From Desulfovibrionaceae bacterium (GTDB taxonomy: Bacteria > Desulfobacterota > Desulfovibrionia > Desulfovibrionales > Desulfovibrionaceae), in assembly GCA_031082225.1 (NCBI GenBank), contig JAVHLG010000008.1, positions 9,702 to 73,701 of the forward strand: a stretch of DNA of 64,000 nt. Reading direction: 5' to 3'. Under the pieces are notes generated by a model, which was not told the DNA's origin, made no database searches, and saw only the letters and a program-made list of their open reading frames with translations. The position numbers were made by a program, and so were the translations under genes. Shown here one piece after another: positions 1-64,000 of the stretch. The first letter of the stretch is position 1; the number at the start of each line of letters is the position of its first letter.

Positions 1-36
1 CCCCCCGGGCCGCGCGACATTTTTGGGACGTGCGTC

Positions 37-2454
37 TCAGGCCGGAAGGCAGTTTCCGACGCCGATGTTGCGGATCAAGTGGTCCAGGGCCTCGGCCTGG
101 GAGGCCAGACGCTCCACGGCCTGCATGGAGCGGTCCACGCCCTGGGACGTTTCCTCGGCCACGTGGCTGACCTCGTCCACGGCGCGGTGGATTTCCTCGC
201 TGGCGGCGGATTGCTCCTCGGCGGCCGCCGCGATGGAGCGCACCTGGTCGTTGGTGTGCCCGGCCAATTCCAGAATCTCCCGCAGGGCCACGCCGGAATG
301 GTCGGCCAGCCTGGTGGCCTCGGCCACGGCCCGGCTGGCCTCGTCCATGCCGCTGACCGCCTCCCGGGCCCCGGCCTGGATGGCGGTGATGGAGTCGCCC
401 ACCTCCGTGGTGGCGTGCATGGTCTTTTCCGCCAGCTTGCGCACCTCGTCGGCCACCACAGCGAAGCCGCGTCCGGCATCTCCGGCCCGGGCGGCCTCGA
501 TGGCGGCATTGAGCGCCAAAAGGTTGGTCTGGTCGGCGATGTCGGAGATGACGTTCATGATCCGGCCGATCCCGGCGGCCTGTTCCCCCAGGGTGGCGAT
601 GCGATTCTTGAGGATGTCGGTCTGGCTTTTCACCCGGCCGATGGCCGTGACCGACTGGTGCACCGTATCCGCCCCCTCGCGGGCCTTGCGCATGGTCAGT
701 TCGGCCTGCTCGGCGGCCCCGGAGGCGTTTTTGGCCACCTCGAGCACCGTGGCGTTCATCTGCTGCATGGCCGTGGCCGTCTCGCCGGTGCGGGAGCGCT
801 GCACGTCCATGCCCTTCCCGGTCTGTTCCACCACCGAGGACAGTTCCGCCGCCGCCGCCGCCACCTGGGCGGCGATGGCCCCGGCCTGTTCGGCGGTCTC
901 GCAGATGACCTTGTTGGTCTCGATCAGCGTCTCCTCCTGGCGCTTGACCTCGGTCAGCACCGCGAACTGGGCGAAGCATCCCAGGGCGCGGTTTTCCAGG
1001 TCGAAGATCGGTGCGGCGTCGATCTTGATGAAAAAACGCTCGTTGCGGGCGTCGGTTCCTTCAAAACCCTGGTTGGTGACCAGGGTCCGTCCCTGCAGGG
1101 TCTTGAGGATCAGGTCGGCCATGGCCCGGTTGCTCGCAAAAAACTCGCTGATGTGCATGCCCATGTAGTCCCTGGCGGGTTTGTCCTTGGACATGAAGTG
1201 GCACAAAAGGGTATTTAAGTAGGTGATGCGGCCTTCCGGGCTGACCACCAGGCAGGGCATGGTGATGCCGCCCAGGATGCCCTGGACGAAGCCCAGCTTC
1301 TCCTTGAGCGTGGCCACCATGGTTTCCATGTCGGTCCGGAGCTGGTTGAGTTCGGCCGTGCTGCCCCCGGCCTGCAACGTCGCGCCCAGGTCGCCGCCCG
1401 CCACATCGCGGGCGAAGGCCACCATTTTGGTGATGGTCCGGCTGACGCCCCGGCCGATCAAGTAGGCCAGGGCGGAGGCCAGGACCAGGGCCAGTCCCGT
1501 AGCCGCGAGCATGGTCGTGCGCCGGGCGGTGTAGTCGCCGATGCGCACGGCCAGGAAGGCGTCCAGTTCGTCGGCGCAGACCTCCCAATACCGGAAGGCG
1601 GCGTCCCGGGCGGCCTGGCCCGAGGCCAGGAAGGCCTCCCGGGTGACCGGCTCTCCGGCGGCCAGGGACTTGAGAAGGGCGATAAACGGCTCTGTGGCGG
1701 CCTTGTACCTGGACAGGCCGGCCGCCATGTTCCGGGCCAGATTGGGGCTTACGCCGTAGAAGTTCGGATCCTCGTTGAGGGTGGTCTCGGTGTCGGCCAG
1801 GATGCGGGAAAAATCCGATTCGGAAAGCATCTCGGCCAGGGTGTGGAACTGGCGGCGGTCCTCCTCGGACAGGGAACCGCCCAGGGCCGTGTCCCCGAAA
1901 TCCAGGATGGAGGCCAGGCGGCGCTGGGTCTGGGGCAGGGCCAGAAGCGTCAGGTCCATCATGTAGTAGCTGTCGAGGTCGGGATCTAGGATCAGGTTGG
2001 AGGTGTCGCCGGCGTGGGTGATCATGCCCATGACGTCGTCCACCAGGGCCGCCGTCTTTTCCTTGAAGGCGGCCGGATCGCCCTGGCTGGCCCTGGCCTG
2101 GGTCCATCTGGCGGCCACGGCCTGGGGCGTGAGGTGGGAGCGGTTGCGGATGCCCAGGCCCTCGGCGGTGAATTGCAGGTCGTCGCCGTGCCGCTTGGCG
2201 GCGTCCGCCAGTTCGGCAAAGGCCTGATCGACCCGGGAGGCGGCTGCGGGGTCGGAAGCGGCCCGGGGGAGGTCTTCCAGGAGTTTTTCCAGGGGACGCT
2301 GGAAGGTGTTGCCCTGGGTCTCCAGGCGGCTGAAGGCTATCTGGCCGTTGATGTTCTGGATGGCGATGAACAAAAGGACGCCCAGGGGGAGCACGAAGGC
2401 CACGCCGATGGTGGCCAGCTTCCAGGAAAGCTTGATGTTTTTGGATATCTGCAT
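37..2454 (-). CDS. Methyl-accepting chemotaxis protein (TM, HAMP, PAS-like, MCP signalling domain)
   Basis: ORF 37..2565(-); likely start [13 protein letters not shown] at 2454. Contains MCP hairpin [38 protein letters not shown]. Confidence 0.93.
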
Positions 2455-2877
2455 GCACGATGCTCCATGGGAAGGGTGTTGACGCCACAGGATCCGGGCG
2501 CGTTGCGCGTAAGCCAGACCGCTGCGGGCCGCCGCAGGGAAAAAGGCCCATGGGCCTGGATGCAAAAAAGGGTTTGCATGCCGCGATATCTGTTAGCGAC
2601 TGTGTTTGATGTATGTCAAGATATTATTACAATTTTGCACAATTCCTGATAATCCAGTGAATTGACAATGGAACATATCTGTTCTCTTGTGCAATCAGGT
2701 GAACCGGGCTTGCCTGGGTGCGCCTTTTCAAGCCATGGTGTCCCTGGCGATTTTGGTGAAACAGGATGTCGCCGTGACGGCATGACGCCTGGCGACCCGC
2801 GGCGTACTGTCCGGGGGGCGAGGGGAATCATCTTCGGGCCGGTGGCGGGGAAGCGCCGGGGAAAGGGGTGAATCGGC

Positions 2878-3429
2878 ATGGAACGTTTTCGGTTTTCCCT
2901 CACGGATGCGGAAAAAAGCGCCCTCAAGGAACTGGTGTGGCGGCGCATCATGGACCGCCTGAACGGCCGCGACACCGGGGTTCCGGAGCCTTTGACGGAT
3001 GTCCTGCGCGAACCCTACGGGGCCTTCGTCACCCTCAAGCGCCGGGATCAGCTTCGGGGCTGCATCGGACATATCGTGGCCGACCGGCCCCTGTGGGACA
3101 ACGTGGCCGACATGGCCCTGGCCGCCGCCTTCGACGATCCCCGCTTTGCGCCCCTGACCCGGGCCGAACTGGATGGGCTGGAGGTGGAGATCACGGTCTT
3201 AAGTCCCCTGGCCCCCTGCCCGGACCCGGAACGCATCGAGGTGGGGCGGCATGGCCTCTTTCTCCGACGCGGCATGCATTCCGGGCTGCTTTTGCCCCAG
3301 GTGGCCGTGGAATGGGGTTGGGACCGGCGGACGTTTCTGCGCCAGACCTGCCGCAAGGCAGGCTTGCCCGAGGATGCCTGGCGCGATGCCAAGACCGATA
3401 TCTATTGGTTCGAAGGCGTGGTCTTCTAG
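2878..3429 (+). CDS. AMMECR1 domain protein (AmmeMemoRadiSam system protein A-like)
   Basis: 183 aa; motifs YGAFVTLKRRDQLRGCIGHI and LRRGMHSGLLLPQVAVEWGWD typical of the AMMECR1 family. Confidence 0.88.
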   Translation: MERFRFSLTDAEKSALKELVWRRIMDRLNGRDTGVPEPLTDVLREPYGAFVTLKRRDQLRGCIGHIVADRPLWDNVADMALAAAFDDPRFAPLTRAELDGLEVEITVLSPLAPCPDPERIEVGRHGLFLRRGMHSGLLLPQVAVEWGWDRRTFLRQTCRKAGLPEDAWRDAKTDIYWFEGVVF

Positions 3430-3488
3430 TGTGATGTTGTACAAACAAGAAGATGCTTCTTTTGGCCGAAAGCAGTGTTTTCAAGCCA

Positions 3489-3517
3489 TTGTCTAGCAGT
3501 CACGATTACAATATAAT
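3489..3517 (+). promoter_or_regulatory. Candidate sigma-70 promoter (TTGTCT-N17-TATAAT)
   Basis: -35 at 3489-3494, 17-nt spacer, perfect -10 TATAAT at 3512-3517 in a locally AT-rich intergenic region. Confidence 0.55.
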
Positions 3518-3971
3518 ACCCTACTATGTACGAAACGCGGCGCAAGACGTGTTCCCGGGTGGGGCGCATGGCCTGTTCGGTGGCTGTTTCTGCGGCCGCA
3601 ACATGGTGAAATCCCATTTTTCCGTCACATGCGCGTGCTGTGGCCCGACGTGGGCGTATTCGCCGCGTGGCTGTTTGTGGGCGTTGCGCCGCCTCGCGAT
3701 CCGGCGTCCGGGGACGTGCCCGGGGCCACGGTTTACGAGATATCGTTCGTCCTTGATCGAGACGGTGATATTTCGGCAATTCGATTTCCAGCCGGGAACC
3801 CGCTGCCGCATCATTTAAGTGATCCTTCGGAGTCAATTCCTAAAAAAGTTTGAATATCAATGTGTTGCTGGCGTCTTTCGTCTGCGGCACGGTTCTGGCT
3901 TTCCTGGTGATCGACGGCGACTCGCACAGGCGGATGGGCCGCAGGGCGCGAGGCCGAAACGATCCGGAGGA

Positions 3972-4211
3972 ATGGTCATGACACGGTATCTTCTGATCCT
4001 GGCGGTGGCGGCGATGATGTTTGCGGCGTGCCCGCCGCGCTTTGCGGCCGGAGACGACGAGGCCCCGGGCACGGCCCTGGCGGAGGCGACCTATCGCAGC
4101 GAACTGTGCCGTCTGGCCCAGGCCACGGCGGCCATGCGACAGGCCGCCTTGAATGCGGACATGGATTTTCCGGAACCGCGTCCCGAGGTGCTGTTTCCCA
4201 TGGGGCGGTAG
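3972..4211 (+). CDS. Small secreted/lipoprotein-like hypothetical protein
   Basis: MVMTRYLLILAVAAMMFAACPPRFAAGDDEAPG: signal-peptide-like N-terminus, ggagg RBS just upstream of 3972. Confidence 0.55.
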   Translation: MVMTRYLLILAVAAMMFAACPPRFAAGDDEAPGTALAEATYRSELCRLAQATAAMRQAALNADMDFPEPRPEVLFPMGR

Positions 4212-4291
4212 GGAACCATGGACCGCCTCCCGGGAGTAGGATATGATATGATCGCATAGTCTATCCGGGCATTCGAAACGGGGAGGTTCCC

Positions 4292-5572
4292 ATGTCGTTT
4301 ATGGACATGAAAGGGCCGCGAATTCATCGCCGGTCGCTTCTGAAGGGTGTGGGGGCCTTGGCCCTCGCCCCGTTCGTGATGGGGTTCGGCGGCCGCACGG
4401 CGAATGCGTATCCGGGCGGACAAAAAAAGAAATTCGACGCCGTGAACCATCGCACCCGACTGGTGCTCTTGGGGACGACCGGCGGCATGACGTGGTGGCC
4501 GGGCTCGGATCGGGCCAGCGCCTCCCAGGTGCTTGTGGTCGGAGACGCCATGTACGTCATCGACCTGGGGTTCGGCGCGACCCATCGTCTGGCCCAGGCC
4601 TTCAACCATGGAAAATTCTTCACCTATCTCGGTCAAACCATTCAGGGGGAGTTGTCCAGTTTTCTCGCCAATGTGCGGGCGGTTTTTATTACGCATATGC
4701 ACATGGACCACCTCGGAGACTATCCCACGTTCTTGGAGATCGGGGCCAGGGCCGGATTCGGGGTTCCCGACAAGCTCAAGATTTTCGGTCCCTGCAACCG
4801 GGGGCGACTGGATGAGAACGTCTCCGGTTATACCGGGATGGTGCAGATGGCAGGCGTCGGCACGCCGCTGGCCACCCCGACCCCGGGCATCCGGCAGACC
4901 ACGGACCTGATCCTGCAAGCCTATGCCGCCACCTTCAACAACTGCACCCACGACGAGAACTATCCCGAAATCCCGAACATCATCGACGTCAAGGATATCG
5001 GCGACCCGGAAGGCGTCCCCTGGCCGACAGGCTTTCACGTCCCGGACCCGGCCAAGATCTGGACCCGGGCCGAGACCTGCCCGGCCATGGATCCCTTTCC
5101 CATTTACAGCGACGATTTGGTCAAGGTATCCGCCGTGTTGGTGGACCATGCCCAGGTCTATCCGTCCTTCGCCTTCCGCTTCGACACCGAGGACGGATCG
5201 GTGGTCATCTCCGGCGACACCGGCCCCGACACCAAGGGCAACTTGCAAAAGCTCGCCCAGGGCTGCGACGTGCTGGTGCATGAGGTCCTCGACAACATCT
5301 GGGTGGAAGGCTCCTTCAAGGGGGCCAAGCCGGGCGACCCGGCCTGGCCCCTGTATCAACATGTGCTTTCGGCCCACACCGCCCTCGACGACGTGGGAAA
5401 GATCGCGGCGTCGTGCCGGGCCAAAACACTGGTCTTAAGCCACATCGGTCCCGGAAACACCCCGGTCTCGCGCCTGCGGCAGGCCCGGAAGGGGTTTGAC
5501 GGCCGATTGGTCATCGGCGAGGATCTGTTGCAGATCGGCGTGGGCAAAGCGCCGCGCGGGACGCGCGTCTAG
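4292..5572 (+). CDS. MBL-fold metallo-hydrolase with Tat signal
   Basis: N-term HRRSLLKGVGALALAPF (Tat-like); metallo-beta-lactamase motif THMHMDHLGD; second-half VISGDTGPD and LSHIGP. Confidence 0.85.
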   Translation: MSFMDMKGPRIHRRSLLKGVGALALAPFVMGFGGRTANAYPGGQKKKFDAVNHRTRLVLLGTTGGMTWWPGSDRASASQVLVVGDAMYVIDLGFGATHRLAQAFNHGKFFTYLGQTIQGELSSFLANVRAVFITHMHMDHLGDYPTFLEIGARAGFGVPDKLKIFGPCNRGRLDENVSGYTGMVQMAGVGTPLATPTPGIRQTTDLILQAYAATFNNCTHDENYPEIPNIIDVKDIGDPEGVPWPTGFHVPDPAKIWTRAETCPAMDPFPIYSDDLVKVSAVLVDHAQVYPSFAFRFDTEDGSVVISGDTGPDTKGNLQKLAQGCDVLVHEVLDNIWVEGSFKGAKPGDPAWPLYQHVLSAHTALDDVGKIAASCRAKTLVLSHIGPGNTPVSRLRQARKGFDGRLVIGEDLLQIGVGKAPRGTRV

Positions 5573-5671
5573 TGTTGCGTCTCTAGAAAAAAGAAGTATT
5601 TCAAGTTGTTGTTCTCGAAATCCGGGCAGTGCGAGTTCAAGGACACGACATGAGGGCGACGGGCTGTCACG

Positions 5672-7501
5672 GTGGGGATGCGCCGTCCTGCCGAGGGACA
5701 ACCTGACAGCAGTCCCGTCGGCGCGAACGCGGCGCAGAAGGCGCGGACAAGGCATGGAGGCCGGGCATTGGATGTGAAGCCGCGCCTGCGGCAGACGCTG
5801 CACCGCCTCCCGGGCATGGGCGACATCGCCCCGGGGCCGGACATCCTGGCCGGCCTGACGCTGTGGGGCGTGCTGGTTCCGGAGGCCCTGGCCTATGCGG
5901 GCATGGCCGGAATGCCGGTCCAGGCGGGCCTGTATACGCTTCTGGCCGCACTGCCGCTGTATTTTCTCCTGGGCGGCAGTCCCGTTTTGGTCTGCGCCGC
6001 CACCTCGTCCGAATCCATCATGATGGCGGCCATCGTCGCCCCCCTGGCCGGAGGCGATCCGGTCCGGCATGCGGCGCTCACAACCCTGCTGGTGCTCTGC
6101 GTCGGAGCCATTTTCCTTGCGGCGGGCCTTTTGCGGCTCGGGCGGGTCACCGCCTTTCTGTCCAAGCCGGTGATGACCGGATTCATCTTCGGTCTGGCCG
6201 TCTACATCGCCGCCAGCCAGTTGCATAAGATCCTGGGCCTGCCGTGCGGCCACGGCGACATGTTCATGCAGGTCGTACATCTGGCCGAGCATCTGGGAAA
6301 CTGCAACCCGGTCGCCCTGGCCGTGGGCCTTTCCGCCCTGGCCATGCTGTTTTTCTTCGAAAGGCTCGCTCCGCGTCTGCCGACCGGGCTGTGCATCATG
6401 ATCCTTGGAATCGTGACGTCCCGACTGTTTGACATGGGGCCGGAATTCGGCGTGGACACGGTCCAGGCCTTTCCCGCCGGGCTGCCGTCCCTTGCCGTAC
6501 CGGCGGTCCATGCGGCCGACCTGAAGGCCCTGGCCCCGGCAGCGGCCGGATTGGCCCTGGTGGCCTTTTCCCAGGCCCTGGGCGCGGCGGAGCACTCTGC
6601 CGGGCGGCTCGGCCTGCGCGTCGAGGCCGACAGGGAGCTTACGGCCCTGGGGGCGGCCAATCTGGGAAGCGCCCTGGCGGGGGGCATCCTGGCCGGGGGC
6701 AGCATGTCCTCAACCGCCGTCAATGTCGCCGCCGGGGCCAGGAGCAAGGTCGCATCCGGGGTGGCCGCGCTGATGACCGGCCTCACCCTGTGTTTTTTCA
6801 CCCCGCTTTTTCAGGGGCTTCCCGAGGCCATCCTGGGCGCGGTGGTGATGCACGCCGTGGCCAGGCTCATGAAGGTGTCCGAGGTGCGGCGCTATTTTCG
6901 CCAAAGCGGCTACGAATTCGTGCTGTGCCTGGTCGCCCTGGGCGGCGTGGTGCTGCTGGACATCCTGCCTGGACTCGTACTGGCGGTTTTTGCCTCGCTG
7001 GCCTGTCTCTTGTATTTCGCCAGCACCATCGACATCTCCGTCATGGGGGAGATCAGGGATTGCGGGGTCATCTGGGTGAATGCGAGCCAGCATCCCCGGG
7101 CCAGGGAAGTCCCCGGGATCCGGGTGTTGCGGATGGAGGGGGCGCTTTTTTTCGCCAACGCCGGGAAATTTCAGACTGCTGTCATGGATTTCTGCACGGG
7201 ATCGGCCGCGCCCAGGGCCTTGGTCCTGCAACTTAAGGCCAACCGGCGGCTGTGCATCACCTCCGCCGACATGCTTCTGGCCCTGGCCCGGGATCTCAAA
7301 AAGGCCTCCGTGCTGCTGGCCTTTGCCGATCTCGCCCCGGACGTCGCAGCCATGTTCCGCAATAACGGGATGGCCGACATGGTGGGGGAAGAGCACCTGT
7401 ATGACGACATCGAGCGCGCCGTGACGGATATTCAGGACCGGCTCGGCGTGTTGCGGCAGGACGATTCATCCGCTTCGCCACCCGACGTGCCGCCAGTCTG
7501 A
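5672..7501 (+). CDS. SulP family anion transporter with C-terminal STAS domain
   Basis: VPEALAYAGMAGMPVQAGLYT signature of SulP transporters; C-terminal STAS-like region. Start codon uncertain (could be TTG/GTG near 5770). Confidence 0.88.
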   Translation: MGMRRPAEGQPDSSPVGANAAQKARTRHGGRALDVKPRLRQTLHRLPGMGDIAPGPDILAGLTLWGVLVPEALAYAGMAGMPVQAGLYTLLAALPLYFLLGGSPVLVCAATSSESIMMAAIVAPLAGGDPVRHAALTTLLVLCVGAIFLAAGLLRLGRVTAFLSKPVMTGFIFGLAVYIAASQLHKILGLPCGHGDMFMQVVHLAEHLGNCNPVALAVGLSALAMLFFFERLAPRLPTGLCIMILGIVTSRLFDMGPEFGVDTVQAFPAGLPSLAVPAVHAADLKALAPAAAGLALVAFSQALGAAEHSAGRLGLRVEADRELTALGAANLGSALAGGILAGGSMSSTAVNVAAGARSKVASGVAALMTGLTLCFFTPLFQGLPEAILGAVVMHAVARLMKVSEVRRYFRQSGYEFVLCLVALGGVVLLDILPGLVLAVFASLACLLYFASTIDISVMGEIRDCGVIWVNASQHPRAREVPGIRVLRMEGALFFANAGKFQTAVMDFCTGSAAPRALVLQLKANRRLCITSADMLLALARDLKKASVLLAFADLAPDVAAMFRNNGMADMVGEEHLYDDIERAVTDIQDRLGVLRQDDSSASPPDVPPV

Positions 7502-7607
7502 GAGGCGGGTGCTGCGGCCTGCGTCCACTTCGTCCCCCGGCAACCATCGATCCCGGAGAGGCCGCGCCGTGGAGGCGCGTCGGCCGTGCGGCTTGGCACG
7601 TGGCGTC

Positions 7608-8435
7608 TCAGGGATTGGCCGCCAGGCAGGGGCAGAAGGCCAGGGCCTGTTCGGACAGGCGGCGGGGCGCGCCTGCGTCCAGGTCGTCTGACCCGTCGGA
7701 GTTCCGGTACAGGACCAGGGGCGGCGGCAGGGCCATTTCCCGGCCGCCGTTTTTGACGGCCGAGACAAGGACGAGCCGGGCCGGACGGTCCGGCCGGGAC
7801 AGGACGGGCAGAAGGATTTTGGGTTCCAGTTTTTTTTCGATCAACGCGGCGACAAGAGCGGTCAGGCGGGGGGCGGGATACACGAGGGCGATCGTCCCCC
7901 GGTTGGCCAAAAAAAAGGCCGCCGCCGCCAGAAAGTCCTCCAGGGTTCCGCAGGATTCGCTACGGGCCAGTTGGCGTCCGCCATGGGGGCTGGTGCGGCC
8001 AGCGCCCATGGGCCGGTAGGGCGGATTGCACAGCACATGGTCGAAGGATTCAGGCTCGGGATGTAATGTTCCCGGGCGCGGCGCGTCCCCTGCCCGGGCC
8101 CGAACGTCCCGGATGTCCAGGACATGGGCCGAAAAGACGTCGGCCAAGCCCAGGCGGGCGGCGTTTTCCCCGGCCGCCCGGACCATGGCCGGGTCCACAT
8201 CCAGCCCGGTCACGGTCGCGCCCGGGCAGACCTGCCGCAGAAGCAGCCACAGCCCGGCCGGACCGCAGCCGCAGCCCAGATCCAGCACCCCGGCCCCTGG
8301 TCTGGGGGCGGCGAAGGCCCCCAGCAGCAGGGCGTCCAGGGAGAAGCGCCAGCCGTGTGCAGGCTGGGTCAACCCCCGGGGAAACAAATCCCGGGCCGCT
8401 AGCACGGCGTCATCGACAGACAGAGGCTGGTCCAT
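7608..8435 (-). CDS. tRNA1(Val) (adenine-N6)-methyltransferase-like SAM methyltransferase
   Basis: ORF 7608..8633(-); likely start MDQPLSVDDAVL at 8435; motifs GVLDLGCGCGPAGLWLL and NPPYRP. Confidence 0.8.
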   Translation of the reverse strand: MDQPLSVDDAVLAARDLFPRGLTQPAHGWRFSLDALLLGAFAAPRPGAGVLDLGCGCGPAGLWLLLRQVCPGATVTGLDVDPAMVRAAGENAARLGLADVFSAHVLDIRDVRARAGDAPRPGTLHPEPESFDHVLCNPPYRPMGAGRTSPHGGRQLARSESCGTLEDFLAAAAFFLANRGTIALVYPAPRLTALVAALIEKKLEPKILLPVLSRPDRPARLVLVSAVKNGGREMALPPPLVLYRNSDGSDDLDAGAPRRLSEQALAFCPCLAANP

Positions 8436-8783
8436 GGGGTCGTCTCCCGGAGGCGTTTTCCCGGCCGTGCGGCCCGGGCCGTTCTCCAGGCCCCGGCAGG
8501 GGGACGAATCGGAGGGGCGGTGACCCCTGGAACAGCGCCGACTCGAGTCCCGCCAGAGGAAGGAACGCCGTACGCCGTGTCCGCACCCGTCGCGTATACG
8601 ACGTTTGCGGCCACGACGCCAGGGGCGATGCACGCCATGGATCCTTTTGGATTTCCATGTTTTTTTTGTGCCATGGGGTCTTTATGCCCGATTGTTTTTG
8701 ACCCATTGCCGACAATCCCCTATGCCAGGGAGTACGGGGAAAAGAGAAGGCCGTCAGCGTGGCCGACCCGCCGGGGCGTGACG

Positions 8784-9701
8784 ATGGACTGCATGAAAAA
8801 AGGATCAGGAGCGATTCGGGCGTTTTGCCTCGTCGCGCTTTTCGTCGTTATCGGCCTGTGCGGTTGCGCAGGCGGCAAACCGCTGCTGCAGGCCGGGGAG
8901 GGGGCCGTCGTCCTCGCCGACGGCGTGACCCTGGACTATGCCGTTTCCGGAAGCGGCAGGCCGCTTCTATTGGTGACCGGCTACGCCATGACCAAGGAGA
9001 TGTGGGATGCCGACTTCCTTCGGGAGCTGGCCGCCTCGCGCCGGGTGATTCTCATGGACAACCGGGGGATGGGACCATCCCCGCTTGCCGCCGCCGCCGA
9101 GGTCTCCATCCCCCGCATGGCCAGGGACGCCGTCGCCGTCCTGGACGCCCTGGGCATTGACCGGGCCGATGTGCTCGGATGGTCCATGGGCGGCATGGTC
9201 GCCCAGGAACTGGCGTTGCAGCGGCCGGACAGGGTCTGCGCCGTGATCCTTCTGGCCACGACGGCGGATATCGGTTCGCTTGCGCCTGTGCTGGAGCGGC
9301 TCAACGCCATGGGCAGCGAGGAAATCCGGCAGTCCATGTTCCCTGCGGACTGGATCGCCGGTCATCCGGAAGCCTCTGCGCGCCTCAGGCCGCGTCCACG
9401 GCCGCCGGACATGCATGTGGTCGCGGCGCAGCATGCGGCCATGCTGCAATGGGCCGGAACGTCGGGCCGTCTCAGGGAGATGTCTGCGCCGGTGCTGCTT
9501 GTGGCCGGGGCCGAGGACTGGATCTGTCCGCCCGGGGCGGCCCGGGACATGTACGAGGGCCTGTCCGGGAGGGAGGGCGCCACGGTGGCGTTTACGGTCG
9601 TGCCCCAGGGATCCCACTGGATGATGCATCAGTTTCCTGACGCACTGGCCGCCATGGTCAACGGGTTTCTTGCCGGGCGGGACTGCGCCCCTGCGCCGTG
9701 A
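8784..9701 (+). CDS. Alpha/beta hydrolase, probable lipoprotein
   Basis: Start MDCMKKGSGAIRAFC..GLCGCAGG (lipobox-like); nucleophile elbow GWSMGG; MDNRGMGPS. Confidence 0.85.
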   Translation: MDCMKKGSGAIRAFCLVALFVVIGLCGCAGGKPLLQAGEGAVVLADGVTLDYAVSGSGRPLLLVTGYAMTKEMWDADFLRELAASRRVILMDNRGMGPSPLAAAAEVSIPRMARDAVAVLDALGIDRADVLGWSMGGMVAQELALQRPDRVCAVILLATTADIGSLAPVLERLNAMGSEEIRQSMFPADWIAGHPEASARLRPRPRPPDMHVVAAQHAAMLQWAGTSGRLREMSAPVLLVAGAEDWICPPGAARDMYEGLSGREGATVAFTVVPQGSHWMMHQFPDALAAMVNGFLAGRDCAPAP

Positions 9702-9906
9702 GCATGGAGGAACTGCCGGAAACATGGCCCCAGCCGCACGGCGCGCGGCCAGGGGAATCGGGCATGTTCCCGGAGGTGCCGGGAGATGCCTGGGGATGCG
9801 GTGGCCTGCTTCGGCGAGACCATGGCCTGTCGGCAGGATGCGAGGAGATGGCGGCGGGGAGGATGTCCTCCGATCATGCACGATGCGGCGGCCACCCGGG
9901 GAAACC

Positions 9907-10776
9907 ATGATGACTGGCGAATCCGAAGCGGATATCCTGCCCGATGGCGATGTGGAGATGGAGGGGGAGAAGACATACCAACGGCAGTTGCGCCTTTTCA
10001 CGAACGCATCTGTGGAAAAGGGCATGGAGCTGGTCAAGATCGGCGAGATCCTGAGCGGGCTGCGCCGTCGGGAGACGTTTTTGGACATCGGGGCAGGCGG
10101 CGGCGACCTGACCATCCCCCTGGCCGGGTCGTTTCGGAAGACCACGGTGGTGGAGCCCAATTCCCGCCAGATCGCCCATCTGCGCGGGCAACGTCCGGAA
10201 TTCGAGTGCATCCGGTCCTCCTTTGCCCAGGCGGACCTGGGGGACCGGCGTTTCGATTTCATCCTGTGCTCCCATGTCCTGTACTACATACATCCCGGCA
10301 TGTGGCTGCCCACCGTGGCCAAGATGCATGACCACCTGGCGCCGGGGGGCCGTCTGGTCCTGGTCATCCAGTCGCCCATCGGGCAGGTGGCCGAATTTTT
10401 CAACGCCTTCGCCAGCTACGATGTTCCGGTTCTGGATCTGTGGAAACATCTCGGGGAGATGTATGGGGAAGACAATCTTGCTGTGCGGTATTTTTTGAGC
10501 GACATCCGCACCACCACCCTGGACGACATGGTCGATATCGGCCTCTTTCTGCTGTGCGACCACAGGTTCCGGCTGCGCCGCGAGGAGATTGCCGGATATT
10601 TCCGGCAACGGCATGGGATTCCTGGCGGATATCGCCTCGTGCAGGACGAGATCCTGCTGTCCATCGCCAAAAGCGGAGAGCCCGGCCATGGCCTCGTCGG
10701 GTCTGAAGACGGACGGGCCCCGGCGGCCTGTCCCGGCCGGGATGGGCCTGAGCCCGGGGACGCGGCGGCCAGGTGA
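9907..10776 (+). CDS. Class I SAM-dependent methyltransferase
   Basis: TFLDIGAGGGDLTIPLA motif I; start MMTGESEADI at 9907 more plausible than 9670. Confidence 0.75.
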   Translation: MMTGESEADILPDGDVEMEGEKTYQRQLRLFTNASVEKGMELVKIGEILSGLRRRETFLDIGAGGGDLTIPLAGSFRKTTVVEPNSRQIAHLRGQRPEFECIRSSFAQADLGDRRFDFILCSHVLYYIHPGMWLPTVAKMHDHLAPGGRLVLVIQSPIGQVAEFFNAFASYDVPVLDLWKHLGEMYGEDNLAVRYFLSDIRTTTLDDMVDIGLFLLCDHRFRLRREEIAGYFRQRHGIPGGYRLVQDEILLSIAKSGEPGHGLVGSEDGRAPAACPGRDGPEPGDAAAR

Positions 10777-10845
10777 CGCCATCAGGCGGTATGGGCGGAC
10801 TGGAGGCGGCAGGCGGTCTGAAACAGCGCGCTGACGGAGGTTCAT

Positions 10846-11484
10846 ATGGTGGAGGGACTTGACAGATCGCATTTCGATGAGGTCATGGGCATATTGACTC
10901 CGGCCTTTGCCGGGCACCCGATGTTTCCGGCCGCGACCCCGTTGTCCACGGTCGCCTCGATGCTCACGGTCTTTCTCGACGTCTTTCTCATTCCCGGCGC
11001 ATCGTCCCTGTTGGGCATCCGGCGGGATGGACGGCTGGCCTGTGTGGCGCTGGCCGTCGATCCCCGGCATGAACCAAAGGGCTTTGGGCTGGCTCGGTTT
11101 TTTTTCCGGATCATGCGCATCATGGGCGCCCGGGACATGATCGGCTTCATCCGGGCGTTTTCCTCGCGTCCCAAATACGCTGCGCCGTATCTGGAGCTGT
11201 TTTTGCTGGGCACGGACCCGGCGTTCCAGAAGCAGGGGCTGGGGCGGGAGATGCTTGGGCATCTCTACCGGCATGCCGCCGTGCAGGGCTACCGGGGGCT
11301 GATCCTGGGGGCGGCCAGGGAGACCGCAGCCTATGGATTCTACGCGCGGGAGGGCTTTACCGTCGACAGCGAAACCGTCTTCCGGGGGATGGTCATCTGC
11401 AACATGCGGCGCGAGAACCAGGACCGGGACGCCTGTGCCCCCCTGTCCGCGACGTCCGCAGCGACTGCCTCCATGGAGGCTTGA
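10846..11484 (+). CDS. GNAT family N-acetyltransferase
   Basis: LGTDPAFQKQGLGREMLGHLYRHA (acetyl-CoA binding Q/RxxGxG/A motif). Confidence 0.82.
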   Translation: MVEGLDRSHFDEVMGILTPAFAGHPMFPAATPLSTVASMLTVFLDVFLIPGASSLLGIRRDGRLACVALAVDPRHEPKGFGLARFFFRIMRIMGARDMIGFIRAFSSRPKYAAPYLELFLLGTDPAFQKQGLGREMLGHLYRHAAVQGYRGLILGAARETAAYGFYAREGFTVDSETVFRGMVICNMRRENQDRDACAPLSATSAATASMEA

Positions 11485-11578
11485 ACTGGTTGGCGAAAAC
11501 GCGTAGACCATGACAGCCTGCTTCCCAGGCTTATTTCGGATGCCGACCGGGTGTGGAATCGTCTACGCTGGGAGCACC

Positions 11579-13843
11579 ATGGGAAGGAAAGAAAAGAGAA
11601 TCATCGTGCCGACTCACGTGATCACGTCCTCACAGGACATCCCTCTCGTCGATGCCGCCGAGATCATGCGGCGCAACAACATTTCATGCCTCCTGGTCAC
11701 CCGCGGCGACATGCCGGTGGGCATCCTGACAGAGCGCGACCTGGCCAGGTTTCTGGAGCGGGTCGGGGGCGAGGTCGAGGGCTATCAGGTCCGCGACGTC
11801 ATGAGCGCGGCCGTGGTGACCATCCTCGAAAGCGAAGACTTGTTTGCGGCCTATTCCCTGATGTGCGGAAAAAACATCCGCCATCTGGTCGTCGTGGACG
11901 AGCAGGGCCGGGCCGTGGGGATCAAGACCTTTTCCGACCTCATGCGCCGCCTGGGCGAGGAATATCTGTCCGAAATCAAGACCGTGGGCGAGGTCATGAC
12001 CCGCAACGTCCTGACCTTGGGGCCGGACCAGACGGTCCGGCAGGCCCTCCAGGTCATGGGCCAGCGCGGCGTGAGTTGCGTGCTGGTTGTTGAAGGGGAT
12101 ATCCCGGTCGGCATCCTTACCGAGCGCGACCTGGCCCGGCTGGTCTCCTTCGACCGTTCGGCCGGGGCCCGGGAGGTCCAGGAGGTCATGAGCGCGCCGG
12201 TGTCTTCCATCGGCCCGGAGACCTACGCCTTTGAGGCCGTGGCCAGGATGGAGAGCCAGGGCGTCAGGCATCAGGCCGTCACCGACGAGGCCGGTCGGCT
12301 TTTGGGACTTATCACCCAGACCGATCTCGTGGCCACGCTGGTCAACCGGTACGCGCAACTGGAGTTCATGGTCCGCAAGCGTACCCGGCAGTTGGTGCGC
12401 AAAAACGAGGAGCTGGAATATTCCAACCAGCAGTTGCGGCACCTGGATGAGATGAAGTCGGCTTTTTTGAGCTCCGTCTCCCACGAACTGCGCACCCCCC
12501 TGACCTCGCTTTTGGGGTTTGCCAAGATCACGGGCCGCATCTTTTCCGAACGCTTCGCCCCCCTGGTCGGCGACAGTCCGACGCTTGTGAAATTCAGCCA
12601 GCGCATCTCCCGCAACCTGGAGGTCATGACCCAGGAAGGGGAGCGCATGACGCGGCTCATCAACGATTTCCTGGATTTGACCAAGATCGAGGCCGGACGG
12701 GTCGAATGGCGCGACAAGCTGATTCCGGTGACGGATTTCGTGCTGCATGCCTGCCATGCCGTGCGCGGGCAGTTCGAGGCCAAGCCCGAGGTGGAGTTGC
12801 GTACCCATGTGGCCGAGGGTCTGCCCCAGGTCTACGTGGATGTGGACCGCATGCTCCAGGTCATGGTCAACCTGCTCTCCAACGCGGCCAAATTCACCGA
12901 CAACGGCGCGGTCACGGTTTCGGCGGTCAATGTCGATGACGCCTTTGTGGAGATACGGGTCGAGGACACCGGAAACGGCATCCCGCCCCAATCCCTGCAA
13001 AAGGTTTTTGACAAGTTCCACCAGCTTGAACAGCGCGGCATTGAAGGCCAGGCCGAGGGAACCGGGCTTGGCCTGGCCATCTGCAAGGAAATCATCCAGC
13101 ACTATGGCGGCCGCATCTGGGTCGAATCCGAGCCCGGCAAGGGCAGCGCCTTCAAGTTCCGGCTGCCTGCCTCAAGGTCGTCGCGCACCGAATATGCGGG
13201 ACTGCTCACCGGGGTGCCCTCGGACGGCGGTGACGAGGCCGACCCCCTTGTGCTGGCCGTGGACGACAGCCCGGGCATCCGCGACTACCTGGAGCAGCTC
13301 TTCCGGGATGACGGGTTCCGCATCGTCACCGTGGGCGACGGCCAGACGGCGCTCAAGGCGGCCGGGGAGATGCTGCCCCGGTGCATCGTCATGGATCTCA
13401 TGATGCCCGGGATCGAAGGCAGCGAGGCCATCCGTCGCCTGCGCGAGAATCCGGCCACCGAAAACATCCCCGTGGTGGTGCTCTCGGCCTATCCCCACCG
13501 CAGTCAGGCCGGAGGCGACGTGGCCCTGCCCAAGCCCGTGGACGAAGAGCAATTGCTGCAGACCGTCCGGGGGCTCATCAGAGGAGGCCGCATCAAGGGG
13601 CGCAAGTGCATCCTCGTTCCCAATCCCAAGGGCCAGGGCAACATGCTTATGATCTCCGCCGGAAAGCTGCGCTACATCCGCCCCGAGGAGTTGCAGGAGA
13701 ATTTTACGCAGCGTTTCAGCGGCACCATGTTCCTGTCCGGCGACGCCACGGACCAACTGATGCTGCGCAAGCTTTCCGAGATCGACGACGTGGTGGTCAT
13801 GATCCTGCCTGAAAACCAGACCGACGAGGGGGCCGCCCCGTAA
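11579..13843 (+). CDS. CBS-domain / histidine kinase / receiver hybrid protein
   Basis: CBS motifs MPVGILTERDLA and IPVGILTERDLA; H-box SFLSSVSHELRTPLTSLLGF-type; N-box NLLSNAAKFTDNG; receiver VMDLMMPGIEG. Confidence 0.9.
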   Translation: MGRKEKRIIVPTHVITSSQDIPLVDAAEIMRRNNISCLLVTRGDMPVGILTERDLARFLERVGGEVEGYQVRDVMSAAVVTILESEDLFAAYSLMCGKNIRHLVVVDEQGRAVGIKTFSDLMRRLGEEYLSEIKTVGEVMTRNVLTLGPDQTVRQALQVMGQRGVSCVLVVEGDIPVGILTERDLARLVSFDRSAGAREVQEVMSAPVSSIGPETYAFEAVARMESQGVRHQAVTDEAGRLLGLITQTDLVATLVNRYAQLEFMVRKRTRQLVRKNEELEYSNQQLRHLDEMKSAFLSSVSHELRTPLTSLLGFAKITGRIFSERFAPLVGDSPTLVKFSQRISRNLEVMTQEGERMTRLINDFLDLTKIEAGRVEWRDKLIPVTDFVLHACHAVRGQFEAKPEVELRTHVAEGLPQVYVDVDRMLQVMVNLLSNAAKFTDNGAVTVSAVNVDDAFVEIRVEDTGNGIPPQSLQKVFDKFHQLEQRGIEGQAEGTGLGLAICKEIIQHYGGRIWVESEPGKGSAFKFRLPASRSSRTEYAGLLTGVPSDGGDEADPLVLAVDDSPGIRDYLEQLFRDDGFRIVTVGDGQTALKAAGEMLPRCIVMDLMMPGIEGSEAIRRLRENPATENIPVVVLSAYPHRSQAGGDVALPKPVDEEQLLQTVRGLIRGGRIKGRKCILVPNPKGQGNMLMISAGKLRYIRPEELQENFTQRFSGTMFLSGDATDQLMLRKLSEIDDVVVMILPENQTDEGAAP

Positions 13844-14004
13844 CCGGCTGATCCCGGGAACGGCCGGTGAGCGACGGTTTGCCTGCGCCTGAGGCAAGGA
13901 CGCCGCCGGGATCCGGCGGGTGCGTCTTCCCCGGACTGCCCGAGCCTTGCAAGACGGGCGGCCTTCGCCGCAGGTGGGCCGACGGGTGCGATATGCAGGG
14001 GCAG

Positions 14005-14044
14005 ACAGGGACGGACACGTGCGGACAGGGGCGGACACGTGCTG
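14005..14044. repeat. 20-bp tandem direct repeat (2 copies) containing CACGTG
   Basis: acagggacggacacgtgcgg / acaggggcggacacgtgctg. Confidence 0.8.
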
Positions 14045-14049
14045 AAGCG

Positions 14050-14949
14050 TCAGTTGAGGATGTACCGCATGGGGTTGACCGCAACGCCGTTGACCCGGAC
14101 CTCGTAATGCAGATGGGGCCCGGTGCTGCGCCCTGAGTCGCCGACAAAGCCGATGACGTCCCCGCGGGAGACGGCCTGTCCCCGGGCCACGGTGAACTCG
14201 CGCAGGTGGCTGTAGCTGGTGGAGATCCCGCCCGGATGCTCGATGGTCACGGAGGGGCCGGTTCCCTGGCCTTCTCCGACAAACGACACGTTTCCCGCCG
14301 CTGTGGCGTACACCGTGGCCCCCAGGGTGGTGCTGATGTCCAGGCCCTTGTGGAGTTCCTTGCGGCCGGTGAAGGGCGAGACGCGTTCGCCGAATTCCGA
14401 GGAGATCCATCCCTGGGTGGGCCAGATGGTCGGCGTGGAACTGAAATAGTCCTTTTTCTCGTTGAGCAGGGCCAGGATCCTGTCTTGTTCGAGCCGTTCT
14501 AAAGTGGCCTGGGTACCCAGGTCGTGCAGGAACTTGTGGAGGTTCCTGGCGAGCATTTCCTGGCGGTAGAGGGGGATGTACTTCTTGGTGAAGTCCTGAT
14601 CCCCTTCCTCGGGCTGCGGGCTGACGTTGCGCGGTTCCTGGTCCAGGTTGATCATGACCCTCAGTTTGGCGTCGAATTCCCGTATGCGCTGCAGGTCGGT
14701 TTCAATGCCTTTGATTTTTTCCGAAAGGCTTAAAAGCTGGGATTTCTGTTCCTGTATGGTCTTTTCCGATGCGGCCAACTCGCGCTCTTTCCGAGTGTAG
14801 TCGGCATAATAGGACATAAGGACGATGTTTGCCGCGACCATGACGGCGATGCCCAGAAGGGTCAGAAAAAAAAGCCAGCCCCGAAGTCGCAGTTTTCGGT
14901 AAACGCCGTGCTGGTCTTTGAAGATGACGATTTGATAATCGCGAAGCAT
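14050..14949 (-). CDS. M23 family metallopeptidase (LytM/murein hydrolase-type, coiled-coil)
   Basis: HKGLDISTTLGATVYATAAGNVSFVG and GPHLHYEVRVNG. Confidence 0.92.
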   Translation of the reverse strand: MLRDYQIVIFKDQHGVYRKLRLRGWLFFLTLLGIAVMVAANIVLMSYYADYTRKERELAASEKTIQEQKSQLLSLSEKIKGIETDLQRIREFDAKLRVMINLDQEPRNVSPQPEEGDQDFTKKYIPLYRQEMLARNLHKFLHDLGTQATLERLEQDRILALLNEKKDYFSSTPTIWPTQGWISSEFGERVSPFTGRKELHKGLDISTTLGATVYATAAGNVSFVGEGQGTGPSVTIEHPGGISTSYSHLREFTVARGQAVSRGDVIGFVGDSGRSTGPHLHYEVRVNGVAVNPMRYILN

Positions 14950-15097
14950 GTCGTGTCGTTTTGCGGCCTGGCTGCCCGTTTAGCAGGGAACGGTCAGCGC
15001 TGCTGGATTTGAAAAGACGCCACCCGGGGAGTCGGGGGGACGGATTGTCCGGAACGCTTCGAGCGACGAGGTCGGGCAGTCCTCAGACCGCAAAACG

Positions 15098-15898
15098 CTA
15101 CCCACGAGCCGCATCCTTGTCAAGTTGCCAACGGCGAAGGGCGTTTACGACGTTGGTCCGGGCCGTTTTGTCCATGCTCGGGCATCCCGCCAGCCAGGTG
15201 GCGACCTCCAGGCGTTTGGACCGCTTGGAATGCGGGCATGGGTTTTCCCAGACGGGCAGGGCCCAATCCCGGCTGGCCCGGATGATCTGTTTCTTGTCCA
15301 CCAAAAGCAGGGGCCGGATGACCGTCAGCCGTCCGGAAAAAAAGGATTCCCGGGCGGACATGCCGTCCACCCGGCCGCCCTGGAACAGGTTCATGAAAAA
15401 GGTGGCGGCCAGGTCGTCGGCGTTGTGCCCGAAGGCCAGGTGGGTCAGCCGGTACTGTCGGCACAGTTCGAAGAGGCGTTTGCGGCGCAACCAGGCGCAA
15501 TAAAAGCATGGGGAGTTTTTGCGGTTTTCCGGGGAGTGGGCGCGCGGACCGTGGTCGGTGACCTCGATGTGGGCGGCGATGCCAAGCGCCGTGCACAGCC
15601 CGGCCAGGGGGGCGTGGTTGGCCGGATCGAATCCCGGGTTGAGGTGCAGGGCCATAAGTTCGGTGGAAAAGGGCACGATGCGTTGCCTGGCCCGCATGAC
15701 CCGCACCAGCACCATGCTGTCCACGCCGCCGGACACCGCCACACCGACCCGGGCCCCGGGGGAGAGCCCTCCGGTATGCATGAGCAGCTTCCCGGCCTTG
15801 GCCACGCAGAATTTCTGGGCGTAGGTCGGATTTTTATCCTGAAGCCGCACCTCGTGCATGGCGGCGCGTTCCGCGGAGAACTGGTCCTTCATGCCCAT
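15098..15898 (-). CDS. TtcA-like tRNA thiolation PP-loop ATPase
   Basis: PP-loop VAVSGGVDSMVL; CFYCAWLRRKRLF; HNADDLAATFFMNLF. Confidence 0.82.
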   Translation of the reverse strand: MGMKDQFSAERAAMHEVRLQDKNPTYAQKFCVAKAGKLLMHTGGLSPGARVGVAVSGGVDSMVLVRVMRARQRIVPFSTELMALHLNPGFDPANHAPLAGLCTALGIAAHIEVTDHGPRAHSPENRKNSPCFYCAWLRRKRLFELCRQYRLTHLAFGHNADDLAATFFMNLFQGGRVDGMSARESFFSGRLTVIRPLLLVDKKQIIRASRDWALPVWENPCPHSKRSKRLEVATWLAGCPSMDKTARTNVVNALRRWQLDKDAARG

Positions 15899-15977
15899 GG
15901 TCCCGGGGAGGAGGGGGAATGCGACGGGGCGAGATCCCGACAGGCGGGGCGCCGCCAGGGGAGCAGGAGCCGCACGG

Positions 15978-16826
15978 CTATTCCTTGCCCAGCAGGATGT
16001 CGCGGATTTCGGAAAAGTGCTCGATGGCGCTCTCCATGACCCGTTCCATGACCTCCGCCGTCAGGCCCAGCCTGGCGAACACCGTCTCGCTCGGGGCGTA
16101 GTGCATGCCGTCGTAGCCAAGCCCGATGCCGGTCATCTTGGCGATGACGTCTCCGGCGTGGACCAGATCCAGGGCCAGGTCGCGCACGGGGGCGGCGTCG
16201 GGATCCAGACGATGCCGCACCACATAGACGATGGGTTCGGGGAGCTTCCAATGCTCGAGGAGCAGGGCCCCGAGTTCGCCATGGTCGATGCCCAGCACCG
16301 CCCGCTCGGCCTTCTCGAAGGGGATTCCCTGGGAATAGGCCAGTTCCATGATCGGTTCCGCATTGACGGCCAGAAACGCCCCGAGGACGACCTTGCCGAT
16401 GTTTACCAAAAGGCCTGCGGTGAAGGTGTGCGGGGGAGGCGTCAGGCCGAGTTCCCCGGCCAACTGCTCCGAGGCCACGGCCAGGGCCGCCGAATGCTCC
16501 AGGAGCTGCCCCGGGGGCAGGCCGTAGCCTTTGATCTCGTATCTGGCGAAGGGGGCCACGCCCGAGGCCAGGACCATCTGGTAGACCCGCTGCATTCCCA
16601 GACGCATGATGGCGTCCTTGACCGTGGTCACGTCGCCGTGGCCTCCGAAAAAGGCGGAATTGGCCATGCGCAGCAGATTGACGGTCAGGCCTGGCTCGTA
16701 TTCGATGAACCTGGCCAGTTGCAGCATGGTGGCGTCCGGATCGTTGATGATCGACATGATCTTCTGCACCGGCATGGGCATCTGGGGCACGGCCAGAGCC
16801 TTGGCGATGATCTCTTGGCGTTTCAT
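15978..16826 (-). CDS. HDOD domain protein
   Basis: LPQMPMPVQKIMSIINDPDATMLQLARFIEYEPGLTVNLLRMANSAFFGG. Confidence 0.9.
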   Translation of the reverse strand: MKRQEIIAKALAVPQMPMPVQKIMSIINDPDATMLQLARFIEYEPGLTVNLLRMANSAFFGGHGDVTTVKDAIMRLGMQRVYQMVLASGVAPFARYEIKGYGLPPGQLLEHSAALAVASEQLAGELGLTPPPHTFTAGLLVNIGKVVLGAFLAVNAEPIMELAYSQGIPFEKAERAVLGIDHGELGALLLEHWKLPEPIVYVVRHRLDPDAAPVRDLALDLVHAGDVIAKMTGIGLGYDGMHYAPSETVFARLGLTAEVMERVMESAIEHFSEIRDILLGKE

Positions 16827-17299
16827 ATTTCCCAGCTTTTCCCGCAGGAGCTGATCAACACGCGCCCGGAATCCATGTACAGACGAACCGTCCTGGGGAT
16901 GGAGCCGCCCACGTCGGAGCCGGACAGGCGAAGATGGTTGTGGTCCAGGAGTTTGTGCAATGCGGCGAGATTCGCCGCACCGGTGTCGAAGGAGTTGGAG
17001 ACGTTCATCATCCGGCCGCAGCCTGCGGCCTTGATGACCATCCGTTCGCGTTTGGCCCCCTTGGCGTACATGGCCTTGATCATGTGCGGCACGCCGGTGT
17101 TGACGTACATGCAGGGATTGAGGCTCTTCCCTTCGCGGGCCTCCCGGGCCATGGGGAGCAGGCAGTGGATGAGGCCTCCCACGCCGGCGCCCGGGTCAAA
17201 GACCACGAGCCCCAGACAGGAACCCAGGGAATGGGTGACCAGGATGTGGTTTGCCCGGGTGGTGACCCGCATGTCCGATATGCCGACGACGATTTCCAT
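16823..17299 (-). CDS. cheD: Chemoreceptor glutamine deamidase CheD
   Basis: LVTHSLGSCLGLVVFDPGAGVGGLIHCLLP; start MEIVVGISDM at 17299; 4-nt overlap with HDOD gene. Confidence 0.88.
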   Translation of the reverse strand: MEIVVGISDMRVTTRANHILVTHSLGSCLGLVVFDPGAGVGGLIHCLLPMAREAREGKSLNPCMYVNTGVPHMIKAMYAKGAKRERMVIKAAGCGRMMNVSNSFDTGAANLAALHKLLDHNHLRLSGSDVGGSIPRTVRLYMDSGRVLISSCGKSWEI

Positions 17300-17502
17300 G
17301 ACTGGTCCGATAAGCGGTCCTTTCGCCTCGTAACGAGCCGGGGCAGGCCCTATAGCCGCAATCCCGGCCGGAGACAAGCGGTGTCCGACCCGTGGCGCAA
17401 CACGCCCTGTGGGGCATGGTCTCCCGCTGTGGCGCGCCAGTAGGCGACGTACGGCAGCGCAGTCAAACAACAGGGAACCATGCGGAATGTCCTTTGCCTG
17501 GG

Positions 17503-17829
17503 TCAGGTTTTTTGCACGAGCAATCTGACGAAAAAAAAGAAACCGGCCACGAACATCAAAAAGAAAATCATGTTGTAGACATGATATCTGTTCTTGCAGC
17601 GCCTGCGCTCCTGCAGAAAATCGTCGATCTCCTCGTCGGTCATGTGGGACTTTTCCCGGAGCGTCATGCGCTCGTATGCGACATAGTCCTCGTCTTCGTA
17701 TTTGATCAGAAACCGATGGCGGTTTATAAAGAACGCATAATAAAAAAGATAAATGATAAGAAAAAGACCGAGCAGATAGTGCAGATCGTCGTAAAGGATC
17801 ATGAGCGGACCGGGCATCTGTCGCGCCAT
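17503..17829 (-). CDS. Small membrane protein, hypothetical
   Basis: Two hydrophobic segments (LLGLFLIIYLFYYAFFI, MIFFLMFVAGFFFFVRLL) around an acidic loop. Confidence 0.6.
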   Translation of the reverse strand: MARQMPGPLMILYDDLHYLLGLFLIIYLFYYAFFINRHRFLIKYEDEDYVAYERMTLREKSHMTDEEIDDFLQERRRCKNRYHVYNMIFFLMFVAGFFFFVRLLVQKT

Positions 17830-17856
17830 GTCCGGCCGGGATGCAGCGTGGTCATC

Positions 17857-18000
17857 TCACGGTGCGCCATGGTCGTTGCGCCTGTTCGGTTTGGATCGAT
17901 CAGCATCTTTTCGTTCTATACGGAAGCGAATCCAAAATAGCAACAGCGCAAAGACTGTAAACACGATCCCGAAGACGAGGGGGGCAAACCAGTTGTCCAT
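17857..18000 (-). CDS. Very small membrane protein, hypothetical
   Basis: MDNWFAPLVFGIVFTVFALLLFWIRFRIERKDADRSK; single TM followed by basic tail. Confidence 0.45.
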   Translation of the reverse strand: MDNWFAPLVFGIVFTVFALLLFWIRFRIERKDADRSKPNRRNDHGAP

Positions 18001-18391
18001 GTCGTTGCTCCATCTCGGACACAAGCGCCCGGACAGGAACGCAGGCCCGTTTCCCCGGGCGGCCATGGGGCAGCCTGCCCGGACCGGGCTTTACGGCGGG
18101 GCCGTATGTGAGGGAAGACGCGATCGAGTGTGCCAAAGGATGGCAGGCGGCGCAACCGGTTCCTCACCTGGTGGCGACGGCCATCCCCGTCACTGGCGGC
18201 CTGACGGCGCAACTGCCCGGCCGCCCCCGGTTTCCCGCCTGGCGGCGACGGACATCGCTGCGGGGAGCGCCATGGTTTCGTGATGGTTTTGTCATCACGG
18301 CGCGGTGGACATGGGGCCGCGAAGGGCTTAAGCGATCCGGTGGGATTCGCCATTTCCGCCAACCGGACCACGATTGGAGCCCAAACACGCC

Positions 18392-18970
18392 ATGTCACTC
18401 GATTTTTTGCAGGAAGTCATCCGCGACTATGGATATCTGGCCCTTTTTATCGGCACCTTCCTTGAGGGGGAGACCATTTTGCTCCTGGCCGGGTTCGCCG
18501 TGCAGACCGGCAAGTTCGGTCTGTCCCTGCACGGCATCATCCTGACCGCCTTTGTGGGTTCCCTGGCCGGCGACCAGGTGGCCTTTTTCATCGGCCGGTA
18601 TTTCGGCAACCGGTTCATCAAGCGCAGCGAGAAATGGCAGGCCAGGGTGGCCCGGGTGCACAAGTTGCTCGAACGGTATCACGAGGTGCTCATCCTGACG
18701 TTCCGGTTTTTTTACGGCCTGCGCAATCTGACCCCCTTCACCCTGGGAACCACGGACATCTCCGCGAAAAAGTTCTTTGTACTCAATGCCATCGGCGCTT
18801 TTGTGTGGGCGGTGGCCTTTGGTTGCATCGGTTACCTTTTTGGAGATCTGCTGGAGAACATGCTCGAAAGCGTGTTGCAGGACATGCATAACGTAGAACT
18901 TATCGTTCTCGGCGTCGTCGCCGTGGTGGCCCTGCTGTTCTGGATCAGGAAAATGTTTCGTAAAAAATGA
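18392..18970 (+). CDS. DedA family membrane protein
   Basis: YLALFIGTFLEGETILLLAGFAVQTG and RFFYGLRNLTPFTLG. Confidence 0.88.
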   Translation: MSLDFLQEVIRDYGYLALFIGTFLEGETILLLAGFAVQTGKFGLSLHGIILTAFVGSLAGDQVAFFIGRYFGNRFIKRSEKWQARVARVHKLLERYHEVLILTFRFFYGLRNLTPFTLGTTDISAKKFFVLNAIGAFVWAVAFGCIGYLFGDLLENMLESVLQDMHNVELIVLGVVAVVALLFWIRKMFRKK

Positions 18971-19150
18971 TCCAATCTTGACTCTTTCCGCCTGCCGGGT
19001 TGATATGAGGCCTAACCCGTCCCGTCATTTTGCGATCCAAACACGGGACTGGTCGGTTATGGCCGTTTTTCAGGTTCGGGAAACCTTGCCTCGTCCAGAC
19101 GGTGGAACCGGGTTTCGCAACGACCCGGGAAAATCCGGAAGCGGTTTGAG

Positions 19151-21013
19151 ATGGATACAAAAGAACCAGGCGCCGACATGCTCCCTCCGGGTGTTTTTTT
19201 TCGCGACTGCCGCAGCCTCATGCGGTCCGCCAAGCGTTCCCTGGGCGGCGTGATCGCGGCCAGGGAACGCGATTTTCTCTCCCTGGGCGACCGTCTGCAC
19301 GATCTGCGCGTCCGTTCCGAGGGGCTGGCCGAAAAGGCCTCCGAATTGGTCGCCACGACGTCGGGCGAGTCCATGGACGAGGTGCTGGGCAAGCTTTCGT
19401 CGGAACTCGGGCAGATGACCGGCGTGTGCGAGATGGGCAACAGCCGGGAGAGTCTGGAAGAATTGCTCGCCGTGCGCGGGATCGTGGCCGACCTGGAGAA
19501 GATTTCCAGCGAATTCGGGCGGATCGTGAAACGGCTGTCCATGCTCGGCATCTCCACGCGCATCGAGAGCGCCCGCCTGGGGGCCAAGGGTCTGGGATTT
19601 AGCACCTTGGCCGACGACGTGGAGAAACTGGCCGCCACCATTGTCGGCTATGCCTTCCAGATCAGCGACCGCAACCGTTCCCTGCGCGGCCTTGTGGATG
19701 AGGCCGAGGTCAAAACCCGCAGCGTGGTGGACAGCCAGGAGAAATGCTCTTCGACGATTTTTGGCGGCCTGCAGGAGAACATCGAGACCCTGTCAAAGCT
19801 GGCCGCCTCCTCCGCCGCACTGTCCGAAACCCTCTCCGGGAAAACAAAGGCCATCTCTGAAAGCGTGTCCAGCGCGGTATTGTCCATGCAGTTCCACGAC
19901 ATTGTCCGACAGCAGGTGGAGCATGTGGAGCAGGCCATGGACGACGTGGAGCAGGTGGTCGGGGCCAGGGACGTCGGACAGGCCGCCCTGCCGGGGGCCC
20001 CGGGGGCCACGGGGGCCACGGGGGCCACGGGGGACGGATACGGGGAGGGGGACCGGGAGATCGTGGCCTTCGTCGGAGACGTGCTGGCGTTGCAGTGTTC
20101 CCAACTGGCCCATGCGCGTGGCCGGTTCGTGGATGCCGTGGAGACCCTGGTCTCCAATCTGCGCGACATCGCCGGGAGCATTCAGGCCATCGGCGGCGAG
20201 ATCCTGTCCGCCGGGGACCAGAACCGCAGCGGGGCGGACCTGGACCGGGTGGAACGGGACGTGGCGTTGGTCAAGGAGGCGTTGCGCGGTTTCGCGGCCA
20301 AGGGCGAGGAGTTGTCGGAGATCATGTCCTCCGTGGCCGGAACGATTTCCGAAATGAGCGGCTATGTGGGCAAGATCGAGGACGTGGGCTCGGAGATCGA
20401 GCTCATCGCCATCAACGCCAGCATCAAGGCCGCCCACACCGGCGAGGAGGGGGCCGCCCTCGGGGTGCTGGCCTCGGCCATCCAGGGGTTGTCCGTGGAG
20501 GCCAGGCAGCAGACCGACGAGGTGTCGCGCATCCTGCGGGAGGTGGCCAAATCCTCGAACATCCTGCAGGACAACGCCAGCATCTCCTACGACGTCTCCC
20601 AGGTGGACGACGTGTCGGCGCACCTGGACGGGCTTTTGGGACAGATCGGGGACATGAACCGGCGCCGGTCGGCCATGTTCGCCGGAATCGGCGCAACCAG
20701 CGCCGAGTTGGGCCAAGCCTTGCAAGGGGTGGCCGCCGGGGTGCATTTCCACGAGGAGGTGGGGGAACGCCTGGATGCGGTCAAACGGGATCTGGACGCC
20801 TTTGGCGGCCTGTGCAAGCGGATCGTGCCCGTGGAGGGCGATACGCGTCGCCCCGAGCGGCTGCGCGAGCTTTTTGGCCGATATACCATGGAGGCCGAGC
20901 GGGACGTGCACGAAGCGGTCTTTGGCCTCGCCGCCGGGGTGGAAAAGGCCGGGAAGCCTTCCCCGGCCGCAGCCGACGGCGACGGCCTGGGCGACAATGT
21001 GGAACTTTTCTAG
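19151..21013 (+). CDS. Soluble MCP-like chemotaxis protein (two degenerate MCP-type hairpins, no TM)
   Basis: IELIAINASIKAAHTGEEGAALGVLASAIQGLSVEARQQTDEVSRIL and a second region LGISTRIESARLGAKGLGFSTLADDVEKLA; heads the che operon. Confidence 0.75.
   Translation: MDTKEPGADMLPPGVFFRDCRSLMRSAKRSLGGVIAARERDFLSLGDRLHDLRVRSEGLAEKASELVATTSGESMDEVLGKLSSELGQMTGVCEMGNSRESLEELLAVRGIVADLEKISSEFGRIVKRLSMLGISTRIESARLGAKGLGFSTLADDVEKLAATIVGYAFQISDRNRSLRGLVDEAEVKTRSVVDSQEKCSSTIFGGLQENIETLSKLAASSAALSETLSGKTKAISESVSSAVLSMQFHDIVRQQVEHVEQAMDDVEQVVGARDVGQAALPGAPGATGATGATGDGYGEGDREIVAFVGDVLALQCSQLAHARGRFVDAVETLVSNLRDIAGSIQAIGGEILSAGDQNRSGADLDRVERDVALVKEALRGFAAKGEELSEIMSSVAGTISEMSGYVGKIEDVGSEIELIAINASIKAAHTGEEGAALGVLASAIQGLSVEARQQTDEVSRILREVAKSSNILQDNASISYDVSQVDDVSAHLDGLLGQIGDMNRRRSAMFAGIGATSAELGQALQGVAAGVHFHEEVGERLDAVKRDLDAFGGLCKRIVPVEGDTRRPERLRELFGRYTMEAERDVHEAVFGLAAGVEKAGKPSPAAADGDGLGDNVELF
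19993..20035 (+). repeat. In-frame 9-bp tandem repeat (gggggccac) encoding G-A-T repeats
   Basis: PGAPGATGATGATGDG in the MCP-like protein. Confidence 0.8.
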
Positions 21014-21081
21014 CCTGCGCCGACACGACCCGTGTTGCCGTTTTCCGGGAGCTGGAATACAAGGGTACGTTCGTTGTCACG

Positions 21082-21477
21082 ATGGTTGCGCCGCATGCGG
21101 CGGGCCGTCGAGGGGAGGGCCGCATGGGGTCGCATGAGTTGCATCGGGACGACGCCGGAGTCACGTTGCGTCTGACAGGGGCCTGGACCGTGGAGCATGC
21201 CGCGACCTTGCGCCGGGAGCTGCTGCATCTCCTGGCGGTGACGGATGCGGCGCATCTGGACGTGGCCGGGGTCGAGGCAGCAGATGCGTGCCTTTTCGAA
21301 GTGGTGCATGCGGCGTGTTTGAGCGCGGCGCGCGACGCAAAACGGCTGGACAGGATCGGTTCGGTGTCCGACGCCGTGCGGCAGGCCGCCTGGGTGTCGG
21401 GTTTCGCGGAATACGGACCGTTTGCGGACTTTTGGCAAGACGAGGAGAGGCATGACCAAGACGATCATGACCGTTGA
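21082..21477 (+). CDS. STAS domain protein
   Basis: VTLRLTGAWTVEHAATLRRELLHLLAVTDAAHLDVAGVEAADACLFEVVHAA; start at 21082 or 21124. Confidence 0.7.
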   Translation: MVAPHAAGRRGEGRMGSHELHRDDAGVTLRLTGAWTVEHAATLRRELLHLLAVTDAAHLDVAGVEAADACLFEVVHAACLSAARDAKRLDRIGSVSDAVRQAAWVSGFAEYGPFADFWQDEERHDQDDHDR

Positions 21478-21814
21478 CGATTCGGCGAGTGTGCGGCAGA
21501 TGGTCGGATTCACCCTGAAAAAAGAGGGGTATTCGGTCATTGAGGCATCGGACGGCAAGGACGCCCTGGGCAAGCTCAGGGGCACCGTGAACATGGTCAT
21601 CACCGACCTGAACATGCCCAACATGGACGGCATCGAACTCATCAAAAACATCCGCTCCCAGGCGGCCTACAAGTTCATCCCCATCGTCATGCTCACCACC
21701 GAATCCCAGGCGACCAAAAAGCAGGAAGGCAAATCCGCAGGCGCCACGGGATGGATCGTCAAACCGTTTACTCCCGAGCAGCTTCTGGCCGTGGTCAAAA
21801 AGGTGCTCCGGTAA
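21452..21814 (+). CDS. cheY: Chemotaxis response regulator CheY
   Basis: MTVDDSASVRQMVGFTLKKEGYSVIEASDG...VITDLNMPNMDGIELIK...IVMLTTES..K..GKSAGATGWIVKPF. Confidence 0.93.
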   Translation: MTKTIMTVDDSASVRQMVGFTLKKEGYSVIEASDGKDALGKLRGTVNMVITDLNMPNMDGIELIKNIRSQAAYKFIPIVMLTTESQATKKQEGKSAGATGWIVKPFTPEQLLAVVKKVLR

Positions 21815-21859
21815 GCGCAGCCAGGCTGGGCGCGTTTCCCCCGGCGACAAGGACGCCCC

Positions 21860-23944
21860 ATGTCCCAGGACGACATGCATCGCATGGCCTTTCGGGAGGA
21901 GGCAGCCGAGCTTCTTGGCGAGCTCGAGGCCTCCCTCCTGGCCCTTGAAGGGCAACCCGGGGACCAGGATCTCATCAATCGCGTTTTTCGGGCCATGCAC
22001 ACCATCAAGGGGTCCGGGGCGATGTTTGGTTTCGACGACATCGCCGCCTTCACCCACGAGGTGGAGACCGTTTTCGACAAGGTGCGCAACGGCCTGCTCC
22101 AGGTATCCAAGACGCTGCTGGATCTCACCCTTTCGGCCCGCGACCACATCAAGACGCTCCTTGACCCCGCCGACGGAACCGAGGCCGCTGTCGAACAGGA
22201 GGGACGGCGCATCCTCGAGGGGCTCAGGCAGTTTTCCCCCGAGGCCTGCGCCGAGTCCAGGACCTCGCCGCCGCCGCCGGAACCCGCGCGCGGCGTGGCC
22301 ACCTACCGCATCCGCTTCAGGCCGGGGCCGCATTTCTACGCGACTGGCAACAATCCTCTGCATTTTCTGGAGGATGCGGCGGCCCTGGGGACCATGCGCG
22401 GCTATCTGCACACCGAGGCGATCCCCTGCCTGGAGGATATCGACCCCGAGACGTGTCACGCCTGGTGGGACATCGTCCTGGGGGCCAAAAGCAGCCTGTC
22501 CCAGGTGCAGGACGTGTTCTCCTTTGTGGAGGACGATTGCGAACTGACCGTCGATCTGATCGATGACGGCGAGGCAGGGCCGGACACCGGGATATCCAAG
22601 CGGCTCGGGGAGATCCTGGTCGAGCGCGGGGATCTGACCCCGGACGATCTGGCCCAGGCCCTGGCCGCCCAGAAGCGCCTGGGAACCGTGCTGGCCGATT
22701 CCGGGCTGGTGCCCAAGGCCAAGGTGGAGGCGGCCCTGGTCGAACAGGAGGCCGTGCGCGACATCCGCAAAACCCGGGAACCGGCGGTGGAAACCGCGTC
22801 GAGCATCCGGGTGGCCGCCGACAAGCTCGACGATCTGGTGGATCTGGTGGGGGAGCTGGTCATCGTCCAGTCCCAGATCAAACAGGCGGTTCTTGGAACC
22901 AACGATCCCACCCTCAAGTCCCTGGCCGAACATCTCGAGCGGTTGAGCGACGATCTGCGCGACTCCACCCTTGGCATCCGCATGCTGCCCATCGGCTCCA
23001 CCTTTGGCCGGTACCGCCGTCTGGTGCGCGATCTTTCGGCCGAGCTCGGCAAGGAGATCGACCTGGTCACCTCGGGCGAGGAAACCGAACTGGACAAGAC
23101 GGTCATCGAACGCCTGGGCGACCCGCTGGTGCATCTGTTGCGCAACAGCATCGATCACGGTGTGGAGCGGCCCGACGAGCGCCGGGCCAAGGGCAAGCCC
23201 CCCCGGGGAACGGTCGTTCTCTCGGCCGAGCATTCCGGCGGCTCGGTGGTCATCCGCATCGTCGACGACGGCCGGGGTCTCGATCCCACGGCCATCCGGG
23301 CCAAGGGCGTGGAACGCGGCCTTGTGCCCCATGACGCCGAACTTTCCGACAAGGAACTCTATAACCTCATCTTTTTGCCGGGTTTTTCCACGGCCAAGGC
23401 CGTGACCAGCGTCTCCGGCCGGGGCGTGGGCATGGACGTGGTCAAGCGGTCCATCGAATCCCTGCGCGGGGCCGTGGACATCGACAGCGATCCGGGCCGG
23501 GGCGCGACCATCACCGTGCGCCTGCCACTGACCCTGGCCATCATCGACGGGCTCCAGATCCAAACGGGCCGGGAATGTTACGTCGCCCCCCTGTCCCTGG
23601 TGGAGGAGTGCGTCGATCTGCCGCGCGACGAGGCCGGCGAGGGCGACAAGATCATCAATCTGCGCGGCGAGATCGTGCCCTATATCCGGCTGCGGGATTT
23701 TTTCGGCATTGACGGACGTCCCCCCGACGTGGAACAGGTGGTGGTTTCCAGCGTCGAGGGAAATCGCGTGGGCCTTGTGGTGGACCGGGTCATCGGCGAA
23801 CACCAGACGGTCATCAAGAGTCTGGGACGCCTCTACCGCGATGTGGAGGGGCTGGCCGGGGCGACCATCAAGGGGGACGGAACCATGGCCCTCATTCTCG
23901 ACGTGCCGGGGCTTGTGCGCGCGGCCGTCGAATCCGGAAACTGA
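21860..23944 (+). CDS. cheA: Chemotaxis histidine kinase CheA
   Basis: Hpt FRAMHTIKGSGAMFGF; N-box HLLRNSIDHGVE; G-boxes VIRIVDDGRGLD and SGRGVGMDVVK; CheW-like C-term. Confidence 0.95.
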   Translation: MSQDDMHRMAFREEAAELLGELEASLLALEGQPGDQDLINRVFRAMHTIKGSGAMFGFDDIAAFTHEVETVFDKVRNGLLQVSKTLLDLTLSARDHIKTLLDPADGTEAAVEQEGRRILEGLRQFSPEACAESRTSPPPPEPARGVATYRIRFRPGPHFYATGNNPLHFLEDAAALGTMRGYLHTEAIPCLEDIDPETCHAWWDIVLGAKSSLSQVQDVFSFVEDDCELTVDLIDDGEAGPDTGISKRLGEILVERGDLTPDDLAQALAAQKRLGTVLADSGLVPKAKVEAALVEQEAVRDIRKTREPAVETASSIRVAADKLDDLVDLVGELVIVQSQIKQAVLGTNDPTLKSLAEHLERLSDDLRDSTLGIRMLPIGSTFGRYRRLVRDLSAELGKEIDLVTSGEETELDKTVIERLGDPLVHLLRNSIDHGVERPDERRAKGKPPRGTVVLSAEHSGGSVVIRIVDDGRGLDPTAIRAKGVERGLVPHDAELSDKELYNLIFLPGFSTAKAVTSVSGRGVGMDVVKRSIESLRGAVDIDSDPGRGATITVRLPLTLAIIDGLQIQTGRECYVAPLSLVEECVDLPRDEAGEGDKIINLRGEIVPYIRLRDFFGIDGRPPDVEQVVVSSVEGNRVGLVVDRVIGEHQTVIKSLGRLYRDVEGLAGATIKGDGTMALILDVPGLVRAAVESGN

Positions 23945-23961
23945 AAGGGGGAGGAGCACCA

Positions 23962-24498
23962 ATGGCTGCAGACGACGCGACGTTGAACGACAATCAATAC
24001 CTGACCTTTGTTCTGGAAAACGAGTTGTTCGCCTTAAACATCGGCTCCGTGCGCGAGGTGTTGGAGCTGACCTCCATCACCAAGGTGCCGCGCACCCCGG
24101 AATTCATCCGGGGGGTCATCAATCTGCGCGGCCGGGCGGTGCCCGTGGTGGATCTGCGCATGAAGTTCGGCATGGGCGAGACCCGGCGTACGGTCAACAC
24201 CTGCATCATCATCGTCGAGGTGGAGCTTGACGGCGAGGCCACGGTGCTCGGGGCCCTGGCCGATTCGGTCCAGGAGGTCTACGAGATGGAAAGCTCCCAG
24301 ATCGAGCCGCCGCCGCGCATGGGCACCCGCATCAAGGCCGAGTTCATCACCGGCATGGGCAAAAGCGGGGACCGGTTCATCGTCATTTTGGACATCAACA
24401 AGGTCTTTTCCGCCGAGGAACTGAGTCTGGCCGCAGACGCCGGGCGGGGACAGACCATGCCTGAAGGACGCGGGGTCGCCGTCGATGCCGGAGCCTAG
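23962..24498 (+). CDS. cheW: Chemotaxis adaptor CheW
   Basis: LTFVLENELFALNIGSVREVLELTSITKVPRTPEFIRGVINLRGRAVPVVDLR. Confidence 0.95.
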   Translation: MAADDATLNDNQYLTFVLENELFALNIGSVREVLELTSITKVPRTPEFIRGVINLRGRAVPVVDLRMKFGMGETRRTVNTCIIIVEVELDGEATVLGALADSVQEVYEMESSQIEPPPRMGTRIKAEFITGMGKSGDRFIVILDINKVFSAEELSLAADAGRGQTMPEGRGVAVDAGA

Positions 24499-25354
24499 GA
24501 CTTCTCGCGACAACACCCGGTCGTCGTCCATGGTCAGCATGGCCGACAAGGATTACCGGAGGTTCAGCGAGTTCATTCATACCGAATGCGGCATCAAACT
24601 GCCGACATCGAAAAAGACCATGGTCGAGGCCAGGCTGCAAAAGCGTCTGCGCCTGCTGGGCATGGCCACCTTTCGGGAGTACAACGACTATCTGTTCAGC
24701 CCCGCCGGGATTGCCGAGGAAATGGGGCATTTGATCGACGCCATCACCACCAACACCACTGAATTTTTCAGGGAATCCAAACACTTCGACATCATGCGCC
24801 AGGTGGTGCTGCCCCACTGGACGGCCATGCGCGGGGTTATCCATCCCCTGCGTCTGTGGAGCGCCGGATGCTCCTCGGGCGAGGAGCCCTATACCCTGGC
24901 CATGGTCTTAAGCGAATTCGCCGAGAAAACCCCCGGCTTCCGTTTCACCATCACGGCCACGGACATCTCCTCCCAGGTGTTGGACAAGGCCCGCCGGGCC
25001 GTCTATCCCGAGGAGCGCGTGGCGGGCATGAGCCACGACCTCAAGCGGAAATACCTCCTGCGCAGCAAGGACCGCACCAAGCGCCTGGTGCGCATCGCCC
25101 CGGACCTGCGGGAGCGGGTGACGTTTTCCCGTCTCAATTTCATGGAGGAATTCAGCTTCAAAGACCCCATGGACATCATCTTCTGCCGCAACGTCATGAT
25201 CTATTTCGACCGCCCCACGCAGGAGACGCTGCTCAATAAATTCTGCCGCCAGTTGCGCAAGGACGGGCATCTTTTCATCGGCCATTCGGAGAGCCTCACG
25301 GGCATGGATCTGCCCCTGCGTCAGGTTTCGCCCACCGTGTACCGGCGCATCTAA
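24485..25354 (+). CDS. cheR: Protein-glutamate methyltransferase CheR
   Basis: LRLWSAGCSSGEEPYTLAMVL, TDISSQVLDKARRAVYPEE, IIFCRNVMIYFD, FIGHSESL. Confidence 0.95.
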   Translation: MPEPRTSRDNTRSSSMVSMADKDYRRFSEFIHTECGIKLPTSKKTMVEARLQKRLRLLGMATFREYNDYLFSPAGIAEEMGHLIDAITTNTTEFFRESKHFDIMRQVVLPHWTAMRGVIHPLRLWSAGCSSGEEPYTLAMVLSEFAEKTPGFRFTITATDISSQVLDKARRAVYPEERVAGMSHDLKRKYLLRSKDRTKRLVRIAPDLRERVTFSRLNFMEEFSFKDPMDIIFCRNVMIYFDRPTQETLLNKFCRQLRKDGHLFIGHSESLTGMDLPLRQVSPTVYRRI

Positions 25355-25387
25355 CGGACATCGACGGATAACGCCAAAGGGTGGTGA

Positions 25388-26461
<1,074 letters not shown>

Positions 26462-26514
26462 CCGGGCAAGCCCCGCCCTGACAGGGGCTCCGGCCGTTTT
26501 TTTCTGGAGATCCC

Positions 26515-27192
26515 ATGCCCCTGGAAATCGAATTGAAATTCCCCGTGGCCGGGTTTTCGGCCTTGCAGCAGGCCTTGATCGAGGCCGGGGCCGTCCCGGA
26601 GGTCGTGGTCTTCGAGCAGAACATCGTGTTCGACGCCCCTTCCCCTGCCGCCGCACCTGCCGCCGCTCCGGACGCCGCGCCGGACGCCGGGACGGTCGCG
26701 CCCGGTCCCTTGCGGGCCGCAGGCATCCTGTTGCGCCTGCGCCGCAACTCGCCCGGCGGACAGGCCGCCGCCTCCGGGGTGGTGACCGTCAAGCTCCCCG
26801 CGCCCGGGCAGGCCCCTGCCGGATACAAGGTCCGCCAGGAGCTCGAGACCCGGGTGGAGGATTTTTCGGCCATGCAGGCCATCCTGCAGGGCCTTGGCTA
26901 CGCCGCGGCCCTGCGCTACGAGAAGGTGCGCCAGACCTGGATGCTGGGCAGCCTGCACGTGTGCCTGGACAGGCTGCCGTTTGGCCGCTTCGTGGAGCTC
27001 GAAGGCGACCCGGAGGACATCACGGCCTGGGCGGCCCGGCTTGGACTGGACCCGGCCTTGGCCCGCACCGCCACCTATCATGATCTGCATCTGGAGCATC
27101 TTTCGGAAACGGGCCATGCGCCGACGGACAGCTTCGTCTTTTCCCCGGAGGACGCCGCCCGGCTTTTGGCCGCGCCGTCGCTCGAAGACTGA
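26515..27192 (+). CDS. CYTH domain protein (class IV adenylate cyclase / thiamine triphosphatase-like)
   Basis: N-term LEIELKFPV (ExExK); ETRVEDF, RYEKVRQTW, VELEGDPEDI. Confidence 0.8.
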   Translation: MPLEIELKFPVAGFSALQQALIEAGAVPEVVVFEQNIVFDAPSPAAAPAAAPDAAPDAGTVAPGPLRAAGILLRLRRNSPGGQAAASGVVTVKLPAPGQAPAGYKVRQELETRVEDFSAMQAILQGLGYAAALRYEKVRQTWMLGSLHVCLDRLPFGRFVELEGDPEDITAWAARLGLDPALARTATYHDLHLEHLSETGHAPTDSFVFSPEDAARLLAAPSLED

Positions 27193-27445
27193 GCACCGGC
27201 GTTCTGGCCTGTCCGGCAGGCCTGGGCAGCCTGGGCGGGCGGAGTTGTAAGCCGGGGCGTTTTTCCTTACGGTACGACGTCGGCCGGGATGCGCCGACAG
27301 GCGGGGCGGCGTTTCCCAGGGGAGCCCTCCGTTTCCCCGGCCATCCCTCGACAGACCCGTCCTGCGTCTTATTATGAAACCCTGGGCGCGGCATAGCGGC
27401 GTCGTCCATCATGTAAATACGCCTGTATTGCGGAAGAAGCGAGAT

Positions 27446-27760
27446 ATGACCGAACCGATCCAAAACGAGGAGCAGGAATCCGGGGTGGGGCTGGCCGACG
27501 AGGTCCGCGAGCCCAGACGCTTCAAGGTTCTTCTCCACAATGACGATTATACGACCATGGAATTCGTGGTCAAAGTGCTCATGCAGATTTTTCGCAAAAC
27601 AGAGGCCGAGGCCGTCCAGATCATGCTGAGCGTCCATAACAAGGGTGTCGGCGTGTGCGGAATCTACACGGCGGAAGTGGCCGAACTCAAGGTGTCCCTG
27701 GTGCGCCGTCTGGCCCGCCAGAACGGATATCCGCTCAAATGCAGCATGGAAGAGGTCTAG
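27446..27760 (+). CDS. clpS: ATP-dependent Clp protease adaptor ClpS
   Basis: RRFKVLLHNDDYTTMEFVVKVLMQIF..A..IMLSVHNKGVGVCGIYTAEVAELKV. Confidence 0.96.
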   Translation: MTEPIQNEEQESGVGLADEVREPRRFKVLLHNDDYTTMEFVVKVLMQIFRKTEAEAVQIMLSVHNKGVGVCGIYTAEVAELKVSLVRRLARQNGYPLKCSMEEV

Positions 27761-30118
<2,358 letters not shown>

Positions 30119-30191
30119 CCCCGCGCCATCGTCATCCTCCTCCTGCGGGGCCGCCATGGCCCCGTGGGAGACAACCTGATGGCGGCCTTTC

Positions 30192-30884
30192 ATGCCCATC
30201 TTCGCCCTGTCCGACGACCCCGAGGATCTGCGCTTCCCCCCGCCGCATCTGGCCGAGCCCGGCGGGCTTTTGGCCGTGGGCGGGGATCTGTCCGTGCCGC
30301 GCCTTCTTGCCGCCTATTCCCAGGGCATCTTCCCCTGGTACGACGACGACAGCCCCATCCTGTGGTGGTCGCCGGACCCAAGGCCGGTGCTTTTTCCGGC
30401 CGAACTGCATGTGCCGCGCCGCCTGGAAAGGGTGTTGCGCCAGGACCGGTTCGAAATCAGCCTGAACACGGATTTCCCGGCGGTGATTCGGGCCTGCGCC
30501 CGGGCGCGGCGTCCGGGGCAGCCCGGCACCTGGATCACGGCGGAGATGGTCGCGGCCTATGTGGCCCTGCACAACGCCGGGTTCGCCCACAGCGTGGAGG
30601 CCCGGCTGGATGGGGCCCTCGTGGGCGGGGCCTACGGGGTGGCCCTGGGGCGGGCTTTTTTCGGCGAATCCATGTTTCACCTCGTGCCCGAGGCCTCCAA
30701 GGCGGCCTTCGTGACCCTGGCCCGGCATCTGCGGGAGCGGGGCTTTGCCTTCATCGACTGCCAGCAGACCACGGAGCATATGGCCCGCTTCGGCTGCCGG
30801 GAGATACCACGCCGGGAATTTCTGCGGCTTGTGCGCGAGGCGTTGGGGCTTCACGGCCCAGGGCGGGGCGACGATCCGGCCTGA
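30192..30884 (+). CDS. aat: Leucyl/phenylalanyl-tRNA--protein transferase
   Basis: GLLAVGGDLSVPRLLAAYSQGIFPWY, WWSPDPRPVLFPAELHVPR, FGESMFH, CQQTTEH. Confidence 0.96.
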   Translation: MPIFALSDDPEDLRFPPPHLAEPGGLLAVGGDLSVPRLLAAYSQGIFPWYDDDSPILWWSPDPRPVLFPAELHVPRRLERVLRQDRFEISLNTDFPAVIRACARARRPGQPGTWITAEMVAAYVALHNAGFAHSVEARLDGALVGGAYGVALGRAFFGESMFHLVPEASKAAFVTLARHLRERGFAFIDCQQTTEHMARFGCREIPRREFLRLVREALGLHGPGRGDDPA

Positions 30885-31029
30885 GGCGGGGCGGCGCTTC
30901 AGGGAAAAGAAAGGCTCAGCGCGGGGCTGCCTGATCTTGACTGGCCAGCAATTCAAGCCATTGCAGCTTCAGCCGGGAGATGTCCCTCTGCAGGGTTTCC
31001 CAGATGATGTCGAAGCTGAGTTGAACGGC

Positions 31030-31200
31030 TTTACCGGGGAGTTGTGGACACATTCTCACGTGAGGCGATTCGCTCAACCATGTATGAGCCTGCGGAATCG
31101 TTGCGATCAGACTTGGACGAATGGCTTGAGGACTCTCACAACAATTGTCTCCACCACAAAGGTATGGGAACTTAGGCCGCAGGCCCATCAGCACTATTGA
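31030..31200 (+). pseudogene. Frameshifted C-terminal remnant of an IS3/IS481-type transposase (integrase core)
   Basis: Split between two frames: REAIRSTMYEPAESLRSDLDEWLEDSHNNCLHHKG then RYGNLGRRPISTID, resembling the ..YesLeeLQkDLDeWLe.YN.erpH.G....GrrPidTi pattern. Confidence 0.6.
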
Positions 31201-31341
31201 CCAGCCCCTTGGAAAATTACAGGGAGTAGCCTGTTCTTACAGATAAAGTCCAAGGAGAGTTGAGCCTCGCGTTGAGGATGATGTCAAACATTGACAATGA
31301 TTGGCTGCCAACCTATACGTAATTTTCAAATGGAGGTCGCC

Positions 31342-31617
31342 ATGCCCATGAATGTTAGTTTAACGCCTCAGCTTGAATCTATGGTCAAGCAAAAGGTCGC
31401 GTCCGGACTTTATAATTCGGCAAGCGAGGTCGTTCGGGAGGCGCTCCGGCTTATGGAGGCGCAAGATCGTATTCGTGCAGTCAAGCTCGAACAACTCCGC
31501 CAGGATCTTCGAGAGGGCCTTGCCAGCGGCACGTCCACATCATGGGATCCAGAAGAGATTAAGAAAGAAGGGCGCATGCGCCGTGCCGCCCGATGCGCCT
31601 CTGAGCCAGAGGCCTAA
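31342..31617 (+). CDS. ParD-like type II antitoxin (RHH)
   Basis: MPMNVSLTPQLESMVKQKVASGLYNSASEVVREALRLMEAQD. Confidence 0.9.
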   Translation: MPMNVSLTPQLESMVKQKVASGLYNSASEVVREALRLMEAQDRIRAVKLEQLRQDLREGLASGTSTSWDPEEIKKEGRMRRAARCASEPEA

Positions 31618-31618
31618 C

Positions 31619-31918
31619 ATGCCCCAGATATGTATAAGTCCCCGGGCCAAATCAGATTTGATTGAAATTTGGGACTATATAGCGGAGGACAGCGAAGATC
31701 GTGCCGATTGTTTCGTTGCCAAGATTCACGCAAAGTTTTTGACCCTGGCGGAGCGGCCCGGTGTTGGCCGGGCTCGTGATGAACTGGAAAAAGGCATCCG
31801 AAGTTTTCCGGTTGAAAGGTACATCATTTTCTACCGGCCTCTCGCGGATGGCATTGAGGTCGTCCGCGTTCTTCACGCTTCCCGCGATGTAGATGCTCTT
31901 TTTGACGAAAGCGATTGA
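31619..31918 (+). CDS. ParE/RelE-superfamily toxin
   Basis: ISPRAKSDLIEIWDYIAEDSEDRAD...IRSFPVERYIIFYRPLADGIEVVRVLHASRDV; begins right after the antitoxin stop. Confidence 0.9.
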   Translation: MPQICISPRAKSDLIEIWDYIAEDSEDRADCFVAKIHAKFLTLAERPGVGRARDELEKGIRSFPVERYIIFYRPLADGIEVVRVLHASRDVDALFDESD

Positions 31919-32059
31919 CCCCAAGCGGGTGGCCTGACACGACCTGAAATGGGCGCGGATGGTTGGGCAGTCTTGCGGCCAAGGGAAGCCATCGTCCGGT
32001 TGCTGCGTAAGCCGCCTTCGAGGTTGATTGTCCATCTCGGCATAGCCCTGCGTCAAAAA

Positions 32060-32093
32060 CGAACGCCCCCTGCGGAGCAACCGGAGGGGGCGC
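32060..32093 (-). terminator. Intrinsic terminator of the alpha-2-macroglobulin gene
   Basis: Minus strand: cgccccctccggttgctccgcagggggcg followed by a T-rich tail (ttcgttttt). Confidence 0.65.
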
Positions 32094-32137
32094 CGGCCTT
32101 TTCCGGCCCGGGAAGAACGTCCGGGCCGAGACGTCCG

Positions 32138-35100
32138 TTATTTCACCTGCACCGTGATCTTCCCGAGCGGCCCCGAGGCCAGAAGCGACGGGTCGTACAT
32201 GGCCTCCACCTGGGGCGGCGGCACATGGAACGTCCCAGGCGTCACCGCACGCAGCAGGCTGAAGTGACTGCGCCACTTTTCGTCCGGGAGGTCGGCGAAC
32301 ACATTGACCCGGTCCCCCCGGTAATCCACATAGTCCGCCTCCAGATCGTCCCCGGTCATCCAGGGCAGCTTTTCCGTGCTGGCCAGACGCGGATTCTCCA
32401 CCTCGACGCCCGTGGGCAGCAGGTTCTGGAGCACCAGATTCTCCACCGGGCCGGACAGGCTGCGCACGGCGGTTTTTTGCACCAGGAGGGTTCCCTGGGG
32501 CACGGTGTCCCCGGCCAGGGGGTTGCCCTGGCGGTCCAGGTATTCGCGCACGATCTCAAGCCCCGCCCGCTCGGGCCTGTAAGCCGACATCAGGGGCACG
32601 CCGCGCGTCTCCACGCAAAAAAACGCCGCCCCGGGCTCGTAGCCGCCATCCATCTCGATGCGCAATGCCCCGGCGTCGGGGATGCCGCGCAGGGACAAGG
32701 GTTTGTCGGAGGAAAAATCCGTCAGAAGCGTCGAACCGGCGTACAGCCTGCCGGAAAACGGTTTTTTGGCCGCCTGTTTCGCATAATACTTGCCCAGGGC
32801 CACAAAGGCGAAGGCCGCCTCCTGGGTGGACGGATGGCGTACGGCGGCGAAAAGCCGCGCCGTGTCCGCCGCGAGTTTGGGCAGCCGGGAATCCTTGGGC
32901 GCGGCGTCGGTCAAGGCCGCCAGATACAGGGCCTTGTCCCGAAGCGGCGAATCCAGGGCGCCGCCGCTTTGGCGTTTCACGGCGTCGGTTGGCGGCGGAC
33001 CGGCCAGCAGGGCGCTTGCGGCCTTCTGGTTGCCCACGGCGGCATAGGCCGCGCCCAGAAGGCCCCGGGCGTCGGCGGGCAGGGCCTCGGTTCCGGCGTC
33101 GCGCAGGGCGTCCATGGCCCCGATGTCCGCCTTGCCCGCCCGGGCCAGGACGTACAGGGCATAGGCCGACACCTTGGCCCCGCTTCCCCCGTCCTGGCCC
33201 TCCTGGTCATCGCTGGCGGCGTTTTTGGCCAGTCCGGCCACAAAGCGCAGGGCCCGGCGCAGGGAGTCCTCATCCGCATGGTAGCCCGCCGCCCTGGCCT
33301 CCACCAGGAAATGGGCGGCATAGACGCTTGGCCAGTCCACGGCCTCCTGTCCGCCCGGCCACATGGAGAAGCCGCCGTCGTAGATCTGCATGCTCATCAG
33401 GCGCTTCACGGCGGCCTGGACCATGGCCGCGGGTTGGCCGCCGGGCAGGATGTCCGGGGCCAGAACCTTGGCCAGTTCGGTGAAATACAGAAGCGGAAAG
33501 GCCTTGGACACGGTCTGCTCCACGCAGCCGTGGGGATAGGCCAGCAGCCCGCGCAGGTTCGAGGCGAAGCGCAGAAGCGGCTGGCGGCCGATGAAGATGT
33601 CGCGGCGTATGGTTCCCGGGACATATCCGGCCGCGACCTCCTCGAGTGTGGCCGAGGCGGCCTCCACGCCGCCGGACTGGATGTCCGAGCGGGCCGGGAG
33701 CGGGGAGCGGGCAAAGAGTTCCTGGCTGGCGGAGGCTTTTTCGCCGTTTCCGGAAACCGTCACGGCAAAGGCGGCCATGCCTTCCCCGGGTCCGGTGGTC
33801 GTCGGGAAAAACAGGGTCTTTTCCTCGCCGGGGGCCAGGGACACGGCCTTTTCGGGGGCGGCGCAGGAGGCCGCGCCGGTCACGGTGAGCGTTACGGCGA
33901 ACTCTCCCGGGCCGGGGGTGTCGTTGCGCACGGCCACCGGGATGTCCACGGTCTCCTCCAGGGACAGGAAACGCGGGAAGCTCGGGGACACGGACAAGGG
34001 GTTTTTCACCCGGGTGGACGTCTCGGTCGCGCCGAAACGTTTGCCGTCGGCGGCCACCACCATGATGCGCACCGCGCCGCGAAACTCCGGAACGTCGAAG
34101 CTGACCTGGGCCTTGCCCTGGCCGTCGGCCACGACCACCCCGGACCAGAAGGCCACCAGCCGCGAGGCCGGGCTTTCCGAGCGCAGGAATTTGCCCAAAT
34201 CCTCCAGGGAATCGCCGCCGCCGGCCAGGGACTTGCCGTGAAGCGGCGGCACCTCGGGCAAAAGCATGGAGAAGATGTCGTAGGATTCGACCCCGAGTTG
34301 CCGCTTGGCGTAGAATTCGCCGTAGGGGTCTGGTGTTTTCTGGGCAATGAGCTGCAGGATGCCCTCGTCCACGGCGGCCACGGTCAGGGCCGCCCCGGAA
34401 CGGGTGGTCACGTCGATGACCAGGGGCGACCCGGGCCGCATCTCCTCCGGGGCCGAGGCGATGACCTCCAGGCGGCCTTCGGCCCGGTCCACGTACAGGG
34501 GCGCGGCCCCGAAGGCCCGGGCCACGGACCCGGACGAAAGGTCGGCGGCCTTGCGTACCAACGTGGCCGTCACATAGGCGTTGGGCATGTATTCGGGCGC
34601 GACCGGGATGCGGATCTGGCCGGTGTTGCCCGGCATGTCCATGACGAAGGCCTGGCGCACCTCCTCGTTCTCCACGGTGACCAGCATGCGCCCGGCAAAG
34701 GGGGCGCGCACCTGGAAGGTGGCGGTCTCGCCCGAGGCGTATTCCTTTTTGTCCGGCACAAGCTCGATGCGGGCCGGGTTTTCCAGGGCCCAGGGCGAAT
34801 AGCCGAAGCCGCCGCAGAAAAATTCCACCTGGCTGGCGGCCCCGGTGGCCGTATCCGTCAGCACCACGCGGTAGCTGCCAACGCTTGGCGGGGTGAAGGT
34901 CACGGTCCCCCGGCTGGCCCCGGCGGCCACGGTCTTGGCGTCAAGCAGCCTGGAATCGCGCACGGAATCGTATTTGAAGCTGCCTCCCGGATCACGGCGC
35001 AGCACCGTCTGCCAGTCGTCCTTGAAAAGGCGGGCCTTGAGTTCCCCGGCCCGGGCCTCCTCGCCCGAGGCGGACACGTTCACATAGTCCAGGACCAGGG

Positions 35101-37603
35101 GTTTGCCCGGCTCCCGGCCTTCGCGCTCCAGACGCTTGAGCCCGGGATAGGACGGATAGGCATGCACGGGCACCCGGGCCAGGGCCGTCACCCCCCGGCC
35201 GCCGCCCTCGCGCACCCGGGCGGTGATGACCGCCGACAGCGCCGCCGGGGGCCGGACGTCTTTGGGCAGTTCGGCCTCGAAGGTCTGCGCGCCGTCCGGA
35301 TCCAGGGATTCGTCGCTCTGGAAAAATTCCGTATCCTCGAAGGAGCGCTCGGGGTCGCCAAAGGAGTAATTTTCAAAGCCCTTGGGGGTAAACGGGGCCT
35401 TGGTCAGCCGGACCCGGGCCTCCACGGGCAGTTCCGAGGCCGGAGCGCCGAACAGGTAGCGGCTTTTGACCGCAAATCCGAGTTTCTCGCCGGGCAGGGC
35501 CATGGCCTGGCCGGGCTCCACGCTGACGCTGATGCGGTCGGGCACGAAGTCCTCGACCTGGAAGCGGTATTCGCCGATCTGCTCCTTGCCCGCCATGAGT
35601 TCGAGGACATAGGGACCGGTGATGAGATAGCCGGGCAGGGGCAGGGAGAAGGAGGCCATGCCTTTGTCGTCGGTCTTGACCACGGTCTCCCCGAGCCTGC
35701 GGCCCTGGGGATCGGTCTGGCGAAGCGTCAGCGGCATGGAGGCCGGGGTTTTGAGGCTCGCGTCGCGGACCATGGCCACGCCGTTTAAGGTTTCCCCGGG
35801 GCGGTAGATGTCGCGTTCGCCGTAAAGGAAGGCGGTGTAGCCGGTCTTGGACAGTATCCGGCCGTCCACGTCCATGCCCGTGGTGTCCGTCTGGAAGGAG
35901 TCGAAAAGCAGGAAGCTGAAGTCGTTGCCCTTTTCCACGGTGATCAGGTAGGGCCGGTTTTTTTCAAGCGTCTCTGCGGACAGGGCGGCCCGGTAAAGCC
36001 CCGAGGCGTCGGTGGTTCCCCGGGCGATCTCCTGGTTCTGGTCGCTTATGATGCGCACCGTGGCGTCTTGGACCGAGGCCAGGGTGGAGAAGGAGGCTGC
36101 AAAGACCAGGATGTCCGCGTTGCCGCGTTTGGCCACGATGCCCAGGTCGGTGATGAGCACGAAGCGTTGGTCGCCCTCATACTGCCCGGGCAGGGTCAGG
36201 GCCACCCGGTACAGGCCGGGGGTCTGCTGGGCGATGTATTTTTCCAGGTTGACGGGGGTGGTGACGGCCTTGTTTTGCGGCCCGGTCAGGGACACCTTCA
36301 CCTTGCGCAGCCGGTCGCCCAGGCTGTGGCTCAGGTATTGGCCGGAAAAGGACGCATCCATGGCCGAGTAGTCGAAATTGAGGAAGGCGAACAGGTTGTT
36401 CAAATAGACCCGGTCGATGATCAGGTCCGCCGTGTCGGTGTTGACGCTTTTCACGGCCAGGTTTTTATAGCCCGAGCGGGACAAGAACATGCCCTGGTCC
36501 TTGAAGACGGCCATGGGATCCAGGTCCGGGACGAAGACCGCCTCCGTCACGTCCTGTTCGAGCCTGGCCCCGTCTGCGGCGGTCAGGCCTTTGCCCAGGG
36601 TCACCTGGTAGTCCCGTCCGGGGACGAAATCGCCGGTGACGATGAGTTCGCCCTCTTCGGAATGGATGCGCCGGGCCACCTCCGGGGTGATGGTCAGGTG
36701 GTCTTCCAGGGCCTTGGCCGTAACCGGCGTGGAAAAGGCGATGCCAAGGACGCTCGATTCGCCCTGGCTGCGGGCGCTTATGGCATTGACCTTGAGCACC
36801 GTGTCCAGGACCACGGGCACGACGGTCCTGACCTCACGCCCCAGGGGCACGCCGCCTTTCTCGGGGACGGTTTCCGGGGAAAGCGTCAGGGTGATGTCCC
36901 GGGCCTGGGTCTTTGCGGCCACGGGGTCGCTGATGAAGGCCAGCTTGCGGCCCGGGGAGCTGTCGGGGATGTAGAAGGCAATAGGATCGCTGTCGCCGCG
37001 CAGGGGGTCGAGGATTTTCAGGTGCTCAAGGAGGGCCTCGGGATCCACGTTGCGGTTAAAGACCGCCTCGCCTTCGATGCGCACCATGCCGGGCGCCTCC
37101 TCGGCGGCGGGCTCCAGGTGGGCCGTCAGGCGGGTCAGTTCGAAGACGCCGTGGGCGGCGGCGAACTTCGTTTCTCCCGTCAGGCGTTGGGGGGCGGCCA
37201 CGATATGGTCCGGCTTGATGGTTATGGCATAGCTTTTGGCCGTGGCGAAGGGTTCGGACGGCTCGAAACGCAGCATGAACGGGTTGATCCAGGTCCATGT
37301 CCCGGACACGGGCGGGGAGATGGAGGCCGGTTCCCTGGCCGGGCGGCTTCCGGCCGTGACCCCGGTCACGGGATGGTCGAAGGCGATGAGCAGGGCCCGG
37401 CCCTGCTCGGCCTCCATGGACACCCCGGCCACGGTCACGTCGTCCGGGGCGGCGGCCGCCGGGGCGGATGTCGCCGCCGGGGGCGGGGTGGACGGACGCA
37501 TGCCCGTCAGGGTCACGAACTGGGCCACGACGATGACGGCCAGGACCACGATGAGCTGGATTTTCCAGTCCTTGTACCACGGAGTGCGTTCGGGCGCGGT
37601 CAT
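32138..37603 (-). CDS. Bacterial alpha-2-macroglobulin family protein with thioester motif
   Basis: 1821 aa, N-terminal TM segment, MG-type domains, thioester GCVEQ in YPHGCVEQTVSKAFPLLYF. Confidence 0.9.
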   Translation of the reverse strand: MTAPERTPWYKDWKIQLIVVLAVIVVAQFVTLTGMRPSTPPPAATSAPAAAAPDDVTVAGVSMEAEQGRALLIAFDHPVTGVTAGSRPAREPASISPPVSGTWTWINPFMLRFEPSEPFATAKSYAITIKPDHIVAAPQRLTGETKFAAAHGVFELTRLTAHLEPAAEEAPGMVRIEGEAVFNRNVDPEALLEHLKILDPLRGDSDPIAFYIPDSSPGRKLAFISDPVAAKTQARDITLTLSPETVPEKGGVPLGREVRTVVPVVLDTVLKVNAISARSQGESSVLGIAFSTPVTAKALEDHLTITPEVARRIHSEEGELIVTGDFVPGRDYQVTLGKGLTAADGARLEQDVTEAVFVPDLDPMAVFKDQGMFLSRSGYKNLAVKSVNTDTADLIIDRVYLNNLFAFLNFDYSAMDASFSGQYLSHSLGDRLRKVKVSLTGPQNKAVTTPVNLEKYIAQQTPGLYRVALTLPGQYEGDQRFVLITDLGIVAKRGNADILVFAASFSTLASVQDATVRIISDQNQEIARGTTDASGLYRAALSAETLEKNRPYLITVEKGNDFSFLLFDSFQTDTTGMDVDGRILSKTGYTAFLYGERDIYRPGETLNGVAMVRDASLKTPASMPLTLRQTDPQGRRLGETVVKTDDKGMASFSLPLPGYLITGPYVLELMAGKEQIGEYRFQVEDFVPDRISVSVEPGQAMALPGEKLGFAVKSRYLFGAPASELPVEARVRLTKAPFTPKGFENYSFGDPERSFEDTEFFQSDESLDPDGAQTFEAELPKDVRPPAALSAVITARVREGGGRGVTALARVPVHAYPSYPGLKRLEREGREPGKPLVLDYVNVSASGEEARAGELKARLFKDDWQTVLRRDPGGSFKYDSVRDSRLLDAKTVAAGASRGTVTFTPPSVGSYRVVLTDTATGAASQVEFFCGGFGYSPWALENPARIELVPDKKEYASGETATFQVRAPFAGRMLVTVENEEVRQAFVMDMPGNTGQIRIPVAPEYMPNAYVTATLVRKAADLSSGSVARAFGAAPLYVDRAEGRLEVIASAPEEMRPGSPLVIDVTTRSGAALTVAAVDEGILQLIAQKTPDPYGEFYAKRQLGVESYDIFSMLLPEVPPLHGKSLAGGGDSLEDLGKFLRSESPASRLVAFWSGVVVADGQGKAQVSFDVPEFRGAVRIMVVAADGKRFGATETSTRVKNPLSVSPSFPRFLSLEETVDIPVAVRNDTPGPGEFAVTLTVTGAASCAAPEKAVSLAPGEEKTLFFPTTTGPGEGMAAFAVTVSGNGEKASASQELFARSPLPARSDIQSGGVEAASATLEEVAAGYVPGTIRRDIFIGRQPLLRFASNLRGLLAYPHGCVEQTVSKAFPLLYFTELAKVLAPDILPGGQPAAMVQAAVKRLMSMQIYDGGFSMWPGGQEAVDWPSVYAAHFLVEARAAGYHADEDSLRRALRFVAGLAKNAASDDQEGQDGGSGAKVSAYALYVLARAGKADIGAMDALRDAGTEALPADARGLLGAAYAAVGNQKAASALLAGPPPTDAVKRQSGGALDSPLRDKALYLAALTDAAPKDSRLPKLAADTARLFAAVRHPSTQEAAFAFVALGKYYAKQAAKKPFSGRLYAGSTLLTDFSSDKPLSLRGIPDAGALRIEMDGGYEPGAAFFCVETRGVPLMSAYRPERAGLEIVREYLDRQGNPLAGDTVPQGTLLVQKTAVRSLSGPVENLVLQNLLPTGVEVENPRLASTEKLPWMTGDDLEADYVDYRGDRVNVFADLPDEKWRSHFSLLRAVTPGTFHVPPPQVEAMYDPSLLASGPLGKITVQVK

Positions 37604-37837
37604 GCGGCCATCCTCGTTTCTTTCGTGTGTTGCAGGTACACCTGCGGATTGCGGACGTCCAGCCGTGCGCGGCGGATGCGCTGAGCCTGCCGGAACGTCA
37701 TGCCCGGCCGGACGCCACGTAACGCCTTCTCTAGCAACAAGGGGCAGGGCGAGGCAAGGCGTGGGGGAAGACCAGACGCACGTGGGGGCCGGGAGGCCGG
37801 GGGGCTTTTGCCCGTGCGGCCTCCCGGGGGGAGGGGA

Positions 37838-38242
37838 TCATCCCCAGAGAAAAAGGCCCGTGGCCTCGTCGAACACCCGGTGTTTTTCCGGTCCCTCGGC
37901 CGTCTGAATGGCCGCCTCGGCAGCGAAGATGCGGCAGCCGGGCATGGCGTGGCCGCCGAAGGCCGCGCCGGTGGCGTCGCTTAGGGTCAGATGCAGGTGC
38001 ACAAAGGGTTGGCCTTCCTTGAGGGACACGCTGCCAAGCCCGGCCAGCACCTCCAGGGGCTTGTCCATCTCGTGGGAGACATAGCGGCGCTCGTCCTGGA
38101 GATAAAAGCCCAGGCTGGCCCGGGTGAGCGCCCCGATGACCGAAACGGAGGCGTGGGTGACGCCCTTTTCGCGACAGATGGCCAAAAGGGCCTCCAGGAG
38201 ATCGGCGTCCTTGGGCAGGCGGAACAGATGCGGCGCGCTCAT
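37838..38242 (-). CDS. PPC/DUF296 domain DNA-binding-like protein
   Basis: THASVSVIGALTRASLGFYLQDE...EVLAGLGSVSLKEGQPFVHLHLTLSDATGAAFGGHAMPGCRIF. Confidence 0.82.
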   Translation of the reverse strand: MSAPHLFRLPKDADLLEALLAICREKGVTHASVSVIGALTRASLGFYLQDERRYVSHEMDKPLEVLAGLGSVSLKEGQPFVHLHLTLSDATGAAFGGHAMPGCRIFAAEAAIQTAEGPEKHRVFDEATGLFLWG

Positions 38243-38244
38243 GG

Positions 38245-39705
38245 TCAGAGGATCCTCCGTTTCAAGAGTTCGGTGCGTTTTTTGAAGAGTTCCTCGAGTT
38301 TGGCCAGATCCTGCTTCTGTTCTTCGGATTTGGCCAGTCCCTTGGCCTTTTTGATCTGGAACTCGGCCTGGCGTTCGTTGTTCGAATAGACGGCGGCATA
38401 GGCCAGATGCAGGTGGGCCCGGAAGATATCCCCGGACTGTCCGAGCATCTGGCCGTAGGCGGTCTGGATCTCCGCGTTGTCAGGGAAATTCATGCGCACC
38501 CGGTTCATGTAGGGCAGGGCCTGGGCGAAATGGCCGGTCTGGGCCAGAAGCCGGGCGTATTCGAAAAGGGCTGTCAGGTCGTTGGGATTTTTCTCCACGG
38601 AGCGCTTGAGATAGTCCTCGGCCAGGGCGTAGCGCCGGGACTTGATCTCGAAGCGTCCGATCTCGCGCAGCCACAGGGGGTCTTCCCCGCCGCAGGCCAT
38701 GGCCTGGTCAAAGCCCGTCCGGGTGGCCGCGATGTCGTGGGTCCGGCCCAGGGCCACGGCCATGCCGAGCTTGTCCAGACAGGTCATCTTGGCCCCCAGG
38801 CCCCGGTAATGGCCGATGGCCTTCTGGGGGTCGTCGTAGCGGGCCCGGATGATGGTCTGGGCGCGCAGAAACGCGGCGTCGTCGTCTTTGCGGTCGCGAA
38901 TGGCCTTGGGCATCTGGTTGATGCGGTCTTTGAGGTAGCCCAGGCGCTCGGTGACGTCGGGGTGGGTGCTTAAATAGGCCGGGATGGTGGCCTGGCCCTT
39001 GAGCCAGCGCATGCGGCGGATGGTTTCGAAGGCCCCGACCATCCCCTGGGGCGGATATCCGGCGGCCACCAGATAGTTCATGCCCACCTGGTCGGCCTCG
39101 CGCTCGTCCTCCCGGCTGTAGCTCAAATAGGTCTGGGCGGCGGCCGCCTGGGAGCCCAGGATAAGCGCACTGCCGGCCTCGGGAGCGCCTGCGGCGGCGC
39201 CCAGGGCGAGGCCCGCCGCCATGCCCACCAGTTGGCCGATGGTCAGGGTGGCCATCTTCTCGTAGCGGCTGGCCAGATGGCGCTGGCTGACGTGGGCCAG
39301 TTCGTGGGCGATGACCGCCGCCACCTCGGACTCGTGATTGAGGTTGAGGATGAGGCCGGTGAAGACGAAGACGTAGCCCGCCGGGGCGGCGAAGGCGTTC
39401 AAGGCGTTGTTCCGGATGACCCCGATGGTCAGGGGGAAGGGCTGGGGCGGCATGGACTTGGCCACCCGGTTGACCATGTCCGTGACGTAGGCCTGGATCT
39501 CGGCATCGTCCACCAGGGGGAGCTGGGAGCGGATCAGGGCGTTGAATTTTTCGCCCAGTTCCCGCTCGTCCTTGAGGGTGAACTCGAACAGTCCGGCATG
39601 GGCCTCGCGGGGAGACGTCGGCCATGCGCCCGGGACGAATCGTCCCGCCGCAAGGCACAGGATGACCGCCGCGATGGCGGCCGTGCGGCGAAGCGGGGTG
39701 CTCAT
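38245..39705 (-). CDS. M48 family metalloprotease with TPR region (BepA-like)
   Basis: Zinc motif AAVIAHELAHVSQRH; SREDEREADQVGMNYL; C-terminal TPR-like repeats. Confidence 0.9.
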   Translation of the reverse strand: MSTPLRRTAAIAAVILCLAAGRFVPGAWPTSPREAHAGLFEFTLKDERELGEKFNALIRSQLPLVDDAEIQAYVTDMVNRVAKSMPPQPFPLTIGVIRNNALNAFAAPAGYVFVFTGLILNLNHESEVAAVIAHELAHVSQRHLASRYEKMATLTIGQLVGMAAGLALGAAAGAPEAGSALILGSQAAAAQTYLSYSREDEREADQVGMNYLVAAGYPPQGMVGAFETIRRMRWLKGQATIPAYLSTHPDVTERLGYLKDRINQMPKAIRDRKDDDAAFLRAQTIIRARYDDPQKAIGHYRGLGAKMTCLDKLGMAVALGRTHDIAATRTGFDQAMACGGEDPLWLREIGRFEIKSRRYALAEDYLKRSVEKNPNDLTALFEYARLLAQTGHFAQALPYMNRVRMNFPDNAEIQTAYGQMLGQSGDIFRAHLHLAYAAVYSNNERQAEFQIKKAKGLAKSEEQKQDLAKLEELFKKRTELLKRRIL

Positions 39706-39780
39706 GTCCTTTCCTTACCGCCGTTGGCGCAAGAAGAAAAGGGCGGCGCGACGGAAAGGCCCGGACGACCCGGACGCCCC

Positions 39781-41028
<1,248 letters not shown>

Positions 41029-41365
41029 TCCTTACTCCGTACCCAGAGGCGTTGTATGGTGCACAGCCGAGGAAAAGAGGGGTTTAGCCTGTAAAATAGT
41101 CCGAATCGATTCCAGCGAAATTTGCGAGGGCTTTTTTGGCGCAACGAAAATGCACAGTCGGCATTCTCTCCGCTATTTGCCAGCGGATGTATAAGCGGAA
41201 TGACGCTCGCGGAAAAATCAAGCTCCAGTCGCTGCTGCCTTCGCGGAAGTGTCAATTCTGTAAAAAAGAACCGGATTTGGAGGGGGCACTGCTTGGCGGC
41301 CCGTGGTGTTACTTATACAATTTGCGGGCACTGTCAAGCGGGATGTGGCCCTTTTGAGGTCATGG

Positions 41366-41992
41366 TCATTCCGCGACCTTGGGTTGCATCACGTCGGCGA
41401 ACAGTTCGCCTATGACCGCCTTGATGTCGTCCTGGGTCTGGTCGAGGGCCAGGCTCAACTCCAGGGTCAACAGCCCCGTGGCCTGTTCCAGCAGGCGGCG
41501 TTCCCCGAACGACAGCTCCTTGTTCTGCCCGATGAGCAGAAGCTCCTTGAGCACGTACGCCACGTCGGAAAGATCCCCGCTTTTGAGCTTCTCGGAATAT
41601 TCCCGGTAGCGGCGGTTCCAGTTTTGCCCGGTGTACCCGGTGAAGTCCGAACGGTCCTTCAGGGATTCGATGATGGCCCGGCCCTGGGCCTCGGTGCACA
41701 AGGACCGCAGGCCGACGTTTCCGGCATTCTGCACCGGAACCATGAGGGTGACGTTGTTGCTCAAGATCCGGACGATAAAAAAATTCGTCGTCGCCCCCCC
41801 GATGTCCCGGGATTCGATACGTTCCACTTTGCCCACACCCTGGGCTGGATAGACAACGAGCTGGTCAACGGAAAACACCGTGGGGCTCCTTTGCGAGTCG
41901 GAAAGAGGAGAGGATGCGTCCAGTGTTTTTCCTGTATAACGCAATGGGCGAAAAGAGTCCATGTCTGATTGAACCGATCCGGCCCCGGTCAC
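41366..41992 (-). CDS. CarD family transcriptional regulator
   Basis: FSVDQLVVYPAQGVGKVERIESRDIGG; likely start downstream of the ORF start. Confidence 0.88.
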   Translation of the reverse strand: MTGAGSVQSDMDSFRPLRYTGKTLDASSPLSDSQRSPTVFSVDQLVVYPAQGVGKVERIESRDIGGATTNFFIVRILSNNVTLMVPVQNAGNVGLRSLCTEAQGRAIIESLKDRSDFTGYTGQNWNRRYREYSEKLKSGDLSDVAYVLKELLLIGQNKELSFGERRLLEQATGLLTLELSLALDQTQDDIKAVIGELFADVMQPKVAE

Positions 41993-42597
41993 GCGGGCTC
42001 CGGCGGCGGGCAGTGGTTGACCTGGCCCGCCTCGCGTTTGGCGGCATCCAGGCCTTCGGCCAAATAAAGCTGCACCAGCCGGGCCGCGTCTTTAGCCACG
42101 CGCAAGGCGATGGCCCGCTCGACATCCGGAAAGCGTTCCAGGACGTATCCCCTGACGTCGCGTCCCGGCCCGGGGCGGCCTATGCCCAGCCGCACGCGCA
42201 CGAAGTCCGGCGTTCCCAGTTCCCGGGTGATGGAGCAAAGGCCCTGGTGCCCGGCATTGCCGCCGCCGCGTTTGATCCGGATGCGGCCCAGGGGCAGGTC
42301 CAGTTCGTCGTGCACCACCACCAGATCCGTGGGGGCGATCTTGTAGTAGCCGCACAGAAAGGAGGCGGCCAGACCGCTTAAATTCATGAACGTCAGGGGT
42401 TTGGCCGCCAGGTGTGGTCCCCGGGCCGGACCGCTGAGAACCAGGTGGGAGAGCTCCACGTCTTTTCGCGTGGACACCCGGGAGGCGTCGCCCAGGGCAA
42501 GCAGGGCGTCAATGGCCCAAAAGCCCAGGTTGTGCCTGGTTGCGGCGTATTGGGGGCCGGGATTGCCCAGTCCCATGATCAGTGATGTGAACGCCAT
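41989..42597 (-). CDS. pth: Peptidyl-tRNA hydrolase
   Basis: IMGLGNPGPQYAATRHNLGFWAID, KPLTFMNLSG, VVVHDELDLPLG, GGNAGHQGL. Confidence 0.96.
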   Translation of the reverse strand: MAFTSLIMGLGNPGPQYAATRHNLGFWAIDALLALGDASRVSTRKDVELSHLVLSGPARGPHLAAKPLTFMNLSGLAASFLCGYYKIAPTDLVVVHDELDLPLGRIRIKRGGGNAGHQGLCSITRELGTPDFVRVRLGIGRPGPGRDVRGYVLERFPDVERAIALRVAKDAARLVQLYLAEGLDAAKREAGQVNHCPPPEPA

Positions 42598-42779
42598 GTC
42601 CTGCGGGGGTTATATGGAATCGAAAACGATGCCCAAAGCGGGTACAGGTGCGCCCGGGAGTTAAACGGCGCGAAAAAAAGTCCGGACGGCAAAAAGAAAA
42701 AAACGGCGCCAGCCGCCTTGCGCGACGCGCCTGACAGGGGGCGGCTCCAGGCGGGCCGCCCCCCGGCATCCAGCGGGAA

Positions 42780-43376
42780 TCAGGACGTGGCCGCGCCCTT
42801 GTCCTCTTCCTCGGTCTCGTAGACCACGCCCACCACGGCGTAGTCGTCGTCGAAAACGGCCTTGACCCCTTCGGGCAGCACCAGGTCGGCCACGGAGATG
42901 TTCTCGTTGGGATCAAGCTGGGTGACGTCGATGGTCACCTGGTCCGGGACGGACAGGGGCAGGCATTCCACCTCGATCATGTCCCGGAAGATTTCGAGCT
43001 TGCCGCCGAGCACCACGCCCTTGGCCTTGCCGGTGACCACCACGGGCACGGACACCCGGATGACCTTGTCCAGGTCCACGCCGTAGAAGTCCACATGGGT
43101 GATGCGGGGCTTGGTGGGGTGGCGCTGCACGTTCCAGATCAGCGACGGCCTGGTCTGGGGGCCGTCCTCGGTCTCGATCACCAGATCGAAGACGTGGGAG
43201 GAGCCGGTCTTTTCCCGCAGTTTCGTCAGGGGCAGCTCGGACACCATGACCGGGATGTTGGTCCCTTTGGAATCATAGAAGATGCCGGGCACAAGGCTTT
43301 CGACGCGCATCCGCCGACAGGCGCCTTTTCCCTTTGCCGAGCGGGGTTTGACCGCGAGCGACAGTTGTTCTTTCAT
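42780..43376 (-). CDS. rplY: 50S ribosomal protein L25 / Ctc
   Basis: KGACRRMRVESLVPGIFYDSKGTNIPV; HVDFYGVDLDKVIRVSVPV; VADLVLPEGVKAV. Confidence 0.93.
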   Translation of the reverse strand: MKEQLSLAVKPRSAKGKGACRRMRVESLVPGIFYDSKGTNIPVMVSELPLTKLREKTGSSHVFDLVIETEDGPQTRPSLIWNVQRHPTKPRITHVDFYGVDLDKVIRVSVPVVVTGKAKGVVLGGKLEIFRDMIEVECLPLSVPDQVTIDVTQLDPNENISVADLVLPEGVKAVFDDDYAVVGVVYETEEEDKGAATS

Positions 43377-43428
43377 GGGGTTCTCCTTTTCGATTCCGGC
43401 GCGGCGTTCGCGCCCGGCATGTGTTTTT

Positions 43429-44373
43429 TTAGGTGAAAAGCACGCTCACCGACGACTCGGTGTGGATGTTGTGAATGGCCTTGGCCAGAAGCCCGGCGAT
43501 GGACAGCACCTTGATCTTGGAACAACACTTGGCCGCATCGCTCAGGGGGATGGTGTTGGTGGTCACGATCTGGGAGAACGGCGAGGCCGTAAGGCGCTCG
43601 ATGGCCGGGCCGGACAGCACGGGATGGGTGGCGCAGGCCATGACCTCGCAGGCGCCGTTTTCGAGCAGCACCTGACCGGCCTGGACGATGGTCCCGGCGG
43701 TGTCGATCATGTCGTCCAAGACCACGCAGACCTTGTCCCGGACGTCGCCGATGACGTGCATGGCCTTGGCCTGGTTGGGGCTGTCGCGGCGCTTGTCGAT
43801 GATGGCCAGCCCGCCCTCCAGGCGCTTGGCGAAGGACCGGGCCCGCTCCACGCCCCCGGCGTCGGGGGAGACGATCATCAGGTTGTCGCTGTGGATGCCC
43901 TTGAAATATTCGGCCATGATCGGCGCGGCATAGAGGTTGTCCACGGGCAGGTTGAAAAAGCCCTGGATCTGTCCGGCGTGCAGGTCGATGGTCAAAAGCC
44001 GGTTCATTCCGGCCACGGTCAAGAAGTCGGCCACCAGCTTGGCGCTGATGGGCGCCCGGGGAAACACCTTGCGATCCTGGCGGGCGTAACCGTAATACGG
44101 CACCACGGCGGTCACCCGGTGGGCGCTGGCCCGTTTCAGGGCGTCCAGCATCAGGCACAGTTCCATCAGAAGGAAATTCACGGGCTTGCAGGTGGACTGG
44201 ATGACGAAGATGTCCGAGCCCCGGACGTTGGCCCCGATCTCCACCCGGATCTCGCCGTCGCTGAAGGTGCTCACCTTGGAGGGCAGAAGGGTGCAGCCCA
44301 GGTGATCGCAGATGGCTTCGGCCAGCGCCGGATTGGACGTGCCGGAGAGGATTTTCAGATCGCCTTGGGCCAT
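43429..44373 (-). CDS. prs: Ribose-phosphate pyrophosphokinase
   Basis: [54 protein letters not shown]. Confidence 0.96.
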
Positions 44374-44513
44374 GGAGTTTCGCCTCGATAGTGGTGTTCC
44401 GGGGGGCTGCCCTGCGGCGCGCCTGTGACGTCCGCTCCGTCCCGCCATGTCCGGATGCGGCGTTCCCGTGTGCTGTCCGACCCGCTGCGGTCACAGGGGG
44501 GCGGGCATAAAAA

Positions 44514-44589
44514 TGGCTGGGGCGGAAGGATTCGAACCCTCGAATGCGGGGACCAAAACCCCGTGCCTTGCCAGCTTGGCGACGCCCCA
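44514..44589 (-). tRNA. tRNA-Gln (TTG), CCA encoded
   Basis: Minus strand TGGGGCGTCGCCAAGCTGGCAAGGCACGGGGTTTTGGTCCCCGCATTCGAGGGTTCGAATCCTTCCGCCCCAGCCA; cloverleaf folds, anticodon TTG. Confidence 0.96.
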
Positions 44590-44632
44590 GCAGTCCCGGA
44601 CAATCCCGGAAAAAAAGCGCCGCAAAGCGGCG

Positions 44633-45526
44633 TCAGGGAAGAACCAGCCGTCCGTCAACGCCCTGGCGGACAAGCCCGGCTGCGGCCTGGCGGGCCTTTT
44701 CCCGATCCCGGAACAGTCCGAACATGGCGGACCCGCTGCCGCTTAAGGCCGCGCCCGCCGCGCCCAGGGAAAACAGGGTTTCCTTGAGACGCCGCAGACC
44801 CGGCCGGGCCGCGAAAACGACCCGTTCGAAGCTGTTGTACAGTGGCAGCCCGGTCACGCAAAAGGGTCGTATATTTCGCTGAAATGCGCTTGTCAAGAGA
44901 CTTTCCAGGGCAGGGGCCTCGTTTTCGGACTGTTCGTCGTAGGCCCGGTAGGCCCAGGCCGTATTCACCCGCTCCCCGGGACAGACCAGGACCAGGGCGA
45001 ATCCGGAAAGATCGAGAGGAAAGGGGGACAGTTTCTCGCCGATGCCCAGCGCCAGGGCCGGGCCGTCCTGGAGAAAAAAGGGCACGTCCGCTCCCAGGCC
45101 CGCGCCCATGTCGGACAGTTCCCGGGCGGACACGGGATGCGGGGCGCGGTCGTTGAGATGGGCCAGCATGCGTGCGGCGTCGGAACTGGCCCCGCCAAGT
45201 CCCGAGCCGGCCGGGATGCGTTTGTCCAGAAAAACGTCGAGGGCTGGGAAAAAACCTGTTTTTTCGCCGTAGGCCCGGTAGGCCCGGGCCACGAGATTGT
45301 CCGGCCCGTCCAGGGCCGGGTCCGAGCAGGCAAGGCGCAGGCCGCCGTCTCCGGGCAGGGGGCGGATGACCAGTTCGTCCGCCGGGTGGGGCAGGGCCAG
45401 AAACAGGGTCTCCAGATCGTGATAGCCGTCGGGGCGGCGGGAAAGGATGCGCAGATGCAGATTGATCTTGCACGGCGCGACAAGGCGGATCTCCCCGGCG
45501 GGGGCGGTGGGGGGGGGCTTGTTCAT
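44633..45526 (-). CDS. ispE: 4-(cytidine 5'-diphospho)-2-C-methyl-D-erythritol kinase
   Basis: APCKINLHLRILSRRPDGYHDLETLF; IPAGSGLGGASSDAARML (GHMP). Confidence 0.93.
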   Translation of the reverse strand: MNKPPPTAPAGEIRLVAPCKINLHLRILSRRPDGYHDLETLFLALPHPADELVIRPLPGDGGLRLACSDPALDGPDNLVARAYRAYGEKTGFFPALDVFLDKRIPAGSGLGGASSDAARMLAHLNDRAPHPVSARELSDMGAGLGADVPFFLQDGPALALGIGEKLSPFPLDLSGFALVLVCPGERVNTAWAYRAYDEQSENEAPALESLLTSAFQRNIRPFCVTGLPLYNSFERVVFAARPGLRRLKETLFSLGAAGAALSGSGSAMFGLFRDREKARQAAAGLVRQGVDGRLVLP

Positions 45527-45580
45527 GACGGCATGAAAAAACGCGGGACGGGGAAGGCCCCGTCCCGCGTTGCGGTTGTC

Positions 45581-47062
45581 CTATTTGCCGTCCGTCACCG
45601 GGATGGTGCGGAACAGGCTTTGTCCCTGGCGCTTGATCAGGAGCATGACCACGCCTTTTTTCTTGCCATCCTCCTTGACCGCCTTGGTGAAGGCGTCCAC
45701 GGAGGTGACGGGGGACTGGTTGATCTCCAGGATCACGTCTCCGGGCCGGACCTCGGCCTCTTCGGCGGCGGAGCCTTCGGCCACCCCGGCTACAAGCAGC
45801 CCTTCGGCCTTGTCCAGGCCCAGGGCCTTGGCCTCCTGGCCGCTCACCGGACGCAGGGAGAGGCCAAGCAGGGACGCGCTTGCGGTCTCGTCCTCGCCGT
45901 TTTGCATCTCGCCCTGGGCCAGGTTCTTGGAGTCGCGCTCACCCAGGCTGACGCGGATCTTGCTCGTGGAACCCTTGCGCAGGATGGTCAACTCCGCTTT
46001 CTCGCCGGGCCGGATGGCCGCCACCTTGCGCAACAGCGCGTTGGTGTCCTCCACGGCCTCGCCGTTGACCGCGGTGATGACGTCGCCAGCCTTCAGCCCC
46101 GCCTTGTCCGCCGGATCGCCGGGGATGACCGAAGTCAGAAGCGCGCCCTTGGTGTCCTTCATGTCCAGGGCCTTGGCGGTGTTCTCGTCGATGTTCTGGA
46201 TGGTCACGCCGAGCCAGCCGCGCTTGACGGACTTGTTTTCGCGCAGTTGGCTGATGATGTCCTTGGCCATGTTGCTGGGGATGGCGAAGCCGATGCCCTG
46301 GCCCGAGGCCACGATGGCGGTGTTGATGCCGATGACCCGGCCGTCCAGGTCCAGAAGCGGGCCGCCGGAGTTGCCGGGGTTGATGGAGGCGTCGGTCTGG
46401 ATGAAGTTGTCGAAGGGACCGGCCCCGATGATGCGGCCCTTGGCGGACACGATGCCCACGGTGACGGTGTTTTGCAGGCCGAAGGGGTTGCCGATGGCCA
46501 CCACCCATTCCCCGACCTTGAGCGCGCCGGAGTCGCCGAATTCAAGATAGGGCAGGTCGTTTTTTCCGTCGATCTTGATCAGGGCCAGATCCATCTCCGG
46601 ATCGCGGCCGATGACCTTGGCGGTCAGGGGCTTGTCCGCGTCGCGCAACAGCACCTTGACCTCGTCGGCCTGGTCGATGACGTGGTTGTTGGTCACGATG
46701 TAGCCGTCGCGGGAGATGATGAAGCCCGAGCCCAGGGAGCGCTGCTTGGGGCCGCGCTCACGGCCCTGGGGACCGCCCTGGGGTCCGCCGTGGGGGCCGC
46801 CCTGGGGGCCCTGGGGACCAAAGAAGCGGTCGAACTGGTCGAAAAAGTCATCGAAGGGGGTGCCCTTGCGCGGCATCTGTTGGAAGAAGTCGCGCAGTTT
46901 GCCCTGGTTGCCTACGGTTTTGGTGGTGGAGATGTTGACCACGGCCGGGCCTGCCTTTTCCGCCAGGGTGGTGATCTCCGGCAGGGAGGAGGCCAGGCCG
47001 GGGGCGGCCAGGACGAAGATGGCGAGTATCGCCAGAAGGGACGATTTCACGCTGCGGATCAT
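45581..47062 (-). CDS. DegP/HtrA-type periplasmic serine protease (two PDZ)
   Basis: SGFIISRDGYIVTNNHVID, DASINPGNSGGPLLD, PDZ repeats; start MIRSVKSSLLAIL (signal peptide) at 47062. Confidence 0.95.
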   Translation of the reverse strand: MIRSVKSSLLAILAIFVLAAPGLASSLPEITTLAEKAGPAVVNISTTKTVGNQGKLRDFFQQMPRKGTPFDDFFDQFDRFFGPQGPQGGPHGGPQGGPQGRERGPKQRSLGSGFIISRDGYIVTNNHVIDQADEVKVLLRDADKPLTAKVIGRDPEMDLALIKIDGKNDLPYLEFGDSGALKVGEWVVAIGNPFGLQNTVTVGIVSAKGRIIGAGPFDNFIQTDASINPGNSGGPLLDLDGRVIGINTAIVASGQGIGFAIPSNMAKDIISQLRENKSVKRGWLGVTIQNIDENTAKALDMKDTKGALLTSVIPGDPADKAGLKAGDVITAVNGEAVEDTNALLRKVAAIRPGEKAELTILRKGSTSKIRVSLGERDSKNLAQGEMQNGEDETASASLLGLSLRPVSGQEAKALGLDKAEGLLVAGVAEGSAAEEAEVRPGDVILEINQSPVTSVDAFTKAVKEDGKKKGVVMLLIKRQGQSLFRTIPVTDGK

Positions 47063-47419
47063 GTGGTTCTCCTGGGTCACGCGGTGCGTCGCCATGCCCC
47101 GCAAGGGGATGCGTCGGCGCCTGTGGGTGCGTCCGGGGCGTCGGTCCTGTCCGGGGGATCCCTGGACAAGACGTTTGACGCACCGCCGATTACAGATGGT
47201 ATACGCTGCTGCCGGTCTTTGTAAACCGGCCCCGCTCCGAGTGTCCGCCTGTCGCGGCGTCGTTGCGGGATTCCGGATCACGGCGCGCTAACGCGTCGCC
47301 GGGGCCTTTGCCGTCGCCGCCATCTTGACAAGGAGGGCGGCGAAAAATATTATGACAAATTCGGGCTTCGTCAAGGTGTGTGGGCGCATGACCCCTTGCC
47401 CAAAGCCCTTCCGGTCCGT

Positions 47420-47496
<77 letters not shown>

Positions 47497-47506
47497 TGCA
47501 CGTCAG

Positions 47507-47534
47507 GGACGCGGTCTTGGCCGCGTCCTTTTTT
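47507..47534 (+). terminator. Intrinsic terminator after tRNA-Arg
   Basis: GGACGCGG tcttgg CCGCGTCC TTTTTT. Confidence 0.92.
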
Positions 47535-47945
47535 CATGCGCCGACCGGGACACTCCCCCCTCATCAAGAACCGTGCCTTTGTGCATTCTCCACGTTTTAG
47601 CGGGATTTGTCTTCTTTTTTACCATTTTCTGGTCGGGTGAGTGCAAGATCGTGCACATTGTCTGTGCAGACATGTGCAGCGGGCTGGCCGCAGACCCGGG
47701 CCGGGTGATCGCGACGCCGCCGGGGGAACGCTGGAAATGTCCCGTGCGGCGCGGGATGCGTTGGGCCGGAGTCGCCGCCGCGCCCCTCGCCGCCATTGAC
47801 GCATTACGGCGGCTACCTGTAAAGAAAATGATACAGATGGGTCGATGACCCGCCCCGGTCGCTTCGCGCCCCGTCCGCTCCTACATCCCTGAAGGCGGAC
47901 GGCGCGAGAAACCACGTCGCACATCCGTCCCAGGGGGAACGCGCC

Positions 47946-48614
47946 ATGAAAACACGTGTCCCGGCGTTTATCATCCCGATGCTCGTTTTTTTCTGCCTGA
48001 CGGCGAATGCCCAGGAGGGCGGGCCCGTGGGGCATGCCCAGTCCGTGCACGGATCGGTCGACGCCCGGCAGCCGGGGCGGGATGCGCGGCTTCTGGCCGC
48101 CGCCGCCTGCGTCTACCGGGCCGATGTGGTCCGTACGGCCGCCGCCGCCCGGGCCCAGTTCCAGTTCCTCGACCAGTCCGTTCTGGTCATGGACGCCGAG
48201 ACCGAGATCGCCCTGTCGGAGTATGTCTATGCCTACGACAACCCTCCGGATGCGAACGCCATGGTCGTGACCGGGTCGGTGGGGGTGTTCCGGTTCATCA
48301 CCGGGAAAATGGCCCAGAAGCGTCCCGAGAGCTTTACGGTCCAGACCCCGCTTCTGGACATCGGGGTGCGCGGCACGGATATCGGCGTATCCGTCACGGC
48401 CGGTTCCGGACGGCTGTCCGTGCTGTCCGGCGGCCCGGCCCTGGTCACGGACAGGGAATTCGGGACCACGGCCGAGGTGGCTGCGGGACAAAGCGTGTCC
48501 AAGGAGCGCGGCCAGACCATGGGCGCTCCGCAGGCCACGCCCCCGGCGGTCACCGAGGTGTTCAACACGCTCTCGCCCGCCCCGGCCGATCCCGACGCGG
48601 GCGGCGGATGCTGA
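47946..48614 (+). CDS. FecR domain-containing secreted protein
   Basis: Signal peptide; GSVDARQPGRDARLLAAAACVYRADVVRTAAAARAQFQFLDQSVLVMDAETEIAL; TPLLDIGVRGTDIGVSV. Confidence 0.85.
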   Translation: MKTRVPAFIIPMLVFFCLTANAQEGGPVGHAQSVHGSVDARQPGRDARLLAAAACVYRADVVRTAAAARAQFQFLDQSVLVMDAETEIALSEYVYAYDNPPDANAMVVTGSVGVFRFITGKMAQKRPESFTVQTPLLDIGVRGTDIGVSVTAGSGRLSVLSGGPALVTDREFGTTAEVAAGQSVSKERGQTMGAPQATPPAVTEVFNTLSPAPADPDAGGGC

Positions 48615-48648
48615 AATAACGGCCCTGCAGGCGTAAGGAGACCGAGCC

Positions 48649-48912
48649 ATGCGCATCACCCCGTTTCTTTTGACCATCGCCATAACGGCCCTGGCCTCGG
48701 CGGGCGGAGCCTTGGAGGCCCGGGCGGACCGGGACATCCCCAACCCGCTGACCGGCGAGATCGTGGTCATGAAGTTCGCCAAGGCCCCGAACAGTCGTGA
48801 AATCACCAGGATCGGCCTGAAACTGGGCCGCAAGACCCTGGAAGACGTTCTGTCCGCCGCCGCCCCCGGGCAGGCGGCCAAGCTGGCCGGATGCCTGTCC
48901 GGCGGCAAATGA
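48649..48912 (+). CDS. Small secreted hypothetical protein
   Basis: MRITPFLLTIAITALASAGGALEARADRD signal peptide; 87 aa; co-directional, short gaps. Confidence 0.6.
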   Translation: MRITPFLLTIAITALASAGGALEARADRDIPNPLTGEIVVMKFAKAPNSREITRIGLKLGRKTLEDVLSAAAPGQAAKLAGCLSGGK

Positions 48913-48923
48913 GGAGGACGGAC

Positions 48924-49376
48924 ATGCCGCGACACCATGGAATCATGCGCCTGATGGCCCTGGCCGTCCTGGCGGCGTGCTGCCTGGCCGGACCGTGGGG
49001 GTGTCAGGCGGAAAAGGCCGGGACGTCTGGGGGGCGGCAAGCTGCCCCGCCGACCGCCGCAACGGCCTCCCTGACGTCGGCCGTCCGGGGGGGGCGGGCC
49101 GCAGCCCCGGCGGTGTCCGGGCAGGAACTTTTGGCCCGGGTCAAGCCGTTTCTGGATTGCGCCTACGCTGCCTATGTCTCGGCCCAGGCCGGGCAGAGGC
49201 AATACCGGCCCGAGGCGGCCACGGCCGCCTGCGCCGCCTGCGACACGCTCCTTGAGCCGTTTCGGGAGTTCGTTTTCGAACGGACCGGCAACGCGGACTA
49301 TGTGAACGAACTCAGCGGGGTGGTCCGGGAGCATGCCGCAGGCGTCATGCAGCAGGCCTCGGCTGCGGCCAAGTAG
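48924..49376 (+). CDS. Hypothetical lipoprotein
   Basis: MPRHHGIMRLMALAVLAACCLAGPWGCQAEKAG (lipobox-like). Confidence 0.6.
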   Translation: MPRHHGIMRLMALAVLAACCLAGPWGCQAEKAGTSGGRQAAPPTAATASLTSAVRGGRAAAPAVSGQELLARVKPFLDCAYAAYVSAQAGQRQYRPEAATAACAACDTLLEPFREFVFERTGNADYVNELSGVVREHAAGVMQQASAAAK

Positions 49377-49454
49377 GCGATTTCGTTTCATGCCCGGTGC
49401 GACGCGTCGGGAGGCGTCCCGGCCTGCGGCCGGGGCGGCCAGGGGAGGTGCGAC

Positions 49455-50471
49455 ATGAAGGGGCGTTTTCCACGCCATGGTCAGGGGCATGGGTTTTCCT
49501 CCCTGCCGCGCCCTGACGGGGCCTTATCCCGCCGGGAGTTTCTCAAGTGGCAGATGCGCGGGGCGCTGTGTCTTGCGGCCGGGGCGGCCGGGGCCGCCGG
49601 AATTGTCAATGTGGGGAATCTCGTCCTGCCGGATGACGCCCTGGCCGGGGCCGGACCGGACATCGCCCTGGCCACTGGACGTCCCGCCGCCGCCACCCGG
49701 GCGGCCGTGGAGCTTCTGGGCGGCATGGCGGCCTTCGTCAAGCCAGGCAGCCGGGTGGTCATCAAACCCAACATCTCCTTTCCCAATCCGCCCGAAGCCG
49801 CCACCACCACCCATCCCGAGGTGGTGCGGGAGCTGGCCGTCATGTGCCGCGAGGCCGGGGCCTCCCGGATCATGATCCTGGATCACACCCTCTATGACCG
49901 CGCGACCTGTCTGGAACAGTCCGGGGTGGCCGACGCCTGCGAATCCGTGGAACCCGGCATGGTCCAGGCCCTGGGCGACGCCCGGTTCTATCGCGAGTCG
50001 GACATCCCCCAGGGGGTGTCCATGAAGTCCACCCGGGTCATGGCCGACGTGCTCGAGGCCGACGTGCTCATCTCCGCGCCCGTGGCCAAGTCCCATTCCT
50101 CGGCCGGGGTGTCCCTGTCCATGAAAAACCTCATGGGCCTCATCTTCGACCGCAGCGTCATGCACTCCCGCCACGACCTGGACGTGGCCATCGTGGATCT
50201 GGTTTCGCTTTTGCGTCCGGCCCTGGCGGTGGTGGACGCCACCCGCGTTCTGACCACCAACGGTCCCGGCGGGCCGGGCAAGGTGGACGTTTTGGACACG
50301 GTCATCGCCTCCCGCGACCCCGTGGCTGCCGACGCCCGGGCCGTGCTGTTGTCCGAATGGTACGGCAGGCGGTTCGCCCCGCGACAGGTCAGGCACATCG
50401 CCCTGGCCCATGAACGGGGACTGGGGCGCATGGATGTGGAGAACCTGCGCGAGAGCCGCGTGGCGGTGTGA
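49455..50471 (+). CDS. DUF362 domain protein with Tat signal
   Basis: SRREFLKWQMRGALCLAAGAAGAAGI; VVIKPNISFPNPPEAATTTHPEVVRELAVMCREAGASRIMILDHT; SMKNLMGLIFDR. Confidence 0.87.
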   Translation: MKGRFPRHGQGHGFSSLPRPDGALSRREFLKWQMRGALCLAAGAAGAAGIVNVGNLVLPDDALAGAGPDIALATGRPAAATRAAVELLGGMAAFVKPGSRVVIKPNISFPNPPEAATTTHPEVVRELAVMCREAGASRIMILDHTLYDRATCLEQSGVADACESVEPGMVQALGDARFYRESDIPQGVSMKSTRVMADVLEADVLISAPVAKSHSSAGVSLSMKNLMGLIFDRSVMHSRHDLDVAIVDLVSLLRPALAVVDATRVLTTNGPGGPGKVDVLDTVIASRDPVAADARAVLLSEWYGRRFAPRQVRHIALAHERGLGRMDVENLRESRVAV

Positions 50472-52141
50472 TGGTTCTCAAGCGGGTCGTGCAGACGGCA
50501 AGCCTTGGGCTTTTTGCCTTCGCCGTGTGGGCCCTGGCCCGGGACTCCGGGATGTCCGGGCCCGGCGTGACCCTGGCCCGGTTTTTTTTGCGGCTCGATC
50601 CGGTGTTGGTCCTTGGCGTGGACATCGCGGCCCGGGCCCTGGCCGCATCCCTGTGGCTGGCCGGTGTCGTGGCCCTGTCCGGACTGGTTTTCGGGCGGGC
50701 CTTTTGCGGCAACATCTGTCCCATGGGGGCCACCCTGGACGTGGCCGGTCGGTTTGCGGGCCGAACCCGGCGATCCCGAGACCCCCGGGGTGTCGCCGCC
50801 GCCTCCGGGCCCGGTCCCCGGCGCATCAAGTACCTGGTTCTGGCTGGCGTGATGGCGTGCGCCCTGTGCGGGACATCCCTGGTCTTTTTCGTCTCCCCCC
50901 TGTCCCTGGTCACCCGGCTGTACGGGCTTTTTTTCCTGCCAGCGGCGGAGCTTGGGGCCCGTGCCGCCCTGGAGGCGGCCGACCCGCTGCTTCGCGCCCT
51001 GGACGCCAAGGCCTTGCTCTATTCCAGCCTCCCCAGCCACCGCTTCGCCGGGCAGCTTTTCATCGCGACCTTTTTCGGGACGCTTTTTTTTCTGGCCCGG
51101 CGCGATCCCCGCCTCTGGTGCCGCTTCATCTGTCCGGCCGGGGCGGTCATCGCCCTGTTCTCCCGCCGCCCGGCCCTTGTCGCCCGCCGGGTGGGGGAGG
51201 GCTGCACCGGGTGTGGGGCCTGTCGCCGGTCCTGCCCCATGGGGGCCATCCCGGCTGATCCCAAAGCCACCACCTTTTCCGAATGCATCGTCTGCCGCGC
51301 CTGCCTGGGCGTCTGCCCTGAGGGCGTGATCGCTTTTACCCCCTGGACTGGACCCCATGCCGGGGCTGCGGCGTCCCGGGAGCCGGTTCTGCCGTCGCGG
51401 CGGGAGTTTCTGGCTGCGGGGGTCGTGGGTGCCGGGGCGGCGCTGACGATGCTGACGGGCCTGTCCGAGGGCGTCACGGCCGACGATTCCGGCGGGCGTC
51501 CCCTGTCGCCTGCGGCCGTGCGGCCGCCCGGGGCGGTTCCCGAGCCGGATTTTCTGGCCCGGTGCGTGCGTTGCGGGGCCTGCATGCGGGCTTGTCCCAC
51601 CAACATGCTGCAACCGGCCCTTTTCTCCACGGGGTTGGCCGGGCTATTTTCCCCCCTGGCCGTGGCCCGGCGCGGCGGCTGCCAGCCGGACTGCACGGCC
51701 TGCGGCGAGGCGTGCCCCACCGGGGCCATCCGGAAACTGGTCCCGGCCGAGCGGATGTGGGCCAAGACGGGCACGGCCCAGGTATTGCGCCACAAGTGCC
51801 TGGCCTGGGAATTCAACCGCAAATGCCTTGTGTGCGATGAGGTCTGCCCGTACAACGCCCTGGAGTTTCGCCGGGCCGAGGGCCTTGACGTGGCCGTGCC
51901 CCATGTGATCGAGGACAAATGTACGGGCTGCGGCTGGTGCGAACGCCACTGTCCGGTGACCGCCGTCCCGGCCATCCGGGTGGAGCCCATGGGGGCGCTG
52001 CGGTTGGCCGCCGGGTCGTATCGCGAGGCCGGGCGGGCCATGGGCCTGCGCATCGAGCGCCGTCCCAAAAAGCGGCACATCGATCCGGCCGCCCCTGTCC
52101 GGGAGGGCGGAGACGGTCTGCCGCCGGGATTTACGCCCTGA
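50471..52141 (+). CDS. NapH-NapG-like polyferredoxin fusion (membrane 4Fe-4S domain plus Tat-like internal signal and 4Fe-4S domains)
   Basis: N-terminal TM segments, CTGCGACRRSCPMGAIPADP, then internal PSRREFLAAGVVGAGAALTML followed by CVRCGACMRACPTNML and CTGCGWCERHCPV. Confidence 0.85.
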   Translation: MVLKRVVQTASLGLFAFAVWALARDSGMSGPGVTLARFFLRLDPVLVLGVDIAARALAASLWLAGVVALSGLVFGRAFCGNICPMGATLDVAGRFAGRTRRSRDPRGVAAASGPGPRRIKYLVLAGVMACALCGTSLVFFVSPLSLVTRLYGLFFLPAAELGARAALEAADPLLRALDAKALLYSSLPSHRFAGQLFIATFFGTLFFLARRDPRLWCRFICPAGAVIALFSRRPALVARRVGEGCTGCGACRRSCPMGAIPADPKATTFSECIVCRACLGVCPEGVIAFTPWTGPHAGAAASREPVLPSRREFLAAGVVGAGAALTMLTGLSEGVTADDSGGRPLSPAAVRPPGAVPEPDFLARCVRCGACMRACPTNMLQPALFSTGLAGLFSPLAVARRGGCQPDCTACGEACPTGAIRKLVPAERMWAKTGTAQVLRHKCLAWEFNRKCLVCDEVCPYNALEFRRAEGLDVAVPHVIEDKCTGCGWCERHCPVTAVPAIRVEPMGALRLAAGSYREAGRAMGLRIERRPKKRHIDPAAPVREGGDGLPPGFTP

Positions 52142-52152
52142 GATCTGGCGGC

Positions 52153-52989
52153 ATGATTTCAAGCGAATCCATGAAGACATCAGACATCTCTTCCGTCCTG
52201 GCCGGATACGGCGTCTGCGTGGTGGCCGCCAGCGGCGGCGTGGACAGCCTGCTTCTGTCCGTTTTGGCCCACCGCGCCCTGGGGGCGGGGGCTGTGATCG
52301 CCCATGCCGCGAGCCCGGCCGTGCCCGCCGGGGACACGGCCCGGCTGCACCACGTGGCCCGCCTGGAGGGCTTTGCCGTGCGCCAGGTGGACGCCGGGGA
52401 GATGCGCGACCCGCGCTACCTGGAAAATCCCGTGGACCGCTGCTACTACTGCAAGACCGGCCTGTACCGGACGCTTTCCGCCCTGGCCCGGGAGACGGGC
52501 GCGGCCGTGGTGGCCAGCGGCACGAACCTGGACGATCTGTCCGACTACCGCCCGGGGCTTGTGGCCGCCAAGGATTTCGGCGTGCGCCATCCCTTTGTGG
52601 AGGCGGGCCTGACCAAGGCCGACATCCGGGCCATGGCCCGCGGCCTGGGGCTTTTTTTCGCCGATGCCCCGGCCTCGCCCTGCCTGGGCAGCCGCATCCA
52701 CACCGGCACCCCCATCACCCGGGAGCGCCTGGCCGCCGTGGCCTTTGCCGAGGACGCCCTGCGCCAGCGCCTGGGGCTCGATCTGGTGCGCTGCCGCATC
52801 CACGGCGACGCGGCCCTGATCGAGGTGGATCCGGCCCTTCTGGCGTCGGCTGACGGGCGGCAGGCGGAGATTACGGCCGCCGTGGCCGAGCTCGGCCGCC
52901 AGTTCACGGAACGTTTTCCAAACATCGCAACCATCGGCCTGGACCCCCGGGGCTATGCCCGGGGCCGGGCCTTCCATACCACTCCATGA
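52153..52989 (+). CDS. larE: ATP-dependent sacrificial sulfur transferase LarE
   Basis: PP-loop VVAASGGVDSLLLSVLAH; RCYYCKTGLY; SPCLGSRI; next to larB and larC. Confidence 0.92.
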   Translation: MISSESMKTSDISSVLAGYGVCVVAASGGVDSLLLSVLAHRALGAGAVIAHAASPAVPAGDTARLHHVARLEGFAVRQVDAGEMRDPRYLENPVDRCYYCKTGLYRTLSALARETGAAVVASGTNLDDLSDYRPGLVAAKDFGVRHPFVEAGLTKADIRAMARGLGLFFADAPASPCLGSRIHTGTPITRERLAAVAFAEDALRQRLGLDLVRCRIHGDAALIEVDPALLASADGRQAEITAAVAELGRQFTERFPNIATIGLDPRGYARGRAFHTTP

Positions 52990-53642
52990 GCCTTTTTTTC
53001 GACCACAGCCGCCAGGAGCGCATCGGCCTGCCCGAGACCGTGTTTTGCCAGGGCAAGCCCCTGGCGGTCATCGAGGGGCTTTTGCGGGAGCACGGCCGCC
53101 CCGGGGCCTCGCCGCTTCTGTTCACCCGTCTGGCCCCGGAGGTCTTCGCCACCCTGGTCCCGCAGGTCCGGGCCCTGGCCGACTACCACGCCCTGTCGCG
53201 CACGGCCTATACCGCTGTTTTGCCGACCGTGGCCCGGGGCCGGGTGGCCGTGGTCTCGGCCGGGACATCCGACGGCCCCGTGGCCCACGAGGCGGCCCGC
53301 ACCCTGGACTACCTGGGCATCCCGAACACCCTTTTCGAGGACAACGGCGTGGCCGGACTGTGGCGCATCGCCCGGAACCTGGACGAGATCAACAGCCACG
53401 ACGCAGTCATCGTGGCCGCCGGGATGGACGCCGCCCTGGCCTCGGTGGCCGGGGGACTGACGCCGAAACCGATCATCGCCGTGCCCACCTCCGTGGGCTA
53501 CGGGGTGGCCGAGGGCGGGCGGACCGCGCTTTTCGCCATGCTGGCCAGTTGCGCCCCGGGGGTGTGCGTGCAAAACATCGACAACGGCTACGGCGCGGCC
53601 TGCGCTGCGGCCCGGATCATCAGGCTTCTCAATGAAAAATGA
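52986..53642 (+). CDS. larB: Nickel-pincer cofactor biosynthesis protein LarB
   Basis: VVSAGTSDGPVAHEAARTLDYLGI, VVAAGMDAALASVAGGL, IAVPTSVGYG. Confidence 0.94.
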   Translation: MSLFFDHSRQERIGLPETVFCQGKPLAVIEGLLREHGRPGASPLLFTRLAPEVFATLVPQVRALADYHALSRTAYTAVLPTVARGRVAVVSAGTSDGPVAHEAARTLDYLGIPNTLFEDNGVAGLWRIARNLDEINSHDAVIVAAGMDAALASVAGGLTPKPIIAVPTSVGYGVAEGGRTALFAMLASCAPGVCVQNIDNGYGAACAAARIIRLLNEK

Positions 53643-54546
53643 TGCCGTCCCGGACCTCCCTGCCGGTCCCATCCTCGTGGTGCGCGCCCCGTCCGGGCTC
53701 TCGGGGGACATGTTCGTGGCCGGGCTTGTCCGCCTGGCCGACTTGGACGCCCAGGCCCTGGCCGGGATCGTGGCGCGGCTTGGGCTGCCCGAACTGGACG
53801 GCGCGTTGGCCGTGGTGGACACAACCGTGTCCGGCATCGCCGGGGCGGGCTGCGACATCCGGCTGCCGCATGTCCATTCCCACACCACCATGGCCGACAT
53901 CCGGGGGCTCATCGCCGCCGGGCGTCTGTCGCCGCGCGGCCGGGAGCTGGCGCTTACGGCCTTCGGGGAGCTGGCCCGGGCCGAGGCCGCCGTGCATGGC
54001 GTGGCCGTGGACGACGTGGCCTTCCATGAGGTGGGGGCCCTGGACAGCATCCTGGACGTGTGCCTGTCCGCCGAGCTTTTCGCCATGATCGATCCGTCGC
54101 GCTTCGTGTGCAGCCCCCTGCCCGTCAGCGACGGGGTGGTGGCCTGCGCCCACGGCCTTTTGTCCACGCCCGCCCCGGCCACCCTGGCCCTGCTTGAGGG
54201 CATGCCCATCTATGGAATTCCCGGGGCCGGGGAGACGGTCACCCCCACGGCGGCGGCGCTTCTGCGGGCCTTTGCCCCGCAGTTTGGCCCCTGGCCGCCC
54301 ATGCGGCTCACGCGCCAGGTCCGGGCCTACGGCGGCCGGATCATCCCCGGCGTGCCAAACGGCGCGATCTTCGCCCTGGGCCAGCCCCTGCCCGCCGGTC
54401 TGGCAGCCGAATGCCCCGCCGCCAAGGCGGACGGCGCGCCGCTGACTTGCCGTCCAGACCACCATCACGCCCACCCCGACCATGCCCACGGTCACGGCCA
54501 TGCCGGGGACGGGCCACCGCACCGCCGCGCCGGACATGGGGACTGA
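53632..54546 (+). CDS. larC: LarC1-type protein with His-rich C-terminus
   Basis: GLSGDMFVAGLVRL, VHGVAVDDVAFHEVGALDSILDV, LSTPAPATLALLEGMPIYG; ends in HHHAHPDHAHGHGHAGDGPPH; no LarC2-like segment follows. Confidence 0.85.
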   Translation: MKNDAVPDLPAGPILVVRAPSGLSGDMFVAGLVRLADLDAQALAGIVARLGLPELDGALAVVDTTVSGIAGAGCDIRLPHVHSHTTMADIRGLIAAGRLSPRGRELALTAFGELARAEAAVHGVAVDDVAFHEVGALDSILDVCLSAELFAMIDPSRFVCSPLPVSDGVVACAHGLLSTPAPATLALLEGMPIYGIPGAGETVTPTAAALLRAFAPQFGPWPPMRLTRQVRAYGGRIIPGVPNGAIFALGQPLPAGLAAECPAAKADGAPLTCRPDHHHAHPDHAHGHGHAGDGPPHRRAGHGD

Positions 54547-54660
54547 TCCGTTTCGCCCGGGGCGTGGCCGGACGCCGCATTGCGGCATGTCCCGCTCCGG
54601 AAACACGCCCGGCCCTCTTGTGATTTCATGAACAAGACCGCGGCGGATCGTGAACCGCTA

Positions 54661-54743
54661 CGGTAAACGGCGGGCAGGGTCCGGTAAACGGCAATACCGG
54701 GTCCGGGCGCAACGTATCACCGGGGCATCCGGGCCGTTTACCG
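54661..54743. promoter_or_regulatory. Three exact copies of CGGTAAACGGC (two direct, one inverted) upstream of acs
   Basis: 54661-54671, 54682-54692, and inverted GCCGTTTACCG 54733-54743. Confidence 0.7.
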
Positions 54744-54751
54744 AAAAGGCG

Positions 54752-54767
54752 TGGATATTCGTTTGCC
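54752..54767 (+). promoter_or_regulatory. Candidate sigma-54 (-24/-12) promoter of acs
   Basis: TGGATATTCGTTTGCC: GG-N10-GC with TTGC at -12. Confidence 0.45.
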
Positions 54768-54827
54768 GGGCGTGTAGGTTTCGCCCACGTTTGCAATGCG
54801 TTTCAACCAAGGAACCGGGGGGAGACG

Positions 54828-56810
54828 ATGACTTCGGAGAAAATCGAGAGCATGATGCATGAGGATCGCGTGTTCGAACCGCCCATGGCCGGACGGGATA
54901 ACGCCTATATCAAAAGCCTGGACGAATACCGCGCGGCATACAAGCGGTCCATGGAGGATCCGGAGGGCTTCTGGTCCGACCGGACCAGCGAGCTTCTGAC
55001 CTGGTACAAGAAGTGGGACAAGACCCTGGAGTGGAGCTTCGACACCCCCGACATCAAGTGGTTCGCGGGCGGCGAGCTCAACGTGGCCTACAACTGCCTG
55101 GACCGGCACCTGGAAAACGGGCGGCGCAACAAGGCGGCCATCATCTGGCAGGGCGAGGCCGACAAGGACGTACGCGTCTACACCTACCAGATGCTGCATG
55201 ACGAGGTCTGCCGCTTCGCCAACGTCTTGAAGAAGATGGGCGTCAAACGCGGCGACCGGGTCAGCCTGTACCTGCCCATGGTCCCCGAGCTGGCCATCGC
55301 CATGCTGGCCTGCGCCCGCATCGGCGCGCCGCACAGCATCGTGTTCGCCGGATTTTCCGCCCACAGCCTGCGCGACCGCATCAACGACTGCCAGTCCAGG
55401 ATCCTGGTGTGCAGCGACGCCGTCATCCGGGCCGGGAAGACCATACCGCTGAAGCAAAACGCCGACGCGGCGCTTTCGGAATGCCCCACCGTTGAAAAAT
55501 GCATCGTCCTCAAACACGGCGGCAACGCCGTGGAGATGGCCGAGGGCCGCGACACGTGGTGGCACGAGGAGATGGCCGCACCGGACATCACCGCCCACTG
55601 CGAGCCCGAGCACATGGACGCCGAGGACGTGCTGTTCATCCTGTATACCAGCGGCTCCACGGGCAAGCCCAAGGGCGTGTACCACACCACCGGCGGCTAC
55701 CTGACCTATGTGGCCCACACCACCCAGTGGGTCTTCGACGTGCATGAAAGCGACATCCACTGGTGCACGGCGGACATCGGCTGGGTCACGGGCCATTCCT
55801 ACATCGTCTACGGGCCGCTGGCGCTCGGGGCCACGTCGCTTATGTTCGAGGGCGTGCCCACCTATCCCGGGCCGGACCGCTTCTGGCAGATCTGCGAAAA
55901 ATTCGGGGTCAACATCTTCTACACCGCGCCCACCGTCATCCGGTCGCTCATGCGCTCCGGGCCGCAGTGGACCGAGAACCACGACCTGTCGTCGCTACGG
56001 GTATTGGGGTCCGTGGGCGAGCCCATCAACCCTGAGGCCTGGATGTGGTACCACGAGCACATCGGCAAGGGGAAATTGCCCATCGTGGATACCTGGTGGC
56101 AGACCGAGACCGGCGGGCTCATGATCTCGGCGTTGCCGTACGCCACGCCGCTCAAGCCCGGGTCGGCCACGCTGCCGCTGCCGGGCGTGGATGCGGCCAT
56201 CGTCAACTCCGAGGGCCAGGAAGCGCCGCTTGGCGACGGCGGGTTTCTGGTCATCCGCAAGCCCTGGCCGGGCATGCTGCGCGGGGTGTGGGGCGACCCG
56301 GCCCGCTTCAAGCAGCAGTATTTCGCGGGATTCAAGGGCGTCTACGAGAGCGGCGACGGCGCGCGCCGGGACACGGACGGCTATTTCTGGATCATGGGCC
56401 GCGTGGACGACGTGATCAACGTGTCCGGGCACCGCATGGGCACGGCCGAGATCGAGTCGGCGCTGGTGTCGCATCCGACCGTGGCCGAGGCGGCGGTGGT
56501 GGGCATGCCGCACGACGTCAAGGGCCAGAGCATCTATGCCTATGTGACGCTCAAGGCCGGCTTCGAAGAGGACGAGGATCTCTTGAAGGCCTTGAAAGTC
56601 CATGTGCGCAAGGAGATCGGCCCCATCGCCCAGCCGGAGGTGATCCAGTTCGCGCCGGGGCTGCCCAAGACCCGCAGCGGCAAGATCATGCGGCGCATCC
56701 TGCGCAAGATCGCCTCGGATGAGACCGAGAGCCTGGGCGATACCTCGACCCTGGCCGATCCGAGCGTGGTTGGGGAGCTTATCGACGGCAAGAAGCGGTT
56801 GATGAGCTAG
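54828..56810 (+). CDS. acs: Acetyl-CoA synthetase
   Basis: [68 protein letters not shown]. Confidence 0.97.
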
Positions 56811-56859
56811 CGCCGAGCGGGTTCCGGCGAAAGGCCGGAAGAAGAGAAGAAAAATGGAA

Positions 56860-56888
56860 GGGCCGCCCCGAGAGGGGTGGCCCTTTTT
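56860..56888 (+). terminator. Intrinsic terminator after acs; left boundary hairpin of AT-rich island
   Basis: GGGCCGCCCC gaga GGGGTGGCCC TTTTT. Confidence 0.9.
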
Positions 56889-57828
56889 AGGATATGAAAA
56901 TTGAGTCTGTGGAAATGATTTCGTATATACGCCTTACTTCTGAGGCATATCTACTGCAAGGGTTGTATTTCATAGAAACATCGTATAGTAAATTATTGAT
57001 GTCAGATTCATCGCAATTCTGTGTATTTTTGATCTGATTGTAAATTTTTACGATCATTTTTGCCGCAATACGAACGCTGGTTTCGTCAGAGATACATTTA
57101 TTTGTTTTTATCTGCATAACGCCTACCGTTGATTCTGTAAATAGAACCTTAAATTTTTCAATAAGCCTGAATAAAAACGGTCTATTGAAATTTTCGTAAA
57201 TCATAATGGCGTATATTAGTGATTTCAAATGTTCATGGTCAGTAGATTTGTCAATAATATTTTTGTATTTAGTGCGAAATTTTCGATGCATAAAATTAAT
57301 GTAAGATGCGGCTTTCGCAGAGTTATTTTTGTCACTAATTTGTAGTTTATTGAGTAAAGAGTAAATAAATAAAACAACTATGAGCCATACTTCAGATATT
57401 ATGTCTGATTTTGTAGGGTAAAAATACTCTCTGTCGAGTAATATTTTTTCGTAAATAAATAATGAAAGTAAAACAGATGAAATCATTACTGCTAGTTGGA
57501 ATGTCCAGTTTAGCAGTCGAAACTTACCAGTAAAATAGTAAAGCATAATCCTTATTAAATAATAGTAGACTACGATTGTCCACATCATGAAGATGTACTG
57601 GTCAAAGTTTATATGATACAAAAGTAAAGCAGTGAGGATTAGGCACAAGGCAGGAGCTGCAACCCTGAAAACAAAATTATAAGCAATGTAAGAATTAGTT
57701 TGAGAAAATAGTGTTATTTCTTCGTATTCTCCAAGTTTTGATGAATGTTTTCCAATCAAATTGACAATAAAAAAATATAAAACTGCAAAAGAAACATGAA
57801 CCAAGCATGATTCGGCATTGTAGTTCAT
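56887..57828 (-). CDS. Predicted 5-TM membrane protein with lytic-transglycosylase-like C-terminal region
   Basis: AT-rich ORF; about five hydrophobic segments, then AIMIYENFNRP...TVGVMQI...DVSMKYNPCSRYASEVRRIYEII resembling SLT E...G(L/V)MQ...YN....Y..V motif order. Confidence 0.7.
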   Translation of the reverse strand: MNYNAESCLVHVSFAVLYFFIVNLIGKHSSKLGEYEEITLFSQTNSYIAYNFVFRVAAPALCLILTALLLYHINFDQYIFMMWTIVVYYYLIRIMLYYFTGKFRLLNWTFQLAVMISSVLLSLFIYEKILLDREYFYPTKSDIISEVWLIVVLFIYSLLNKLQISDKNNSAKAASYINFMHRKFRTKYKNIIDKSTDHEHLKSLIYAIMIYENFNRPFLFRLIEKFKVLFTESTVGVMQIKTNKCISDETSVRIAAKMIVKIYNQIKNTQNCDESDINNLLYDVSMKYNPCSRYASEVRRIYEIISTDSIFIS

Positions 57829-57917
57829 AGTTATTGTTTATGCTGTGTGGTTAGTCGTTTTAAGCGTTTTGAGTTGTATGGAGTTGTAAGTAAAAACTAT
57901 CAAGAGTTTGTGTTTTC

Positions 57918-58109
57918 GAACGTGGCGTCAGCCTCATCCGCGCCTGGCGCGCGCATCTCGGCCTGACCCAGGACGAGGTGGCCCGCCGCATGGGCGTCAC
58001 CCGCCAGGCCTATCTCCAGATGGAATCCCTGGCCGCCAAGCCCCGCGTGGCCACGCTCAAAAAGATCGCCGCCACCATGGGCGTGGCCTGGGAACAGCTT
58101 CGGGCATGA
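57918..58109 (+). pseudogene. Truncated duplicate of XRE antitoxin (C-terminal 63 codons, no start)
   Basis: About 97% identical without indels to 59783..59974; encodes ERGVSLIRAWRAHLGLTQDEVARRMGVTRQAYLQMESLAAKPRVATLKKIAATMGVAWEQLRA. Confidence 0.9.
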
Positions 58110-58115
58110 AAAAGG

Positions 58116-58184
58116 GCCGCCGCCATGGGCGTGGCCTGGGAGTAACTCCTAGCATAAAAAAGGCTGCCCCGGGTGGTGAGGCCC
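58116..58184 (+). repeat. Third, diverged copy of antitoxin 3' end plus terminator hairpin
   Basis: gccgccgccatgggcgtggcctgggagtaactcctagcataaaaaaggctgccccgggtggtgaggccc aligns to the antitoxin 3' end and following hairpin. Confidence 0.7.
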
Positions 58185-58210
58185 AGTGCTGTAGACACCT
58201 TCATGGGGCG

Positions 58211-59146
58211 CTAAGGAAGCTTGTTCCCGGAGAGCGAGAACCGCTCTATTGTCAAAGGATTGAAGGTATTTGCATGCTTTTTTATGACTTGAAATATGTG
58301 TTTTGAGTATTCAGATAGCTGTGGAGTGAGAAAAAGATGTAATTTTTCAATACAATTTGCGTCGTTTTCTCCAGTCATTATACAACAATATGCATATAAA
58401 ATTGCATTGCTTGCACGCAAATCATCGTCATTGTATTCCTTTGACTGTTCAAGTCGTTCGTCGATAGCCGTGAGTTGTCTTTTGTAGTGGTCAGGATACT
58501 CCCCGATGTTGTCGATTCGCCAAGTTTCGTTTTCAAAAACAGCAATTCGATTCAAGTTAAGGCCTGCAAACATGCCAGGATGTGTTGTTTTGTAAATAAC
58601 TTGCCCATCAGGACCTGTAAATGTATATTCTATGAGTTGAGTGTCTCCGAGTATGAACGCATTATTCCCAATACTAGCGTCGAATGAAAAAATTTCATAC
58701 CCATTCGTGTCAATGAGAGAGCAAAGAATAAACGAATCTTTGTGCTTTGTAAGCATATGATTGTTGAATCCAAAGTATCTGTCAATGGCTGAAACAATCG
58801 CTATCGAGTCGTCTCCTTTGATTGGAAAATCAATGGCGACGGCGGTAATTCCGCCATAGAAAGGAAGATTGTACTTCGGATCACCTCGTTCGGTTTTGAA
58901 TAGTTGATTTTTCCCAATAGTGGCTATGTCATATTCGTCTGTGTAGTGAATCTTTACGCCATGAAACATGATCACGTCATTTTTTGAAAGAGAAATGTTT
59001 TTTGTTGGTTTTTTTAAGAATTCACTGACGTTTTTGATGTCCATCGCAAAAACTTCGTGTGCACTGAAAGCAAAACAAAGCAAAAATATACCAAGAATGG
59101 CGTATGTGAGAGTTTTTGTATAGTGTCTTTTGCATAACATTGACAT
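58211..59146 (-). CDS. Secreted hypothetical protein (AT-rich cargo gene)
   Basis: ORF 58211..59188(-); probable start MSMLCKRHYTKTLTYAILGIFLLCFAFSAHEVFA (signal peptide). Confidence 0.65.
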   Translation of the reverse strand: MSMLCKRHYTKTLTYAILGIFLLCFAFSAHEVFAMDIKNVSEFLKKPTKNISLSKNDVIMFHGVKIHYTDEYDIATIGKNQLFKTERGDPKYNLPFYGGITAVAIDFPIKGDDSIAIVSAIDRYFGFNNHMLTKHKDSFILCSLIDTNGYEIFSFDASIGNNAFILGDTQLIEYTFTGPDGQVIYKTTHPGMFAGLNLNRIAVFENETWRIDNIGEYPDHYKRQLTAIDERLEQSKEYNDDDLRASNAILYAYCCIMTGENDANCIEKLHLFLTPQLSEYSKHIFQVIKKHANTFNPLTIERFSLSGNKLP

Positions 59147-59391
59147 ATCTCCTTTTTTGTGTGCGCAATAGTTGCTTTTGGAAAGCAAAATTATCTAAGT
59201 TTTTGTAAAGATAGTATTTGCCAAGAAGACGAGTTCCACGTTGAAGCTCTTGCCGTGTATCTCTATGTATTCACTATCAATAATCGTTCTCGTCATGACT
59301 ATTATTTGAGTGTAACTTCAACAATATAAGCGACATTGTTTGTTGGCAAGAAAAGTTTGACTGTTTTCTTGCTTTTTCTTACCTTCTCACC

Positions 59392-59649
59392 GTGAACGAA
59401 ATCGAGTGGACCGCCAAGGCCCGCAAGCAATTCCGCCGCATCGACGCCGAACAGCGCGTAACCATTCGCGAAGCCGTCGGCGCGCTGGCGCAGTGGCCCC
59501 AGTGCGGAAACATCAAAGCCCTGGTCGGACGGGACGGCTACCGCCTGCGGGTGGGCCGGTATCGAGTCCTCTTTACCGTGAACACCAGAAATATTCCAGT
59601 GGTTATCCGCATTGAGGAGGTCAAAAAACGTGATGACCGCACATACTGA
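59392..59649 (+). CDS. RelE/HigB-like toxin (GTG start)
   Basis: MNEIEWTAKARKQFRRIDAEQRVTIREAVGALAQWPQCGNIKALVGRDGYRLRVGRYRVLFTV. Confidence 0.9.
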   Translation: MNEIEWTAKARKQFRRIDAEQRVTIREAVGALAQWPQCGNIKALVGRDGYRLRVGRYRVLFTVNTRNIPVVIRIEEVKKRDDRTY

Positions 59650-59974
59650 CCACCATATCCTGAAGGCCCCGGACGGCACGCCCCTCTATGTAGTGGTCCC
59701 GTGGGACGACTACGAGGAACACTTCGGCGGCAGGTCGGACGACGAAGTCACCATCCCCCACGCCGTGATCGTCATCGAGGACGAACGCGGCGTCAGCCTC
59801 ATCCGCGCCTGGCGCGAGCATCTCGGCCTGACCCAGGACGAGGTGGCCCGCCGCATGGGCGTCACCCGCCAGGCCTATCTGCAGATGGAATCCCTGGCCG
59901 CCAAGCCCCGCGTGGCCACGCTCAAAAAGATCGCCGCCGCCATGGGCGTGACCTGGGAACAGCTCCGGGCATGA
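59633..59974 (+). CDS. XRE-family antitoxin (HTH C-terminal domain)
   Basis: LIRAWREHLGLTQDEVARRMGVTRQAYLQMESLAAKPRVATLKKIAAAMGV; overlaps toxin gene by 17 nt. Confidence 0.9.
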   Translation: MTAHTDHHILKAPDGTPLYVVVPWDDYEEHFGGRSDDEVTIPHAVIVIEDERGVSLIRAWREHLGLTQDEVARRMGVTRQAYLQMESLAAKPRVATLKKIAAAMGVTWEQLRA

Positions 59975-60003
59975 AAAAGGGCCGCCCCGGAGTGGGGTGG
60001 CCC
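59974..60003 (-). terminator. Terminator for terC (minus strand); right boundary hairpin of the island
   Basis: Minus strand GGGCCACCCC actcc GGGGCGGCCC TTTTT. Confidence 0.8.
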
Positions 60004-60152
60004 TGTGTGATTCAGCCTATGGGCATGTTCCGCGTCAGGCGCGGCGTGTGACGTGTGCAGCGGCCGCCCGGGGTAACTGCCCGGAGTGACCGCCCGGCGC
60101 GACCATGCTTTGCGACCCTGCCGCGCGGTTCTCCCAGACCATCCGACCCGCA

Positions 60153-61469
60153 TCATCCCTTCGGCGGCACGTCCGCATCCCCGGGCCGGGGCTTGGTCGC
60201 GTCCTCGGCCGCCGTCTCGGCCGCACTCGCAGCCGTCGTCCCGGCCGCAGTCCTGGCCTCAGTCGCAGTTCCACCCGCAGTCTCAGCCTTACCCGCAGCC
60301 GCACCCGCAGCATCAGTCCCACCCGCAGCATCAGCTCCACCCGCAGCAGCAGCTCCACCCGCAGCAGCAGCATCACCAGCCACCGCCGTCTCAGGCCCGG
60401 CCTTGGCCGGACTTCCCGGCACCCACCACCGCGCCGCCGCGCGCTTTTCCTCCGCGCCGGGCGTGGCCCGGGTCTTCATCATCGAAACCAGCACGGAACA
60501 GGCGATGATGCAAGCCGTGGCCGCAAGGGCCAGTTCCGTGGAGATCACCTTGCCGTCGTACCAGGCGTTCACGATCATCTTCACCCCCACCAGCACCAGC
60601 ACCAGCGACAGGCCGTATTTGAGGTAGTGGAAGCGGTGAATGATCCCGGCCAGGGCGAAATACAGCGCCCGAAGCCCCAGGATGGCGAAGACGTTGGAGG
60701 TATAGATGATAAACGGGTCGGTGCTGATGGCGAAGATGGCCGGGATGGAGTCCAGGGCGAAGACCACGTCCGTGATCTCGACGAGCGCCAGCACGATGAG
60801 AAGCGGCGTGATGTACGTCACCCCGTTTCGCCGCACAAAGAACTTCCGCTCCTCGAAGCCCTCGGTCACCCGGAAGTGGCGGCGCATGAACCGGTTGATG
60901 CGGTTTTTGGCGATGTCCGGCTCCTGGCCCACGGCCACCAGCATCTTGATCCCCGTGAACACCAAAAAGGCCCCGAACACGTAGATGACCCAGTGGAAGG
61001 CCGCCAGGATGGCCGCCCCGGCCAGAATGAGCGACCCGCGCAACACCAGCGCGCCCAGGATGCCCCAGAACAGAACCGTGTGCTGGCTGCGGCGCGGCAC
61101 GGAAAAGTGCAGGAAAATCAGCACGAACACGAAAATGTTGTCGATGGACAGGCTTTTTTCGATGAGGTAGCCGGTGAGATATTCCTTCCCGGCCTGCGGC
61201 CCGAGAAAATGGTAGACGCCCGCGCCGAAGGACAGGGCCAGGACCACATAGCCCAGGCTCAGAAGCAGCGCCTCGCGCACGCCGATCTCGCGCCCCTTGC
61301 GGTGCAGCACGCCCAGGTCCAGGGCCAGAAGCGCCAGGACCAACAGATTGAAGCCTATCCACATCCAGGCCGTTCCCACGTCGCGTCTCCGGATCGGTTC
61401 CGGGAACCGATCATTGGGATTGAAGGGTGAAACCCTGTCGTCGGGCGTCGCAGGCCGTGTCCGGGGCAA
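60153..61469 (-). CDS. TerC family membrane protein with low-complexity Ala/Gly-rich tail
   Basis: FNLLVLALLALDLGVLHRKGREIGVREALLLSLGYVVLALSFG; EKSLSIDNIFVFVLIF; ITDVVFALDSIPAIFAISTDPFIIYTSNVFAILGLRALYF. Start uncertain. Confidence 0.93.
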   Translation of the reverse strand: MPRTRPATPDDRVSPFNPNDRFPEPIRRRDVGTAWMWIGFNLLVLALLALDLGVLHRKGREIGVREALLLSLGYVVLALSFGAGVYHFLGPQAGKEYLTGYLIEKSLSIDNIFVFVLIFLHFSVPRRSQHTVLFWGILGALVLRGSLILAGAAILAAFHWVIYVFGAFLVFTGIKMLVAVGQEPDIAKNRINRFMRRHFRVTEGFEERKFFVRRNGVTYITPLLIVLALVEITDVVFALDSIPAIFAISTDPFIIYTSNVFAILGLRALYFALAGIIHRFHYLKYGLSLVLVLVGVKMIVNAWYDGKVISTELALAATACIIACSVLVSMMKTRATPGAEEKRAAARWWVPGSPAKAGPETAVAGDAAAAGGAAAAGGADAAGGTDAAGAAAGKAETAGGTATEARTAAGTTAASAAETAAEDATKPRPGDADVPPKG

Positions 61470-61585
61470 GGCATACCGCCGTGGCCGCCGTCGCTGCGGT
61501 CGCCGCCGTTGCCGGGCCGGGGCATCGCCCGGACCGGGGAGCGGGCGGCCCGCTCAGATGACGTCGCGCCGTCGCCGCACCGTGA

Positions 61586-61618
61586 CTGGCGAGACGGCCC
61601 ATGCCGCCGTCTCGCCAG
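61586..61618. repeat. Perfect 13-bp inverted repeat, 7-nt loop
   Basis: CTGGCGAGACGGC ccatgcc GCCGTCTCGCCAG. Confidence 0.85.
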
Positions 61619-61977
61619 ACGTTCCGTAGGGCTGGGGCGGGCGGCCCTCTCTGATGACGTCGCCGTCCTGGCCGTCGTCGCAGGCCGGGCCGGGGCAAGG
61701 GGGCATGCCGCCGTCCCGGTCGCCGTCTGGCGTCATGCGCCGCCAAGACTCCCGCAACCGGGCGGCCGGGCAGGGACTCCCGCATGGTCTTTTGTGCGGG
61801 AGCCCCTGTTTCGTCGCAGCCAGGGGCATGGCCCGAAAGGGCGCAGCCGCGCCCGGGACAAGGCGTCGTCAGGGACTGCTGGCTCTTCCTGATGGCGTCG
61901 CGCCGGACATGGTCATCCGCCGGACGCCCGCGACGATGCGACCCGTTCGGCCCGGCTCTCTCTGATGGCGTCGCGCC

Positions 61978-63000
61978 TCACATGGCCAGTTGCTGGATGC
62001 CCTCCAGGGTCCAGGACGGCCTGGGGGCCTTTTCGTCGCGGCTGATGCGCCAGACCTCGCGGACCTGGCTGGGGTTTCCGGCGGATTGGTCCTCGCGCAA
62101 AAGCACATCGAAAAAGACCGTGATCACGGTCTGCCCGCCCTGCGAAGCGGCCTCGAGCACCCGGGCCTCAACCATGAGGATTTCGGTCTTGCCCGGGGCC
62201 GGGTCTTCCTCGGCCTGCCGGGCGATCTCGGAAAACACCTCGGGGCTGGTGAACTGCCGGATGTCGTCCAGGTCGCGCGTATCCCAGGAGGCCTGCAACC
62301 GGGCGTACAGGGCCTTGACCCCGGCCAGGAATTCGGCCTCATCCATGCCTGCGGGCATGATCGGACGTGAAGCCGTGTCACCCAGATCCTGGCCCGGGGG
62401 CGTGGCGTGCAGCGCGCCCCAGCCGTCCGGCGTTCTGTCGGGGCCAGGGGCGCCGTATTGTGGGGTGGCGTAGGCAAAGCGCTCGCCGCCGGACGCGGCC
62501 TGCCCCGTGCGGGCCGTTTTGCGCCCCGCAAAGAGCCGGAAGAGCAGATACGCGCCGCCGCCAAGGAGCAGGATCTCCAGGATGCCGATGCCGCCGCCCA
62601 GGCCGCCGCCGGACAGCATGGAGCCGATGAGCCCGCCCATGAGCAGGCCGCCGAACATGCCGCCCATGCCGCCGAACATGCCGGGCCGGGCAGCGGGTGC
62701 GCCGGGTGCGCCGGGGGCGGCCTGACCGCCTGGCTGGTTGGGGGCGGCCTGCTGGTTGACGGTCGAGGTGTTGCGATCCGGCGCGGTGGGCTTGTCGTAG
62801 GGCTTGGAATAGGTGTCGCGGCTGCCGAAGGACTTGCCGCCGCCCACGCGCTTGGCCTCGGCCAGGTCCACGGCCATGATGAGCATGGCCAGGGTCAGAA
62901 GCGGGGCGGCGATGCGGCGCAGGACTGTCGCGAGGGCAGAGCCGCGCACAAGACGGGCGGCGGCAACGGGGGTTGCGGGGCATGGCGGATGGTGATGCAT
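61978..63000 (-). CDS. Tim44 domain-containing protein
   Basis: Start MHHHPPCPATPV at 63000 (ggagg RBS); Gly/Met-rich GLLMGGLIGSMLSGGGLGGGIGILEILLLGGGAYLLFRLF; C-terminal Tim44-like domain. Confidence 0.85.
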   Translation of the reverse strand: MHHHPPCPATPVAAARLVRGSALATVLRRIAAPLLTLAMLIMAVDLAEAKRVGGGKSFGSRDTYSKPYDKPTAPDRNTSTVNQQAAPNQPGGQAAPGAPGAPAARPGMFGGMGGMFGGLLMGGLIGSMLSGGGLGGGIGILEILLLGGGAYLLFRLFAGRKTARTGQAASGGERFAYATPQYGAPGPDRTPDGWGALHATPPGQDLGDTASRPIMPAGMDEAEFLAGVKALYARLQASWDTRDLDDIRQFTSPEVFSEIARQAEEDPAPGKTEILMVEARVLEAASQGGQTVITVFFDVLLREDQSAGNPSQVREVWRISRDEKAPRPSWTLEGIQQLAM

Positions 63001-63033
63001 GGAAGCCTCCAGTGTGGTTGTGCCGGAGGTCCC

Positions 63034-63082
63034 AAAAAAGAAAACGAGACTTCCGGCATGATTGCTCATGCAGAAGGTCTCG
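63034..63082 (-). terminator. Intrinsic terminator overlapping the riboswitch 3' strand (expression platform)
   Basis: CGAGACCTTCTGCATGA gcaa TCATGCCGGAAGTCTCG TTTTCTTTTTT (two mismatches, one GU). Confidence 0.88.
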
Positions 63083-63170
63083 CTCGCCGACTGGCGTCGA
63101 CGGCAAGGCCAAGCGTCGGTGAGACGCAGTGCTGTTGACCTTGCCCGAAAGAGCTACTCCCCTTCAAGGA
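63071..63170 (-). ncRNA. yybP-ykoY family (Mn2+) riboswitch aptamer
   Basis: Minus strand CCTTGAAGGGGAGTAGCTCTTTCGGGCAAGGTCAACAGC...CTTGGCCTTGCC...GTCGGCGAGCGAGACCTTCTG: conserved GGGGAGUAGC 5' and GAGCGAGACCUU 3' elements, P1 GAAGG/CCUUC. Confidence 0.9.
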
Positions 63171-63176
63171 GCTTTC

Positions 63177-63204
63177 AGGATACCCACTTTATCCTCAGTG
63201 TCAA
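63177..63204 (-). promoter_or_regulatory. Sigma-70 promoter of the riboswitch transcript
   Basis: Minus strand TTGACA-N16-TATCCT; predicted start falls at the riboswitch 5' end. Confidence 0.8.
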
Positions 63205-63331
63205 GGGGCCATGCCCATGGAGACAGCTCCGGGGGACGCACAAAAGCGCGCCTCCCGGGGACGAACGCGGCTATCGGATGGACGTCTTGTGTGTGCGGAT
63301 GTCGGGGCGGGCCGTATTTCCGGCAATCCGA

Positions 63332-63386
63332 CAGCCCCGGTCCAGCCCCGGTCCAGCCCCGGTTTAGTCCCGGTCCAGCCCCGGTT
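63332..63386. repeat. 11-bp tandem repeat, five units (cagccccggtc)
   Basis: Units at 63332, 63343, 63354, 63365, 63376; one diverged (tagtcccggtc). Confidence 0.9.
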
Positions 63387-63516
63387 CCGGCGGCTGGGGC
63401 CGACCTGCTCCCCCTGCCCGCCGTCTCGCCTCTTCGGGCGTGCCTCCCGGGCCGGTCTCGGTCCATCCCCGGGCGGACGGATCGTCTCCGTCCGCCCGGG
63501 GGCCGGAAGGCCGTGG

Positions 63517-63999
63517 TCAGGTACCGTCCGCCGGGGGGGCGTCCCCGGCCAGGGTGGCGATTTTTTGGGCATAGGCCATGCGCAGCCGCTCCATGTAGTC
63601 CGCGTCCACGGCCCCCTTCCAGGTGACGATTTCGGAGAACCGCTTGGGGATGCGCGTTTTCGCCGGGTCGAATCCGGTCTGGATTTTGAGCCTCCAGCGC
63701 AGATTGCGTACCGTCTCCGCGGTCTCGTCCAGGGTTTGGGCCAGGGTCGTAAACCCCAGACAATCCAGGGCCTCGGCGACGAGGGCGGGCTTGTAGACCC
63801 CGCGCGCGAACAGGCAGGCCACCAGATTGGTGAGCATGACCCGCTCCCTTTCGTCGTCGAGCAGAAACTTCAAGGTGGCCTCGATGTCCTGGGCCTTGTT
63901 TTTCTGGTCAAAGGAATAGGCCCCGGTATCCAGGTGGGAATGCCGAAAACCGATGGTCTGGGACACGAAGTAGGTCTCGCCCGTGGCGTAACCGGCCAT
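63517..63999 (-). CDS. Aldehyde ferredoxin oxidoreductase, C-terminal part (runs off window)
   Basis: GYATGETYFVSQTIGFRHSHLDTGAYSFDQK; LTNLVACLFARGVY; typical AOR C-terminal domain; ORF open to window edge. Confidence 0.82.
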   Translation of the reverse strand: MAGYATGETYFVSQTIGFRHSHLDTGAYSFDQKNKAQDIEATLKFLLDDERERVMLTNLVACLFARGVYKPALVAEALDCLGFTTLAQTLDETAETVRNLRWRLKIQTGFDPAKTRIPKRFSEIVTWKGAVDADYMERLRMAYAQKIATLAGDAPPADGT

Positions 64000-64000
64000 C

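Follow-up and report, generated by a model that had tools for sequence, protein, structure and literature searches.

The 64,000-nucleotide stretch of Desulfovibrionaceae DNA analysed here (the window) carries, on its minus strand and ahead of a gene for a Tim44-domain protein, what is probably a compact yybP-ykoY Mn2+ riboswitch with a five-segment expression platform that gates both transcription termination and access to the Shine-Dalgarno (SD) sequence; as a whole, this reading explains the locus best. The analysis yielded the anatomy of the element, its conservation, the capacity of its strands to form each helix, and an ensemble folding that flips as predicted, whereas we infer the binding of Mn2+, what happens to termination and translation in the cell, and a transcript shared with terC. 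The original prediction had described a complete ON-switch platform working by antitermination. The switch itself finds support in homology, in the sensing nucleotides and in the genes of relatives, but the description was incomplete, as it missed the anti-SD strand.

The minus-strand order is promoter, aptamer, terminator, anti-SD strand, SD and Tim44 start codon (Table 1). The promoter had been read from the sequence as TTGACA-N16-TATCCT; it is present with 10 of 12 matches, and 4 kb hold two such sites against 0.2 expected. Its position is kept in relatives: a script placed TTGAC 37-43 nt ahead of the aptamer in 29 of 30, and in the 30th (L015) a matching copy is visible by eye at about -42. 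The leader region folds much better than shuffled sequences do (z = -5.5; 0/200). Tim44 translation starts at 63000, and a longer listed open reading frame from 63069 begins within the terminator. The protein is a clear family member (PF04280, 64.5 bits against a cut-off of 29.6). The GTG start of terC was inferred from relatives, e.g., METAWMWIG in L016. Upstream, Pfam recognises the C-terminal end of an aldehyde ferredoxin oxidoreductase gene.

Table 1. Features of the riboswitch locus in window coordinates
Feature	Position	Strand	Remarks
Promoter, sigma-70-like TTGACA-16-TATCCT	63177..63204	-	TTGACA 63204-63199, 16 nt, TATCCT 63182-63177
Compact yybP-ykoY aptamer	63073..63166	-	R1 match, 92.2 bits
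P1.1	63165-63161/63077-63073	-	
L1 GGAGUA	63160-63155	-	
P1.2	63154-63151/63085-63082	-	
P3	63144-63136/63111-63103	-	
L3 5' strand ACAGCACU	63128..63135	-	1 nucleotide longer than ACAUACU
P4	63101-63096/63091-63086	-	
Terminator hairpin	63045..63082	-	5' arm 63082-63066, 3' arm 63061-63045
Segment 2, terminator 3' arm UGCCGGAAGUCUC	63046..63058	-	Predicted partner of segment 3 once P1 has formed
U-tract UUUUCUUUUUU	63034..63044	-	
Segment 3, anti-SD strand GGGACCUCCGGCA	63021..63033	-	Pairs with segment 2 (12/13 positions) or the SD region
Segment 4, SD region CUGGAGGCUUCC	63001..63012	-	SD GGAGG 63010-63006
Tim44-domain protein	61978..63000	-	340 aa, riboswitch-linked paralogue; PF04280, E 1.6e-17
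terC	60153..61379	-	PF03741, E 9e-52; probable GTG start 61379

The aptamer, GAAGGGGAGUAGCUC...GAGCGAGACCUUC (63165-63073), shares with the class defined by the Rfam model RF00080 the L1 sequence GGGGAGUAGC, an L3 of the UCAACA type with its discriminator adenosine, and the UGGC and GAGACC strands. In Xanthomonas oryzae, the invariant adenosine A48, which lies in ACAUACU next to L1, reads Mn2+ through its N7 (PMC6754395); its match in the window is A63133. The aptamer itself differs from the class in two respects. L3 has one extra nucleotide, and P2 is absent, with just 6 nt (63150-63145) separating P1.2 from P3, so that the four-way junction containing P2 is missing. The same 6-nt spacing without P2 is common to the relatives, and elements lacking P2 also occur before UPF0016 genes in other phyla. 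An alternative mini-P2 (GCUC/GGGC) was considered and rejected, because relatives cannot pair it, as judged by eye, and P1.2 (GCUC/GAGC) pairs in 27 of 27. Across an alignment of 27 distinct aptamers, GAAGGGGAGUAGCUC, GGUCAACA, UUGGCC and AGACCUUC are invariant, and the 28 pairs of P1.1, P1.2, P3, P3.2 and P4 are formed in 95.8% of cells. Eight pairs are altered on both sides, a result reached in 0 of 500 shuffles; P1.1 and P1.2 are invariant and therefore give no covariation information by themselves.

A search with RF00080 had been named as a check on the original prediction, and it gave no match at threshold: the window scores 11.6 bits (E 0.27), far below the gathering cut-off of 45, and a search of its own genome also returned no match. 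Across the order, RF00080 produced many sub-threshold matches, several of them plainly coding, and other elements of the same order likewise stay below the cut-off (34.8 bits for L035, located before terC, and 21.9 for L001). A motif pattern matched 22 of 150 genomes in the order; its reversed control gave 0 matches. A model built from 27 relatives (R1) scores the window at 92 bits, and 104 of the 347 genomes from the class contain a match. Applied to six RF00080 loci, R1 placed its best match on the RF00080 element every time. The genes behind R1 matches encode TerC, PF01699 exchangers, PF01169 (GDT1) proteins and P-type ATPases, and in other phyla the elements lie before UPF0016 (PF01169, GDT1) and P-type cation ATPase genes; Mn or cation exporter genes thus follow the relatives, as they do in the RF00080 class. 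The window also shares with that class a P1.1 that overlaps, and would compete with, the terminator. Despite the low Rfam score and the missing P2, we count the window element as a yybP-ykoY member in function and descent. That it is a Mn2+ ON switch acting by antitermination is a well-supported reading, given the R1 relatives, the cation-transporter genes behind them and the retention of the Mn-coordinating positions. Variants of the arrangement include a tandem pair of yybP-ykoY-type aptamers before a P-type cation ATPase gene in deltaproteobacterial MAGs (L072, 2511-2853; L086, 7337-7685) and an extra aptamer copy before the gene for a 184-aa protein with no Pfam match, where the SD relay is absent (L148:536-1087, genome G034).

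The terminator, CGAGACCUUCUGCAUGA-GCAA-UCAUGCCGGAAGUCUCG-UUUUCUUUUUU (63082-63034), has the 17-position stem that had been claimed for it, with 15 positions paired, and its 5' arm does contain the 3' strand of P1.1. What separates the U-tract from the start codon in the relatives is more than free linker: a strand of the (G)GACCUCCRGC type lies there, with two possible pairing partners, the terminator 3' arm (GCYGGAGGUC) and the SD (GGAGG). We number the five segments 0 (P1.1 5' strand), 1 (P1.1 3' strand), 2 (terminator 3' arm), 3 (anti-SD strand) and 4 (SD). At low Mn2+, segment 1 would pair with 2 and transcription would terminate, and in any read-through transcript segment 3 would pair with 4 and hide the SD. 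At high Mn2+, docking would stabilise 0:1 and free segment 2, which could then pair with 3 and release the SD. With both locks open together, the Tim44 paralogue would be made, and terC would be co-transcribed or served elsewhere. The conserved strand between terminator and start codon predicts translational control from the same aptamer.

Helix energies and ensemble folding are consistent with this relay. The 2:3 duplex was energetically better than those of shuffled linkers, with p <= 0.02 in every Tim44, compact-type TerC and CaCA1 (one Na/Ca-exchanger group) element tested, with the single exception of one CaCA1 element at 0.04; the 3:4 pairing was mostly significant. In the folded ensemble, blocking P1.1 gives 1:2 and 3:4 with a closed SD, and forcing P1.1 gives 2:3 with an opened SD. 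With P1 forced, the Tim44 leaders (n = 24) formed 7.7 bp of 2:3 instead of about 1, and their SD openness rose from 0.06 to 0.37; it rose from 0.01 to 0.36 in the TerC leaders (n = 9) and from 0.20 to 0.72 in CaCA1 (n = 4). The control groups without an anti-SD strand showed no rise (CaCA2, 0.27 to 0.20, n = 25; UPF0016, 0.31 to 0.17, n = 5). The window leader itself switches modestly (0.00 to 0.21), and L145, L094, L016 and L162 show little or no SD switch. These values describe folding at equilibrium rather than during transcription, and they refer to leaders ending at the AUG, which were used because adding 25 coding bases made SD openness noisy; the addition also shrinks the opening effect. 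The controlled SD of some TerC and exchanger leaders belongs to an ORF of 40-67 codons; in L002, L010, L003, L065 and L083 this short leader ORF and the transporter start overlap by 4 nt, which suggests translational coupling.

The relay is also retained outside the compact aptamers. In genus g14, a P2-bearing aptamer precedes TerC, and the chain is present with different, covarying letters; its strand pairs are GCCGGAAG/CUUCCGGC, GCCGGGA/UCCCGGC and GCCGGAGG/CCUCCGGC. Over 19 distinct strand pairs, 95.3% of 2:3 cells are paired, and both sides differ in 19 cells (0/2000 shuffles). The covariation test gives 0.001 within g14; within the compact Tim44/TerC set alone it is not significant (0.18), because the strands there are nearly invariant. 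Four Tim44 leaders (L155, L094, L082 and L242) have no usable U-tract and keep strands 1-4, as if the second lock alone remained. A class of dual transcription and translation attenuation was defined by Barrick and Breaker (2007) for terminator hairpins ending within 10 nt of the start codon (PMC2258182). The window resembles it in that a single aptamer is predicted to act on both processes, but its terminator stem ends at 63045, over 30 nt before the start codon at 63000, and it would switch a separate SD hairpin through an intermediate helix.

A simpler account, which we hold to be rather unlikely, is that of an ordinary yybP-ykoY transcriptional ON switch whose anti-SD strand forms a constitutive hairpin or arises as a by-product of the purine-rich SD, with no switching role. 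On the one hand, the terminator overlap suffices to explain regulation, antitermination based on P1.1 is the established mechanism of the class (PMC11087558), the CaCA2 and UPF0016 elements work without SD pairing, and some cross-pairing is expected from the SD alone since segments 2 and 4 are both purine-rich. On the other hand, 2:3 runs beyond the SD-like core into an AGC/GGC tail, is still present in elements that lost the U-tract, and shows covariation between genera.

Two further readings concern the aptamer itself. The missing P2 and the longer L3 could mark a yybP-ykoY-derived switch with altered metal preference: L3 is ACA-NN-ACU in the window and in most Tim44, TerC and CaCA1 relatives, as opposed to ACAUACU in X. 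oryzae, and the UPF0016-linked compact elements mostly keep the shorter form. Yet the discriminator adenosine, L1 and the other L3 contacts are all kept, and the downstream genes remain those of TerC and cation exchangers, so that we find such a change very improbable. The low RF00080 score would fit a terminator with a chance similarity and no riboswitch at all; this is scarcely credible, being already contradicted by conservation over genera with covariation and matching genes. A probable dual-gated Mn2+ switch is the reading we retain.

The original prediction had called Tim44 an unusual first gene. This holds for the open literature searched, where we found no paper on yybP-ykoY together with Tim44 (two mention yybP alongside Desulfovibrio), but within the order it is a conserved arrangement involving a distinct paralogue. 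Of 344 genomes of the class, 298 encode a Tim44 homologue. Among the 27 homologues most similar to the window protein, 26 follow directly on an R1 match. A 65-protein tree unites all 25 riboswitch-linked Tim44s with the exception among those 27 (L205, genome G089; support 92/83, only moderate because the tree is drawn open), copies without the switch fall outside, and the labels change 2 times versus 20 in shuffles. This grouping indicates that, in the order studied, the riboswitch marks a separate, putatively Mn-linked Tim44 paralogue. Like other bacterial PF04280 proteins, the window protein has a C-terminal Tim44 domain, a Gly-rich stretch and hydrophobic segments; it differs from them in belonging to the riboswitch-linked group. 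Residues specific to this clade revealed no obvious new metal site, and among 30 phylum-level PF04280 loci beyond the order none had an R1 match better than E 0.37. L205, the sole clade member that lacks the aptamer, instead carries a structured but unrelated leader (490-720, z -2.1) before a similar terminator; this leader has no Rfam match and was not found in two congeners. In another genome, a second riboswitch-linked Tim44 copy is broken after 98 codons (L150, G024:C7).

Tim44-terC linkage is close in several genera, with TerC about 60-160 nt behind Tim44 in L007, L015 and L154 (distances from tblastn), but in the window terC starts 598 nt past the Tim44 stop. No second riboswitch copy was found in this gap (61380-61980), which contains four 24-nt direct repeats of the GGCTCTYYCTGATGGCGTCGCGCC type, among others. 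Only analogy makes it likely that the tim44 leader also controls terC in the window. Separate riboswitch copies precede Tim44, TerC and a PF01699 exchanger in Desulfomicrobium-type genomes. A Mn riboswitch controls meeY in B. subtilis, and the TerC/MeeY metal chaperones, which associate with the Sec holotranslocon, metalate exported enzymes (PMC10550928). The window terC is of the same TerC family, and linkage and shared control suggest a possible Tim44-TerC partnership at the holotranslocon. Somewhat short of an even chance, in our view, is the fuller scheme, in which a Mn2+ aptamer works a five-strand double lock, kept where the terminator is lost, and thereby controls a Mn-dedicated Tim44 paralogue that joins TerC, perhaps at the translocon, to metalate exported proteins. 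Elsewhere (59392-59974 and 57917-58121), the window holds a gene pair for a ParE-type toxin (PF05016) and an HTH antitoxin and, 1865 nt upstream, a gene fragment that repeats a 205-nt stretch from the antitoxin end at 97% identity.

Beyond the original prediction, the analysis adds the missing P2 and extra L3 nucleotide, the helix chain past the terminator, and the Tim44 paralogue group. Since RF00080 misses compact members of the class, Mn regulons in this order are probably under-annotated. If the relay holds, a single metal aptamer here shuts two serial gates, a natural design that would limit leaky expression; variants found in nature with the second gate only make the double lock testable. 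Finally, one paralogue tied to manganese and TerC would offer a handle on the role of bacterial Tim44-domain proteins.
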